NCBI GenBank assembly: GCA_903928495.1
Contig: CAIYQZ010000076.1
Span: 25,610-89,609 of the forward strand
Direction: 5' to 3'
Length of the DNA stretch: 64,000 bases
Source of the DNA: an uncultured bacterium
GTDB lineage: Bacteria; Pseudomonadota; Gammaproteobacteria; Burkholderiales; Burkholderiaceae_C
A program made the translations under genes and the position numbers. The notes under the pieces were generated by a model that saw only the letters and a list, made by a program, of their open reading frames with translations, was not told the origin of the DNA and made no database searches. Each line of letters begins with the position of its first letter. The first letter of the stretch is position 1. Below are positions 1 to 64,000 of this stretch, piece after piece.

Positions 1-708
1 CAGCCCGGCTTGCACCTGCTCAGGCGTTTGCAACGCGGCACCTCGGCCAGGCACCAGTTTTTCAGGCTTGAGCGCGGCAATGTTGTCCAGCGTTTGTGGC
101 CAGTCTTTGAAGTAAGCGTCGCCGGCGTAGGGGGTGGCATCGAATTCCACCAAGTCGCCGCTGAACAGAATTTTTTCCTGCGGCAGCCAGGCCACGGTGT
201 CGCCCTTGGTGTGGCCACGGCCCAGTTGCAAAATTTGCACTTCCAGCTTGCCCAGCCAAATCGTCATCTTGCCGGTGAAGGTGATGGTGGGCCAGGTCAG
301 GCCAGGGGGCACGCTCTCCACGTTCTGGAACAGGCGGGGAAAGCGGCCAATTTCGCTGGCCTTGTCGAACTCGCCACGCTCCACGATCAGGTCGTGGGTG
401 TCCTGGCTGGCAATGATGTGCTCGGGGTTGTAGGCCGTGGCACCCAGCACGCGCACGGCGTGGTAGTGGCTGAGCAGCACGTATTTGATGGGCTTGTCGG
501 TCACCTCGCGGATGCGGCGGATGACGTCCTGTGCCATCACGGGCGTGGCCTGCGTGTCGATCACCATGACCGCGTCGTCGCCAATGATGATGCCGGTGTT
601 CGGGTCGCCCTCGGCCGTGTAGGCGTAGGCGTGGTCCGACAGCTTGTCGAAACTCACCTTTTTCACTTCAAGGTCGGCGGCGGAGGCAAAAGTTTTGGTG
701 CTGCTCAT
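1..708 (-). CDS. MBL-fold metallo-hydrolase (3' end off window)
   Basis: Reverse-strand translation from ATG at 708 reads MSSTKTFASAADLEVKKVSFDKLSDHAYAYTAEGDPNTGIIIGDDAVMVIDTQATPVMAQDV...; MBL-like N-terminal beta-lactamase fold with an SHYHAVR metal-site-like segment. Runs off the left edge. Confidence 0.8.
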   Translation of the reverse strand, partial: MSSTKTFASAADLEVKKVSFDKLSDHAYAYTAEGDPNTGIIIGDDAVMVIDTQATPVMAQDVIRRIREVTDKPIKYVLLSHYHAVRVLGATAYNPEHIIASQDTHDLIVERGEFDKASEIGRFPRLFQNVESVPPGLTWPTITFTGKMTIWLGKLEVQILQLGRGHTKGDTVAWLPQEKILFSGDLVEFDATPYAGDAYFKDWPQTLDNIAALKPEKLVPGRGAALQTPEQVQAGL

Positions 709-859
709 GGGGCCCTTAAATTTGTTTATGACTAATACGTTTGATTAAAGTCATGCGATTGTGCAAATGGTGTTCGTTTTAGTCAAACGAATTTGTTAAG
801 GGTAAACCCTGAAGGCGCACTCAGCACGGCTGCTGGCAGTCTAAAATTGCACCACTTTT

Positions 860-865
860 TGTACA
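860..865. promoter_or_regulatory. TGTACA hexamer upstream of yefM, candidate YefM operator core
   Basis: TGTACA about 16 nt upstream of the yefM ATG; the same hexamer is the described core of E. coli YefM operators. Confidence 0.4.
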
Positions 866-881
866 ACTGAGGCCAGCAATC

Positions 882-1136
882 ATGAACGTGGTGACCTACT
901 CTGAAGCCCGCAGCTCGCTCAAAACCGTAATCGATAACGTGAACAACAATGCCGACGTGACCATCATCAGCCGCCGCAGCGGGGGCGATGCCGTGGTGAT
1001 GTCGCTGGACCACTACCAAAGCCTGATGGAAACCCTGCATCTGGTGTCCACCCCCGCCAACGCACGGGCACTGGCCAGCGCAATTGCACAAGACAAAGCG
1101 GGTGAAGCCGTGCGGCGTGAATTGCTGAAGGCCTGA
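882..1136 (+). CDS. yefM: Type II antitoxin, YefM/Phd family
   Basis: MNVVTYSEARSSLKTVIDNVNNNADVTIISRRSGGDAVVMSLDHYQSLMETLHL is a typical YefM N-terminus; overlaps a toxin operon. Confidence 0.92.
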   Translation: MNVVTYSEARSSLKTVIDNVNNNADVTIISRRSGGDAVVMSLDHYQSLMETLHLVSTPANARALASAIAQDKAGEAVRRELLKA

Positions 1137-1139
1137 CGC

Positions 1140-1406
1140 ATGGGCCGTGACATCCGGTTCGTGCCCGACGCTTGGGATGCCTACGTATGGTGGCAAAGCC
1201 AAGACCGCAAAACCCTCAAACGCATCAACACCTTGATTGAAGCTGCGGCGCGCGAGCCCTTTGCCGGGCTGGGCAAGCCCGAACCTCTGGTGGGCAACCT
1301 GGCGGGCTACTGGTCACGCCGCATCGACGGCGCACACCGCTTGGTCTATCGCGCCACCGATACCGAACTGGTGGTCATTGCCTGCCGGTTTCATTACGAC
1401 GATTGA
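1140..1406 (+). CDS. yoeB: Type II toxin, YoeB/Txe family mRNA endoribonuclease
   Basis: RFVPDAWDAYVWWQSQDRKTLKRINTLI...PFAGLGKPEPLVGNLAGYWSRRIDGAHRLVYRA...CRFHYDD: hallmark YoeB sequence including the C-terminal HY. Confidence 0.93.
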   Translation: MGRDIRFVPDAWDAYVWWQSQDRKTLKRINTLIEAAAREPFAGLGKPEPLVGNLAGYWSRRIDGAHRLVYRATDTELVVIACRFHYDD

Positions 1407-1450
1407 CGACAAAGTTTGCACCCAAAAAAAACCCGGCCAGGGAGGCCTGC

Positions 1451-1714
1451 ATGACCCCACAAACCTTCATCGCCAAATGGGGCGCGCCCGATGGCGCACC
1501 CGGCACCGCCTACCAGCACACCGAAGCCGTGGAAGACGGCGCGCCCACCCCCGAATACTTGCCCGAAAGTTATATGCAAAATGTGCCTATAGCGCTTTAC
1601 CGCATTGGGTTTACAGCTACAACTGTAGCTAACCCAAAGGCCAACGCCATGACCGATGATGAAATCCCAAAGCGTCTGCTGGCGCTCAATCTCGCAGAGG
1701 CCACCCATGTTTGA
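1451..1714 (+). pseudogene. Probable internally deleted class I SAM-dependent DNA methyltransferase (N- and C-terminal tails only)
   Basis: Starts MTPQTFIAKWG (resembles the N-terminus of large Type IIG/Pgl-like DNA methyltransferases) and ends MTDDEIPKRLLALNLAEA (resembles their C-terminus); only 87 aa with no catalytic core. Confidence 0.4.
1573..1621 (-). repeat. Dispersed ~50-bp repeat, copy A
   Basis: Reverse strand GTAGCTGTAAACCCAATGCGGTAAAGCGCTATAGGCACATTTTGCATA matches the shared pattern (see findings). Confidence 0.6.
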
Positions 1715-2498
1715 TTCCGAAGCCTCATCCAACGAGTCCCCGACCCGCACCTCTCGCGGCATCCAGAGCGTGGAAGTGGGCGGCCAGTTGCTGAAGGCCC
1801 TGGCCCGCTCGGGCAGGCGCATGGCACTGAAAGACCTGGCCCGCGATGCCGACATGACCCCGGCCAAAGCCCACCCCTACCTGGTGAGTTTTGGCAAGCT
1901 GGGGCTGATCGAACAAGACCCAGTGAGCGGCCACTATGGCCTGGGGCAACTGGCGGTGCAGTTGGGCCTCATCAGCCTGCAACAGGTGGACCCTGTGCGC
2001 CTCACCATTGCCGAGCTGCCAGCCCTGGCGCAGGCCATGGACTGCACCGTGTCGGCCGCAGTGTGGGGCAGCGCCGGGCCCATCATCGTGCGGGTGGAAG
2101 AAGGCCCACGCGCCGTGAACGTCAGTATGCGCCACGGCATACCCGCGTCGCTGCGGCACACGGGCACGGGCAAGGTGTTTGCCGCCTACCTGCCCGCCGC
2201 CCAGATCAAAGAAGCCCTGGTGGCCCAAGGCGAGCCCGACGCCTGGGGCGACCCGCTGTTTGAAGCCGAGCTGGCCCGCATCCGCGAGCTGGGCCTGAGC
2301 CAGGTGGACCAGGAGCTGATTTCAGGCATCAGCGCCATGGCTGTGCCGGTGTTCGACGGCTTCGGCCGCCTGGCCCTGGCCATTGCAGCCATGGGCCCCA
2401 CCGCACTGCTCAACCTCGACCCGCAAGGTCAGCAGGCACAAACCCTCAAGGCGCTGGGGCAGCGCTTGTCGCTGCGACTGGGGGCGCCGGTGGGGTGA
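1707..2498 (+). CDS. IclR family transcriptional regulator
   Basis: N-terminal HTH (QLLKALARSGRRMALKDLARDADMTPAKAHPYLVSFGKLGLIEQD) and IclR effector domain. Confidence 0.88.
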   Translation: MFDSEASSNESPTRTSRGIQSVEVGGQLLKALARSGRRMALKDLARDADMTPAKAHPYLVSFGKLGLIEQDPVSGHYGLGQLAVQLGLISLQQVDPVRLTIAELPALAQAMDCTVSAAVWGSAGPIIVRVEEGPRAVNVSMRHGIPASLRHTGTGKVFAAYLPAAQIKEALVAQGEPDAWGDPLFEAELARIRELGLSQVDQELISGISAMAVPVFDGFGRLALAIAAMGPTALLNLDPQGQQAQTLKALGQRLSLRLGAPVG

Positions 2499-2599
2499 TG
2501 TCGCCCTTCCGCCACCGCTCCGCCCCCACCTGGTGCGCCTGTACCAACCGGGTCAGCATGTCCCTCAATCAAGCGAGTGCTTGCGAGGTCGATTCACGA

Positions 2600-3589
2600 T
2601 CATGAAGCGCTGGTCGGCGCTTGGTCGCGCGTCTTCCACATTGAGACCAGGACGCCGCCTGCAATCAAGCCGAATGTCACGCTCAGAGAGATCACTGCCG
2701 GGATCTTGCCGATGATGCCCACCAGGAAAATCTTGCTGCCAATGAACACCAGCACCAGTGCCAGGGCGTACTTGAGGTACTTGAACCGGTGAATCATGGC
2801 CGACAGCGCAAAGTACAAAGCGCGCAGTCCCAAGATGGCGAAGATGTTGCTGGTGTAGACGATGAACGGGTCGGTGGTGATGGCAAAAATGGCGGGCACT
2901 GAGTCCACCGCGAATATCAGGTCCACAAATTCCACCAACACCAGCGCCAGGAACAGCGGCGTCGCGAAACGCTCAAGCTTGCCGGTCTTGGGATCGGTCT
3001 CGCGAACCCAGAAGGCGTTGCCGCGCAGGCCTTCGGTCACGCGCATGTGGCGCTTCAGGAACTTCAGCAGTGCGTTGTTGGCGATGTCAGGCACATGGTC
3101 GGCGATGACCCACATCTTGATGCCCGTGAAAACCAGAAACGCGCCGAACACGTACAGCACCCAACTGAACTGGCTCACCAGCGTTGCACCCAGTGCGATC
3201 ATGATGGCGCGCAACACGATCACGCCCAGAATGCCCCAGAACAAAACCCGGTGCTGGTATTGCCGCGGAATGGCAAAGAAGGTGAAGATCAGCGCGATGA
3301 CGAACACGTTGTCCATCGACAGCGACTTCTCGATCATGAACCCGGTGAAGTAGTCCATGCCACTCTGGGCACCCAGGTACCACCAAATCCAAGCGCCGAA
3401 CATCAACGCCACACTGATGTAACCGCCAGACAGGAGCAGGCTTTCCTGCACACCAATCTCATGGTCATCTTTGTGAAGCACGCCAAGGTCGAAGGCGAGC
3501 AGCGCGACCACAATACCGACAAAGGTCAGCCAGATCCAGGCCGGTTTGCCCAGAAATTCAGACGATAGGAAGGGAAGCAAGGTGTCCAT
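2600..3589 (-). CDS. TerC family integral membrane protein
   Basis: Multiple TM helices with SLSMDNVFVIALIF and EFVDLIFAVDSVPAIFA signatures of TerC. Confidence 0.92.
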   Translation of the reverse strand: MDTLLPFLSSEFLGKPAWIWLTFVGIVVALLAFDLGVLHKDDHEIGVQESLLLSGGYISVALMFGAWIWWYLGAQSGMDYFTGFMIEKSLSMDNVFVIALIFTFFAIPRQYQHRVLFWGILGVIVLRAIMIALGATLVSQFSWVLYVFGAFLVFTGIKMWVIADHVPDIANNALLKFLKRHMRVTEGLRGNAFWVRETDPKTGKLERFATPLFLALVLVEFVDLIFAVDSVPAIFAITTDPFIVYTSNIFAILGLRALYFALSAMIHRFKYLKYALALVLVFIGSKIFLVGIIGKIPAVISLSVTFGLIAGGVLVSMWKTRDQAPTSAS

Positions 3590-3656
3590 GTTTGACTTTC
3601 AGATCAAATAGAGAGGGTGCAAGTGCGTCTTGTGTTGAACAGCCAAAAACCCGACC

Positions 3657-4055
3657 CTATGCGGCCACGCAACCCATCTTCCATTGCAGCAAAGCCGCGC
3701 CAACCAGGGTTGCTTCTGCATCGGTCAGGTGCCCATCGGCCTCGGTTGCTGCACTTGCCAGTCGAAGCACTTTGGCCTGGATTTCCGGCTCATCCACCTC
3801 GGACAGCAGGGCTGTCAGGGTTGTGCTGTCCACGGTGCACATGCCTGCACTGGTCTTGTCCTGAACGGCAACAAGGTCTTCACACAGTTGCAGCATGACC
3901 TGCGAAAAAGCGCCCTCTGGCAGACCCAACTCGCGCTCTGCGTCCAGGTGCCGCAGAACACTGATTTCTGACTTGCACACATTGCCGTCGGAAATCAACG
4001 CGAGCGCCACGATGCGGGCTGCGGCTTCGGGGCTGTTGGTGGGGTAAGTTCTCAT
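3657..4055 (-). CDS. TerB-like small protein
   Basis: ALALISDGNVCKSEISVLRHLDAERELGL...AATEADGHLTDAEATLVGAAL: TerB-type alpha-helical acidic repeats; lies upstream of terC in the same direction. Confidence 0.55.
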   Translation of the reverse strand: MRTYPTNSPEAAARIVALALISDGNVCKSEISVLRHLDAERELGLPEGAFSQVMLQLCEDLVAVQDKTSAGMCTVDSTTLTALLSEVDEPEIQAKVLRLASAATEADGHLTDAEATLVGAALLQWKMGCVAA

Positions 4056-4298
4056 CGTGTTTTTCCTTGATTCATTTCAGTTCGTTTGACAGTGGCTGTG
4101 TTCTGCGCATGAGGTCTTTACCAGTCGGCTCCTGCGACGCGACTCACGGCCTTTTGTTGTTCAGAGCCTGAAATGTGCACGACTTAATACTTCTGAATAA
4201 GCTGATGTTTAGTGAAATAAATTCAGTTTTTAAAGATGTTTAAGCATGCAGAACTCCCAGCAGCGAGGGCTGCTGAACGTGTGACACGAGCTTGAATC

Positions 4299-4367
4299 CC
4301 GCAGCTGGTGCGGGCGGTAGCATTGGGGCAGCAACTGTCGCTGCGGTTGGGCGCGCGGGTGGGGTGA
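4299..4367 (+). pseudogene. Relic of the 3' end of an IclR-type gene
   Basis: Translates PQLVRAVALGQQLSLRLGARVG*, nearly identical to the end of the intact IclR protein (LGQRLSLRLGAPVG*); in-frame stop directly upstream. Confidence 0.55.
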
Positions 4368-4421
4368 AGCTTGCGGCTGGGCAGCGCGGCTGTTCAAAGG
4401 TGAAATTGTTCAGGACACATC

Positions 4422-4958
4422 ATGAACTTCAGGATTCTCGGTACCGGTCACAGCCAAGAAGTGACGAATCTGTTCACTTCGGTGTTCTCGTCATCTGAAG
4501 GGAATGACGAAGGACAGGTGATCGGCGCACTGGCCTCGGCATTGGCCGCTCGCACAGACAACCAGGAGGTGATCTGCGTGGGCGCCTGTGCCGACGCCAC
4601 GCTGATTGGAGCCATCTTTTTGACCCGACTGCGCTTCGAAGAGCCCGTCGAAGCCTACTTGCTGTCACCCGTTGCGGTCAGCACCGCGCATCAGGGACAA
4701 GGAACTGGACAGGCCTTGATCAGGTACGGGCTGGATTGCCTGAAGCGTCGCTCGGTAGACCTGGTTGTGACCTATGGCGATCCAACTTATTACGCCAAGA
4801 CGGGGTTTCAGGCACTGTCAGAAGAAATCGTCCAGGCTCCTCAGGCGCTCTCAATGCCAGAAGGTTGGCTCGGTCAGTGCTTGTCTGGAGAAGCCATTCC
4901 CACCCTGAAAAGCCGACCTGTCTGCGTTCGGGAGTTTGACGATCCGGCCTATTGGTGA
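4422..4958 (+). CDS. GNAT family N-acetyltransferase
   Basis: LLSPVAVSTAHQGQGTGQALIRYGLDCLKRR...VTYGDPTYYAKTGF: GNAT acetyl-CoA binding motif. Confidence 0.88.
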   Translation: MNFRILGTGHSQEVTNLFTSVFSSSEGNDEGQVIGALASALAARTDNQEVICVGACADATLIGAIFLTRLRFEEPVEAYLLSPVAVSTAHQGQGTGQALIRYGLDCLKRRSVDLVVTYGDPTYYAKTGFQALSEEIVQAPQALSMPEGWLGQCLSGEAIPTLKSRPVCVREFDDPAYW

Positions 4959-5014
4959 TGCCCGTGTTGGGCCCCCAGCCGTTACTTCGCCAAAAGGTTT
5001 CCCCAAACGCTCAC

Positions 5015-5464
5015 TCATACCTCGTCCGACGCCCCTGGCGCGCCCTCATGGTGCGCCAGCACCAACCGCGTCAGCATGTCCATGAACAGCGGTTTTTCGG
5101 CATCGGTCAGCGGTGCCAGCATGCGCGCCTGAGCAGCCGCCACCTGAGGCTGCATGTCTGCCAGCAAGGCGGCACCGTCTTCGGTGATGCCCAGCAGCTT
5201 CACCCGCCGGTCGGTGGGTGAGGCGCTGCGGCGCAGCAGGCCACGGGCTTCAAGGCGGTCCACCACACCGGCGGTGGTGGACGTGTCCAGCCCCATGAGG
5301 TTCGCCAGGCTTCGCTGGTCCAGGCCAGGCTGCCGCTGCACCGTCAACAGCGCGCCATATTGCACGGGGGTGATGCCAAAGCCCTGTGTTTCCTGCAAGA
5401 AAACGGCCACGGCCATTTGCTGCAGGCGGCGGATGTGATGACCGGGCAATGCGTCGAGTGACAT
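5015..5464 (-). CDS. MarR family transcriptional regulator
   Basis: GITPVQYGALLTVQRQPGLDQRSLANLMGLDTSTTAGVVDRLEARGLLRRSASPTDRRVKLLGIT: MarR winged helix; divergent from the 3-hydroxybenzoate genes. Confidence 0.9.
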   Translation of the reverse strand: MSLDALPGHHIRRLQQMAVAVFLQETQGFGITPVQYGALLTVQRQPGLDQRSLANLMGLDTSTTAGVVDRLEARGLLRRSASPTDRRVKLLGITEDGAALLADMQPQVAAAQARMLAPLTDAEKPLFMDMLTRLVLAHHEGAPGASDEV

Positions 5465-5529
5465 GACGGGGCTGTGGCGGGTAACGGGTTTTCCCCGGGT
5501 GGATGAATTTCCAAATAATACTTATACTA

Positions 5530-5549
5530 ATCGTCAGCATACTGATGAT
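5530..5549. promoter_or_regulatory. Candidate MarR operator
   Basis: Near-perfect palindrome ATCGTCAG-CATA-CTGATGAT in the divergent intergenic region. Confidence 0.5.
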
Positions 5550-5574
5550 ATGCATACACACCAGGAGACTCCGC

Positions 5575-6801
5575 ATGACCTCTTCCCCCTCCACCGCCCC
5601 TGCCGCCCTCCCCGTCATCGTGGCTGGCGGTGGCATTGGCGGCCTCGCCGCAGCACTGGCGCTGGTGCGCCAGGGTTTTGACGTGACCGTGCTGGAGCAA
5701 GCCGCTGAAATCGGCGAAATCGGCGCGGGCATCCAGCTCGGCCCCAACGCCTTCCACGCGTTTGACGCACTCGGCGTGGGCGACAAAACCCGCGCCCGCG
5801 CCGTGTACACCGACCACATGGTCATGCACGACGCGCTGGACGAATACCAAGTGGGCAAGATTCCCACGGGCGAGGCTTTTCGCCAGCGCTTTGGCAACCC
5901 CTATGCGGTGATTCACCGGGTGGACATCCACAAATCGCTGCTGGAAGGGGCTGTGGAAACCGGGCGGGTGAAGTTCGTCACGTCCACCCGCGTGGAACGC
6001 ATCGAACAAACCGACGGCACCGTGACCGCCATCGACCAGCATGGCCACCGCCACACCGGTGTGGCGCTGATCGGGGCCGACGGCGGCAAGTCGGTGGTGC
6101 GCACCCAGTATGTGAACGACCCACCCCGCGTGACTGGCCATGTGGTGTACCGCGCCGTGGTGGAAAAAGAAGACTTCCCTGAAAACCTGCGCGGGAACGC
6201 CGCCAGCATCTGGGTGGGCCCCAACTGCCACCTGGTGCACTACCCCCTGCGCGGTGGAGAGCAATACAACGTGGTGGTCACCTTCCACAGCCGCGAGAAA
6301 GAAGAATGGGGCGTGACCGACGGCAGCAAAGAAGAGGTGCAAAGCTACTTCCAAGGCATTTGCCCCAAGGCCCGCCAGCTGATTGAGCTGCCCAAAAGCT
6401 GGAAGCGCTGGGCCACCGCCGACCGTGAGCCCATTGGCCAGTGGAGCTTTGGCCGCGCCACCCTGCTGGGCGACGCCGCCCACCCCACCACCCAGTACCT
6501 GGCACAAGGCGCGTGCATGGCGCTGGAAGACGCCGTGACGCTGGGCGAAGCGCTGCGCGTCACCCAGACCGCCACCGGGCACGACTGGGACAAGGCGCTT
6601 GACCTGTACCAGCGCAGCCGCGTGGCGCGCACCGCCCGCATCGTGCTCTCGGCCCGCGAAATGGGCCGCCTGTACCACGCCAAAGGCGTGGAGCGCCTGG
6701 TGCGCAACGACCTGTGGCGCGGCCGCAGCCCTGAGCGCTTTTACGACGCGGTGGAATGGCTCTACGGCTGGAACGTGAACAACTGCCTGGCAGCACACTG
6801 A
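5575..6801 (+). CDS. 3-hydroxybenzoate 6-monooxygenase-like FAD hydroxylase
   Basis: GGGIGGLAAALALVRQGFDVTVLEQ FAD motif, GDAAHPTTQYLAQGACMALEDA; directly followed by gentisate pathway genes. Confidence 0.8.
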   Translation: MTSSPSTAPAALPVIVAGGGIGGLAAALALVRQGFDVTVLEQAAEIGEIGAGIQLGPNAFHAFDALGVGDKTRARAVYTDHMVMHDALDEYQVGKIPTGEAFRQRFGNPYAVIHRVDIHKSLLEGAVETGRVKFVTSTRVERIEQTDGTVTAIDQHGHRHTGVALIGADGGKSVVRTQYVNDPPRVTGHVVYRAVVEKEDFPENLRGNAASIWVGPNCHLVHYPLRGGEQYNVVVTFHSREKEEWGVTDGSKEEVQSYFQGICPKARQLIELPKSWKRWATADREPIGQWSFGRATLLGDAAHPTTQYLAQGACMALEDAVTLGEALRVTQTATGHDWDKALDLYQRSRVARTARIVLSAREMGRLYHAKGVERLVRNDLWRGRSPERFYDAVEWLYGWNVNNCLAAH

Positions 6802-6853
6802 AATATCAAGAAAATCAGCCTCTACCGCTTTTCTGTATTGCATCAACAGCTAT
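6802..6853 (-). repeat. Dispersed ~50-bp repeat, copy B
   Basis: Reverse strand ATAGCTGTTGATGCAATACAGAAAAGCGGTAGAGGCTGATTTTCTTGATAT. Confidence 0.65.
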
Positions 6854-6881
6854 ACAAATCAACACACCCACAGGACCCACC

Positions 6882-7934
6882 ATGAACGAACTAGGCCGCC
6901 TGGAAGACCTGCCCCAGAGCTACCGCGACGAGCTGACCGCCTTGAACCTGGTGCCCCTGTGGCCCAGCCTGCGCGGGGTGTTGCCACCGAATGTGCCGAC
7001 CCGCAAAACCGCGCCCACCCACTGGCCCTACGCCAGCCTGAAACCCCTGTTGCTGCAAGCCGGTGAACTCACCCCCATCGAAAAAGCCGAGCGCCGCGTG
7101 CTGGTGCTGGCCAACCCCGGCCACGGCCTGGAAAAAATGCAGGCCAGCGCCGCCATGTACTTGGGCATGCAACTGCTGCTGCCCGGCGAGTGGGCTCCCA
7201 GCCACCGCCACACCCCCAACGCCGTGCGCATGATCGTCGAGGGCGAAGGCGCCTACACCACGGTAGATGGTGAGAAGTGCCCCATGGCGCGCGGTGACCT
7301 CATCCTCACGCCCACCGGCTTGTGGCACGAACACGGCCACGATGGCACCGAGCCCGTGGTGTGGCTGGACGTGCTGGACCTGCCGCTGGTGTATTACATG
7401 GAAGCCAGCTACCACATCAACGGCGCCCGCCAAGACGTGAAGCCCGGACGGGGCGACCGCGCCTGGAGCCGCGCCGGTGTAGTGCCGACACCCATCTTCA
7501 CCCGCAGCCACAAAACCTACCCCCTGCTGCGTTACCCCTGGGTGGACACCCGCGCCGCCCTGGTGGGCCTGGCCGAAGACCAGCCAGACCTGGAATGTGT
7601 GCAGGTCACCTACGTCAACCCCGAAACCGGCGACGATGCAGAAAACATCCTGGGCTTCTACGCGCTGATGCTGCGCCCCGGCCAGACCCTGCGCCTGCCT
7701 GCGCGTTCACCCGCGTGTGTGTTCCACCAGATCGAGGGCAGCACCGACGTGGTGGTGGGCAATACCGGTGAAAGCACGACCCCCTTCACCCTGGTCGAAG
7801 CCGACACCTGCTGCGCCCCCGGCTACACCGCCGCCACTCTGACCAACCGCAGCGCCACCGAGCCCGCCTTTGTGTTCATGGCCGACGAAAGCCCCTTGCA
7901 CCGCAAGCTGGGCGTTTACGAAGTTCGCGGCTGA
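6882..7934 (+). CDS. Gentisate 1,2-dioxygenase
   Basis: Bicupin protein with [30 protein letters not shown] and [31 protein letters not shown]. Confidence 0.92.
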
Positions 7935-7960
7935 AACCCTCACCACACACCCCCTCACAC

Positions 7961-8674
7961 ATGACCGCATACCTCTTCTCTCCCCCCGCCGTCCAAAGCC
8001 TGCCCGTGCGCGGCCAGACCGAGCGCTTTCCCATCAACCGCATCTTCTGCGTGGGCCGCAACTACCACGCCCATGCGGTGGAAATGGGCCGCCCCGTGGA
8101 CAAGAGCGTGGAGCAAGCCTTTTACTTCACCAAATCGCCACAGACACTGGTGGAAAGCGGCTCAGTAGTCGCCTATCCACCCCGCACCAGCAACTACCAC
8201 TTCGAGATGGAACTGGTGGTGGCCATTCGCAAAGCGGGGTTTCGCGTGAGCGAAGCCAACGCCCACGAACACATCTACGGCTACGCCGCTGGTCTGGACA
8301 TGACCCGGCGCGACCTGCAACTGGTGGCCCGCGACAAAGGCCGCCCTTGGGACACGGGCAAAGACATCGAAGAAGGCTCGGTGTGCGCCGAGATCGTGCC
8401 ACTGCCCGGTGTGGTGATCGAGGGCGGCGCCATTGCTTTGGAAGTGAATGGCACCACCAAACAAAGCTCGGATGTGAACAAGCTGATCTGGAACATCCGC
8501 GAAATCATTGCCGACCTGTCCACCTACTACCACCTGCAACCCGGCGACCTGATTTACACAGGCACGCCCGAAGGAGTGGGCGCGGTGGTGACCGGCGACA
8601 AAATCACCGGCCGGGTGGACCTGGGGGTTGCGGGCGTGACCGAGATCAGCCTGACGATTGGCGCGGCGGAATAA
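7961..8674 (+). CDS. Fumarylpyruvate hydrolase (FAA hydrolase family)
   Basis: [15 protein letters not shown]...MELVVAI...[22 protein letters not shown] family; gentisate pathway context. Confidence 0.88.
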
Positions 8675-8692
8675 GCAGCAACAAGGCACACC

Positions 8693-9355
8693 ATGAAGCT
8701 CTACAACTTCTGGCGCAGCGGCACCTCGCACCGCACGCGCATTGCGCTCAACCTCAAAGGCGTCTCCACTGAGTACCTCGCGGTGCACTTGGGCAAAAAC
8801 GCGCACCTTGGCGACGACTTCAAAGCCGTCAACCCGCAGCAATTGGTGCCGGCCCTGGTGCTGGAAGCCGCTGACAGCCCGGACCAGACCGAACACACCC
8901 TCATCCAGTCCCCCGCCATCATTGAATGGCTGGAGGAAGCGTACCCCACGCCCGCGCTGTTGCCCACAGACCCGTTCGAGCGCGCACAGGTGCGGGCCAT
9001 GGCGGCGGTGGTGGGGTGTGACGTGCACCCCATCAACAACAAGCGCATCCTGGACTATTTGCGCCAACAGTTCGGTGCGGACGAGGTAGCCATCAATGCA
9101 TGGTGCGGCACATGGATCAGTGCGGGGTTTGATGCGCTGGAGGCACTCATCGCACAACCAGCGTCAGAAGTTCGCTATTGCTTTGGAGACACCCCCACAT
9201 TGGCCGATGTGTACCTGATTCCGCAAATCGAGAGTGCGCGGCGCTTCAAGGTGGATCTGAGCCGCTGGCCCAAGCTCATGGCCATTGACGCGCAATGCGC
9301 CACACTGGCAGCCTTTGCTGAGGCTGCGCCTGCTCGGCAGCCCGACGCGGCTTGA
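8693..9355 (+). CDS. Maleylpyruvate/maleylacetoacetate isomerase (GST zeta-like)
   Basis: KLYNFWRSGTSHRTRIALNLKGVSTEYLAVHL...QLVPALVLE...IQSPAIIEWLEEAYP. Confidence 0.88.
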   Translation: MKLYNFWRSGTSHRTRIALNLKGVSTEYLAVHLGKNAHLGDDFKAVNPQQLVPALVLEAADSPDQTEHTLIQSPAIIEWLEEAYPTPALLPTDPFERAQVRAMAAVVGCDVHPINNKRILDYLRQQFGADEVAINAWCGTWISAGFDALEALIAQPASEVRYCFGDTPTLADVYLIPQIESARRFKVDLSRWPKLMAIDAQCATLAAFAEAAPARQPDAA

Positions 9356-9379
9356 ACTGAAAAGCAAAGCCAGCCTGTC

Positions 9380-10414
9380 CTAAACCGACAGGCACACCTT
9401 GCCAAAGTGCTGCCCACTTTTCAGGTGGGCCATGGCTTCGTGCAGTGCTTCAAACGGGTAAACGCTGTCGACCACAGGGCGCATTTGCACCCGGGCCATG
9501 GCGCTGCACATGGCCAAAAAGTCGTCGCGGCTGCCCACGGTCACACCCTGCAGCCGCACGGCGCGGGTCACCACCAGGCCCAGAGGAAGGTCCACCCGGT
9601 TGCCGCCCAGCACCCCAATCAAGCTGACCGTGCCACCAGCGCGCACTGCTCGCAGTGACTGCGCCAGCGTGTCGCCACCGCCCAGCTCCACCACGTGGTC
9701 CACACCGTCGCGGCCTGTCCAGCCCGTTGCCAGGGCTTTGACTGGGCGGCCCCATTCGGGCGTTTCGCGATAGTTCAGCACTTCGTCAGCACCCAGTTCG
9801 CGCAGCCGATCGGCCTTGGCTTTACTGGAGGTCAGGGCAATCACCCGCGCGCCCAGCAGCTTGGCAAACTGCAGCGCAAACAGCGCCACACCGCCGCTGC
9901 CCTGCACCAGGACCACGTCGCCGGGGCGCACGTTGCCATCGGTCACCAGGGCCCGCCAAGCCGTCACGCCAGCCGTGGGCAGGCAGGCGGCCTCTGCGTC
10001 GGTGAGGTAATCGGGCACGGGGGCTGCAGACAAAGGGTCGGTCAGCAGCCATTCCGCGGCCGTGCCATCGGTCTCGCAGCCCAAGCCGCGCGAGAGCTTC
10101 TGCGCATCAGGCGCACCGCCCTGCCAGCCTTGGAACAGCATGGGGCACCAGCGCTGGCTCTGCGCCACGCCCAGCCCAGCCGCCACGCCGGGGCCGATCT
10201 GGTCCACCACACCCACACCGTCGCTCAACACCACCAGCGGCAGGTCTTGCATGCGGCTGCCATAGCCCTTGAGCGGCACGAGCAAATCGCGGTAATTGAG
10301 CGCGGCGGCACGCATGGCCAGCCGGATCTGGCCCGTGCCTGCCACGGGTTCTGGGCGCTCGGCCACCTGCAGGTGTTCAAAGTCCCACTGCCCCTGAACC
10401 TGAAAAACCTTCAC
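9380..10414 (-). CDS. Zinc-independent medium-chain alcohol dehydrogenase/quinone oxidoreductase family
   Basis: MDR fold with VLVQGSGGVALFALQFAKLLGARVIALTSSKAKADRLRELGAD; GTG start overlaps the thiolase stop (GTGA). Confidence 0.82.
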   Translation of the reverse strand: MKVFQVQGQWDFEHLQVAERPEPVAGTGQIRLAMRAAALNYRDLLVPLKGYGSRMQDLPLVVLSDGVGVVDQIGPGVAAGLGVAQSQRWCPMLFQGWQGGAPDAQKLSRGLGCETDGTAAEWLLTDPLSAAPVPDYLTDAEAACLPTAGVTAWRALVTDGNVRPGDVVLVQGSGGVALFALQFAKLLGARVIALTSSKAKADRLRELGADEVLNYRETPEWGRPVKALATGWTGRDGVDHVVELGGGDTLAQSLRAVRAGGTVSLIGVLGGNRVDLPLGLVVTRAVRLQGVTVGSRDDFLAMCSAMARVQMRPVVDSVYPFEALHEAMAHLKSGQHFGKVCLSV

Positions 10415-11619
10415 ACGCGCTCCAGCACCAGCGCAATGCCCTGCCCCACCCCAATGCACATGGTGCACAGCGCATAGCGGCCGCCCGTGTGGTGCAGGCG
10501 GTTGACGGCGGTGGTGGCCAGTCGGGCACCGCTGGCGCCCAACGGGTGGCCCAGGGCGATGGCGCCGCCCCAGGCGTTGACGCGCTCGTCGGTGTCGCTC
10601 AGGCCAAGGGCGCGCAACACGGCCAAGCCTTGGGCGGCGAAGGCTTCGTTCAGCTCGATCACATCCAGGTCGGCCAGCGTTAGCCCGGTTTGTGCCAGCA
10701 CCTTTTGCGTTGCAGGCGCAGGGCCCATGCCCATGATGCGCGGGGCCACACCGGCCACGGCCATGCCCACTACGCGGGCTTTGGGCGTGAGGCCATTCTT
10801 TGCGGCGGTGGCTTCGTCGGCAAGCAGCAAGGCGCAGGCACCGTCGTTCACCCCAGATGCGTTGCCTGCGGTCACGCTGCCGTCGGGGCGCACCACGCCT
10901 TTGAGCTTGGCCAGCGCTTCCAGGCTGGTAGCGCGGGGGTGTTCGTCGGTGTCGACGATGACGGCATCACCTTTCTTCTGCGGGATGGTGACGGGGCAGA
11001 TTTCGCGCGCCAGGTGCCCGGCGGCAATGGCTGCAACGGCACGCAGTTGGCTGTTCATGGCCATGTTGTCTTGCGCGGCGCGCTCGATGCCGAATTCGAC
11101 CGCCACGTTTTCTGCCGTCTCGGGCATGGAATCGACCCCGTACTGGGCTTTCATCAGCTTGTTGACAAAGCGCCAACCGATGGTGGTGTCGTACACAGAA
11201 TTGCTGCGGCTGAAGGCGCTTTCGGCCTTGGGCATGACGAAGGGCGCGCGGCTCATGCTTTCCACGCCACCGGCAATCATCAGGCCCGCTTCACCGGCCT
11301 TGATGGCGCGTGCAGCCGTGCCCACAGCATCGAGCCCTGAGCCGCACAGGCGGTTGAGGGTGCCGCCGGGCACTTCCAGCGGCAGGCCGGCCAACAGGCT
11401 GCACATGTGGGCCACGTTGCGGTTGTCTTCACCGGCCTGGTTGGCGCAGCCGTACAACACGTCAACCACGCTGGCCCAATCCACATTCGGGTTGCGGGCC
11501 ATGAGGGCGCGCAGGGGAATGGCGCCCAGGTCGTCGGTTCGCACGCTGCTCAAGGCGCCGCCGTAACGCCCAAAGGGTGTGCGGATGGCGTCGCAAATGA
11601 AGGCTTGGGGGGTGGTCAT
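10411..11619 (-). CDS. pcaF: 3-oxoadipyl-CoA thiolase (acetyl-CoA acyltransferase family)
   Basis: MTTPQAFICDAIRTPFGRYGGALSSVRTDDLGAIPLRALM...GGRYALCTMCIGVGQGIALVLERV. Confidence 0.88.
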   Translation of the reverse strand: MTTPQAFICDAIRTPFGRYGGALSSVRTDDLGAIPLRALMARNPNVDWASVVDVLYGCANQAGEDNRNVAHMCSLLAGLPLEVPGGTLNRLCGSGLDAVGTAARAIKAGEAGLMIAGGVESMSRAPFVMPKAESAFSRSNSVYDTTIGWRFVNKLMKAQYGVDSMPETAENVAVEFGIERAAQDNMAMNSQLRAVAAIAAGHLAREICPVTIPQKKGDAVIVDTDEHPRATSLEALAKLKGVVRPDGSVTAGNASGVNDGACALLLADEATAAKNGLTPKARVVGMAVAGVAPRIMGMGPAPATQKVLAQTGLTLADLDVIELNEAFAAQGLAVLRALGLSDTDERVNAWGGAIALGHPLGASGARLATTAVNRLHHTGGRYALCTMCIGVGQGIALVLERV

Positions 11620-11650
11620 GTGTGTCTCCGGTGAATGTTGAAGTCTGGAA

Positions 11651-12088
11651 TCAGACAGGCAGTTTGAACAGGCTGGTGGCTTCCAAATCGAGTACCTGCA
11701 CCTGGTGCTGGTTGAACAGCTGCCAGCGCCAGCGCAAGATGCCCAGTTCGGGCTTGCTGGCCGAACGGCGGGTGTCGAGCACGGTGGCGGTGAACGACAG
11801 CGCATCGCCAGCGCGCACGGGGTGCGTCCATTTCACGTAGGCCAGGCCGGGTGATGCAAACGACTCTGACCCGGCCAGCACATGGTCCACCGCCAGGCGC
11901 ATGGCAATGCCGCAGGTTTGCCAACCGCTGGCAATCAGGCCGCCGTGCGGGCCTTGCGCCGCAGCCTCGGGGTCGGTGTGAAACCACTGCGGGTCCCAGG
12001 CGGTGGCGAATGCCAAAAGTTCGGGCTCGGTCAGCACATAAGGCCCAGCGGTGATGACTTGGCCTGTGAAAAATTCTGCGTACTTCAT
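11651..12088 (-). CDS. MaoC family dehydratase
   Basis: FATAWDPQWFHTDPEAAAQGPHGGLIASGWQTCGIAMRL: hotdog hydratase motif. Confidence 0.85.
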   Translation of the reverse strand: MKYAEFFTGQVITAGPYVLTEPELLAFATAWDPQWFHTDPEAAAQGPHGGLIASGWQTCGIAMRLAVDHVLAGSESFASPGLAYVKWTHPVRAGDALSFTATVLDTRRSASKPELGILRWRWQLFNQHQVQVLDLEATSLFKLPV

Positions 12089-12138
12089 AGCTTAAAACCC
12101 ATATACATCAAGCGGTAGGTGTCATTTTGGCTTGATAT
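12087..12138 (+). repeat. Dispersed ~50-bp repeat, copy C
   Basis: ATAGCTTAAAACCCATATACATCAAGCGGTAGGTGTCATTTTGGCTTGATAT. Confidence 0.65.
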
Positions 12139-12140
12139 TC

Positions 12141-13685
12141 TCACACCAACGCAGCGCGCTGCTGCAACCAGGGGCTGGTGCGGTAGCGCTCGCCCCGGTA
12201 GGTGGCGTCGAGCGCGGCCAGTACTTGCACCACGGCGGGCGCGCCCCAGCGGGCCAGCCAGTCGAACGGGCCGGCGGGGTAGTTCACGCCCAGCTTCATG
12301 GCGGCGTCGGCCCCGGCGGGGGAACACACCCCTTGCTGCACCGCGTCTGCGGCTTCGTTCACCAGCATGCTCAGGGTGCGGGCCACCACCAAGCCGGAGG
12401 CATCAGCCAGGCGCTGGGGGTTGAACCCCAAGGCTTGCAGCCACAGCGGGGCTTGGGCTTGCCACGCGTCAGACGCGCGCGCCGACGGCGCCCAGGCCAG
12501 CACCTCGATGGGGCCAGTTAGGGTGGGCCAGTCGAACACCGCTGTGTCGATGGCTGAAGCGCTGCCCAGTTCGGTGGCCGTGCGGCCATCGGTCAGGCGA
12601 AGTTGGGCCGCGTCCACTTGCAGACCGACCCAGCCTGCATCGGGCAAACGCCCCAGTTCTGGCACCTTTGCAGCCAGGCGTTGGTGCAGCGCATCGGCCA
12701 CGGGGCCGGTGCATGCCACGGCCAGCGTGCTGAAAGGGGGCAAGCCGGTCAACGCAGGCGCATCGGGCACGGTGCCGGGCTTCTCAGCCCCTGGCGCGTA
12801 AACATAGAAACCGCGCCCGGTTTTGCGGCCCAGCAGACCACCGTCCACCAGCTCGGCCTGCACCAGCGAGGGCACAAAGCGCTTGTCGAAAAAATTGGCC
12901 TCGTACACCGAACTGGTGACCGAAAAGTTGGTGTCGTGGCCAATCAGGTCCATCAGTTCGCACGGTCCCATGCGAAAGCCCACGCTGCGCAGGCAGGCGT
13001 CCAGCACTGAGGGGCTGGCGGCCTGCTCTTGCAGCAGGGCCAGTGTCTCGGCGTAGTACGGGCGGGCAATGCGGTTGACGATGAAGCCCGGCGTGGAGCG
13101 GGCGTGCACCGGCGTTTTGCCCCAAGCCCTGGACAGTTCAGCAATGCCATCGGCCACGGTGGGTGCGGTTTGCAGGCCCGACACCACCTCCACCAGTTTC
13201 ATCAGCGGCACAGGGTTGAAAAAATGCATGCCCACCAGGCGCTGCGGGTGGTGCAGCCCGTTGGCAATGGCCGTGACGGAAATGGACGAGGTGTTGGTGG
13301 CCAGCACGCAGTCGGCAGACACCACCGTTTCCAGCTGCTGGAACAGGCTGCGCTTGGCCTCCAGCTTTTCCACAATGGCCTCCAACACCAGGTGGGCGCG
13401 GGCGGCGCTGTCCAGCGTGATGACCACCTGGATGCGGGCCAGCGTTTGGGCCGCAGCTTCAGCGGTGAGCTTTTGCTTGGCCACCAGGGTGTCGAAGGTG
13501 GCGGCCAGTTGATCGCGGGCCTGATTGGCCGCACCGTCGCGCACGTCAAACAGCATGACCGGGTGACCGGCCTGTGCGGCCACCTGGGCAATGCCCGCGC
13601 CCATGATGCCTGCGCCCACCACCAGCACGGGCAAGTCAGCGGGGGCTTGCGCCAGGCTGAACAGGGTGGATGGCGTGGCGGTCAT
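12141..13685 (-). CDS. 3-hydroxyacyl-CoA dehydrogenase (PaaH-type)
   Basis: VLVVGAGIMGAGIAQVAAQAGHPVMLFD and HFFNPVPLMKLVEVVSG; two 3HCDH C-terminal domains. Confidence 0.9.
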   Translation of the reverse strand: MTATPSTLFSLAQAPADLPVLVVGAGIMGAGIAQVAAQAGHPVMLFDVRDGAANQARDQLAATFDTLVAKQKLTAEAAAQTLARIQVVITLDSAARAHLVLEAIVEKLEAKRSLFQQLETVVSADCVLATNTSSISVTAIANGLHHPQRLVGMHFFNPVPLMKLVEVVSGLQTAPTVADGIAELSRAWGKTPVHARSTPGFIVNRIARPYYAETLALLQEQAASPSVLDACLRSVGFRMGPCELMDLIGHDTNFSVTSSVYEANFFDKRFVPSLVQAELVDGGLLGRKTGRGFYVYAPGAEKPGTVPDAPALTGLPPFSTLAVACTGPVADALHQRLAAKVPELGRLPDAGWVGLQVDAAQLRLTDGRTATELGSASAIDTAVFDWPTLTGPIEVLAWAPSARASDAWQAQAPLWLQALGFNPQRLADASGLVVARTLSMLVNEAADAVQQGVCSPAGADAAMKLGVNYPAGPFDWLARWGAPAVVQVLAALDATYRGERYRTSPWLQQRAALV

Positions 13686-14485
13686 TGGGGAATCCAGTTC
13701 GCGGGGCGTTTGCCCAGAAAAGCGGCAAAACCCTCGCGCGCCTCGTCGGTGCCGCGCACGCGGCTGATGGTCTGCGCCGTGAGTTCGCGCACGTCGGGGG
13801 TGATGGGCCCCACTTCCATGTCGGCATAGAGCAGCTTGATTTCGGCCTGGGCCTGGGGGCCACACACCAACAGGTCTTTCACCACGGCGTCCACCGCCGC
13901 ATCAAGGGCAATGCCCTCTGCGTCAAACGGCACCACGTGTTGCACCATGCCCATGGCCAGCGCTTCGGCTGCGCCCACTCGGGTGGCGGTAAGTGCCAGG
14001 CGCTGTGCCTGGCGTTTGCCCACGGCGTTGGTCACATACGGACCAATGACGGCGGGCAAGATGCCGAACTTGGCCTCACTCACCGAAAAGCTGGCGTTGT
14101 CTGCGGCCACTGCGATGTCGCAAGCGCAGGTCAGGCCCACGCCACCGCCCAGTGCCGCGCCTTGCACACGTGCCACGGTGGGTTTGGGGCAGGTGGCAAT
14201 GCGGTGCAGCATGCCCGCAAACTTGCGGGCATCGGCCAGGTTCCATTCCTGACTGGCCTGGGCGGCGCGCTGCATCCACTGCAAATCGGCCCCGGCACTG
14301 AAGTGTTTGCCAGCCCCGGCCAACACGATCACGCGCACGGCGGGGTCAGACCCCAAACGGGCAAAGGTGTCGTCGATCTCGGCAATCATGGCCTCGTCAA
14401 AGGCGTTGAACACCGCCGGGCGGCTCATGGTGATTTGCGCCACGCCGGGTGCGCGGGTGGTGATGGTGAGGGTGGGTTCGCTCAT
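13682..14485 (-). CDS. Enoyl-CoA hydratase/isomerase
   Basis: Crotonase motif AGAGKHFSAGADLQWM, ALGGGVGLTCACDIAVAADNASFSVSEAKFGILP; ATGA overlap with downstream gene. Confidence 0.88.
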   Translation of the reverse strand: MSEPTLTITTRAPGVAQITMSRPAVFNAFDEAMIAEIDDTFARLGSDPAVRVIVLAGAGKHFSAGADLQWMQRAAQASQEWNLADARKFAGMLHRIATCPKPTVARVQGAALGGGVGLTCACDIAVAADNASFSVSEAKFGILPAVIGPYVTNAVGKRQAQRLALTATRVGAAEALAMGMVQHVVPFDAEGIALDAAVDAVVKDLLVCGPQAQAEIKLLYADMEVGPITPDVRELTAQTISRVRGTDEAREGFAAFLGKRPANWIPQ

Positions 14486-14491
14486 GGCATT

Positions 14492-15793
14492 TCAATACGT
14501 TTCGAGGTGCAGGCGGCCTTGGGCTTTCAGGGAGGCACCCACGGTGTCCCATTCGAGCCCGGCTTGGGTGGCGATGTCCCGCAGGGCCAGCACCACGCCT
14601 TCTTCCATGGCTTTCAGGCCACACACGCAGAAATGGGCATTGGGGTCGGCCAGCATGGTGGCCAAGTCGGCGGCGCGTTCGCGCATGGCGTCTTGCACGT
14701 AGCGTTTGGGCTTACCCGATTCGCGTGAAAACGCAAAGTGGGTGTCGATGAAGTCTTTGGGCAGGCTTTGCAGTGGGCCGAAATACGGCAGTTCGGCCTG
14801 GGTGCGGGCACCGAAAAACAACATGAGCTTGCCGGATTCAAATTTCCCGGTTTGTCTGAGCCGACGGCGCCACTCGGTCATGGCGCGCATGGGAGCGCTG
14901 CCGGTACCGGTGCAAATCATCACGATGTGGCTCTTGGGGTGGTTGGGCATCAGGAAGCTGGCACCGAACGGGCCCACCACTTGCACCTTGTCGCCCACCT
15001 TCAGGTCGCACATGTAGTTGCTGCCCACACCGCGCACCGGCTGACCCTGGTGGTTTTCCAGCACGCGTTTGATGGTGAGTGACAGGTTGTTGTGCCCGGG
15101 GCGCTCGCCGTTGCGGGGGCTGGCGATCGAGTATTGGCGGGCGTGGTGGGGTTTGCCGCGCTCGTCCAGGCCAGGGGGAATGATGCCGATGCTCTGCCCT
15201 TCCAACACGGGGAACGGCATGGCACCAAAGTCCAGCACCACATGGTGGGTGTCGTAATCGGCACCGGCTTGCTGGCCCACCTCGGTCACGCGCAGGTTGC
15301 CGGTCACGGTGGCTTCAATGGTCTTGTGGGCGGCCTTGGGGCTGTACAGGTTGGTGTACGCATGGGCGGCCGACCAGGGGGGCACGGTGGCGCCGTACTG
15401 AGCACTGTTGAACGTGTCGGCTGCGGCGTTTTCAGCAGGCGCGGCCACGGGTTCAGGGGTGGCCACTGGCTCGGTGGTTGCGTCGTCAGCCCCTTCGGCC
15501 AGTTCGGCTTTGCTGAGTTCGGCGGGCAACACGTCCCAACCCAACTGGGCGTCCAGGCTGTAGGCCTTCTGGCGGGTGACGGTGCGGTAGTTGTCGATGC
15601 TGCCGGTGGGGCACGGCGAGATGCAGTCGTTGCACCAGTTGCACTTGCTCACGTCCACCACGTAGTTGCGTGAATCGTGGGTGATGGCACCCACGGGGCA
15701 AATGGCTTCACAGGTGTTGCAGCGGATGCAAATTTCGGGGTCGATCAGGTGTTGCTTGATGACGGCCGGGGCGGTTTGGGCGGGTGCATTCAT
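14492..15793 (-). CDS. boxA: Benzoyl-CoA 2,3-epoxidase reductase subunit BoxA
   Basis: Two 4Fe-4S motifs ([32 protein letters not shown]) fused to an FNR-type reductase; next to boxB and boxC. Confidence 0.94.
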
Positions 15794-15863
15794 GGCGGGT
15801 GTGTCTCCAGGTCACCAGGGCCTGCGCGGGATCGCTGCGAAATTGGCTTTGCCAGGCCGCTGG

Positions 15864-15914
15864 CGATGCCCCCTGGAAGGGGGTGGCGCACCCGAAGGGG
15901 GTGCGACGCAGGGG
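15864..15914. other. Tandem GC-rich hairpins in the boxB-boxA spacer
   Basis: GCCCCCTGGAAGGGGG and GCACCCGAAGGGGGTGC inverted repeats. Confidence 0.5.
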
Positions 15915-15918
15915 TGGG

Positions 15919-17346
<1,428 letters not shown>

Positions 17347-17435
17347 GTTCGGTCTCCGAATTCAAAAAAGCTCGGCGGAAGATGTGTGGTTGCAGCGCCC
17401 CGCCACGAACGCGCTGCACAACGTCAATCAAAAAC

Positions 17436-19106
17436 TCAGACGCGGTTCCAGTCGAACACGGCCTTGTCGCCCTTGCCGTAGACCTTCAGCGCGCCCTTTT
17501 CACCCACGGCGTTTGGCCGCTGGAAGATCCAGTTTTGCCAGGCGGTCAGACGGCCAAACACACGGGTCGCCATGGTCTCCACGCCGTTGAAGCGCAGGTT
17601 GGCTTCCATGCCGGTGAGGGCATCAGGGCTCATGGCCACACGCTCTTCGATGGCAATGCGCACTTCGTCGGCCCAGTCGATGTCGTCGGGGTTGGCCGTG
17701 ACCAGCCCCAGGGCAAAGGCTGCGTCGGCATCCAACGGCTGACCTTGTGCCCCGCGTGCAGCGTCCATGGCGGGCGCTTCGTTGTAGAAGCGGCGACCAA
17801 TGCGGCTTTCGTCGGTGGCCATGGGGTAAGTGCCGAAGTTCAGCGCGGTCAGCGTGATCTTGGGTGCTGCGGCTTCGTCGTCGGGCAGGGCCAGGTGGTA
17901 GCTTCGGTCGCAGGCCAAGGCCAGCTCCAGCAGCGTGCCAGCAAAGCACGAACCGGCTTCAACCAGGGCAAACAGGCTGCGGCTGCTCACGTCCAGGCGG
18001 CTGAAGGTGCGGCGCAGCAGGCCAATGGTTTCGCGCACCAGCCAGTGGTTTTGGTGGGCTTGCAGGGTGGCATCCATGGCCAGTACGGCGGCACTGTCGC
18101 CTTGGGTTTTGATGAGCCAGGTGCCAATGTCCAGCTCGTTGGTGCGCATTTGCAAAATGGCGTCTTCCAGCTCGCGGGCCATTTGCAGCGGGTACCAGGC
18201 GGCACCGGCGGCTTCAATGCCAGCCACGTCAGTGGGTTGGGCACCTGTGGGCGCTTTCACGGTGAAGGTGGCCACACGCTTGGCGCGGTCGATGGCCACA
18301 GCGACGTGGGCATAGGTCAGAGCATCGGCATCCATGGTGCGTTGCAGCGGGGGCAACGCCACGCCCTTGCCGTCGGCGGGGCGGTCGCTTTGCGCGGCCA
18401 GGGCCAGGGCGCGCTCTTGCACCTTGTCGGCAAACTGGGCGGGCTTGACGATGTCGTCCACCAGGCGCCAGTCTTTGGCTTTTTTGCCGCGCACACCTTC
18501 GGTGGTGGTGCAGAAAATGTCGGCCAGGTCGTGGCGCACTTTGCGCTTGTCGGTCACGCGGGTCAGGCCGCCGGTGCCGGGCAACACACCCAGCAATGGC
18601 ACTTCGGGCAGGCTGACGGCGCTGCTGCGGTCGTCCACCAGAATGATTTCGTCACAGGCCAGGGCCATTTCATAGCCACCGCCGGCGCAGGCGCCGTTCA
18701 CGGCAGCCAGGAACTTCAGGCCGCTGTGCTTGGAGCTGTCTTCCAGACCATTGCGGGTTTCGTTGGTGAACTTGCAGAAGTTCACTTTCCAGCTGTGGCT
18801 GCTCACGCCCAACATGAAGATATTGGCGCCGGAGCAAAACACTTTGTCGCGCGCACTGGTCACCACCACAGTGCGCACTTCGGGGTGCTCGAAGCGGATG
18901 CGGTTGATGGCGTCGTTCAACTCAATGTCCACACCCAGGTCGTAGCTGTTGAGTTTGAGTTTGTAGCCGGGGCGCAGGCCGCCGTTTTCGTCGAAGTCGG
19001 CGGCCAAGGTGGCCACAGGACCATTGAAGCTGAGTTTCCAGTGGCGGTACTGGCTGGGGTGCGTCTGGTATTCAACGCGGTCGGGGATGTGAACGGCTGC
19101 ATCCAT
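17436..19106 (-). CDS. boxC: 2,3-epoxybenzoyl-CoA dihydrolase BoxC
   Basis: Crotonase-type protein of 556 aa upstream of boxB: VATLAADFDENGGLRPGYKLKLNSYDLGVDIELNDAINRIRFEHPEVRTVVVTSARDKVFCSGANIFML. Confidence 0.95.
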   Translation of the reverse strand: MDAAVHIPDRVEYQTHPSQYRHWKLSFNGPVATLAADFDENGGLRPGYKLKLNSYDLGVDIELNDAINRIRFEHPEVRTVVVTSARDKVFCSGANIFMLGVSSHSWKVNFCKFTNETRNGLEDSSKHSGLKFLAAVNGACAGGGYEMALACDEIILVDDRSSAVSLPEVPLLGVLPGTGGLTRVTDKRKVRHDLADIFCTTTEGVRGKKAKDWRLVDDIVKPAQFADKVQERALALAAQSDRPADGKGVALPPLQRTMDADALTYAHVAVAIDRAKRVATFTVKAPTGAQPTDVAGIEAAGAAWYPLQMARELEDAILQMRTNELDIGTWLIKTQGDSAAVLAMDATLQAHQNHWLVRETIGLLRRTFSRLDVSSRSLFALVEAGSCFAGTLLELALACDRSYHLALPDDEAAAPKITLTALNFGTYPMATDESRIGRRFYNEAPAMDAARGAQGQPLDADAAFALGLVTANPDDIDWADEVRIAIEERVAMSPDALTGMEANLRFNGVETMATRVFGRLTAWQNWIFQRPNAVGEKGALKVYGKGDKAVFDWNRV

Positions 19107-19153
19107 GGGTGTCTCCTGGTAGGCAAGGCGCACAATCCTGCACCTCGTTAACA

Positions 19154-19167
19154 TGCATCATATTGCA
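19154..19167. promoter_or_regulatory. Candidate BoxR operator upstream of boxC
   Basis: TGCATCATATTGCA, in a 108-bp gap with five TGCA tetramers. Confidence 0.6.
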
Positions 19168-19214
19168 GTTTTTGAATTGCAGTCAAGCAATTTTATGCAT
19201 ACCTGCAAAAAACT

Positions 19215-20117
19215 TCATGCAGGCATGCCCAAAGCCCCACGCACCGCTGTGCGCAACAGCACAAAGGTGTCGCCCAGCGACTGGTCGCTGGTGTTCACGC
19301 GCAGTTGCGCCTTGGAATAAAAGGCAGAACGACCGGCCAGGATGGTTTTCAGGTCTTCCATGGCCTCGGCGCTGGCGGCCATGGGCCGAAGGTCGCCCTG
19401 GGCGCGCACGCGGTTCATGTGGTCTTCGGGGTCGGCCTGCAGCCACACGGTGGTGCAGTGCGCCAGCAGCAGGTTGAACGTGGCCGCATCCGACACCAGG
19501 CCACCGGGCGTGGCCAGCACAGCCTCTGGGTAGATTTGTATGGCCTCTTCCACCGCGCGGCGCTCGTACCGGCGGTAGGCGTTTTGCCCGTACAGGCCCT
19601 GTATTTCAGACACGCTGCAACCGGCAAACTGTTCGATCTGTCGGCTCAGCTCTATGAAGGGGTAGCCCAGGTCGTCTGCCAGCATTTGCCCCAGTGTCGA
19701 CTTGCCTGCACCACGCAGGCCAATGAGCGCCACGCAGTTGCTGCGCGGCCCGCCCGATGCACCGGTGCCCAGCATGTCGGCCAGAGTGACACGAACCTTG
19801 CGCAGAGTGGCATCGTCGCGCCCTTCCAGCAGCTCGCGGATCAGCAGCCACTCGGGCGAGGTGGTGGTGACATCACCCAACAATTCGGCCAGCGAGCTTT
19901 GCAGCGCCTGCGCCACCTGCAGCAGCAGCAGGATGGACACATTGCCCTCGCCGTACTCCAAGTTGGCCAGGTGCCGCTCTGACACGCCTGCGGTGTGGGC
20001 CACGGCCTTGCGCGTCATGCCCCGCCGGGCGCGGAGCGCGCGCACGCGCTCGCCCAGGGCCGCAAGAAACGGGTTTTTGTCGGCAGGGGCCTGCACGCCG
20101 CTAGGCGCATCGGCCAT
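19215..20117 (-). CDS. boxR: BoxR: HTH regulator fused to shikimate-kinase-like domain
   Basis: XRE HTH (RVRALRARRGMTRKAVAHTAGVSERHLANLEYGEGNVSILLLLQVAQAL) plus CVALIGLRGAGKSTLGQMLADDLGYPFIELSRQIEQ. Confidence 0.94.
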   Translation of the reverse strand: MADAPSGVQAPADKNPFLAALGERVRALRARRGMTRKAVAHTAGVSERHLANLEYGEGNVSILLLLQVAQALQSSLAELLGDVTTTSPEWLLIRELLEGRDDATLRKVRVTLADMLGTGASGGPRSNCVALIGLRGAGKSTLGQMLADDLGYPFIELSRQIEQFAGCSVSEIQGLYGQNAYRRYERRAVEEAIQIYPEAVLATPGGLVSDAATFNLLLAHCTTVWLQADPEDHMNRVRAQGDLRPMAASAEAMEDLKTILAGRSAFYSKAQLRVNTSDQSLGDTFVLLRTAVRGALGMPA

Positions 20118-20121
20118 AACA

Positions 20122-20135
20122 TGCAATATATTGCT
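20122..20135. promoter_or_regulatory. Candidate BoxR operator in boxR/DUF4863 divergent region, abutting a TTGACA -35 box
   Basis: TGCAATATATTGCT containing the perfect 12-bp palindrome GCAATATATTGC; TTGACA at 20135-20140. Confidence 0.6.
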
Positions 20136-20222
20136 TGACATTGAGCTGGATTGGGTTAACCTTCGGTCCATGCACGATATTTCATATCGGCAACGATCGC
20201 AAGTGTACCGAGGAGACCCCAC

Positions 20223-20687
20223 ATGAACCCGCAAGCCTTCAAAGAACTGCTGCAGGGCGTGACCGCCCGCCTGCACAACCGCCCGCTGGATGCCGTCCTG
20301 CACACCTGGCTCAACGCCGAACTGGGCCCGACAACCCCCACCTACCTTGCCCTGAAACAGGCCTGCGAAACAGGAGTGGCCGACGGCTGGTTGTGCCAGC
20401 GCGAGGCTGGCGGCTTGAAATACGGCCGCATCTTCAAGCCAGAGGCTGAGTTGCATGGCTTTTCGGTGGATGTGGTGGACATGACGAACGTGGCCGGACC
20501 CCACCACACCCACCCGCTGGGCGAAATCGACCTGATCATGCCCATTGACGCCGAGGCCCGCTTTGACGGCCACGGCACCGGCTGGCTGGTGTGCCCCGCA
20601 GGCAGCGCCCATCCACCCACCGTGACCGGTGGCCGCGCCCTGGTTCTGTACCTGCTGCCCGAGGGCCGCATTGACTTCACCCGCTGA
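20223..20687 (+). CDS. DUF4863 family protein (4-hydroxylaminobenzoate lyase-like)
   Basis: LKYGRIFKPEAELHGFSVDVVDMTNVAGPHHTHPLGEIDLIMPIDAEARFDGHGTGWLVCPAGSAHPPTVTGGRALVLYLLPEGRIDFTR; cupin-like, recognised as DUF4863. Confidence 0.75.
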   Translation: MNPQAFKELLQGVTARLHNRPLDAVLHTWLNAELGPTTPTYLALKQACETGVADGWLCQREAGGLKYGRIFKPEAELHGFSVDVVDMTNVAGPHHTHPLGEIDLIMPIDAEARFDGHGTGWLVCPAGSAHPPTVTGGRALVLYLLPEGRIDFTR

Positions 20688-20730
20688 CTGGCTGCGCACC
20701 TCAGCTCCCCCGTTTTTCAAGGAACCGTTT

Positions 20731-22296
20731 GTGACCACCGCTTTGCTTCCAAACTTCACCGCCGGCCAATGGACATTGGGCACCGGCCCCGGCACACCCC
20801 TGTTCGACCCCGTGCTGGGCACCGAGCTGGTGCGCGTGGATGCCACCGGGCTGGATTTGCCCGAAGCCTTCCGCTTCGCCCGCGACACCGGCGGCGCTGC
20901 GCTGCGCGCCCTCACCTATCGCCAGCGCGCAGCCCTGCTGGCCGCCACTGTGAAGGTGTTGCAAGCCAACCGCGCGGCGTACGAAGACATTTCGGTGGCC
21001 AACAGCGGCACCGTCAAGGCCGACACCGCCGTGGACGTGGACGGAGGCATCTTCACGCTGGGCACCTACGCCAAGTTGGGCGATGGCTTAGGCGATGTGC
21101 ACCACCTGACCGACGGCGACGCCGCACGCCTGGGCAAAGACCCGCAGTTCCAAAGCCAGCACGTGCTGGTGCCCACACGCGGCGTGGCGCTGTTCATCAA
21201 CGCGTTCAACTTTCCGTCTTGGGGCCTGTGGGAAAAAGCCGCACCGGCGCTGCTGTCGGGCGTGCCTGTCATCGTCAAGCCCGCCACTGCCACCGCCTGG
21301 CTGACCCAGCGCATGGTGAAAGACGTAGTGGACGCTGGCATCTGGCCCGCCGGGGCGCTGAACATCATTTGCGGCAGCTCGGCCGGGCTGCTGGACCAGT
21401 TGCAGCCGTTTGACGTGGTGTCATTCACCGGCTCGGCCGACACGGCGGCCGTCATCCGCTCGCACCCTGCGGTGGTGCAGCGCTCGGTGCGCGTGAACAT
21501 CGAGGCCGACAGTGTCAACTCCGCCCTGCTGCTGCCCAGTGCATCGCCAGAAGAGACCCAGGCCGCGCTGGACTTGCTGGTGAAAGAGGTGGCGCGCGAA
21601 ATGACCGTGAAATCGGGCCAGAAATGCACCGCCATCCGCCGCGTGCTGGTGCCCGAAGCGCTGTACGACACGGCAGCAGCCGCCATTGCAGCACGCCTGG
21701 CCAAAACCACCGTGGGCAACCCACGCAACGAGGGTGTGCGCATGGGCGCACTGGTCAGCCGCACTCAACTCAACGCCGTGCGCGAAGGCTTGGCGCTGCT
21801 CAAAACCCACACCGACGTGCTGCACGACGGCAGTGCCACCCCATTGGTGGATGCCGACGCCGCCACCGCTTTCTGCATCGCGCCCACGCTGCTGGGCACC
21901 CGCACGCCAGACACCAACCCCGTGGTGCACGACGTGGAAGTGTTTGGCCCCGTGGCCACCCTCATGCCCTACCGCGATCTGCCCCACGCGCTGGCGCTGA
22001 TCCGCCGTGGGCAGGGCTCGCTGGTGGCATCGCTTTATGGCACCGACGCCGCTGCGCTGGGCGCCGCCGCACTGGAGCTGGCCGACAGCCATGGGCGCGT
22101 GCACGTCATCAGCCCCGACGTGGCCGCGCTGCACACGGGCCACGGCAATGTCATGCCCCAGTCGCTGCACGGTGGGCCAGGGCGGGCGGGTGGCGGCGAA
22201 GAGTTGGGTGGCCTGAAAGCGCTGAACTTCTACCACCGCCGCTGCGCCATCCAGGCCAGCACAGCCGTACTGGGTGCCGTTCAGGGCAATAGCTGA
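20731..22296 (+). CDS. boxD: 3,4-dehydroadipyl-CoA semialdehyde dehydrogenase BoxD
   Basis: ALDH protein with VIVKPATATAWLTQRMVKDVVDAGIWPAGALNIICGS, KSGQKCTAIRRVLVPE; in box cluster. GTG start. Confidence 0.88.
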   Translation: MTTALLPNFTAGQWTLGTGPGTPLFDPVLGTELVRVDATGLDLPEAFRFARDTGGAALRALTYRQRAALLAATVKVLQANRAAYEDISVANSGTVKADTAVDVDGGIFTLGTYAKLGDGLGDVHHLTDGDAARLGKDPQFQSQHVLVPTRGVALFINAFNFPSWGLWEKAAPALLSGVPVIVKPATATAWLTQRMVKDVVDAGIWPAGALNIICGSSAGLLDQLQPFDVVSFTGSADTAAVIRSHPAVVQRSVRVNIEADSVNSALLLPSASPEETQAALDLLVKEVAREMTVKSGQKCTAIRRVLVPEALYDTAAAAIAARLAKTTVGNPRNEGVRMGALVSRTQLNAVREGLALLKTHTDVLHDGSATPLVDADAATAFCIAPTLLGTRTPDTNPVVHDVEVFGPVATLMPYRDLPHALALIRRGQGSLVASLYGTDAAALGAAALELADSHGRVHVISPDVAALHTGHGNVMPQSLHGGPGRAGGGEELGGLKALNFYHRRCAIQASTAVLGAVQGNS

Positions 22297-22337
22297 AAAC
22301 CCAGTACAGACAAGCGCCAGAGGCACTTTTCACCATA
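22289..22337 (+). repeat. Dispersed ~50-bp repeat, copy D (supplies the boxD stop codon)
   Basis: ATAGCTGAAAACCCAGTACAGACAAGCGCCAGAGGCACTTTTCACCATA. Confidence 0.65.
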
Positions 22338-22340
22338 AAA

Positions 22341-23962
<1,622 letters not shown>

Positions 23963-23966
<4 letters not shown>

Positions 23967-24778
23967 GCCCCCCGTTGTTCGCTGACATCACGGTGGCGGG
24001 CAAAGCCCAACGCATCGAACATGCGTGGGTGGGAAACGTGGATGGCGACGCCCCGCTGATGGTGTTTTTGCACGAGGGCCTGGGCTCGCTCAGCATGTGG
24101 CGCGACTTTCCGCACCGCCTGTGCGAGGCGCTGGGTTGGCGGGGGCTGGTGTATTCACGCCCGGGCTACGGCCAGTCCACCCCACGCGCTGCGAATGAAC
24201 ACTGGCAGCCCGACTTCATGCATCGCCAGGCCCTGGACGTGCTGCCTGCATTGCTGTCCGCGCTGGGGGTGGACTCTAGCCAGCGGCCCGTTTGGCTCTT
24301 CGGCCACAGCGACGGCGGCAGCATTGCCCTGCTGCACGCCGCGCTGCGCCCGGCCCACACCGCTGGGCTGGTGGTGCTGGCGCCGCACATCCTCGTGGAA
24401 GACATATCCGTGGCCAGCATCGAGCAGGCCCGTCTGGCCTACCTGAACACCGATGTGAAACAACGCCTGGACAAACACCATTCCGACCCCGATTCGGCCT
24501 TTTGGGGATGGAACGAAGTGTGGCTGTCAGCGGCTTTTCGAGGCTGGAACATCACGGGCGAGCTGGGCACCATCACCTGCCCGGTTCTGGCCATACAGGG
24601 GTTGGACGACGAATACGGCACGCTGGCGCAGATTCGCGAAATCCAGGCACAAGCCCCTCATGCCCGGCTGCTGGAGCTTCCCGACTGCGGCCACTCGCCG
24701 CACAAAGACCAGCCACAACAGGTGGTGGATGCGGTGGTGAAAATGGTCTCAGCCAGCGTGGTCAAGACTGGCGACTGA
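23963..24778 (+). CDS. Alpha/beta hydrolase
   Basis: GHSDGGSIALLHAAL nucleophile elbow, FLHEGLGSLSMWRDFP; ATGA overlap with benzoate-CoA ligase. Confidence 0.88.
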
Positions 24779-24807
24779 CGCAGCAGGCTGCTCCGCCCTG
24801 CGCACCC

Positions 24808-25383
24808 TCAGGCGTCTGGTGTGTCCTGTGACTTGGCTTTCTTGCCGGACGCTGGGACCCGGATGCTTTTGCCGCTGCCAGACGGCGAGGCGTACACCTG
24901 CTTGAGCAACCGGCGCAGGGTGCTGCGCTGAGCCTCGGTCAGGGCTGAGGTGGCCTCGATTTCGAGCTGAAAAGCTGTGTCCTCGGCCTCTTGCATCATG
25001 TCGTGCCCCTGGGCCGTGAGGTGCAGCGACACGGCCCTGCCATCGGTGGGGTGCGGCCTGCGTTCCACCAGTCGGCGGTGCTCCAGTTGCTGCAACATAT
25101 TGACCAGATTGGGGGGCAACAGGCCCAGGCTGGCACACAACTGGCGCGAGGTGATGCCGGGGTTGTGCCGGATGAGCGACAACACAGAGAAATCGACGAT
25201 GCGCACGCCATACGACTCCATGCGCCGCAGAAACAAGTCGATGATGCTCAGCGCCGCGCGTCGGGCGTTGTAACCAATCAGGGTTTCGAGGTATGAAGTG
25301 TCCACCAGGTCCACCGTGGGGCTGTCGGGTGTGGCGGGAGCAATGGCTGGGACACTGGGGGACGAATTTCTGACTCGGGACAT
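24808..25383 (-). CDS. MarR family transcriptional regulator
   Basis: VDFSVLSLIRHNPGITSRQLCASLGLLPPNLVNMLQQLEHRRLVERRPHPTDGRAVSLHLTAQG. Confidence 0.88.
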   Translation of the reverse strand: MSRVRNSSPSVPAIAPATPDSPTVDLVDTSYLETLIGYNARRAALSIIDLFLRRMESYGVRIVDFSVLSLIRHNPGITSRQLCASLGLLPPNLVNMLQQLEHRRLVERRPHPTDGRAVSLHLTAQGHDMMQEAEDTAFQLEIEATSALTEAQRSTLRRLLKQVYASPSGSGKSIRVPASGKKAKSQDTPDA

Positions 25384-25509
25384 GCGTGGAAACAGAAAAG
25401 AACTGGGCAGGAAGCATATCGCTTCGGTTCGCACCAGCTTCAGACCAGCGGAAGAGTGCTGTTTGCGCCGCACCCGCGCACCTCGGGGGTATTGCCTAGA
25501 ATCAAAGCC

Positions 25510-27102
25510 ATGTTCAAAGCCATGCCACCCCGTTGGCGCGATTGGGTTCCTGCCAGCGTAGCCATCGTGCTGGCGCTGTGCATCGCCCTGTTCGTCTGGA
25601 ACCAGCGGCAGGAACGTTTGCGCAACGATTTGCAGGCTGACTTTTCGTTTGAGAGCCGTGAGGTCGCCGTGCGCCTGCTGGAACGCATGCGAGCCCACAA
25701 ACAGGTGCTGCGAGGGGTTCGCGCAGCGATTTCCACCTTGGGAGTACCGGACCGCGAAGGCTGGGTTCGCTACGTGGCCAACCAGTTTCTTGATGTGGAC
25801 TTTCCCGGCATGCAGGGCGTGGGCTATGCCGCGCGCATTGCGACAGACGATCTCGCCGCGCATGAGGCGCGCATGAAGGCGGGCGGATACCCTGACTACG
25901 TCGTGAGCGCGAAGACCCACTTGGCGGCCAGCATCGCACCGGTGGTGAGGCTTGCCCCCGATGAGGGACCAAACCGTTCGATGGTGGGCATCGACCTGCT
26001 GGGCCAACCTGATCTGGGCGCGGTACTTGAATCGAGCGCTGCGCAAGCTGCCACGGTACTCAGTGCACCGGTAGCGTTGCGGTTTCCTGACAGGGAGCTC
26101 GATCAGAACCTGGTGTTTATGGTGCAACCGATTTTTGCACCGCTGCCCTCATCCGCTGGCACATCGGGCGACAAATCGGCGCCTCGTCGCAACCACCGCG
26201 ACGGCTGGGTGTTTGCGGTCTTCAAGGCCCCGGAGCTGATTCAGGCGACATTGGGTGCTCTACCTCCCCACATGACCTTGCAAGTGTTTTCCGACCGGTC
26301 ACTGAATCGGGCTGCCTTGATTTTCGAGAGCCCGGCGATGGCCCGCAGAGATTCGGGCACCGAACAGCCTCTTCGGGTGACCACCGAACTCGAACTGGAC
26401 GGTCAAACCTGGACACTGGTGTTCGAGGGCTTCCCCAGAGCCTATGGTCGCAACCTGTCATTCAACTGGGAGCTTTTTTCAATCCTGGCCATATGCACCC
26501 TGTTTGGCCTGAGCGCCCTGCTGGTCACATGGACGCGTTCGGCCTCGCGCAAGCTGATGACCATGACCGACGAATTGCAGGACAGCAACCAGCGCTACCA
26601 ATTTCTGGCCACCCACGACGCCTTGACCCAGGTTGCCAACCGATTATTGTTTTCAAGTCGCCTTGAAACCACCCTGGCAGAGTCTGTGCGTTACCAACGG
26701 CGTTTCGGCATCATCTACATCGATCTGGACAGGTTCAAACCCGTCAACGACCAGCACGGACACGAGGTGGGCGATGCGTTGCTCAAAGCCGTGGCCGACC
26801 GCCTGAGCCGCTTGTTGCGTGACAGCGATCTGCTGGCACGCCAGGGTGGTGACGAATTTGTGGTGCTGTTGCCCTGCTTGGACGACGTCAATGCATGCGA
26901 CGCCGTGGCACAGAAAATCTGCAATGAAATGGCCCGCCCCTTTGAAATCGGCCCGTTGCAGGTTCTAATTGGCGCCAGCCTCGGCGTGGCCGTCTATCCT
27001 CTGGACGGAAACGAAGTCGAGCAATTGATCATCCGTGCCGACCATCGCATGTACCTAGCCAAGCAGGCGGGCGGAAACCGCTGGATCGCACAAGGAGACT
27101 GA
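25510..27102 (+). CDS. CHASE-domain diguanylate cyclase (GGDEF)
   Basis: N-terminal TM plus CHASE-like periplasmic region (FPGMQGVGYAARI), second TM, then RQGGDEFVVLL with RDSD I-site 5 aa upstream. Confidence 0.9.
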   Translation: MFKAMPPRWRDWVPASVAIVLALCIALFVWNQRQERLRNDLQADFSFESREVAVRLLERMRAHKQVLRGVRAAISTLGVPDREGWVRYVANQFLDVDFPGMQGVGYAARIATDDLAAHEARMKAGGYPDYVVSAKTHLAASIAPVVRLAPDEGPNRSMVGIDLLGQPDLGAVLESSAAQAATVLSAPVALRFPDRELDQNLVFMVQPIFAPLPSSAGTSGDKSAPRRNHRDGWVFAVFKAPELIQATLGALPPHMTLQVFSDRSLNRAALIFESPAMARRDSGTEQPLRVTTELELDGQTWTLVFEGFPRAYGRNLSFNWELFSILAICTLFGLSALLVTWTRSASRKLMTMTDELQDSNQRYQFLATHDALTQVANRLLFSSRLETTLAESVRYQRRFGIIYIDLDRFKPVNDQHGHEVGDALLKAVADRLSRLLRDSDLLARQGGDEFVVLLPCLDDVNACDAVAQKICNEMARPFEIGPLQVLIGASLGVAVYPLDGNEVEQLIIRADHRMYLAKQAGGNRWIAQGD

Positions 27103-27105
27103 AAA

Positions 27106-27609
27106 ATGCAAACCGAGCCCAAGACCCAAAGCGGGTTCACGCTGCTCGAAATCATCATTGCTGTTGCGGTGGTGGGTGTCCTGGCGGCCGTGGCTCTGCC
27201 TTCTTATGGCAACTACACCCGTCGGGCCATGGCGTCAGAGGGCCTTTCACTGGCCCAACCAGTCCTGATCAAGGTGCGCGAGGAGGTGTCGTATGGGGAA
27301 TACACTCCGAGCGGTCCTAATTTTGATAGAGCTGCCAAGCCGGGGTCCGTAGCTTTGCCTCATTTGTCGGCAATGGTGAAAAGTGTGGTTCGCCACGACC
27401 TGAAGGTCGTCATCAACTACACCGTGGCCTTCGACCCCGAAGGCACAACTGAGTATTCGCTGGTGATGTCTGGCACGTTGGCAAATGACAGCGTGACCTG
27501 GCAATGCAAAAGCGGACCCGCTGCAGCGGGGGACCTGGCTGCCGCAGCAGCAGGTGGTGTCCGGGTGGGCGTGCCCATGCCCACCAAGTGGGCTCCCAGT
27601 GGTTGCTGA
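27106..27609 (+). CDS. Type IV pilin-like protein
   Basis: Prepilin motif QSGFTLLEIIIAVAVVGVLAAVALPSYGNYTRRA; C-terminal Cys pair (WQCKSG...SGC). Confidence 0.9.
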   Translation: MQTEPKTQSGFTLLEIIIAVAVVGVLAAVALPSYGNYTRRAMASEGLSLAQPVLIKVREEVSYGEYTPSGPNFDRAAKPGSVALPHLSAMVKSVVRHDLKVVINYTVAFDPEGTTEYSLVMSGTLANDSVTWQCKSGPAAAGDLAAAAAGGVRVGVPMPTKWAPSGC

Positions 27610-27610
27610 A

Positions 27611-29329
27611 TCAGGGTGCGGAGGACGTCAGCAGCCCGATGCGCATGTCGAACTCTGGCAGCACCCAGGCCTTCAGTGCCTTATGGGGCTGCGTCCAGCG
27701 AGGCAGTTTTAGGGTGTTGGCCTGCTCGATCTGCTCCCAGGCCCAGGCCAGCAAAGCCAGCGCGGTGGCGTGCAGGTAGTCGCCGGCCACCCAGTACGGC
27801 CGCGCTGGCTGGCTGGCGCTTTGATGCAACAGATCGACTGTTGATGTACCCAGCTTTTCCAGCAAATGGGAAGCAAGGCTGTCCGCTGGCACAGCGCATT
27901 TAAGATCGCCCAGTAACAGGCCCATGCCTCGGCCTTGGTCGCTCAGCACTTTGCGCACCAGCAGGTCGATGGCCTGGATTTCGTTGGTGCCTTCGTAAAT
28001 CATGGTGATGCGCGCATCTCGCAGGATTTGCTCAATGCCCCACTCGCTCACGTAGCCGTGCCCGCCAAACACCTGCAGGCAGTCGCTGCCCCCATGGAAC
28101 GCCTGGTGCGTGAAAGCGGCTTTGAGCACAGGCGTGACCAGCGCGCACCAGGTGCTGGCCTCGGCTCGGCGGCTGGCATCGGGGTGGTGGCGGGCCATGT
28201 CCAGTTCCAGCGCTGTGCGGTAAGCCAATACGCGGCCAGCGTCTATCCAGGCGCGCTGGGAATCCAGGATGCGGCGCACAGCGGGGTGCGCCACGATGAG
28301 GTCGGCAGCCTGCCCGCCTGCCTCGGCAGTGCGCGGGCCGGGCGCACGCATCTGGCGGCGTTCGCGGGCGTAAGCGTCGGCTTTTTGCCAGGCGGCTTCC
28401 AGCAGGCCCACGCCTTGCAGACCCACATGCAGGCGGGCCGCGTTCATCATCACGAACATGGCACCCAGGCCTTTGCCAGGTTCGCCAATCAGCCAGCCGG
28501 TGGCGTCGTCAAAGCGCAGCACGCAAGTGGCGCTGCCGTGCAGCCCCATTTTGTCTTCAATGCGTTCGCACAACACGGCGTTGCGGGTGCCGTCGGGCAG
28601 CACCTTGGGTGCCAGGAACAGGCTCAGGCCTTTGGGTCCGGCCGGTGCATCGGGCAAGCGGGCCAACACCAGGTGAACGATGTTGTCGGTGAGGTCGTGC
28701 TCGCCGCCCGATATGAAAATTTTGGTGCCGTTGATGCGGTGCACCGCACCGAGTGCCTGCTCGTCAGGACTGCCTGCCAGGTCGGGCGTCGCGCGGGTGC
28801 GCACCAGGCCCAGGTCGCTGCCCGCGTGGGCTTCGGTCAGGCACATGGTGGCCAGCCATTCGCCGCTGGCCACTTTGGGCAGGTAAGCCGCCTTCAGCGC
28901 CGGGTTGGCGTGGTGCTTGATGCACTCGTAGGCGCCGTGCAGCAGGCCGGGGGCCATGGTCCAGCCGTGGTTGGCGGCGCTGAGCATTTCGTACAGCACC
29001 TGGTTCAGTACCTCGGGCAGTGCCTGGCCACCGTCTTCGGCCGCACACGACAGGGAGGCCCAGCCGTTTTGCCAGAAGTCGGCATAGGCCTCTTTGAAGC
29101 CGGGCGGCGTGGTGACCTTGCCCGCACTGAACCGGCAACCCACTTCGTCGCCCACGCGTTGAAGCGGCGCGATTTTGTCGGTGACGAACTTGGCCGCTTC
29201 TTCCAGCACTTGCTGCATCACGTCGGTATCGGTGTCGGCAAATGCGGCCAGGGCTTGAAGCTGGGCTGGGGCCTGCAGCACATCGTTCAGGATGAAGCGG
29301 ATGTCATCGGTGTTCGGCTGGTGGTTCAT
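27611..29329 (-). CDS. Acyl-CoA dehydrogenase
   Basis: MCLTEAHAGSDLGLVRTRA, QVFGGHGYVSEWGIEQILRDARITMIYEGTNEIQAIDL. Confidence 0.93.
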   Translation of the reverse strand: MNHQPNTDDIRFILNDVLQAPAQLQALAAFADTDTDVMQQVLEEAAKFVTDKIAPLQRVGDEVGCRFSAGKVTTPPGFKEAYADFWQNGWASLSCAAEDGGQALPEVLNQVLYEMLSAANHGWTMAPGLLHGAYECIKHHANPALKAAYLPKVASGEWLATMCLTEAHAGSDLGLVRTRATPDLAGSPDEQALGAVHRINGTKIFISGGEHDLTDNIVHLVLARLPDAPAGPKGLSLFLAPKVLPDGTRNAVLCERIEDKMGLHGSATCVLRFDDATGWLIGEPGKGLGAMFVMMNAARLHVGLQGVGLLEAAWQKADAYARERRQMRAPGPRTAEAGGQAADLIVAHPAVRRILDSQRAWIDAGRVLAYRTALELDMARHHPDASRRAEASTWCALVTPVLKAAFTHQAFHGGSDCLQVFGGHGYVSEWGIEQILRDARITMIYEGTNEIQAIDLLVRKVLSDQGRGMGLLLGDLKCAVPADSLASHLLEKLGTSTVDLLHQSASQPARPYWVAGDYLHATALALLAWAWEQIEQANTLKLPRWTQPHKALKAWVLPEFDMRIGLLTSSAP

Positions 29330-29332
29330 GTG

Positions 29333-29385
29333 ATAGCAAAGAATTCAATACAGGCAAGCGCCAAGGCATTATTTGGCTTGATAAA
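29333..29385 (+). repeat. Dispersed ~50-bp repeat, copy E
   Basis: ATAGCAAAGAATTCAATACAGGCAAGCGCCAAGGCATTATTTGGCTTGATAAA. Confidence 0.65.
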
Positions 29386-30123
29386 TCAAGCCGCCTGCTT
29401 GCGCGCGGCACCCAGATAGGTTTCGATCACCCGCGGGTCGGTGGCCAGCTCTTTGGCCGGGCCATTCAGTGCCACATCGCCCATCTCCAGCACATAGCCG
29501 TGGTCGGCCACGCCCAAGGCGGCGCGGGCGTTTTGCTCCACCAGCAGAATGGTCACGCCCGTGCTGCGCAGCTCGTCCACGGCGCTCAAAATTTCTTTCA
29601 CGATCAACGGGGCCAGTCCCAGGCTGGGTTCGTCCAGCATCAGCAGCTCAGGGCGCGACATCAGGGCGCGGCCCACGGCCAGCATTTGCCGCTCGCCGCC
29701 CGACAAGGTGCCTGCCTCCTGCAATCGGCGCTCCTGCAAACGGGGGAAGCGGGTGTACACGCTCTGCAGCTGGTCTTTCCACGCCGGGTTGCGCAGACGC
29801 ACCTGGCGGTAAGCGCCCAGCACGAGGTTGTCTTCCACCGACATGGTGCTGAACAGTTCGCGCTTTTCGGGCACGAGCGCAATGCCCAGCATCACACGGT
29901 CTTCCAGGCTCAGACGGGTGATGTCTTCGCCCTTGTAAAACACCTGGCCTTTGGCGGGCAGCACGCCCATCAAGGCATTCAGCAGGGTGGACTTGCCCGC
30001 GCCGTTGGGGCCAATGACGGTGATCACGCTGCCCGGTGCGGCTTGCAGGTCCACACCGTGCAGCACCTCGGCGCGGCCGTAACCGGCTTTCAGGCCTTTG
30101 ACTTCTAGCAATGGAGTGGTCAT
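29386..30123 (-). CDS. livF: Branched-chain amino acid-type ABC transporter ATP-binding protein LivF
   Basis: GPNGAGKSTLLNAL, LSGGERQMLAVGRALMSRPELLMLDEPSLGLAP. Confidence 0.92.
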   Translation of the reverse strand: MTTPLLEVKGLKAGYGRAEVLHGVDLQAAPGSVITVIGPNGAGKSTLLNALMGVLPAKGQVFYKGEDITRLSLEDRVMLGIALVPEKRELFSTMSVEDNLVLGAYRQVRLRNPAWKDQLQSVYTRFPRLQERRLQEAGTLSGGERQMLAVGRALMSRPELLMLDEPSLGLAPLIVKEILSAVDELRSTGVTILLVEQNARAALGVADHGYVLEMGDVALNGPAKELATDPRVIETYLGAARKQAA

Positions 30124-30133
30124 GGGTGGCCTA

Positions 30134-31912
30134 TCAGTGTTCCGTGCCCAGGTACGCGGCGCGCACCTTGTCGCTTTGCTGCACCTCTTGCGGGGTGCCT
30201 TCCATCAGGTGGGTGCCGAACTCCATCACCACGATGTGGTCGGTCACGTCCATCACCAGGTCCATGTCGTGCTCCACCAGCAAAATGCTCACGTCCTCGC
30301 CACGCAGTTGGCGCAGCACGCCTGCCAGGGCCTGCTTTTCTTTGTGGCGCAGGCCGGCAGCGGGCTCGTCGAGCAGCAGCAAGGCCGGGTCACAGCACAG
30401 GGCGCGGGCAATTTCCATCAGCCGCTGCGGCCCCATGGCCAGGTTGCCGGCCAGGTCGTGCATGTGGTCGGCCATGCCGATGCGTTCCAGTTGGCGGGCG
30501 GCTTCGCGCATCAGGCGGTTTTCTTCCTCGCGGTCCAGTCGCAGCATGGCGGACAGTGCGCCTTTGTTGCCTCGCAGGTGGGCACCCAAGGCCACGTTTT
30601 CCAGCACGGTCATGTCTGGGATCATCTTCACGTGCTGGAAGGTACGGCTCATGCCACGAAGCGCTATCTCGCGAGAGGGAATGCCACTGATGACCTCACC
30701 CCGGAACTTCACCGCGCCCGATGTCAGGCCCAGCACGCCAGTGATGAGGTTGAAGGTGGTGGACTTGCCCGCACCGTTGGGCCCGATGAGGCCGACGATC
30801 TGTCCGGCCTTGATCTGGAAGCTGATGTCATTCACCGCCACCAGGCCGCCAAACTGCTTGCGCACTTTTTGCACGTCCAGCACCACCTCGCCGAGAGCGG
30901 GTTTGCTGCGCTCAGGCAAGGCCTCGGCTTTGAACCACGTGTTCACGCGCTGCGGCACCGGAAAGTGCCGGCCCACAAGGCTCCAGGATCCGTCGGGCAG
31001 GTACTTCAGCACCAGCACGATGCCGAACACAATGACCTCATAACTGCCGCTGGTGCCAATGAGCTGGGGCAACAGCACCTGCAACTGGTCTTCCATCACC
31101 TTGGTGAACAGGGCACCGGTGATGGCACCCCACACGTGGCCGATTCCGCCCAACACCGCCATGAACAGGTATTCAATGCCCATCTTCAGGCCAAATGGCG
31201 ACGGGTTGACCGTGCGCTGGAAGTGGGCAAACAACCAGCCCGACACGCTGGCAAACAGCGCAGCAATCAGGAAGATGCCAATCTTGTGCTGCAGTGTGTT
31301 CACGCCCATGGCCTCTGCCATTTGCGTGGCTGACTTCAGCGATCGAATGGCGCGGCCCGTGCGGGAATCCAGCAGGTTGAGCAGCGCAAATGCGCCCAGA
31401 AACACCATGCACCACACCAGAATGAAGAAGGGCCGCCCGGAGCTCAGGTCCAGCCCGCCCACGCTGAGGGCAGGCACACCCAGAATGCCGTCGTACTTGC
31501 CCAGCGCGTCCAGGTTGCCCATGAGGTAGTACAGCGACAGGCCCCAGGCGATGGTTGCCAGCGGCAAATAGTGGCCCGACATGCGCAGCGTGAGCCAGCC
31601 CACCATCAACGCACTGACGGCGGTGATGGCCAGCCCGGCAAACACCGTGACCCAGGGGGACATTCCCATGTTCACCGTGAGGTAAGCGCTGGTGTAGGCC
31701 CCAATGCCCACAAACGCCGCCTGGCCGAACGAGGTGAGCCCGCCCACTCCGGTGAGCAGCACCAGGCCCAGGCTCACCAGGCTGTACAGCCCGATGTAGT
31801 TGAGTTGCGTGATCCAGAAGTCTGGCAGGGGCAGGATGGCCAGCGCCGGGATGAGCAGCAGCGCGAGGTAGCGCAGGTTCTGACGTGGGACATGTGGAAA
31901 CAGGCGGCTCAT
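30134..31912 (-). CDS. Fused LivM permease-LivG ATP-binding protein
   Basis: N-terminal LivM TM domain (VGLGGLTSFGQAAFVGIGAYTSAYL-type) followed by LivG ATPase (GPNGAGKSTTFNLITGVL, LLDEPAAGLRHKE) in one frame. Confidence 0.92.
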   Translation of the reverse strand: MSRLFPHVPRQNLRYLALLLIPALAILPLPDFWITQLNYIGLYSLVSLGLVLLTGVGGLTSFGQAAFVGIGAYTSAYLTVNMGMSPWVTVFAGLAITAVSALMVGWLTLRMSGHYLPLATIAWGLSLYYLMGNLDALGKYDGILGVPALSVGGLDLSSGRPFFILVWCMVFLGAFALLNLLDSRTGRAIRSLKSATQMAEAMGVNTLQHKIGIFLIAALFASVSGWLFAHFQRTVNPSPFGLKMGIEYLFMAVLGGIGHVWGAITGALFTKVMEDQLQVLLPQLIGTSGSYEVIVFGIVLVLKYLPDGSWSLVGRHFPVPQRVNTWFKAEALPERSKPALGEVVLDVQKVRKQFGGLVAVNDISFQIKAGQIVGLIGPNGAGKSTTFNLITGVLGLTSGAVKFRGEVISGIPSREIALRGMSRTFQHVKMIPDMTVLENVALGAHLRGNKGALSAMLRLDREEENRLMREAARQLERIGMADHMHDLAGNLAMGPQRLMEIARALCCDPALLLLDEPAAGLRHKEKQALAGVLRQLRGEDVSILLVEHDMDLVMDVTDHIVVMEFGTHLMEGTPQEVQQSDKVRAAYLGTEH

Positions 31913-31913
31913 G

Positions 31914-32954
31914 TCAGTGGTCCTCCCCGGCGTGTTTGTCGGTGAGTGAGCGCCACAGCAAAATGGGCAGGATGAGGGTGAACACAATCACTTCCTTGAA
32001 CGCGCTGGCCCAGAACGAGCCAAACGCCTCGACCAAGCCCACAAACAAGGCTCCCACCAGCGCAGCGGGGTAGCTGGCCAAGCCCCCCATCACGGCGGCC
32101 ACAAAGCCTTTCAGGCCGATCAGGAAGCCCGAGTCGTAAAACACGGTGGTGGTGGGCCCGATCAGCAGACCCGACAGCGCACCGATGAGTGCCGCCATGG
32201 CCAGCGTGAGTTGCCCTGCCCCCTGGGTGGAAATGCCCATGAGCCGGGCACCCAGGCGGTTCACGGCCGTGGCACGCAAGGCCTTGCCATACAGCGTGCG
32301 CTCAAAAAACAGCCACAGCATGACGATGAGCGCCACCGAGGTCAGCCCGATGATGATGGCCTGGCCCGCAATGTTCAGCGGGCCGACGGCAAAGCGGTCG
32401 TCCCAGAACGAGGGGTTGCGGAACCCTTCCGCACCGAAGAACAGCAGGCCCAGCCCGGTGAGGGCAAAGTGCACACCCACTGACACAATCAGCAATACCA
32501 GCGACGACGCATCGGCCAGCGACTGGTAGGCCAGCCGGTACACCAGCGGCCCGAACGAGGTGACGATCGCCACCGTGAGTGCGGCCTGCGCCAGCAGCGG
32601 CAACTGGCGCGGTGCCGCCCAGATGGCCACCACCGCAATCAGCACGGGCAACCACGACAGGTGCAGCGCACCCTTGAGGGCATCGATGGCGCTGTGGTGG
32701 CGTTGCCAGCCGGCCCAGCCGTCCATCAGCGCAGCCAGGCCCGCCATGATGAGCAGCAGCCACACGGTGCCCGGCACCTGGCCCGTTTGCAAAATGGCCA
32801 GGGTGAGCGCGCCATAAGCCACGAGTTCACCCTGGGGAATGAAGATGACCCGGGTCACGACAAACACCAGCACGGTGGCAAGGCCCAAAAGGGCATACAC
32901 GGCACCGTTGGTGAGACCGTCCAGCGCGAGGATGCTGGCGATTGAAAAGTCCAT
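31914..32954 (-). CDS. livH: ABC transporter permease LivH
   Basis: [42 protein letters not shown]; multiple TM helices. Confidence 0.92.
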
Positions 32955-32997
32955 GGTGTTTGAGGTATCCGGGGAGGTTGAACAGACGACGTTGCCA

Positions 32998-33018
32998 GCC
33001 CCTGGACAGGCCAGGGGC
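32998..33018. other. GC hairpin between livK-like and livH genes
   Basis: GCCCCTGG-ACAGG-CCAGGGGC, 8-bp perfect stem with no T-tract. Confidence 0.5.
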
Positions 33019-33029
33019 CAGGGCCAGGC

Positions 33030-34163
33030 TTATTCGACTTTCCAGTCGGCGTTGACCACTTTCAACATCACACCGGTTTCGTTGGTGTAGCCCCAGTGGT
33101 CGTCCTTGGTCCAGTTCAGCACGCCGTGGGCCACCACGGTGCGGCCCATGGTTTCCATGGCGTCGCGCAGCGCGGCGCGGAACTCAGGGGTGCCGGGCTT
33201 GGCCTTTTTCAGCGCCATGGGCACGATTTTTTCCATCACGATGATGGCGTCGTAACCGTGACCGGCAAACTGGTTGCGGTTGCCTGCGCCATAGGCTTTT
33301 TCGTACTGAGCCACAAACTCCAGTGACACCTTCTTGGACGGGTGAGCGTCGGGCAACTGCTCGGCAATCACGGCAGGACCGGATACGACGTAGGAGCCTT
33401 CCACGTCTTTGCCGCCCACGCGCATCAGGTCGCGGGTGGCTGCGGCGTGGGTCTGGTAGATCTTGCCTTTGAAGCCGCGCTCGACGATGCCTTTGTGGGG
33501 CATGGCGGCGCCAGAGCCTGATGCCACGATCAGCATCGCGTCGGGGTTGGCCGATACGAGCTTCAGGGCCTGGGCGGTCACGCTGGTGTCAGAGCGTGCA
33601 AAGCGCTCGGTGGCCACCACTTTGATGCCGTTCTTCTCGGCTTCTGCCGTGAAGTCCTTCAGCCAGCTCTCGCCGTAGGCGTCGGTGTAGCCCAGGAAGC
33701 CGACGGTTTTCACGCCTTGCTTTTTCATGTGGCCGACCATGGCGTGCGCCATGACGGCGTTGGACTGGGGCATGCGGAAGGTCCAGGTGTCCTGGCCTGG
33801 GGGCAACACGGCGGGTGAGAAGCTCAGGTGGGGGGTTTTGGCTTCGGCCGCCACACCGGCCATGGGAATGGCCACAGGCGTGGCAACCGAGCCCATGATG
33901 ATGTCGGCCTTTTCGTCTGTGACGAAACGCTTGGCGTTTTTCACGCCATTGGTGGGGTCTGTCGCGTCGTCAAGCACGATGACCTTGAGCTTTTCGCCTG
34001 CAATGCTGGTGGGCCAGAGCTTGATCTGGTTGTTGACCGGAATGCCCAGGCCCGATGCGGGTCCGGTCAATGGCAGGCTCACGCCGATGGTGATGTCGGC
34101 CAGGGCTGCGCCAGACAGGGCGAGCAGTGCGGCTGCGGTCAACGCGGTTGTTTTCAGTTTCAT
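33030..34163 (-). CDS. ABC transporter substrate-binding protein (LivK-like)
   Basis: Signal peptide MKLKTTALTAAALLALSGAALA; ADITIGVSLPLTGPASGLGIPVNNQIKLW periplasmic binding fold. Confidence 0.92.
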   Translation of the reverse strand: MKLKTTALTAAALLALSGAALADITIGVSLPLTGPASGLGIPVNNQIKLWPTSIAGEKLKVIVLDDATDPTNGVKNAKRFVTDEKADIIMGSVATPVAIPMAGVAAEAKTPHLSFSPAVLPPGQDTWTFRMPQSNAVMAHAMVGHMKKQGVKTVGFLGYTDAYGESWLKDFTAEAEKNGIKVVATERFARSDTSVTAQALKLVSANPDAMLIVASGSGAAMPHKGIVERGFKGKIYQTHAAATRDLMRVGGKDVEGSYVVSGPAVIAEQLPDAHPSKKVSLEFVAQYEKAYGAGNRNQFAGHGYDAIIVMEKIVPMALKKAKPGTPEFRAALRDAMETMGRTVVAHGVLNWTKDDHWGYTNETGVMLKVVNADWKVE

Positions 34164-34223
34164 GGTTTGTCTCCTAGGAGGGGTTGACGGACGGGAACTC
34201 GGTGAAATGGGCGGCTGCTGTGC

Positions 34224-34643
34224 TCAGGTGCACAGCGCCTTGATGTCTTCGGGCACGGGGATTGACTTGATGCGATCGGGGTTTTCGGGTGGGTGCACCA
34301 CAAACGCCCGCACCTCGGTGCCCTCGCACAACACGGTGTCGCCGCGCATGACCACGTGTTTGTGCATGAACACTTTTTCGCGCCACTCGGTCACGCTGGT
34401 GTGAATCTGCAGGCGCTCGCCGTAGGTGGCGGGGCGCAAAAATTTGGTGTTGATTTCCAGCAGGGGCGTGCCCACGATGCCGCGCGTTTTCACCAGCTCG
34501 CGCCAAGGCGGCACGCCACACTGCATGAAAAAGTTGAGAGACGACGCGTCCATCCACTTGCTGAAGTTGGGGAAAAACACGATGCCGGCGGGGTCGCAGT
34601 CGCCAAACATCACGTCCACCTCATAAACCACGGTTTTGCTCAT
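34224..34643 (-). CDS. Acyl-CoA thioesterase (4-hydroxybenzoyl-CoA thioesterase family)
   Basis: VYEVDVMFGDCDPAGIVFFPNFSKWMDASSLNFF: hotdog active-site motif. Confidence 0.88.
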   Translation of the reverse strand: MSKTVVYEVDVMFGDCDPAGIVFFPNFSKWMDASSLNFFMQCGVPPWRELVKTRGIVGTPLLEINTKFLRPATYGERLQIHTSVTEWREKVFMHKHVVMRGDTVLCEGTEVRAFVVHPPENPDRIKSIPVPEDIKALCT

Positions 34644-34653
34644 GGTGGGTCTT

Positions 34654-35418
34654 TCAGCGCGGGGCCATGCGCAGCGCGCCGTCGAGGCGGATGACTTCGC
34701 CGTTCAGGTGCGTGTTGGTGACGATGTGCGCGGCCAGCGCGGCAAACTCTTCTGGTTTGCCCAGGCGCGACGGGAACGGGATGCTGGCAGCCAGCGAGGC
34801 CTGCACCGGCTCGGGCAGGGTCTTCATGAGCGGAGTGGCAAACAGGCCGGGGGCGATGGTGCACACCCGAATGCCGTGCTGCGCCAGGTCGCGCGCCATG
34901 GGCAGCGTCATGCCCACCAGCCCGCCTTTGGATGCGCTGTAGGCCTGCTGGCCCACCTGCCCGTCGAATGCGGCCACGGATGCGGTGAACAGCATCACAC
35001 CGCGCTCGCCGTCTTCCTGTGGGGAGAGCTTGGCGCAGGCGGCGGCAAACAGGCGGCTGACGTTGTACGCACCAATGAGGTTGATGTTGACCACGCGGGC
35101 AAAGTCCTCCAGCGGGGCGGCAGTGCCGTCTTTGCCAACCACGCGTTTGGCGGTGCCCACGCCGGCAATGTTCATCAGGATGCGGGCGGTGCCGTGGGCT
35201 TGCTCGGCAGCAGCCAGTGCAGCGGTCACGCTGTCGGCGCTGGTGATGTCGCACTGCACCGCCACGCCCCCAATGTCAGCAGCGACTTGCTGGGCCAGCG
35301 CCATGTTCACGTCGAGGATGGCCACTTTGGCCCCCAGGCGGGCGAGTTCGCGGGCGGTGGCCTCGCCGAGGCCGGAGGCGCCGCCGGTGACCAGTGCGGC
35401 TTGTCCTTGAATGTTCAT
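34654..35418 (-). CDS. SDR family 3-hydroxyacyl-CoA dehydrogenase type
   Basis: AALVTGGASGLGEATARELARLGAKVAILD; YSASKGGLVGMTLPMARDLAQHGIRVCTIAPGLFATPL. Confidence 0.9.
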   Translation of the reverse strand: MNIQGQAALVTGGASGLGEATARELARLGAKVAILDVNMALAQQVAADIGGVAVQCDITSADSVTAALAAAEQAHGTARILMNIAGVGTAKRVVGKDGTAAPLEDFARVVNINLIGAYNVSRLFAAACAKLSPQEDGERGVMLFTASVAAFDGQVGQQAYSASKGGLVGMTLPMARDLAQHGIRVCTIAPGLFATPLMKTLPEPVQASLAASIPFPSRLGKPEEFAALAAHIVTNTHLNGEVIRLDGALRMAPR

Positions 35419-35445
35419 GGTGTGGTGCTTTCCGTGTTCAGGTGT

Positions 35446-35500
35446 GTAGCAAACTGTTCAATACCATCAAGCGCTGGAGTCTTTTTTTGTTTGAAATTTC
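35446..35500 (+). repeat. Dispersed ~50-bp repeat, copy F
   Basis: GTAGCAAACTGTTCAATACCATCAAGCGCTGGAGTCTTTTTTTGTTTGAAAT. Confidence 0.6.
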
Positions 35501-35516
35501 AAACAACTACAGGCAC

Positions 35517-36767
35517 TCAAGCAGCCAGAGGGTTTTCAATCAGCAGCGCAATGCCCTGCCCGCCACCCACACACGCAGACGAAATGCCGTAGCGCACGTT
35601 GCTGCGCACCATTTCGCGCGCCAGGGTGATGGTCAGGCGCACGCCAGTGGCGGCCAGCGGGTGGCCCAGGGCGATGGCGCCACCGTTCACGTTCAGGCGG
35701 CTCAGGTCCATGCCCAGCTCGCGGCCCACGGCCAGGGTTTGTGCGCCTTGGGCTTCGTTGATTTCGAAGCGGCCAATATCGTCCAGCTTCAAGCCGGTGC
35801 GCTCCAGAAGCAGGCGGATGGCCGGTGCGGGGCCGATGCCCATGATTTCGGGGGGCACACCCACGGCGGCGGCTGCCACCACGCGGGCCATCGGCTTTTT
35901 GCCTTGGGCCTTGGCGTAGCTGCCCGAAACCACCACGCAAGCTGCAGCAGCGTCTACCAGGGCAGAGCTGTTGCCACCGGTTTGGACGCCCCCCTCGTAA
36001 ACTGGGCGCAACTTGGCCAGCACTTCCACTGGCGAAATGCGCGCATGGGTGTCAGCGCTGACCGCGGTGACCTTGCCTTGCAACTTGATGCCACGGGCCT
36101 TGTAGCCCTCGAGCTCAAATTTCTCGGTGACCACGGGCACGATTTCACCGGCGTGGAAACCCGCCTCCTGCGCCGCCACAGCCTTGGCAAACGAGCTGGA
36201 AGCAAACGCGTCCACATCTTCGCGGCTGATGCCGTATTTCACGGCCAGGTTTTCGGCGGTCTGGATCATGTTGATGCCAGCGGCCGGGTCTTTCAGCGCT
36301 TCCCACATGTAGTCTTTGAAGCCCACTGGGGCGCCCAGCTTGAAGCCGGTGCGGTGATCGAAGGCGCAAATGGGGTTGCGCGTCATGTTTTCGGTGCCCA
36401 CCACCAGCGCGGCTTCGCAAGCGCCGCCCTGAATCTGCTCGCCCGCCTGGCGGAACAGCTCGAAACCCGTGCCGCAAATGCGCTGCGCCATGATGGCAGG
36501 CACCGTCACGGGCACGCCCGAATACAGGCCGATGTGACGGGGCAGAAAGAACTGGTCAAAGTCGCCAGGGGCCATGTTGCCCGTGACCACCGAGCCAATG
36601 TGCTCGCCCGGAACACCGTTGCGGGTCAGCACCTCGCGGCCCACTTTGATGCCGAGGTCCGTGGGCGACACATGGCCCAGCGCGCCGCAGTAGTCCACCA
36701 TGGGCGTGCGCACGCCGTCGAGCATCCACACGTCGTTGAAAGAAGAGAAAAAACCAGTGTTGGCCAT
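35517..36767 (-). CDS. Thiolase family protein
   Basis: MAQRICGTGFELFRQAGEQIQGGACEAALVVGTENM; NGGAIALGHPLAATGVRL; ISSACVGGGQGIALLIE. Confidence 0.9.
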   Translation of the reverse strand: MANTGFFSSFNDVWMLDGVRTPMVDYCGALGHVSPTDLGIKVGREVLTRNGVPGEHIGSVVTGNMAPGDFDQFFLPRHIGLYSGVPVTVPAIMAQRICGTGFELFRQAGEQIQGGACEAALVVGTENMTRNPICAFDHRTGFKLGAPVGFKDYMWEALKDPAAGINMIQTAENLAVKYGISREDVDAFASSSFAKAVAAQEAGFHAGEIVPVVTEKFELEGYKARGIKLQGKVTAVSADTHARISPVEVLAKLRPVYEGGVQTGGNSSALVDAAAACVVVSGSYAKAQGKKPMARVVAAAAVGVPPEIMGIGPAPAIRLLLERTGLKLDDIGRFEINEAQGAQTLAVGRELGMDLSRLNVNGGAIALGHPLAATGVRLTITLAREMVRSNVRYGISSACVGGGQGIALLIENPLAA

Positions 36768-36807
36768 GGGTTGCCTTTGGGTAGAAGGTGGGCTTGCGGG
36801 CTGAAAG

Positions 36808-38691
36808 TCAGACCGCGCTGGGTTTGAGGATGTGGTGCAGCCCGTCGCTGTGCAGCTTCTCCACGGTGTCGGCCCGGTGGGCCAACACGGCGCGCTGGTT
36901 GATGGAGCCTTTGTCGGTCACTTCGCCACGGTCCAACGTGGGCGGGTCGGCCAGCAGGCACATGCGGGCAATGCGGTTGGCGCTGCCGGTGCCGGTGCGG
37001 GCCAGCGCATCCACCACAGTCGGGAAATGGGCCAACACCGGCGCGCTTTCCAGCACGTCGTGCATGGAAGCCTCGGTGGGTAAACCGCTCAGTGCGCGCA
37101 CGGCGGCCGTGGGGAACACCATGGCCCCCACTTCTTTCAGGTTGATGCCGGTCAGCACCACGTCTTGCACGTAAGGCGCACCGGCCGCGATGATCTTGCC
37201 GCGCAGAGGGCCCACGCTCACAAACGTGCCGGTGGCCAGCTTGAAGTCTTCGGCAATGCGGCCGTCAAATGCCAGGCCCTGGTGAATGTCGGTTTCGTCG
37301 ATCCACTTGACCGCATCGCCCGAGCAGAAGAAACCTTCATCGTCAAAGGCTTCGGCTGTTTCGGTGGGCGCGCGCCAGTATCCGGGGGTGATATTGGGGC
37401 CGCGGTAGCGCACCTCGGTTTTGCCCTGGGCATCGACGAGCTTCACGTCCATGCCCGGAGTGGGCACCCCCAGGTCACCGGCTTTCACGTTGGGGCTGGT
37501 CACAAACAGCCCAAAGGGGCCAGATTCGGTCATGCCCAGACCCGATGTCATGACGATGCGCTGGCCCATTTCGCGCTCTTCACTCTGGTAGAGGCTGTCC
37601 CAAATGGGCTGCGACAGCGCTGCACCGGCGTAAAAAAACATCTTCACGCGCGACAAGAAGGTTTTGCGCAGCGCACGGCCATCGTCGGTGTCAGCCTGCA
37701 TGGCGTTTGCGATGGCCTCAAAACCCGTGGGCACGTTGAAATAAACGGTGGGGGCCACTTCGCGCAGGTTGCGCAAGGTTTCGCCCACCAAAGCGGGGGT
37801 GGGCTTGCCGTCGTCGATGTAGAGCGTGCCGCCGTTGTAAATCACCATGCCGAAGTTGTGATTGCCACCGAAGGTGTGGTTCCACGGCAGCCAATCGATG
37901 AGCACCAGAGGGTCTTCGGTCAACACGGGCATGGACTGCGTCATTTGCTGCTGGTTGGCACACCACATGCGCTGGGTGTTGATGACGGCCTTGGGCAGCT
38001 TGGTGGAGCCGCTGGTGAACAAAAACTTCACGATGGTGTCTGGCCCCGTGGCCGCTGTGGCGGCGTCCACTACGGGTGTGGCGGGCGTGGCCAGCAGGCT
38101 GGCAAACGGGGTAGAGGCCAAACCCTCCACCGCGCCATTGACCAGCACACACTCCACCCCCTCGACATGTGTGGCGGCCATGGCTTTGCCGTAACGGCTT
38201 GCGTCACTGGCAAACACCAGGCCGGGCGTGACGGTGCGCAACACATGGCGCAGCTTTTCGTGATCGGTGCTGATGAGTGAGTAGGCAGGTGACGTGGGCA
38301 CAAACGGCACACCAGCCAACATGCAACCCAGCGCCATCAGCGCGTGTTCAATGCTGTTTTCACTCAGGATGACCACGGGCCGCTCGACGCTCAGCCCCCT
38401 GTCGAGCAAGGCCTGCGCGATCGAGCGCGCCTGTGCCAGACCCTGCGCGTAACTGACGTGTTGCCAATCGCCCAATGCAGCGCCGGGTGCGGCGGCTGGC
38501 GCACGGCGTGCCACCCAGGTGCGCTCAGGCGCCTCAGCAGCCCAGCGCATAAAGCGGTCTGTCAACCGCTCGGGGAACGGCTGCAATGACTGGTCGGCAC
38601 TCAGGTAATGGGTGCCGGGTGCGCCGTCGCGCAAGTGCACACCGGTCACACCGAAGCGCAGGGGGCGAAAGGGGGCTGCTGTCGAAGTCAT
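36808..38691 (-). CDS. Feruloyl-CoA synthetase-like AMP-dependent ligase
   Basis: KFLFTSGSTKLPKAVINTQRMWCANQQQMTQSMPVLTEDPLVLIDWLPWNHTFGGNHNFGMVIYNGGTLYIDDGKPTP: feruloyl-CoA synthase family. Confidence 0.82.
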   Translation of the reverse strand: MTSTAAPFRPLRFGVTGVHLRDGAPGTHYLSADQSLQPFPERLTDRFMRWAAEAPERTWVARRAPAAAPGAALGDWQHVSYAQGLAQARSIAQALLDRGLSVERPVVILSENSIEHALMALGCMLAGVPFVPTSPAYSLISTDHEKLRHVLRTVTPGLVFASDASRYGKAMAATHVEGVECVLVNGAVEGLASTPFASLLATPATPVVDAATAATGPDTIVKFLFTSGSTKLPKAVINTQRMWCANQQQMTQSMPVLTEDPLVLIDWLPWNHTFGGNHNFGMVIYNGGTLYIDDGKPTPALVGETLRNLREVAPTVYFNVPTGFEAIANAMQADTDDGRALRKTFLSRVKMFFYAGAALSQPIWDSLYQSEEREMGQRIVMTSGLGMTESGPFGLFVTSPNVKAGDLGVPTPGMDVKLVDAQGKTEVRYRGPNITPGYWRAPTETAEAFDDEGFFCSGDAVKWIDETDIHQGLAFDGRIAEDFKLATGTFVSVGPLRGKIIAAGAPYVQDVVLTGINLKEVGAMVFPTAAVRALSGLPTEASMHDVLESAPVLAHFPTVVDALARTGTGSANRIARMCLLADPPTLDRGEVTDKGSINQRAVLAHRADTVEKLHSDGLHHILKPSAV

Positions 38692-38734
38692 GCGTGTCTC
38701 CGCTGTTCTTTTCGTGTGGGCGCGCCAGCGGGTT

Positions 38735-39511
38735 TCAGCTTTGCTGCACCTTGGCCGCTTTGCCATCGAGGAAGGCTTTGACGCGCTCTTTGGCCTCTGG
38801 GGCGCTTTGGGCAATGGCCGCCATCAGCGCCTCGGTGAAGAAGCCCTGATCGGCGGGCTGCTCGGCAATGCGGGGCAGCGCGTGCATCAGCGCGTAGTTG
38901 GTGAGCGGCGCGTTGGTGGCAATGCGGGTGGCCAGCTCCAGGGCTTTTGCAAACGCCTCACCCTGCGGCACCAGGTACTGGGCAAAACCGACGCGGTCAC
39001 CGTCTTCTGCGTTGTAGACACGGCCGGTCAGCATCATGTCGGTCATGCGGGCCACGCCAATCAGCTTGGGAATGCGCACCGAGCCACCGCCTCCCACAAA
39101 AATGCCCCGTGTGCCTTCGGGCAGGGCATAAAACGTGGATGCATCGGCCACACGGATGTGGCAGGCGCTGGCCAGCTCCAGCCCACCGCCGACCACCGCA
39201 CCGTGCAGCGCGGCCACCACGGGCACGGGGCCGTGCTGCACCGCCTCCAGCGCGTTGTGCCACATGCGGGAGTGGTACAGGCCCTGCCCTGCGTCGCGCT
39301 CTTTCAACTCGGACAAATCCAGACCGGCGCAAAAGTGGGCGCCGTCGCCATCGATGACCGCTGCGCGGGCCTCTGGCGGCAGGCTGGAAAAGGTGTCCTT
39401 CAAGGCCAGGATCAGGCCGTCGTTCAGTGCATTGCGCTTGGCCGCGCGGGTCAGGCGCACCACGGCAACAGCGCCGTGCATGGTCAATTCAAGATCGGTA
39501 CAGGCAGTCAT
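38735..39511 (-). CDS. Crotonase/enoyl-CoA hydratase family protein
   Basis: DGDGAHFCAGLDLSEL, ALHGAVVGGGLELASACHIRVADASTFYALPEGTRGIFVGGGGSVRIP. Confidence 0.9.
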   Translation of the reverse strand: MTACTDLELTMHGAVAVVRLTRAAKRNALNDGLILALKDTFSSLPPEARAAVIDGDGAHFCAGLDLSELKERDAGQGLYHSRMWHNALEAVQHGPVPVVAALHGAVVGGGLELASACHIRVADASTFYALPEGTRGIFVGGGGSVRIPKLIGVARMTDMMLTGRVYNAEDGDRVGFAQYLVPQGEAFAKALELATRIATNAPLTNYALMHALPRIAEQPADQGFFTEALMAAIAQSAPEAKERVKAFLDGKAAKVQQS

Positions 39512-39537
39512 GTCGCTCCTCGGTTGTGCTGAATTAT

Positions 39538-39554
39538 GGTTATTGAAAATAACC
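39538..39554. promoter_or_regulatory. Candidate operator upstream of the crotonase/ligase operon
   Basis: Perfect palindrome GGTTATT-GAA-AATAACC 27 nt upstream of the start codon. Confidence 0.45.
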
Positions 39555-39733
39555 AAAACAACCCCTGAAGAGCGTACTTTTATCGGTGTTTACCCTTGAG
39601 AAATATCAAGAAGCAGCGGGTGCAAAACCCGAACGCCGCAACGCACCTCCCAGCAGGTGCGTCTGTGCAAAATCAAAAAAGAGAGCTGAAAAATATCGCC
39701 CGCATTGCGCAGGCGAACGGTAGCGTCATCAGC

Positions 39734-40264
39734 TCAGATGTAGCCCACCACCTGCGGGGCATGGCGCACATGCAGAGCCAAGGCCAGCGCATCCATGTGG
39801 TTCGATTGGCGGCTCAATATGCGATGGGCAAGCGGCAAATACTCCGCTTCTTCAAACCTCGCGTGCGCTGTGTACAACGCGGCAAACTGCCCCAGAGCCA
39901 GCACGTCGAGCGTGGTGTCTTTGCCCTTGGCCACCGCCTTCAAGCCGGGCTCCAACTGTTTCCAGCGCCCTTCAAGATCGCGGTGCTCAGAGGTGAGTCG
40001 CTCTGCCAGGGCCACCACACGTGCACGCTCCTCACCGGCTGAGGCACTGGCCGCGACCACCGGGAACAATTGCTCTTCTTCCTCCGAATGGTGTTCAAAC
40101 ACCGCATGGCGAAAGAAGTCGAGGGCCTCCTGGGCTGTGCTGCGCGCGCGCGCCGCCGCCTCAAGCAATGCAGGCAAGCCAGACACGCGGTCCAGCTTGG
40201 ACAGGATGCCCACATGGCAATTGGCGAAATCGTGAAGGGGTGTCTCGGGCGTGGAGGGGTTCAT
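39734..40264 (-). CDS. Hemerythrin-like domain protein
   Basis: HDFANCHVGILSKLD...FFRHAVFEHHSEEEEQLFPVV...LTSEHRDLEGRWKQL...LYTAHARFEEAEYLPLA: hemerythrin HHE pattern. Confidence 0.85.
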   Translation of the reverse strand: MNPSTPETPLHDFANCHVGILSKLDRVSGLPALLEAAARARSTAQEALDFFRHAVFEHHSEEEEQLFPVVAASASAGEERARVVALAERLTSEHRDLEGRWKQLEPGLKAVAKGKDTTLDVLALGQFAALYTAHARFEEAEYLPLAHRILSRQSNHMDALALALHVRHAPQVVGYI

Positions 40265-40356
40265 GTCAGTGCAGTTGATGTCAACGGCACCAATACGCCG
40301 TCGCCGCAGAGTTTGAATTCAACCCTCGCAAATGCGTTTGATCCACATCAGGAATG

Positions 40357-40433
40357 TGGCCTGCCCGGCTGGGATCGAACCAGCGACAACCGGCTTAGAA
40401 GGCCGGTGCTCTATCCAACTGAGCTACGGACAG
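40357..40433 (-). tRNA. tRNA-Arg(TCT), CCA encoded
   Basis: Acceptor CTGTCCG/CGGGCAG, D-arm GCTC, anticodon loop CTTCTAA, T-loop GGTTCGATCC, GCCA 3' end; 77 nt. Confidence 0.95.
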
Positions 40434-40444
40434 TTCAACAAGAC

Positions 40445-40478
40445 AAAAGGCCCAGCACTTTGCGGCGCTGAGCCTTTT
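40445..40478 (-). terminator. Probable intrinsic terminator downstream of tRNA-Pro / between tRNAs
   Basis: Stem GGCCCAGC/GCTGAGCC flanked by AAAAGG and CCTTTT. Confidence 0.6.
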
Positions 40479-40488
40479 ATTTGTAGGT

Positions 40489-40565
40489 TGGTCGGGGCGG
40501 CGGGATTCGAACTCGCGACCCTCTGCTCCCAAAGCAGATGCGCTACCAGGCTGCGCTACGCCCCG
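40489..40565 (-). tRNA. tRNA-Pro(TGG), CCA encoded
   Basis: Acceptor CGGGGCG/CGCCCCG, anticodon loop TTTGGGA, T-arm GTTCGAATC, ACCA end; 77 nt. Confidence 0.95.
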
Positions 40566-40592
40566 ACAAGCCTCTTAGTATAACCGTCAAAA

Positions 40593-41096
40593 TCAGTGTT
40601 CCAGCCACTTCTGCATGAAACAGGCATGGCCCATCGCCGGATCCAGTTGGTAGTCCGCAAAACCCAACGCCTCATACAGCCGACGAGCGGGGCCATTGCC
40701 CGACAGGACCTCCAGCGTCAGCTTGCATGCCCCACGGATTCTGGCCTCGTTTTCCGCCGCAGCCAGCAGCAGTCGCCCGACACCCCTCCCCCGATGGCCA
40801 GACAGGACAGCGACATCGTGCACATTCACCAGCGTCTGACACGCAAAAGTGGAAAACCCTTCGATGCAGTTGACCAGGCCAACGGGCGTGTCTGCCTCCC
40901 AGGCGATGAAACTGAAAGCCTGTGGACGCCGACCCAGTTCTGCAGCCAGGTGGCGCTTGACATGCTCACTGAGGGGCTGTCCGCCGCCGGCAGGATCACT
41001 GGCATAGGCGTCCAGCAACGCCACCAAGGCGGCAGCGTCGCGGGCATCGGTGTAATCGACGCGACGAACAGACAGGGAGTTGTGTGGGGTCACCAT
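40593..41096 (-). CDS. GNAT family N-acetyltransferase
   Basis: VHDVAVLSGHRGRGVGRLLLAAAENEARIRGACKLTLEVLSGNGPARRLYEALGF. Confidence 0.92.
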   Translation of the reverse strand: MVTPHNSLSVRRVDYTDARDAAALVALLDAYASDPAGGGQPLSEHVKRHLAAELGRRPQAFSFIAWEADTPVGLVNCIEGFSTFACQTLVNVHDVAVLSGHRGRGVGRLLLAAAENEARIRGACKLTLEVLSGNGPARRLYEALGFADYQLDPAMGHACFMQKWLEH

Positions 41097-41102
41097 GAGG
41101 CT

Positions 41103-42461
41103 TCAATCCGTTTCCAGGGTTCGAGCAAGGCGCTGCGCCATGGCCTTGGCAGTGGTGGCGTCGCGGGCCTCGACCATCACGCGCACCAATGGCTCGGTAC
41201 CGCTGGGACGCACCAGCACACGACCTGTTTGTCCCAGTTCGCTCTCGACCTTGGCCACTTCACTGGCCAGACGAGCGTTGCTCTTCCAGTCTTGCCCAGG
41301 CCTGAGCCGAACATTGATCATGGTTTGGGGGAACAAAGTGACACCTGACAGCAAGTCAGCCAGGCTGCGCCCGCTGCGAACACTCGCCTGCAGGACCTGC
41401 AAAGCGGAGATCAGGCCATCACCGGTGGTGTGCCTGTCGAGCGCAAGCAAATGTCCGGAGCCCTCGCCCCCCAGCAACCAACCCCGTTTTTCAAGCTCTT
41501 CCAACACATAGCGGTCGCCCACTTTGGCCCGCACAAACTCGAAACCACTCTGCTTGAGCGCGAGTTCAACAGCCATGTTGGTCATCAACGTCCCGACGAC
41601 GCCTGCCAGTTCGGGCCCTGGTTCCAGCCCACGTGAGCGCATGCGGAGCAAACGCTCCTGCGCAATGATGTACAGAAGTTCGTCACCGTTGAACAGTCTG
41701 CCGTGCGCATCGACGAGTTGCAGCCGGTCGGCATCCCCGTCCAGGGCCACACCCAGATCGGCACGGTGAGCCTTGACCGCGTCCACCAGCGCCTGTGGGT
41801 GTGTGGCACCCACCTGATGGTTGATGTTGAGGCCATCGGGCGAACAACCGATCGCTACCACCTCGGCGCCCAGCTCATGGAACACCTTCGGGGCAATCTG
41901 GTAGGCCGCCCCGTGGGCGCCATCGATCACGATGCGCATGCCCTTGAGGGTGAGGTCATTGGGAAACGTGCTTTTGCAAAACTCGATGTAGCGGCCCGCT
42001 GCATCGTCCAGACGCCGGGCTTTGCCCAGCTCAGCGGCATTCGCCCACACGGGGGGCTCTTCGAGCACGGCCTCGACGTCCAGTTCCCAGGCGTCGGACA
42101 ACTTGGTGCCTTGGGCACTGAAAAATTTGATCCCGTTGTCGTCAAAAGGGTTATGGCTCGCGCTGATGACGACGCCCAGACTGGCACGCTGGGCGCGCGT
42201 CAGATACGCAACTGCAGGTGTGGGCACTGGGCCCAACAACACCACATCCACCCCGGCCGAGTTGAAGCCCGACTCCATTGCACTTTCCAGCATGTAACCT
42301 GAAATACGTGTGTCTTTTCCGATCAACACCGTGGGGTGCGCTTCATTGCGCTTGAGAACACGGCCCACGGCATGGGCAAGCTTCAACACAAAATCGGGGG
42401 TGATGGGAGACTGGCCCACGGTGCCGCGAATGCCATCGGTTCCAAAATACTGACGGGTCAT
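41103..42461 (-). CDS. glmM: Phosphoglucosamine mutase
   Basis: [55 protein letters not shown]. Confidence 0.97.
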
Positions 42462-42503
42462 GCTGTTTCCACTGTTTTTATCTGAACGGGTTGGCCACCG
42501 GTT

Positions 42504-43388
42504 TCATCCCTCGGCGCGTTGCGACTCTACAGCCTGCCACACCGCAAGTGCCTGACAGGTTTCACGCACGTCGTGCACCCTGACCACATGCGCTCCCTGC
42601 TGGGCGGCCATCACGGCGGCCACAACACTGGGAATCAAACGACCTTCAGCCACAAGTTGGCGGGGTGCTGCAGCGCCGCCATCACCGATGATGTGGCCCA
42701 GAGTGCTTTTTCGCGACCAACCGGCGAGCACCCCCAGCCCCAATGGCAGCAGATCCCGCTGGTGCGCAAGCAAATGCAGGTTTTGCTCAGGTGATTTGCC
42801 AAAACCAATACCGGGGTCAACAACAATGCGACTCTTTTCCACACCCAGCGCTTGAAGGTATTCACTTTGTTGCTGCAAAAATTCAACCACTTGTGACAAC
42901 ACATCACCCTGCATGGGACGCACCTGCATGGTTTGTGGATCGCGGTGCATGTGCATCAGACACACACCACACTGTGGGTGCTGGGCCACCACGGTCTGAG
43001 CCGATGGGCAGTCAGGGGTAGCGGGTTGCCGCAGCGCCCAGATGTCGTTGATGATGTCTGCCCCAGAGTCAAGGGCGGCTCGCATCACCGCAGGCTTGTA
43101 GGTATCCACTGACACAGGCACACCCAATTTCACAGCCTCGCACAACACAGGCAACAGTCGCGCCAGCTCCTGCTGGCGGGACAACGGAGGTGCACCAGGG
43201 CGTGTGGACTCGGCTCCGAGATCAAGCATGTGCGCACCATCGGCCAGCAGGCGCTCGCAGCAGGCCACAGCGTCGCGGGTGGTCGCATTCAGGCCCCCGT
43301 CGGAGAACGAGTCAGGGGTGATGTTAACGATGCCCATCACCCTGGGACGGGTCAAGTCGATTTGGAATCGGCTGGTTTGCCAGTACAT
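42504..43388 (-). CDS. folP: Dihydropteroate synthase
   Basis: VMGIVNITPDSFSDGG; LDLGAESTRPGAPPL; VDPGIGFGKSPEQNL. Confidence 0.97.
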   Translation of the reverse strand: MYWQTSRFQIDLTRPRVMGIVNITPDSFSDGGLNATTRDAVACCERLLADGAHMLDLGAESTRPGAPPLSRQQELARLLPVLCEAVKLGVPVSVDTYKPAVMRAALDSGADIINDIWALRQPATPDCPSAQTVVAQHPQCGVCLMHMHRDPQTMQVRPMQGDVLSQVVEFLQQQSEYLQALGVEKSRIVVDPGIGFGKSPEQNLHLLAHQRDLLPLGLGVLAGWSRKSTLGHIIGDGGAAAPRQLVAEGRLIPSVVAAVMAAQQGAHVVRVHDVRETCQALAVWQAVESQRAEG

Positions 43389-43421
43389 GCATCTCCCTGC
43401 ACAAGAGTTGGCTCAGAAATG

Positions 43422-43446
43422 AAAAACCGGGGCACTTGCCCCGGTT
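43422..43446 (-). terminator. Intrinsic terminator between ftsH and folP
   Basis: Reverse strand AACCGGGGC-AAGT-GCCCCGGTT followed by TTTC: 9-bp perfect stem, 4-nt loop. Confidence 0.8.
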
Positions 43447-43496
43447 GGATTCGCGAGGGTTGAAAAACCGCTGCGCTGATGTGTCTCCGCTGCCGC

Positions 43497-45413
43497 TCAG
43501 GCTGCGGTGGGTGCCGGGTCAGGCGTGACCGCCGGTGCGCCGCCGCTGCCGCCGCCACCCACGGATGGGTTGCGGGGAGTCCAGTCCTTGGGAGGCCGGG
43601 GAGGTTTGCCAGCCATGATGTCATCGAGTTGGTCGCTGTCGATGGTTTCCCACTCCAGCAAGGCCTTCGCCATGGCATGCATCTTGTCGGCGTGTTCCTC
43701 GATCAGGTCACGCGCCAGCTTGTACTGCTGGTCAATGATGCGGCGCACTTCGGCGTCGACCTTCTGCATGGTCTGTTCGCTCATGTTGGTGGTTTTGGTC
43801 ACCGAGCGGCCCAGAAACACTTCGCCTTCGTTCTCGGCGTACACCATGGGGCCCAAGGCATCAGTCATGCCGTAGCGCATCACCATGTCGCGGGCGATGG
43901 AGGTGGCACGCTCGAAGTCGTTGCTGGCACCGGTGGTCATCTGATTCATGAACACTTCTTCCGCAATGCGGCCACCAAACAGCATGCTGATCTGGTTCAG
44001 CATGTAGTCTTTGTCGTAGCTGTAGCGGTCTTGCGCAGGCAGGCTCATGGTCACGCCCAGGGCACGGCCACGGGGAATGATGGTGACCTTGTGCACAGGG
44101 TCGCACTTGGGCAACAGCTTGCCAATCAATGCATGGCCAGACTCGTGGTAGGCCGTGTTGCGGCGCTCTTCTTCGGGCATGACCATGCTCTTGCGCTCGG
44201 GGCCCATGAAGATTTTGTCTTTGGCCTTTTCAAAGTCTTGCATCTCGACGGTGCGGGCGTTGCGGCGCGCAGCCATCAGGGCGGCTTCGTTGCACAGGTT
44301 GGCCAGATCGGCACCGCTCATGCCAGGCGTGCCACGGGCGATGACGCTGGGGTTCACGTCTTGCCCCAAGGGCACTTTGCGCATGTGCACATTCAGAATT
44401 TGCTCGCGGCCACGGATGTCGGGCAGCGTCACGTACACCTGACGGTCGAAACGGCCGGGGCGCAACAGCGCAGCATCCAGAATGTCAGGGCGGTTGGTGG
44501 CAGCCACCACTATCACGCCCAGGTTGGTTTCGAAGCCATCCATCTCGACCAGCATCTGGTTCAGCGTTTGTTCGCGCTCGTCATTGCCACCGCCCAAGCC
44601 TGCACCACGCTGGCGACCCACCGCATCGATTTCGTCGATGAAGATGATGCAAGGCGCGTTTTTCTTGGCGTTTTCGAACATGTCACGAACGCGTGCAGCG
44701 CCCACACCCACGAACATTTCCACGAAGTCGGAGCCCGAAATGCTGAAAAAAGGCACCTTGGCTTCACCGGCAATGCCCTTGGCCAGCAGGGTCTTGCCGG
44801 TACCGGGAGGGCCAACCAGCAGCAAGCCACGGGGAATACGGCCACCGAGCTTCTGGAACTTGGCGGGGTCTTTCAGGAAGTCGACGACTTCCTTCACTTC
44901 CTCCTTGGCCTCGTCACAACCAGCCACGTCTGCAAAGGTGACGGTGTTGTTGTTTTCGTCGAGCATGCGGGCCTTGCTTTTGCCAAAGCTGAACGCACCG
45001 CCTTTGCCACCGCCCTGCATCTGTCGCATGAAGTACACCCACACGCCGATCAGCAGCAGCATGGGGCCCCAGCTGACGAGCAAAGTCATCAGCAGCGAAC
45101 CTTCTTCGCGGGGCTTGACGTCGAACTTCACATCGTTGGCAATCAGGTCACCCACCAAGCCGCGGTCCAAGTAGGTAGCGGTGGTGCGCACACGGCGATC
45201 GTCGATGGTGACAGCCGTGATCTCTGTGCCGCCTTGCCCCTCGGCAATGGTGGCGCTCTTGATGCGTTGGGCTTTCACCTCGTCCAAAAACTCTGAATAG
45301 CCCAGGTAGCCTGCGCCGGCCGCAGCACGGCCGTCAAACTGCTTGAACACGGTGAAAAGCACCATGGCAATCACCATCCAGACGGCGATTTTCGAAAACC
45401 ACTGATTGTTCAA
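43497..45413 (-). CDS. ftsH: ATP-dependent zinc metalloprotease FtsH (TTG start likely)
   Basis: [35 protein letters not shown] zinc site; AGGAG ahead of TTG AAC AAT CAG TGG. ORF could extend to 45428. Confidence 0.95.
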
Positions 45414-45535
45414 GTCGGGCTCCTGCAAATGGGGTATGAGAACTCAGTTGGGGGCATTTTAGGACTTTCAAGAGCGCAGGGGCTTGACATCCGTCTAAAC
45501 CCTGACTATGCCAAGACAATCGGCGCGATAGTTTT

Positions 45536-46216
45536 TTATGTTTCGGTGGGCCGCAGTGGGCCCATGCCCACCAAAAATGTCTCGGACGACTTGTCGCGCG
45601 ACGCTTTGGGCTTGAACGGTTTGACCACCCGGAAGTGCGCTTTTAACAACTGCACAAGTTCACTGTAGCCGCTGCCGTGGAACAGCTTGACCACCAGAGC
45701 CCCCTCCGGCTTGAGGTGGGTCATGGAAAAATCCACTGCCAGCTCAATCAAATGCGCGATGCGCGCAGCGTCCACAGTGCCAATGCCCGACAGATTCGGC
45801 GCCATGTCCGACACCACCACATCGACGGCCTGGGACGCTGTTTGTTCGGCCAGGGCGTCCTGAAGGGCCTTCAATGTGCTGTCCTCGCGGAAATCGCCCT
45901 CAATGAACACCACCCCTTCTATGGCCTCCATGGGCAGGATGTCCATCGCAATGATGGTGCCGTTCAGTGCCCCGGCCGCAGCGCCCTGAGGCGACAGCTT
46001 GCGGCGCACGTACTGGCTCCATGCACCGGGGGCTGAACCCAAATCCACCACCACGTCGCCAGGCTTGATCAGGCCAAAGGTTTCGTCAATTTCTTTCAGC
46101 TTGTAGGCGGCGCGCGCGCGGAAACCCTCCTTCTTGGCCAGTTTGACGTAGGTGTCGTTCACATGGTCGTTGAGCCATGCCTTGTTGACCTTCTTGCTTT
46201 TGGTATTGACTTTCAT
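45536..46216 (-). CDS. rlmE: 23S rRNA 2'-O-methyltransferase RlmE
   Basis: [49 protein letters not shown]. Confidence 0.95.
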
Positions 46217-46276
46217 GCCTTGCCTGTGTTTGCCACCCCGGCGCCATGGGCGGAGGTGATGGCCGATAATTGTCCC

Positions 46277-46750
46277 ATGTCCCAGATACAACTCACCCCC
46301 GCCCAGCGCAAAGCGCACCGCGCCGATGCGCACCACCTGGCCCCTGTGGTTTTCATTGGCAACGATGGGCTCACGCCTGCCGTGACCCGTGAAACCGACC
46401 TGGCGCTCAAAGCCCATGGCCTCATCAAGGTGCGGGTCTTCTCCGATGACCGTGCTGCCCGCGAAGCCATGCTCCAGTCGCTGGCACATGAACTCAGCGC
46501 CGCGCCCATCCAGCACATCGGCAAATTGCTGGTGTTGTGGCGCCCCACCGAAGAGAAATCCAAAGCTGTGGACGAAGACCGGGGTGCAGCGCCTCGCGAT
46601 GTGAAGGTGCTGAAGTTCAGCAGTCGTGGGGGCCAACGCCCCCAAGTCAAGATGGTGCGCGTGCTGGGCAACCAGCGCCTCACCCCCGGTGGCACGATCA
46701 AGCGCGCCAAAAACAACCAGAAAAGCATCAAGAAAAGCCAGTCTGATTGA
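46277..46750 (+). CDS. YhbY family RNA-binding protein
   Basis: [49 protein letters not shown]; divergent to rlmE. Confidence 0.9.
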
Positions 46751-46752
46751 CC

Positions 46753-48816
46753 ATGAGCATTGCCAACCCCAATCCCTTGCTTGATCTGGACGGTCTGCCC
46801 CGCTTCGATGCGATTGCACCTGCCGATGTGGCCCCTGCGCTGGACGAGCTGCTTGCACGCGCTGATGAAGCTTTGGAGTTGGTGACCGCCGACACCTTCC
46901 CCGCTCAATGGGCCGCCCTGTCGGCCACGCTCGACGTAGCGACTGAGCGCCTCGGGCGGGCCTGGGGTGCGGTCAACCACCTCAACAGCGTGGCAGACAG
47001 CCCCGAACTGCGCGCCGCCTACAACGCCGCCCTGCCCCGCGTGACCGAGTTCTGGACCCGCCTGGGCGCAGACGAACGGCTGTACGCCAAATACAAAGCG
47101 ATGGACGTTGCACAACTCACGCCTGAGCAACGCCAGGCCCACACCAACGCCATGCGTGGCTTTGTCCTGGGTGGAGCCGAGCTGCAAGGTGCGGCCAAAG
47201 AGCGCTTTGCGCAGTTACAGGAACGCCAGGCCGAGCTGGGTCAAAAATTCAGCGAGAACTCGCTGGACGCCACCGATGCCTTTGCCTACTTTGCCACCGA
47301 AGAAGAACTGGTGGGTGTGCCAACGGACGTGGTTCAAGCCGCACGTGCCGCCGCAGTGGCTGACGGCAAAGAAGGCCACAAGCTCACGCTGAAAATGCCC
47401 TCTTACCTGCCGGTGATGCAGTTTGCCCTCAGCAGTGCACTGCGCGAGCGCCTGTACCGAGCCCACACCACCCGCGCCAGCGACCAGTCAGCAGAGGAAT
47501 TCCGAAAGTTCGACAACAGCGCGGTCATGCAAGAACTGCTCGCCCTGCGCCAGGACGAAGCCGCGTTGTTGGGCTACGCCAATTTTGCAGAGGTGTCGCT
47601 GATGCCCAAAATGGCCCGCTCACCCCAGCAAGTGGTGGACTTTCTGCGAGATCTGGCCCGGCGCGCACGTCCGTTTGCTGAGCAGGATCTGGCCGATCTG
47701 CGGGCCTTCGCGGCTGAACACCTGGACCTCCCGGACCCCCAACCCTGGGACTGGAGCTACGTGGGTGAAAAGCTGAAAGAAGCCCGATACGCGTTCAGCG
47801 AACAAGAGGTGAAAACCTACTTCACCGCCCCCAAGGTGCTGCAAGGGTTGTTTCGCATCATCGAGACGCTGTTTGAAGTGGCCATTCGGCCCGACAACGC
47901 ACCCATTTGGCACCCCGGTGTGCAGTTCTTCCGGATCGAGCGTGGCACACACTTGGTAGGCCAGTTTTATCTGGACCCCGGTGCCCGCACCGGCAAGCGC
48001 GGTGGCGCCTGGATGGACGACGTGCGCGCACGCTGGCTGCGCCCAGACACCGGCGCGCTGCAAACCCCTGTGGCGCACCTGGTGTGCAACTTCGCCGAGG
48101 GCATGGGCGACAAGCCCGCACTGCTCACCCACGATGACGTCATCACCCTCTTCCACGAGTTTGGCCACGGCCTGCACCACTTGCTGACACAAGTGAACGA
48201 ACGAGACGTGTCCGGCATCAGCGGCGTGGAGTGGGACGCAGTGGAACTGCCCAGCCAGTTCATGGAAAATTTCTGCTGGGAGTGGGATGTGCTCAAGCAC
48301 ATGACCGCCCACGTGGACACAGGTGAGCCCCTGCCCCGCGCCCTGTACGACAAGATGCTGGCGGCCAAAAACTTCCAAAGTGGCCTTCAAACGCTGCGCC
48401 AGGTGGAATTTTCACTGTTTGACATGCTGCTGCACATGGGCCAAGTCCCGGTGGTCAACGGGCAACCAGACATCCTTGCCCTGCTCAAGCATGTGCGCGA
48501 CGAAGTGGCCGTGTTGCAAGCCCCGGCCTACAACCGCACCCCCCACACCTTTGGCCACATTTTTTCGGGTGGATACTCGGCCGGCTATTACAGCTACAAG
48601 TGGGCAGAGGTGTTGTCTGCCGATGCCTACGCCGCTTTTGAAGAGGCTGCGCAGCACACGGGCACCACGCTGGACGTGGCCACAGGCCGCCGCTACCGCG
48701 AAGCTGTGCTGGAAGCCGGCGGCAGCCGCCCGGCCATGGAGTCGTTCAAAGCCTTCAGGGGCCGGGAACCACAGTTGGATGCCTTGCTGCGCCATCAAGG
48801 CATGACCACAGCCTGA
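46753..48816 (+). CDS. prlC: Oligopeptidase A (M3 family)
   Basis: [15 protein letters not shown] zinc motif; [17 protein letters not shown]. Confidence 0.93.
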
Positions 48817-48850
48817 CGCAAAACGCCACAACCCAGGAACACACGCCATC

Positions 48851-49519
48851 ATGGTCACCACCACGCGCCACCGAATCGCAGTTGTCCGTCAATCCATTGG
48901 CTGCGCGCTGCTGGCCTGCATTTTGTCGCCGGCCTTGCAAGCTCAGGGGGTTTACAGGATCGTCGGACCGGACGGCAAGGTGTCGTTCTCTGACCAGCCC
49001 CCACCCGATGCGAAAAACGCCACCCGCGTGGCTGGCAGCGGTAGTGCCACGGGTGAAACAAGACCCAACCTGCCTTTTGAGTTGCAGCAATTGGTGGCCA
49101 AGTATCCGGTCACCCTGTATTCAGCGCCCAACTGCTCACCGTGCAACAGCGGGCGCAGTGTGCTCGTCGCCCGAGGCATCCCGTTCACGGAAAAGACGGT
49201 GGAGACCAACGACGACCTGACTGCTTTCGCCCGCATCAACCCGGACAACGCATTGCCGCTCCTGATGGTGGGATCACAGCCAGTGAAAGGCTTTTCAGGC
49301 ACAGAATGGGGCCGTTATCTCGACGCAGCGGGCTATCCCAAAACCTCGGCGCTGCCCCCTGGCTACCGCCAGCCTGCGCCACAGCCACTGGTTCCCGTCA
49401 AGGTGGCGCCTGTGTCGCCGGCCAATGCAGGCGCAACACCACCGGCCGCGCCACCCGCACGCAAACCGCCACCAGCCACCACGGCCAACCCAAACAACCC
49501 AGCCGGGATCAAGTTCTGA
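48851..49519 (+). CDS. DUF4124 plus glutaredoxin-domain secreted protein
   Basis: Signal peptide; VYRIVGPDGKVSFSDQPP (DUF4124); VTLYSAPNCSPCNSGRSVLVARGIPFTEKTVETNDD (glutaredoxin CxxC); Pro/Ala-rich tail. Confidence 0.85.
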   Translation: MVTTTRHRIAVVRQSIGCALLACILSPALQAQGVYRIVGPDGKVSFSDQPPPDAKNATRVAGSGSATGETRPNLPFELQQLVAKYPVTLYSAPNCSPCNSGRSVLVARGIPFTEKTVETNDDLTAFARINPDNALPLLMVGSQPVKGFSGTEWGRYLDAAGYPKTSALPPGYRQPAPQPLVPVKVAPVSPANAGATPPAAPPARKPPPATTANPNNPAGIKF

Positions 49520-49535
49520 GTTGTACTGCTGATGA

Positions 49536-50231
49536 TCAGTAATTGAGTGTCTTCACGCCGCCTGCGGTGGCCATCAGGCAGACCTGGGCTTTCTGGTGTG
49601 CAAACACCCCCACGGTCACCACACCGGGCCACTGGTTCACTTGGCTCTCAAATGCCAGCGGCTCGGTGATTTGAAGGCCTGTCACGTCCAGAATGTGCTG
49701 ACCGTTGTCGGTGACCAGAGGCGTACCGTCTTTCATGCGCAAGGTGGCCGTGCCACCCATCGCTGCAAACTGTGCAGCAATTCGCTTGGCCGCCATAGGG
49801 ATGACCTCCACCGGCAAGGGGAACTTGCCCAGCGCCTGCACCAGCTTGCTGTCGTCCACGATGCAGACAAACTGTTTGGACTGGGCGGCCACGATTTTCT
49901 CGCGTGTCAGCGCTGCGCCGCCGCCCTTGATCATGTAGCCTTGACCGTCAATTTCGTCGGCACCGTCGATGTACACGGCCAGTTCGGGAACGTCGTTACT
50001 GTCAAAAACTTCAATGCCCAGTGCCTTCAGGCGCACAGTAGACGCCACCGAACTGGACACGGCCCCCTTGATCTGCCCTTTCATGCTGGCCAGCGCGTCG
50101 ATGAACTTGTTCACCGTTGAACCCGTTCCCACACCCACAATGCTGCCAGGCACCACATATGCCAGAGCGGCTTGACCCACCAGGGTTTTGAGTTCGTCTT
50201 GGGTCAGGGGCGTGGCGGCGGCAGAGGTCAT
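49536..50231 (-). CDS. rpiA: Ribose-5-phosphate isomerase A
   Basis: [45 protein letters not shown]. Confidence 0.96.
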
Positions 50232-50284
50232 GGTGATCGATCAGGGAAAATGAGGGGTTGCTGACACTGAATGCGGATTATCCA

Positions 50285-51370
50285 ATGCCCTTGATTCCAT
50301 ACGCCCTCGCCCGCCCCTTTCTGTTCGGGCTGGACCCCGAGGCAGCCCACGAGCTGACACTGGCCAGCCTGGCCAAAGGCCAGAACACCCCACTGCAATG
50401 GGCCTGGTGCGCCGCCCGGGTGGATGACCCTGTGACGGTTGCCGGTGTGCGGTTTCCCAACCGGGTGGGCCTGGCCGCAGGATTGGACAAAAACGCCCAT
50501 GCCATCGACGGCCTGGGGGCCATGGGTTTTGGCTTTGTGGAAGTGGGTACCGTCACACCCAAAGGCCAGCCCGGCAACCCCAAGCCACGAATGTTCCGCC
50601 TGCCCGCTCGCGATGCGCTCATCAACCGCCTGGGTTTCAACAATGAAGGCCTGGCCGCCTTTCTGTCCAATGTGCAACACGCCAAGTGCCGCCAGCCGGG
50701 CAGCAACAACCCGCTGCGCCTGGGCCTGAACATTGGCAAAAACGCCGCCACACCCATTGAAAATGCCACGGCCGATTACCTGACATGCCTGGACGGCGTG
50801 TACCCCCACGCCGACTACGTCACGGTCAACATCTCCAGCCCCAACACTAAAAATCTGCGCGCCCTGCAAAGCGACGAGGCGCTGGACGCGCTGCTCGACG
50901 CGCTGTCGCAGCGACGCGAGGGGCTGGCCCGCGAACATGGTAAAACCATTCCCCTGTTCGTGAAAATTGCACCCGACCTGGACGAAGCCCAGGTGGCCAC
51001 CGTGGCCGCCACGCTGCAGCGCTACGGCTGCGACGGCCGTGGCAAGCCCAACCAAGCCTGGGGCGTGATTGCCACCAACACCACCCTGGACCGCGCCGCC
51101 GTGGCAGGCTTGCCCCATGCTGAAGAAGCTGGCGGCCTGTCGGGCCGCCCGGTATTTGAAAAGAGCAACGCCGTCATTCGGCAACTGCGCGCAGCCTTGG
51201 GCGCGGGCTTTCCCATCATTGGCGTGGGCGGCATTTTGAGTGGTGCCGACGCGGTGGAAAAAATGCGCGCTGGAGCCGACCTCGTACAGATCTACACTGG
51301 CCTGATCTACAAAGGTCCAGCCCTGGTGAATGAAGCTGCTTCATGCATCAAAAATGCCATCAGCGCTTGA
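50285..51370 (+). CDS. pyrD: Dihydroorotate dehydrogenase (quinone)
   Basis: [58 protein letters not shown]. Confidence 0.96.
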
Positions 51371-51391
51371 TGGTATTGACGTTACAGCTAT
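51345..51391 (-). repeat. Dispersed ~50-bp repeat, copy G (overlaps pyrD 3' end)
   Basis: Reverse strand ATAGCTGTAACGTCAATACCATCAAGCGCTGATGGCATTTTTGATGCA. Confidence 0.65.
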
Positions 51392-51394
51392 GTT

Positions 51395-52513
51395 TTAGAC
51401 ATCCATCTGAGACACGTATTCCCCGATGGCCATTGCGCTGGTGAGGCCTGGGGATTCGATGCCAAACAGGTTCACCAACCCCGGCACGCCGTGCACGGCT
51501 GGGCCGTCGATGCGAAAGTCAGGTGCGGCTTCGCCAGGTCCGTATATTTTGGGGCGCACCCCGCTGTAACTTGGCTGCAAAGCCCCATCGGGCAATACGG
51601 GCCAATAGCGGCGCACTGCCTCGTAAAACCCATCGGCCCGCTGCGGGTCCACCGTGTAGTCAATGGCATCGGGGGTGGCAACGTTCAGCCATTCCAGATC
51701 GGGGCCAAACTTGGCTTGTCCGCCCAAATCCAGCGTCAGATGAACACCCAACCAAGCCCCTTGCGGCGCGGGATACACCAGCCGCCCAAACGGTGCTTTG
51801 CCCGCCAGTGTGTAGTAGCTTCCCTTGGCAAAGTGTTCTTGTGGCACATGCTCTGCAGGCACGCCTTGAATGCCACGTGCCACCGAGCACGCGTGCAAAG
51901 CTGCTGCGTTCACCACCGTGCGCGCCTGCACCTGCAAAGCAGGTAGCCCCGGGCTTTGCACTGTCAGTACCAGGCCTTCGGGCGTGGCCTGTCCGGCAAC
52001 CACGGCCGACTCCAAAGCCACCATGCCACCCGCACGCTCCAGATCGCCTTGCAAGGCCAGCATCAGCCCGTGGCTGTCCACGATGCCCGTGGTAGGCGAA
52101 TGCAAGGCAGCCACACACTGCAATGCTGGCTCCAGTGCCCGAGCCTCTGACGCAGTCAACAGGCTCACTGGCACACCGTTGGCGGCAGACTGGGCAGCCA
52201 ATGCATGCAGCGCAGGGAGCTGGGCCTCGTCGGTGGCCACCACCAGCTTGCCGCAGGCGTTGACAGACACGCCACGCTGCCCGCACAGTTGGTAGAGCAA
52301 TTCTTTCCCACGCACACACAAACGGGCCTTCAGAGAACCGGGTGCGTAGTACAGGCCGGCATGCACCACCTCGCTGTTGCGGGAGCTGACGCCCGTGCCA
52401 ATGGACTGCTCTTTTTCCAGCACCATCACCTCGCGTCCGGCCAAGGCCAGGGCGCGCCCCACGGCGAGGCCCACCACGCCCGCACCGATGACAACCACGT
52501 CGAGTTGCTCCAT
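51395..52513 (-). CDS. FAD-dependent oxidoreductase (L-2-hydroxyglutarate oxidase-like)
   Basis: [51 protein letters not shown]. Confidence 0.88.
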
Positions 52514-52542
52514 TGCTTGCTCCCTATGTGCCGACCAGGCAT

Positions 52543-52573
52543 AAAAAAAGGACCTAACGCTTCCGTTAAGTCC
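52543..52573 (-). terminator. Intrinsic terminator downstream of tRNA-Val
   Basis: Reverse strand GGACTTAACG-GAAG-CGTTAGGTCC-TTTTTTT. Confidence 0.85.
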
Positions 52574-52594
52574 TTGATTCATCACACAAAATTC

Positions 52595-52669
52595 TGGTGG
52601 GCGGTGCAGGGTTCGAACCTGCGACCCCTGCCGTGTGAAGGCAGTGCTCTACCACTGAGCTAACCGCCC
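52595..52669 (-). tRNA. tRNA-Val(CAC), CCA encoded
   Basis: GGGCGGT/ACCGCCC acceptor, anticodon loop TTCACAC, GGTTCGAACC T-arm, ACCA end; 75 nt. Confidence 0.94.
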
Positions 52670-52735
52670 GAAGCCTCAAATTATATACACACTTTTGCTC
52701 TCTTTTGGCAGCCCAGGCCACTTTTCAAGTCTGGA

Positions 52736-53461
52736 TCAGGCAGCCACCGGCTCAAGTTTGCGCCACAGTGTGCGCCCTTTGGTGGACTTGTCGAGGTCGG
52801 CCAAGGCGCGTTCGTGTGCCTCCCGTTCCGCGGCATTGGCCTCCAGCACGGGCAGGTGGAAGGCACTGAGATCGATGTCGGCCATGTCGTCCGCCTGAAT
52901 CTCGGTCGGGTTGTCGGGCGTGTCATCCAGACCGAAGGCGTTCTGGCCCCGGGTCATGTTGATGTAGACATCGGCCAGCAACTCGGCGTCGAGCAAGGCT
53001 CCGTGCAAGGTGCGCCCTGAATTGTCAACCTCCAGGCGGCCGCACAGGGCGTCCAGGCTGTTGCGTTTGCCCGGGAACAGTTCCTTGGCCATGGCCAAGC
53101 TGTCAATCACGCCTGACACGTGATCGGCCATGCGCCCCATTCGCAAGCGCTCCAGTTCCTTGTTCAGAAAACCGATATCGAAGGGGGCGTTGTGGATGAT
53201 CAGCTCGGCCCCTTGCAGGTAGTCAAGCAGCTCCATGGCTATGGCCGCGAACTTGGGCTTGTCACGCAAAAACTCGTTGCTGATGCCGTGCACCTTCAGT
53301 GCGCCCTCTTCGCTGTCGCGCTCCGGGTTGACGTAAAAGTGGAGGTTGTTGCCCGACAGTTTGCGGTTGAGCAACTCCACGCACCCGATTTCAATGATGC
53401 GGTCGCCGTTCTCGGGCGAGAGACCGGTGGTTTCGGTGTCCAGAACGATTTGGCGGCTCAT
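52736..53461 (-). CDS. dnaQ: DNA polymerase III epsilon subunit
   Basis: RQIVLDTETTGLSPENGDRIIEIGCVELLNRKLSGNNLHFYVNPER; 3'-5' exonuclease motifs. Confidence 0.96.
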   Translation of the reverse strand: MSRQIVLDTETTGLSPENGDRIIEIGCVELLNRKLSGNNLHFYVNPERDSEEGALKVHGISNEFLRDKPKFAAIAMELLDYLQGAELIIHNAPFDIGFLNKELERLRMGRMADHVSGVIDSLAMAKELFPGKRNSLDALCGRLEVDNSGRTLHGALLDAELLADVYINMTRGQNAFGLDDTPDNPTEIQADDMADIDLSAFHLPVLEANAAEREAHERALADLDKSTKGRTLWRKLEPVAA

Positions 53462-53464
53462 GGC

Positions 53465-53803
53465 TCAGTGATTCTCTTTGGCGTGATTGATGGTGTAGCG
53501 GGGAATCTCCACCGTCAGGTCGGTCTGCGCCAGGATGGCCTGACAGCTCAGGCGCGACTGGGGCTCCAGGCCCCAGGCGCGGTCCAGCAGGTCTTCTTCG
53601 GCTTCGTCTGGCTCGTTCAATGACTCAATGCCCTGTCGAACCACCACATGGCAGGTGGTGCAGGCGCAGCTCATGTCGCAGGCGTGCTCGATGTTGATTT
53701 TGTTGTCGAGCAGGGCCTCGCAAATGCTGGTGCCAGCAGGGGCCTGGATGCGGGTGCCTTGCGGGCAATACTCGGGGTGCGGCAGGATGTGGATGGTAGG
53801 CAT
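53465..53803 (-). CDS. fdx: ISC system 2Fe-2S ferredoxin
   Basis: HACDMSCACTTCHVVVRQGIESLNEPDEAEEDLLDRAWGLEPQSRLSCQA. Confidence 0.95.
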   Translation of the reverse strand: MPTIHILPHPEYCPQGTRIQAPAGTSICEALLDNKINIEHACDMSCACTTCHVVVRQGIESLNEPDEAEEDLLDRAWGLEPQSRLSCQAILAQTDLTVEIPRYTINHAKENH

Positions 53804-53854
53804 GTTGGCGTGGGTTTCAAGAGGCGCAAGACTGGCGGCCGGGTAGCGCGCGAA

Positions 53855-55750
53855 TTACATGGTCTCGATGTGTTTGCCTGACAGGGCGCGGGCAATGCCC
53901 CGGTTCATGCGCATAGCGGCAAACGATTCGGTGCCTTTGGCCAGCACCTGAGTGGCGGCTTCGACCTCGGCCGCGTCGGTGGACGTGGCAGCGGTCTGGC
54001 GCAGGCCCGCCATCAGGGCTTCCATGTCGGCGCGTTCCTGCTCGCCCAGCAAATCGCCATCGGCTTTCAAGGCGCTGAGGGTGGCTTCGACCATGCGGTC
54101 GGCGTCCACTCGGGCTTCCACCAGCGCGCGTGCCTGCATGTCAGCCTGAGCAGTGGTGAAGCTTTCCTGCAGCATGGTGGCTATCTGTTCGTCACTCAGG
54201 CCGTAAGAGGGCTTCACATCGATGCGGGCTTCGATGCCGGTGCCCTGCTCTTTGGCGGTCACGCTCAGCAGGCCATCCGCATCGATGGTGAAGGTGACGC
54301 GAATGCGTGCAGCACCAGCAGCCATGGGTGGAATGCCGCGCAACTCAAAGCGCGCCAGGCTGCGGCAATCCGCCACCAGGTCGCGCTCGCCTTGCACCAC
54401 GTGCAGGGCCAATGCGGTCTGGCCGTCTTTGTAGGTGGTGAAGTCTTGCGCCAATGCGGTGGGAATGGTGCTGTTGCGGGGCACGATGCGCTCCACCAAC
54501 CCGCCCATGGTTTCAATGCCCAGCGAGAGCGGAATGACGTCGAGCAGCAGCAAATCGCCGTCCGGGTTATTGCCCGCCAGTTGGTTGGCCTGAATGGCGG
54601 CACCCAGAGCCACGACCTCGTCGGGGTTGAGGTTGGTGAGGGGCGTCTGGCCAAAAAACTCGGCCACGGCCTCGCGCACCACTGGCATGCGGGTGGAGCC
54701 CCCCACCAACACCACACCTTGAATGTCGTCTTTGCCCAGTTTGGCGTCGCGCAGTGCCTTGCGCACGGCCGTCAGCGTGCGGGCAGTCAGCGGCTGCGTG
54801 GCTTGGGCAAAATCTCGTTTTTTTATATCAAAACAGGCCTCACCGCTTGACAGCATTACGTTATAAGCTACTGATTCAGAATCATCTTTCACATCGGAAA
54901 GACGTTCCTTCACCCGTTTGGCGGCCTGCTGCAGTGCGGCGCGGTCGGTGGGGCTTGCGGTGTCGAGCCAGGCGGCCCGGCCTTGTTGGGCCATGACCCA
55001 TTGCACCAGCGCACGGTCGTAGTCGTCGCCGCCCAAGGCGGAGTCGCCTCCGGTGGCCACCACCTCGAACACACCTTGCGACAGCTTCAAAATGGAAATG
55101 TCAAACGTGCCCCCGCCCAGGTCGTACACGGCGTAGGTGCCTTCGCTGGCGTTGTCCAGCCCGTAGGCAATGGCTGCGGCAGTGGGTTCATTGATGAGCC
55201 GCAACACGTTGATGCCCGCCAGCTGTGCCGCGTCTTTGGTGGCCTGGCGCTGGGCATCGTCAAAGTAGGCGGGCACAGTGATGACTGCGCCGAACAACTC
55301 GTCGTCAAAGGTGTCTTCAGCCCTGAAACGCAGGGTGGCCAGTATTTCGGCGCTCACCTCGACAGGCGTTTTTTCCCCGGCAACGGTTTGCACGGTGGCC
55401 ATGCCCGGGCGGTCGAGCACGGTGTAGGGCAGTTGGTCCACCTGCACCACATCGGCACGCTGTCGGCCCATGAGACGCTTGATGGACACCAGTGTGTTGG
55501 CAGGGTCTTGCACCTGCGCTGCAAGTGCGTCAAAACCAATGACCCGCCCTGCCCCGCCGCTGTTGGGCGGCAAGTAACGCACGGCGCTGGGCAACAGGTG
55601 GCGGCCTTGGTCATCGGGCAGGCATTCGGCCACGCCGTTGCGCACGGCGGCCACCAACGAATGGGTGGTGCCCAAATCAATGCCCACGGCCACGCGGCGC
55701 TGATGGGGATCGGGCGATTGCCCGGGTTCGGAAATTTGCAGAAGAGCCAT
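53855..55750 (-). CDS. hscA: Fe-S assembly chaperone HscA, with repeat-derived internal segment
   Basis: [32 protein letters not shown]; between hscB and fdx. Contains [20 protein letters not shown] encoded by repeat copy H. Confidence 0.95.
54818..54872 (-). repeat. Dispersed ~50-bp repeat, copy H (in frame inside hscA)
   Basis: Reverse strand GTAGCTTATAACGTAATGCTGTCAAGCGGTGAGGCCTGTTTTGATATAAAAAAACGAG. Confidence 0.65.
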
Positions 55751-55760
55751 GGTGTGGGGG

Positions 55761-56291
55761 TTATTGTCCCAGTTGGTCAAGGCGCTGCTCTACCTCGGCG
55801 GCAAAGCGCTCCACGAACATGAGGGCGCGCACCTGGGTGGCAGCAGCGGCGGCATCGCTTTGCTCATCCAGCAACGAAGCGATGCGGGTCAAGGTGTCGC
55901 GCCTGGCGCCCCGCGTACGGTCAAGCAATGCTTCGAGTTCGTTTTCGCCGGTGGACTCTTCCAGCTCCTCTCGCCACTCCATTTGTTGCACCAAAAAGGC
56001 GGGCGGCATGGCTGTGTTGCGCTCGGCGTTCACCGGCGCACCCCGGCGCTCGCACAGATAGGCAGCGCGCTGTGTGGGGTTTTTCAGCCGCTGATAGGCC
56101 TCGTTCACACGCACTGACCACTGCATGGCCAGCCGTTGCGCCACCGCTCCCTGCGCGGCAAATTTGTCGGGGTGGGTTTCGCGCTGGAGGGCTTTCCACT
56201 GCGCGTCCAAGGCCCTGGGGTCCAGGGCAAACTGCTCGGGGAGGCCGAACAACTCAAAATCAGATGCCTGCAAATTCAACGCCACAAGCAC
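55761..56291 (-). CDS. hscB: Fe-S assembly co-chaperone HscB
   Basis: [35 protein letters not shown]-domain HPD. Confidence 0.94.
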
Positions 56292-56297
56292 CCGCCC

Positions 56298-56621
56298 TCA
56301 CACGCGGAACGATTCGCCGCAGCCGCACTTGTCGCGTTCGTTGGGGTTGCTGAAGCGGAAGCCTTCGTTCAGGCCTTCGCGCACGAAGTCGAGCTGGGTG
56401 CCATCGATGTAGGCCAGACTTTTGGGGTCTACCAGCACGGTGACGCCATTGCTTTCGTACACGACGTCTTCAGGGGCCTGCTCGTCGGCGTATTCCAGCT
56501 TGTACGCCAGGCCCGAGCACCCGGTGGTTTTCACGCCCAGGCGCACACCCACACCCTTGCCACGGCGGCTGAGGTAGCGGGTGACGTGCCGTGCAGCGGC
56601 TTCGGTCAGGGTGACGGCCAT
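56298..56621 (-). CDS. iscA: Iron-sulfur assembly protein IscA
   Basis: [23 protein letters not shown]...CGCGESF. Confidence 0.95.
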
Positions 56622-56623
56622 GG

Positions 56624-57010
56624 TCAGTGCGTGTGTTTTTTGCGGTAGTCGTCCACTGCTGCCTTGATGGCGTCTTCAGCCAGGATGGAGCAGTGAATTT
56701 TGACCGGTGGCAAGGCCAGCTCTTCGGCAATCTGGCTGTTTTTCAGCGCAGCAGCTTCGTCGAGTGTTTTGCCCTTCACCCATTCGGTGACCAGCGAGCT
56801 TGAGGCAATGGCAGAGCCGCAACCGTAGGTTTTGAAGCGTGCATCTTCGATCACACCGGTTTGGGCGTTGACCTTGATTTGCAGCTTCATCACGTCGCCA
56901 CAGGCGGGGGCACCGACCATGCCGGTGCCCACGGTGTCGTCGCCTTTTTCAAAGCTGCCGACGTTGCGGGGGTTTTCGTAGTGGTCAACCACTTTGTCTG
57001 AGTAAGCCAT
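56624..57010 (-). CDS. iscU: Fe-S scaffold IscU
   Basis: [37 protein letters not shown]...[19 protein letters not shown]. Confidence 0.97.
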
Positions 57011-57060
57011 GGTGTTGTTCCTTCAAATTCAGTGCAATTGGGGGCGCTGCGAAAAAACGC

Positions 57061-58278
57061 TCAGTGCGCCGCCCACTGGATGGTGGAGAGGTCGACGCCG
57101 TCCTTGAACATTTCCCACAGGGGAGACAGTTCGCGCAGCTTGGCCACGTTTTCTTTGATGGTGGCAATGGCGTAGTCGATTTCTTCTTCGGTGGACCAGC
57201 GGCCAATGGTCATGCGCAGGCTGCTGTGCGCCAGTTCGTCGCTGCGGCCCAAGGCACGCAGCACGTAGCTGGGTTCCAGGCTGGCGCTGGTGCACGCTGA
57301 GCCACTGGACACTGCCAGCCCCTTGATGCCCATGATGAGCGACTCGCCCTCCACGTAGTTAAAGCTCATGTTCAGGTTGTGGGGCACGCGCTGCGTGGCG
57401 TGGCCGTTGATGAACACCTCTTCCATGCCTTGCAACCCGGCCAACAGGCGGTCATGCAGGGCTTGAATGCGCTTGTTTTCGTCATGCATTTCCAGCTTGG
57501 CAATGCGGTAGGCCTCGCCCATGCCCACGCACTGGTGGGTGGGCAGCGTACCAGAGCGCATGCCACGCTCGTGGCCGCCACCGTGCATTTGCGCCTCCAG
57601 GCGCACGCGGGGCTTGCGGCGCACATACAGGGCACCAATCCCTTTGGGGCCGTAGGTTTTGTGGCTGGTGAGGCTCATCAGGTCCACGGGCAAGGTGGTC
57701 ACGTCAATGTCCACCCGGCCAGTGGCCTGCGCGGCATCCACGTGCAACAACACGCCTTTTTCGCGACAGATCGTGCCGATGGCTGCAATGTCCTGAATGA
57801 CACCGATTTCGTTGTTGACGAACATGACGCTGGCCAGGATGGTGTCGGGGCGGATGGCGGCCTTGAAGGCATCGAGGTTCAGCAAGCCATCGGCCTGCAC
57901 ATCAAGGTAGGTGACCTCAAAGCCCTGGCGCTCCAGCTCACGCATGGTGTCGAGCACGGCTTTGTGCTCTGTCTTAACGGTGATCAGGTGCTTGCCCTTG
58001 CCCTTGTAGAAGTGCGCAGCGCCCTTCAATGCAAGGTTGTTTGACTCGGTGGCGCCGCTGGTCCAAACGATTTCGCGCGGGTCGGCATTGATCAGCGCAG
58101 CCACCTGTTCGCGGGCGGTTTCCACGGCCTTTTCGGCTTCCCAGCCCCAGGCATGGCTTCGGCTGGCAGGGTTGCCAAAGTGCTCGCGCAACCAAGGAAT
58201 CATGGCGTCCACCACCCGCGGGTCGCAAGGGTTGGTGGCGCTGTAGTCCATGTAAATGGGGAAATGCGGCGTGGACAT
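57061..58278 (-). CDS. iscS: Cysteine desulfurase IscS
   Basis: [66 protein letters not shown]. Confidence 0.97.
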
Positions 58279-58364
58279 GGTGTGTGTGAAGGTCGAATGG
58301 GTTCTAAATGGGGCGGCCAAGGCACAGCTGCGCCGCAGCCCTGCCTGTGATCACCGGACTGTCT

Positions 58365-58901
58365 TCAGGCCTTGGCCAAAGAAGCGCCCAGCGCAAATAC
58401 CGAGTTGGGTCCATTCACGCGAATGGGTTTGACCACAGGCGCCGTGGAAATGGCCCGCTTGATCATGGGCACGTTTTCAACGATCAGGCCCTTGGCCAAC
58501 TGCTCGTCAACCAACTTCTGCAGGGTGACAGAGTCGAGAAAGTCAACCATTTTGGCGTTCAGCGCGGCCCACAACTCGTGGGTCATGCAACGGTTGCCTT
58601 CGCCGTGGCAGTTCTCTTTGCCGCCGCACTGGGTGGCGTCCAGAGGCTCGTCCACAGACACGATGATGTCGGCCACCGTGATTTCGGTCGCTTTGCGCCC
58701 AAGGGTGTAACCGCCTCCGGGGCCACGGGTGGACTCCACCAACTCGTGGCGGCGCAGCTTGCCGAACAACTGCTCCAGGTACGAGAGCGAAATTTGCTGC
58801 CGCTGGCTGATGGCTGCCAGCGTGACAGGGCCATTGGACTGGCGCAGGGCCAAATCGATCATGGCGGTGACCGCGAAGCGGCCTTTGGTGGTGAGGCGCA
58901 T
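58365..58901 (-). CDS. iscR: Fe-S cluster regulator IscR
   Basis: [69 protein letters not shown]; Cys cluster. Confidence 0.96.
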
Positions 58902-59011
58902 GGCAGGACTCTTTCGTAATGGTGCTGTACACAGTTGGCGGCGCAGGTCATGCACCAGCCAACACGTTTTTCCGCCCGCCCCCGGCCTGAGCCGATTCAT
59001 CGTGGGCGTTG

Positions 59012-59036
59012 TTCTTGACTGTTTTCGTCAAGTATA
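59012..59036. promoter_or_regulatory. Candidate IscR type-1 operator upstream of iscR
   Basis: Reverse strand ATACTTGAC-GAAAACA-GTCAAGAA: perfect 6-bp inverted arms CTTGAC/GTCAAG, 7-nt spacer. Confidence 0.65.
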
Positions 59037-59120
59037 CATCAAAGCCCAACTGATTTGCTCGGCATTGTAACTCGACGCAAGAAAATCCTACCGTCAAGAA
59101 ACAATAAAAACCGATTGGTA

Positions 59121-59618
59121 CTATTTTGAAGTCATGCGTTTCAAGTACTGAGTAAGGCCCGAGCAGGCGTCGTCTAACAAATCCAGCACATGTTCAAAGC
59201 CCGCCTCCCCTCCGTAATACGGGTCGGGCACCACCGTGTCGGTGTGCTGGCAGGCAAACTCCATCAAGCGGCGCACCTTGTGCTGGTGCTGCGGCGGACA
59301 GGCAGCCTGGGTCAACGAGAGGTTGTCCCAGTCCATGACCAGGATGAGGTCCATCTGCTCAAAGTCCTCTTCGGTGATCTGCCGCGCCCGGTGGCCAGAC
59401 AGGTCAATGCCACGCCGCTGCGCATGGGCAGCGCTGCGCACATCGGCTGGCTTGCCGGGGTGGTAGTTGTGCGTGCCTGCCGAAAACACGGCCACGTGTT
59501 GGCCCAACTCGGCCAACTGCACGTGGTGGCGCAGCACGGCTTCTGCGGTGGGGCTTCTGCAGATGTTGCCCATGCAGACAAAGAGCACCTTGTACAAGAA
59601 AATCTCCTTATAAAACAA
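59121..59618 (-). CDS. Low-molecular-weight protein tyrosine phosphatase
   Basis: VLFVCMGNICRSPTAEAVLRHHV; VPDPYYGGEAGFEHVLDLLDDACSGL. Likely uses an internal TTG start (LYKVLFVC...) preceded by GGAGA. Confidence 0.93.
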   Translation of the reverse strand: MFYKEIFLYKVLFVCMGNICRSPTAEAVLRHHVQLAELGQHVAVFSAGTHNYHPGKPADVRSAAHAQRRGIDLSGHRARQITEEDFEQMDLILVMDWDNLSLTQAACPPQHQHKVRRLMEFACQHTDTVVPDPYYGGEAGFEHVLDLLDDACSGLTQYLKRMTSK

Positions 59619-59706
59619 GCCTATCGCGTGCAGCAGCGTGCAGTAAAATGCGGCTACTTTTGGAAAATGTGTCCCAAAATTTGCCCAAAAGGAGCCTCAC
59701 TGCACC

Positions 59707-60759
59707 ATGCAAACCGCACCCAAAACCGAGACGGACGTTAAGCGGCTGAAGCCAGTTACTAAAGAGCAATGGTATGGATTCGGGAACGGCCTGTATCTGC
59801 GCCATTCGGCACCGCACCTGCTCACGTGGGTATACCGCACCAAGGCGGGCGGCAAGCAACAAAAGGTCAAGCTTGGTACTCACCCAGCCATGTCGCTAGC
59901 AGCCGCACGGGCAGCGTGCGCAAAGCTGGGGGCAACCGCCCTCCCCGATCAAGTCCGCGCTGAGACCGTCTGCAATGAGTGGTACGACCGAGTCATCGTG
60001 CCAACCTACAAGCAAACAAAGAACGCCTCGGTGTACGTGAACAGGTTCAACAGGTTTTTCGGCCACCGCATGATTGGCAGCTTGACAACCGCCGAGCTCA
60101 CAAACAATTTGATTGACTACGGCAAGCAATACCCGGTCGCAGCCAACCGTTGTCGGTCGTCTTGGGCCTTGATGTTCGGCTACGCAAGGCAGCGCGGGCT
60201 GATCAGTGTGAACCCATTGGCCGAAACGTCTAACGCAGTGGCAGGGGGCACCGAGACAGCGCGGGCCAGAGTCCTAACCGATGAAGAGATCACCTGGGTG
60301 ATGGCTCTGCAAGACGACCACGGAAAGCTCCTGCGGTTCTTGCTCTTGACAGGGCTACGGATCAGCGAAGCCCAAACCGCGAAGGTCGGCCAGTTGGACG
60401 GCGATGTTCTGCACATACCGGAGAACAAAAGCGACCGCCCACACTGGGTAGCCGTGTCGCCACTCGCTCGGGAGCAGCTTGGCGACTATGGCGGGTTCTT
60501 GTTCTTCGCCCGTGGTGTTACCGCTACGCAAGCATGGCTCAAGCGGCAGGATGTTGGCTGGACACCGCACGACTTGCGGCGAACGTTCGCCACTAGACTG
60601 GCAGGTATGCAGGTTGCTCCCCACGTTATCGAAAAGTGTCTTAACCACACGCTTGGCGGGGTGCTGGCAACCTACAACCGACACGACTACGCAGCAGAAC
60701 GCACCGCAGCGACTCTGGCATGGTCGGAAAGTTTGGCGGGCCATGCCAAAGCAAATTGA
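59707..60759 (+). CDS. Tyrosine-type site-specific integrase
   Basis: DUF4102-like N-terminal arm domain; LLTGLRISEAQ, HDLRRTFATRL, LNHTLGGVLATYNRHDY catalytic motifs. Confidence 0.94.
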   Translation: MQTAPKTETDVKRLKPVTKEQWYGFGNGLYLRHSAPHLLTWVYRTKAGGKQQKVKLGTHPAMSLAAARAACAKLGATALPDQVRAETVCNEWYDRVIVPTYKQTKNASVYVNRFNRFFGHRMIGSLTTAELTNNLIDYGKQYPVAANRCRSSWALMFGYARQRGLISVNPLAETSNAVAGGTETARARVLTDEEITWVMALQDDHGKLLRFLLLTGLRISEAQTAKVGQLDGDVLHIPENKSDRPHWVAVSPLAREQLGDYGGFLFFARGVTATQAWLKRQDVGWTPHDLRRTFATRLAGMQVAPHVIEKCLNHTLGGVLATYNRHDYAAERTAATLAWSESLAGHAKAN

Positions 60760-61069
60760 CCTGTTCAGCAAGGGCGGTCAAGGCTACTTGTCGGAAGAAG
60801 AGTTATTGCGCAACATCACCACGCCAGAGCAGCGCACGGCGGCTCTTCTGGTGTCGGCACAAAAAGGGCTTGCAGGGCGTGCGCAAGCCAAAGCGAAGGC
60901 AGCGACCCAACGCACCGCAAACGACGCAGCCAAGGCCCGTGCAGCCGCACCGCTAGGGCTTGCCGGGGGGCCGTTGCTGGCATGGTTGCAAGCCAACCCG
61001 CCTTTCTGCGATTGGGACGTGAGGCGGCTAAAAAAGGTCGTTGAGCACATCAGCGCTAGCAGCTTTTAA
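60743..61069 (+). CDS. Hypothetical protein of the element
   Basis: 108-aa ORF (MPKQIDLFSKGGQGYLSEEELLRN...) overlapping the integrase 3' end by 17 nt. Confidence 0.6.
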   Translation: MPKQIDLFSKGGQGYLSEEELLRNITTPEQRTAALLVSAQKGLAGRAQAKAKAATQRTANDAAKARAAAPLGLAGGPLLAWLQANPPFCDWDVRRLKKVVEHISASSF

Positions 61070-61113
61070 AAGCTGCATTGCTGGGCAAGCTGTGCGGCGG
61101 CAAAGTACCGCCC

Positions 61114-61335
61114 ATGCCACAGCCAAACACACCACCCCCACCCTGCTACCCAGCGGAGACATTCGCCGAAGAAGTTGTCGGCGTTCCTTTCCGCACGTTT
61201 GAGCAGCTTGTGTCCGAAGGTCACGGGCCACGCATGTTCTTACTCGGTCGTCGCCGCTACGTAATGTCTTCAGACGGAATCGCGTGGCTTGAACTAATGC
61301 GCGACCGCTTCCCCTACTGCCCCAAGACCGGATGA
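61114..61335 (+). CDS. Small AlpA/excisionase-like DNA-binding protein
   Basis: FAEEVVGVPFRTFEQLVSEGHGPRMFLLGRRRYVMSSDGIAWLELMRDR resembles MerR-like excisionase fold. Confidence 0.5.
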   Translation: MPQPNTPPPPCYPAETFAEEVVGVPFRTFEQLVSEGHGPRMFLLGRRRYVMSSDGIAWLELMRDRFPYCPKTG

Positions 61336-61632
61336 ACGCTGGTTCGCTGCGTGCCAAAACAAAAGCACCGCCCGCGCACGGGCCAAGCCCCACGCCAAAC
61401 AGCCACAGCCAACAGGCCACCAGCGGTATTCACGCCAGCAAGGGCATTCCATCCATTTTCGGCGGTAATACTCATTTGGAATTGTGAAGATTATCTGCAT
61501 GGCGGGTAATGAATTCCGTTTGCACAATCATTAAAGCAATAAATAATTATGTCAATTTGGGCTTACAAACCGCCAGCCATGCCTTAAACTAAGCGTGCCG
61601 CAACGGGCAATTTATTTATTAAAGGACACAGC

Positions 61633-62028
61633 ATGGCACAAAAAGATGTAATTGAAATTGGTGGACAATCAATTCCATTAGCTACCTTCGCACAGGAGTA
61701 TCTTGGAACATCGCACGCAACAAACTATTTGCGCAGTCTTGGGCTGGAACTCGGCTACTCGGTTCTCAGTAACCGGAGAATCCAGAACGACAACCCGCCG
61801 TACATAAAAATCTACGACGCTTATCTCTACAAGAAGACCGACCTTGACGCTTGGGCGCAAAGCAACGAAGCCGCCCGCTATTTGGTCAACCCCGAAGATC
61901 GTGAAGTTCGCCTGTTGCAGAACAAAGCAGACAAGTTGCGCGAGCGTGCAGATGCAATGGCCGTCGCTGCCGCTGCTGCAAGGCTGGCCGCTGTGAACGT
62001 TGAAAAAGAAGCCGTTAAAAGTGTTTGA
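61633..62028 (+). CDS. Hypothetical protein of the element
   Basis: 131-aa ORF with good RBS (AAAGGACACAGC ATG). Confidence 0.6.
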   Translation: MAQKDVIEIGGQSIPLATFAQEYLGTSHATNYLRSLGLELGYSVLSNRRIQNDNPPYIKIYDAYLYKKTDLDAWAQSNEAARYLVNPEDREVRLLQNKADKLRERADAMAVAAAAARLAAVNVEKEAVKSV

Positions 62029-62047
62029 GCACCTTTAACGGCCGAAC

Positions 62048-62178
62048 TTTCAATATAGGCTATGGCAAAGCCCACGTTAATTATAACGCGGTTTTGTGCT
62101 ATGGCAAGAAAGGTTAGAAAGAAAGGCCCGCATGAATATGTGGGAACACAAACCAAACCTTTCAATAGATTATGGCAA
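62048..62178. promoter_or_regulatory. Repeat-rich leader of the primase gene
   Basis: TATGGCAA at 62061, 62100, 62171; TTTCAATA-N-TATGGCAA duplicated; palindrome CGTTA-ATTA-TAACG at 62075-62088. Confidence 0.45.
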
Positions 62179-63875
62179 CCAGATTAGGTGGACTTTCACA
62201 ATGGACAGATGCAGAGGATGCAGCAACACGAGCAGATTTTGCATTCGCCCAAGAAGACAACAGCGGCGATTATTTAAACGAATCACACTTACCACTTCTT
62301 GTGCGGTTTGTAAGACAGCGGATTCTTGTTAGCGCACCACGGGACGAAGTGTTGGAAAGCATCACCGCCATTGCAGCGGATCACTTTGCTGAAGGTGTTG
62401 TTGACCATCACGCGATTTTTGATCAAGCCATGGACAGCGTCTTAGAAACAGCCGTTACAGGCGACGGTGCTCGCCCGGTAACGCAAAACGAACGGGATGA
62501 AGAACGTCGGCAGCGTCAGATAGAAATCAACAAAAGCCTGCAAGACAAAGTTGAAGAAGGCGTTGCAGCCATACCGCCAGAAATGAATCTCGATCAGATG
62601 TTGGCCGAGTTGGTGGATGTATCGGATGGTGCGGTGGTGGTGTTGCGGAGTAACCCAGCCGTGGCACTGCCAACCGCCCACATGGCCCGACGCTTCAACA
62701 GCAACCTGATGACACGCATCGTAGTAGGGGCCAACGGCCAGCCTCGCGAGAAAACAGTACCGACGTTTACCGTGTGGGAAACGCACGCTGGCCGTGTTCA
62801 GGTATTTACGCGCACGTTTGCACCGGGACGGCCAGCCATCTGCCGCGACCCGGACGGCCTACCAGCTATCAACTACTGGAAGCCCATACGTCGCAAGGAG
62901 TGTTCAGGGCCGGAGTATGAAGCGCACGTGAGCGCCTTTGTGGGCCACGTTCGCTACATCTTCCAACCGAGTGCCAACCCTACATCGGTGCAACTGGCAG
63001 AGTCCAACGCCGAGGCCGAAAAATTCCTTGACTGGCTTGCCCACATCGAACAGAAACCGGGCCAACTGCCTCACTATGGTTGGGTTCACGTTGCCACCAA
63101 GACAGGTCTTGGGCGCAACTGGATTGCGAGCGTGATTGCTCGTGTTTGGATGGGGTACGTTGCCCCCTCTGTTGACCCACAGGCGCTTCTAAAAAGCGAG
63201 TTCAACGGGAACCTAGCCAACCGACTGATCGCAACCGTGGACGAGATTCGAGTCGGTGGCAACAACAAGTTCGATGGGTTCGAGCACATCAAAACGTTGG
63301 TCACGCAAGACATCCGGATGATTAACCCAAAGTACGGGACGCAGTACAAGCAGTTCAACGCCTGCCGCTGGCTCCTGTTCAGTAATCACCTGGACGCGCT
63401 ACCGTTGAATGAAACCGACCGCCGCTTCCGTGTGGTCAGTACCGGGGTTGACCCACGACCTCCATCGGTGTACGCCAGCCTTTACAACATGCTGGAAGAC
63501 AAATCGTTTGCGGATTCCATCGGGTGGTTTTTGTGTCAGCGCAACATTGCAGACTTCCAACCGGGCGAGCGCCCGCCCATGACAGCCGCCAAGCGCAGCA
63601 TGATCGAGAAGTCCCGGTCGTTTACTACATCGCGGGCGATAGAGATCGTGAACCACTGGCCGTGCGACGTGATTACAAGTAGGGAATTGCTTGAAATCCT
63701 CAGGACAAGCGGCACAGAGACAGGGCTAACACCGGGTATGCGGAGGTCGCTCACGGACGCAGGTATTCACCCGATCGTGGACAGAAAAGAAGAGCCGAAG
63801 AATATGCGGATTGGCCCACTAAACGATAAAGGACACCGGGCGGGCGATAAGGCGTGGTTCATTAGTCGGCCCTGA
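62172..63875 (+). CDS. DUF5906/D5-like phage primase-helicase
   Basis: HVATKTGLGRNWIASVI (Walker A position), NRLIATVDEI (Walker B), FNACRWLLFSNHLDALPLNETDRRF (sensor/Arg finger). Confidence 0.75.
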   Translation: MATRLGGLSQWTDAEDAATRADFAFAQEDNSGDYLNESHLPLLVRFVRQRILVSAPRDEVLESITAIAADHFAEGVVDHHAIFDQAMDSVLETAVTGDGARPVTQNERDEERRQRQIEINKSLQDKVEEGVAAIPPEMNLDQMLAELVDVSDGAVVVLRSNPAVALPTAHMARRFNSNLMTRIVVGANGQPREKTVPTFTVWETHAGRVQVFTRTFAPGRPAICRDPDGLPAINYWKPIRRKECSGPEYEAHVSAFVGHVRYIFQPSANPTSVQLAESNAEAEKFLDWLAHIEQKPGQLPHYGWVHVATKTGLGRNWIASVIARVWMGYVAPSVDPQALLKSEFNGNLANRLIATVDEIRVGGNNKFDGFEHIKTLVTQDIRMINPKYGTQYKQFNACRWLLFSNHLDALPLNETDRRFRVVSTGVDPRPPSVYASLYNMLEDKSFADSIGWFLCQRNIADFQPGERPPMTAAKRSMIEKSRSFTTSRAIEIVNHWPCDVITSRELLEILRTSGTETGLTPGMRRSLTDAGIHPIVDRKEEPKNMRIGPLNDKGHRAGDKAWFISRP

Positions 63876-64000
63876 TTTATTCATAAATCATTGATTCATA
63901 ACGATATTTCGGCTGATTCCGGTAAAATATCTCTCAGATTATTGGTGTATTCAAGCTGATTTCTGGGAGTTTGCGCATGTTCGCTTGCCCTGCCACCGAA

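Follow-up and report, generated by a model that had tools for sequence, protein, structure and literature searches.

The right end of the window, a stretch of 64,000 nucleotides from an uncultured bacterium of the Burkholderiaceae_C, very probably holds a phage satellite of the PICI type, of which the left 4.3 kb are visible. Its integrase belongs to a clade that uses lmwPTP as its site, the 5' end of this phosphatase gene has been rebuilt by the element, and the element would follow a cycle of excision and packaging; this copy is probably defective. What is new relative to known PICI-type satellites is the target site. Insertion into the lmwPTP P-loop by satellites of about 9-10 kb, seen in distant bacteria, is apparently a distinct and undescribed habit, and no report of lmwPTP as an integration site was found in the open, non-subscription literature searched.

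The empty site of a relative (G303, ~95% identical) places the junction within the lmwPTP coding sequence at 59551-59579, a 29-bp attL crossover region that matches G303 at every position, rather than near 59640, where the original prediction had drawn the left border. Attachment at the 5' region of lmwPTP and not at a tRNA had been correctly anticipated, and can now be refined to the P-loop codons within the coding sequence; no tRNA was found near the insertion site. The 12-bp core TGCATGGGCAAC (59565-59576, minus-strand sense) lies within a TCTGCA...TGCAGA inverted repeat and corresponds to the codons Cys-Met-Gly-Asn (C-M-G-N) of the active-site loop. The host gene (59121-59597, minus strand; LMWPc PF01451, 8e-44) is read from a TTG start supplied by the element. 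From about codon 8 on it is host sequence, with the P-loop CMGNICRS intact, and up to the core it is 95% identical to the lmwPTP of G303. The element-supplied left arm (59580-59706) differs from the native 5' end in G303. It carries new first codons (MYKVLF), the TTG start (59597-59595) and an AAGGAG ribosome site (59609-59604) for lmwPTP, and continues as an AT-rich leader (45% GC) ahead of int. Since the arm brings a ribosome site, a start and the first ~8-10 codons, a complete phosphatase ORF is rebuilt.

Beside lmwPTP lies a co-oriented series of genes: int, an ORF overlapping it by 17 nt, ORFs resembling AlpA/Xis and HTH proteins, and the gene for a DUF5906 helicase. The tyrosine integrase, a member of the lmwPTP-targeting clade (59707-60759, plus strand), matches Pfam Phage_integrase (1e-12) and Arm-DNA-bind_3 (2e-10). 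The overlapping ORF108 (60743-61069, plus strand), for which a sequence search gave no relative, occupies the position of the PICMI gene iolg ('integrase overlapping gene'). ORF85 (61114-61335, start possibly at 61078, plus strand) has no Pfam match. It has homologues at the same position in two other loci (L080, 8e-12; L144, 5e-10), and its predicted model is a winged HTH (pLDDT 71) whose top matches among solved folds are the excisionases 8c3t, 8dgl and 4j2n, with weak E-values; the two homologues and the predicted fold point to a putative AlpA/Xis-like excisionase or regulator. An AT-richer intergenic gap follows (61336-61632; 49% GC, against 55% for the element and 63% for the remaining window). 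It is putatively regulatory; promoter-like sites that overlap one another around 61519-61555 are weak and barely exceed chance. ORF131 (61633-62028, plus strand), in the position of PICMI up1, shows weak HTH_17 and HTH similarity (E 0.025 and 0.003), and its AlphaFold model was poor and unusable. The series ends with an SF3-type replicative helicase (62172-63864, ORF to 63875, plus strand; PF19263, 1.3e-14). The ORFs, their order and orientation and the AT-richer gap are thus as first described, although the supposed primase-helicase has a helicase domain only, with no primase domain detected, and is cut by an insertion sequence (IS). Rfam gave no match above threshold.

The lmwPTP-targeting clade, defined here as monophyletic integrases with lmwPTP/core junctions or attP, comprises nine members recruited by sequence alone (tree support 99/87). 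A search of 400 family and 399 order genomes under strict cut-offs returned only the copy itself, and the lmwPTP-site relatives came from a class-level integrase search. The lmwPTP-site label is clustered on the integrase tree (0 of 500 shuffles as low), and all nine members carry the core, at an lmwPTP junction or in attP. The core is common to 14 sites, with one variant, TGCACAGGCAAC, in L144. All three relatives with a full integrase and a left flank (L132, L133, L134) adjoin an lmwPTP 5' end; in a fourth, with a partial integrase (L140), lmwPTP is 4 kb away. The viral contigs L145, L147 and L149 start inside lmwPTP, and L148, with a 99-bp terminal overlap, carries the core as attP. Two further candidates (L142, L143), from a phylum search with alignment A3, fall outside the clade on the tree and were rejected. 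The search for paired attachment sites proposed at the outset yielded no attR for the present copy; an attR was seen in G1018 (L136), L147 and L149 and at the right junction of L144. This far end holds, in relatives, the native lmwPTP 5' stub that was displaced, and joining the flanks in G1018 restores an intact lmwPTP frame.

Four clade members could be sized, three integrated (8.6, 9.5 and 10.2 kb) and one circular (9.9 kb). The closest relative, L144, whose integrase is 54% identical, is flanked by lmwPTP and uvrB, in the order int, AlpA-like gene, MCP, protease, portal, connector, HNH, TerL, truncated lmwPTP stub, uvrB; its replication gene encodes an AAA_25 protein. It has a full head-and-packaging module (HK97-type capsid, prohead protease, portal, terminase) without tail genes. 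The original observation that no capsid or packaging gene is seen holds for the visible 4.3 kb and, as regards one capsid family and one terminase, for the assembly, but L144, at the same site, does carry such genes. The suggestion of defence cargo past the helicase found no support. Among the other elements examined at the lmwPTP site, none has a relative of the window helicase or of ORF131, which may point to an exchange of the replication module.

The helicase gene is interrupted at 63865, just before a conserved W-I-x-R-N-H-x-x-W motif, by the left end of a multicopy IS (63865-64000, plus strand; terminal GTCGGCCCTGATTTATTCA). Because the IS begins there, the last residues of the helicase ORF (SRP) are IS-coded. 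Contig C76 ends with the window, so the rightward extension first proposed is not possible within this assembly. Neither the ten flanks at IS right ends in the assembly nor contigs C17, C49 and C4 yielded the right half, and the IS gave no match against plasmids. The broken helicase gene and the absence of the right half from the assembly suggest that this copy is probably crippled. It is quite conceivable, if less probable than not, that it is a dead remnant, in which the right half was lost after the IS had inserted, while int, alpA and a truncated helicase became fixed next to lmwPTP. The position of the cut favours this, as does the expected target duplication, TCATTA, with which not one of these ten flanks begins; the assembly likewise lacks a second core copy, a PF05065 capsid and an L144-type TerL (one family each). 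However, int and alpA are intact. Moreover, contig C70 breaks off in unique sequence within uvrB. Short contigs thus seem to be lacking, which makes absence from the assembly weak evidence. The remnant reading describes the state of the copy and is compatible with a PICI-type satellite.

It is improbable that a full-length prophage begins here, with an lmwPTP-targeting integrase and structural genes beyond the IS. A 68-kb viral contig (L131/L206) encodes an integrase fragment (C-terminus) with 70% identity across 46 residues, and full phages may therefore use related integrases as well; DUF5906 helicases occur on 47-kb phage contigs, and the right side is here unseen. Against this, the sized clade elements are small, and in L144 uvrB is reached within about 10.3 kb of int. 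The succession of int, overlapping ORF, AlpA and helicase is a satellite layout. When the helicase served as a single query sequence, genomes and viral contigs yielded no relatives; these were obtained with alignment A1 as query. The window helicase branches with islands of ~9-10 kb and circular satellites of 8.7-9 kb, separately from the 47-kb phages. An integrative and mobilizable element (IME), as also first suggested, which would be transferred by conjugation, is highly unlikely, for although integrase, Xis-like gene and replication helicase are generally known from IMEs too, the visible ORFs include no relaxase-like domain (Pfam; relaxase and/or oriT being the criterion), lmwPTP-site relatives encode capsid, head-protease, terminase or tape-measure proteins, and the helicase family is found in capsid-bearing circular satellites. 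Each of the three alternatives, P4, full prophage and IME, was ranked below the PICI-type satellite.

Integration at the active-site codons splits lmwPTP after them. Upon phage infection of a host with such a satellite, the AlpA-like protein and the int-overlapping protein may turn the integrase towards excision; the DUF5906 helicase would then replicate the excised circle, and satellite DNA would leave in particles needing at least the tails of a helper phage, with heads perhaps satellite-coded, as in L144. More speculatively, and with rather less probability than the alternatives taken together, lmwPTP could be a dedicated, deeply conserved satellite landing site across the Gammaproteobacteria as GTDB defines them, with Burkholderiales among them; the inability of the P-loop codons to vary would be the reason for the choice. 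Exchange of promoter, ribosome site and start upon integration, and restoration of the native ones upon excision, might switch phosphatase expression (regulated gene integrity), and members might vary in head or tail 'ruler' genes: a capsid module, capsid plus tape measure, or a minor tail protein.

An integrase family is described that targets the catalytic loop of a housekeeping enzyme; its core has been mapped, four relatives have been sized and a circular form is available. As the target consists of catalytic-loop codons, it should exist wherever the loop is coded likewise. Satellites in Burkholderiales and other Gammaproteobacteria can be found by checking just upstream of lmwPTP, and the family provides a ready attB/attP pair. 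It also raises the question of whether satellites re-wire a signalling phosphatase.

Among known systems, the original classification as a P4/PICI-type satellite is supported in part, the element being compact and PICI/PICMI-like rather than P4-like. P4-like satellites are recognised by psu, sid, delta and an alpha-type primase; the visible helicase has no P4 alpha-type domain. PICMI, minimal satellites of Vibrionaceae, have the order int-iolg-alpA-up1-prim, with integration at fis as a hallmark; they are recognised by co-localised int, alpA and prim (DUF3987/DUF5906), are induced by helper phage and are packaged as concatemers (PMC10803314). The window shares int, overlapping gene, one small gene and a DUF5906-type replication gene, all co-oriented, with a putative alpA in the corresponding place that is recognised by homologues and fold, below Pfam detection. 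It differs in its site, lmwPTP instead of fis, in its host outside Vibrionaceae and in its overlap of 17 nt, against 1, 4 or 13 in PICMI, where iolg is present in 21 of 35 subfamilies (PMC10803314). L144 (~10 kb, same site) resembles the capsid-forming PICI (cf-PICI) in having int, an AlpA-like gene, a replication ATPase, and head and packaging genes with no tail; the window shows the left module alone, with a DUF5906 helicase where L144 has AAA_25, and differs from cf-PICI in its lmwPTP site. In Gram-negative PICI and HE-PICI, DUF5906 is counted as a satellite replication protein and late genes are variable (PMC10111431). Their co-oriented int-alpA-replication order is found here, with a helicase lacking a detected primase domain, whereas the element lies outside a prophage late gene, and integrase clade and target differ. 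Four circular 'plasmids' of 8.7-9 kb (pW47-1, pW18-2-d, pRHB04-C06_4, pC277_3) encode a related DUF5906-type helicase, up to 47% identical to that of the window, and three carry capsid, scaffold or tape-measure genes. They have no lmwPTP site and another or no integrase; several such public-database entries look like phage satellites. Finally, dusA-associated islands combine one family of tyrosine integrases, targeting the dusA 5' end, with varied cargo (PMC4482086). As there, the integrase specialises in a conserved segment close to the 5' end of a housekeeping protein gene, which receives a new 5' end from the island, but here the target is the active-site codons of lmwPTP, with TGCATGGGCAAC as core, and the elements sized span only 8.6-10.2 kb.

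In the unoccupied uvrB - lmwPTP locus of a genome of the same genus (G303, about 95% identical at the gene), the sequence matches the window through lmwPTP (59121-59597, minus strand) as far as position 59579 and diverges beyond it, reading MKPQMKVLMVCMGNICRSP in G303 and MYKVLFVCMGNICRSP in the window, where a TTG start is preceded by AAGGAG. Comparison with this empty site confines the crossover to 29 bp (59551-59579) in the lmwPTP coding sequence and bears out the original prediction of attachment in the 5' region of the gene. The core, TGCATGGGCAAC, is common to 14 tabulated attL, attR, attP and attB sites, with variants at the third codon position and, in the viral contig L144, the form TGCACAGGCAAC; it encodes C-M-G-N of the lmwPTP active-site loop. 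In every attL the codons ahead of the core are element-borne and rebuild KVLFxCMGN or a close variant, and in every attR a short stub of the native lmwPTP start remains. When the two flanks of the G1018 element are joined, the lmwPTP frame is intact. Target, core and gene regeneration can be read directly from sequence, as can the attR stub in relatives, a circular form in one relative and, in the window copy, interruption by an IS. No description of lmwPTP as an integration target was found in the open-access papers searched.

Homologues of the window integrase are rare: searching 400 genomes of the family at 1e-50 and 399 of the order at 1e-30 gave none, and a class-wide search returned four. 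Three of these (L132, L133, L134) lie head-to-head with the 5' end of lmwPTP; the fourth (L140) is partial and 4 kb from that gene. Five viral contigs were recovered with the integrase alignment as query. L145, L147 and L149 start inside lmwPTP; L148 has a 99-bp terminal overlap marking a circle, and its attP has the same core as the lmwPTP sites; L144 takes its lmwPTP label from the right junction because the contig does not extend to the left one. In a tree of 97 integrases, the eight labelled lmwPTP and that of L148 form a single clade (support 99/87), and the label shows clustering (as low in 0 of 500 shuffles). The sample is thereby nine, and the draft genome from which the window element comes, a single one, may be a metagenome bin.

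The five co-oriented ORFs of the original prediction are present: a tyrosine integrase (59707-60759; ORF call, Pfam and PHROGs), ORF108 (60743-61069), which does overlap the integrase gene by 17 nt, the AlpA/Xis-like ORF85 (61114-61335, or from 61078), whose modelled fold is compatible with an excisionase role, ORF131 (61633-62028) and, again by Pfam and PHROGs, a helicase of the DUF5906 type (62172-63875). The last had been read as a primase-helicase; the helicase part holds, but neither Pfam nor PHROGs detected a primase domain. An inverted repeat with a 14-bp stem (62010-62043), at the end of ORF131 and immediately ahead of the helicase, is possibly a terminator or a replication origin hairpin. 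GC content is 55% in the element versus 63% in the remainder of the window.

The window ends with its contig, C76 of the draft genome, within the left end of a multicopy IS (63865-64000) that recurs at six further contig ends; ten right ends are located elsewhere in the assembly. The IS lies inside the helicase ORF, which is native up to residue 564, its final three residues (SRP) being IS-coded, and the WI-x-RNH-xx-W tail conserved among helicase relatives is missing. No right-side partner carrying TCATTA, the 6-bp duplication to be expected, was found in the assembly, and the contig carrying uvrB (C70) ends about 75 bp short of the uvrB stop, so the right half of the window copy and its attR, where a matching direct repeat had been anticipated, are not in the assembly. 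A single capsid family and a single type of terminase were looked for in the assembly, and neither was found. At the start of contig C56 (L007/L040) the same IS truncates a second integrase gene, at its 3' end and adjoining a tRNA-like sequence, and a 434-aa ORF of phage-like look (G000:C17:106-1410, L127) sits just within the right end of an IS, for which no pairing left flank was found.

Size can be given for four elements of the clade: 9,487 bp in G1018 (L136), delimited by a 25-bp repeat, about 10.2 kb in L147 and about 8.6 kb in L149, both core-to-core, and 9,896 bp in the circular L148; for L133, L134 and L145 the right flank lies beyond the contig or was not found. Among the genes examined, none of the four has a complete phage gene set. 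Late genes differ between elements: G1018 has capsid and tape measure, L148 and L149 each have a ClpP-capsid fusion, L147 has minor tail protein Z and L145 a capsid. The window's nearest relative, L144 (integrase 54%; AlpA-like homologue, 5e-10), carries capsid, protease, portal, connector, HNH and TerL genes, followed, adjoining uvrB, by the displaced lmwPTP stub MTKVLFVCTGN; it is a cf-PICI layout at the chromosomal junction shared with the window. Capsid or capsid-like and/or tape-measure genes, the capsid and the tail tape-measure protein being a virion's two size rulers, occur in several satellites of about 9-10 kb (L136, 6844-11055; L056, 912-3203 and 7728-8612; L148, 5987-9995), none of which shows the full set of either head or tail genes.

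The window helicase shares 43-47% identity with those of 8.7-9 kb circular records from Proteus, E. coli and Moellerella deposited as plasmids, and remoter relatives occur in additional E. coli and Klebsiella records; several of these records have capsid, scaffold or tape-measure genes. Public circular 'plasmids' of this size (L056-L060, from Proteus, Moellerella, E. coli and Klebsiella), and a head-to-tail dimer, CP077066.1, have a DUF5906-type helicase, joined in L056, L058 and L060 by genes for tape-measure, capsid or scaffold proteins; they look like misfiled excised phage satellites. An alignment search gave 40 genomic relatives, many within islands of integrase, small HTH and helicase genes, seven of them flanked by 46-56-bp direct repeats, 8.9-10.6 kb apart, that resemble tRNA 3' ends. 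In the helicase tree the window groups in one clade (SH-aLRT 91) with compact islands and circular satellites, separate from 47-kb phages, its exact position being unsure because the branch is long. Azonexaceae/Dechloromonas-type islands with a DUF5906 helicase (L082, 12091-20255; L078; L080) share a conserved block behind it of collagen-like, 1,005-1,064-aa tape-measure-like and small genes. Viral contigs L103-L117, with a related DUF5906 helicase and gene blocks in common, the larger about 45-48 kb, are probably one phage group.

By analogy with PICMI and PICI genetics (PMC10803314, PMC10111431), ORF85 would act as the excision switch with ORF108 as its partner, the helicase would replicate the element, and packaging would use the tails or whole particles of a helper. 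The window element, visible in its left part only, probably works like a PICI-type satellite. It is not strictly a PICMI, because its site is not fis, the integration hallmark of that group. The cf-PICI layout is that of its relative L144; the window element itself may belong to that class. Its integration strategy, regenerating the target gene, is like that of the dusA-associated integrases (PMC4482086).
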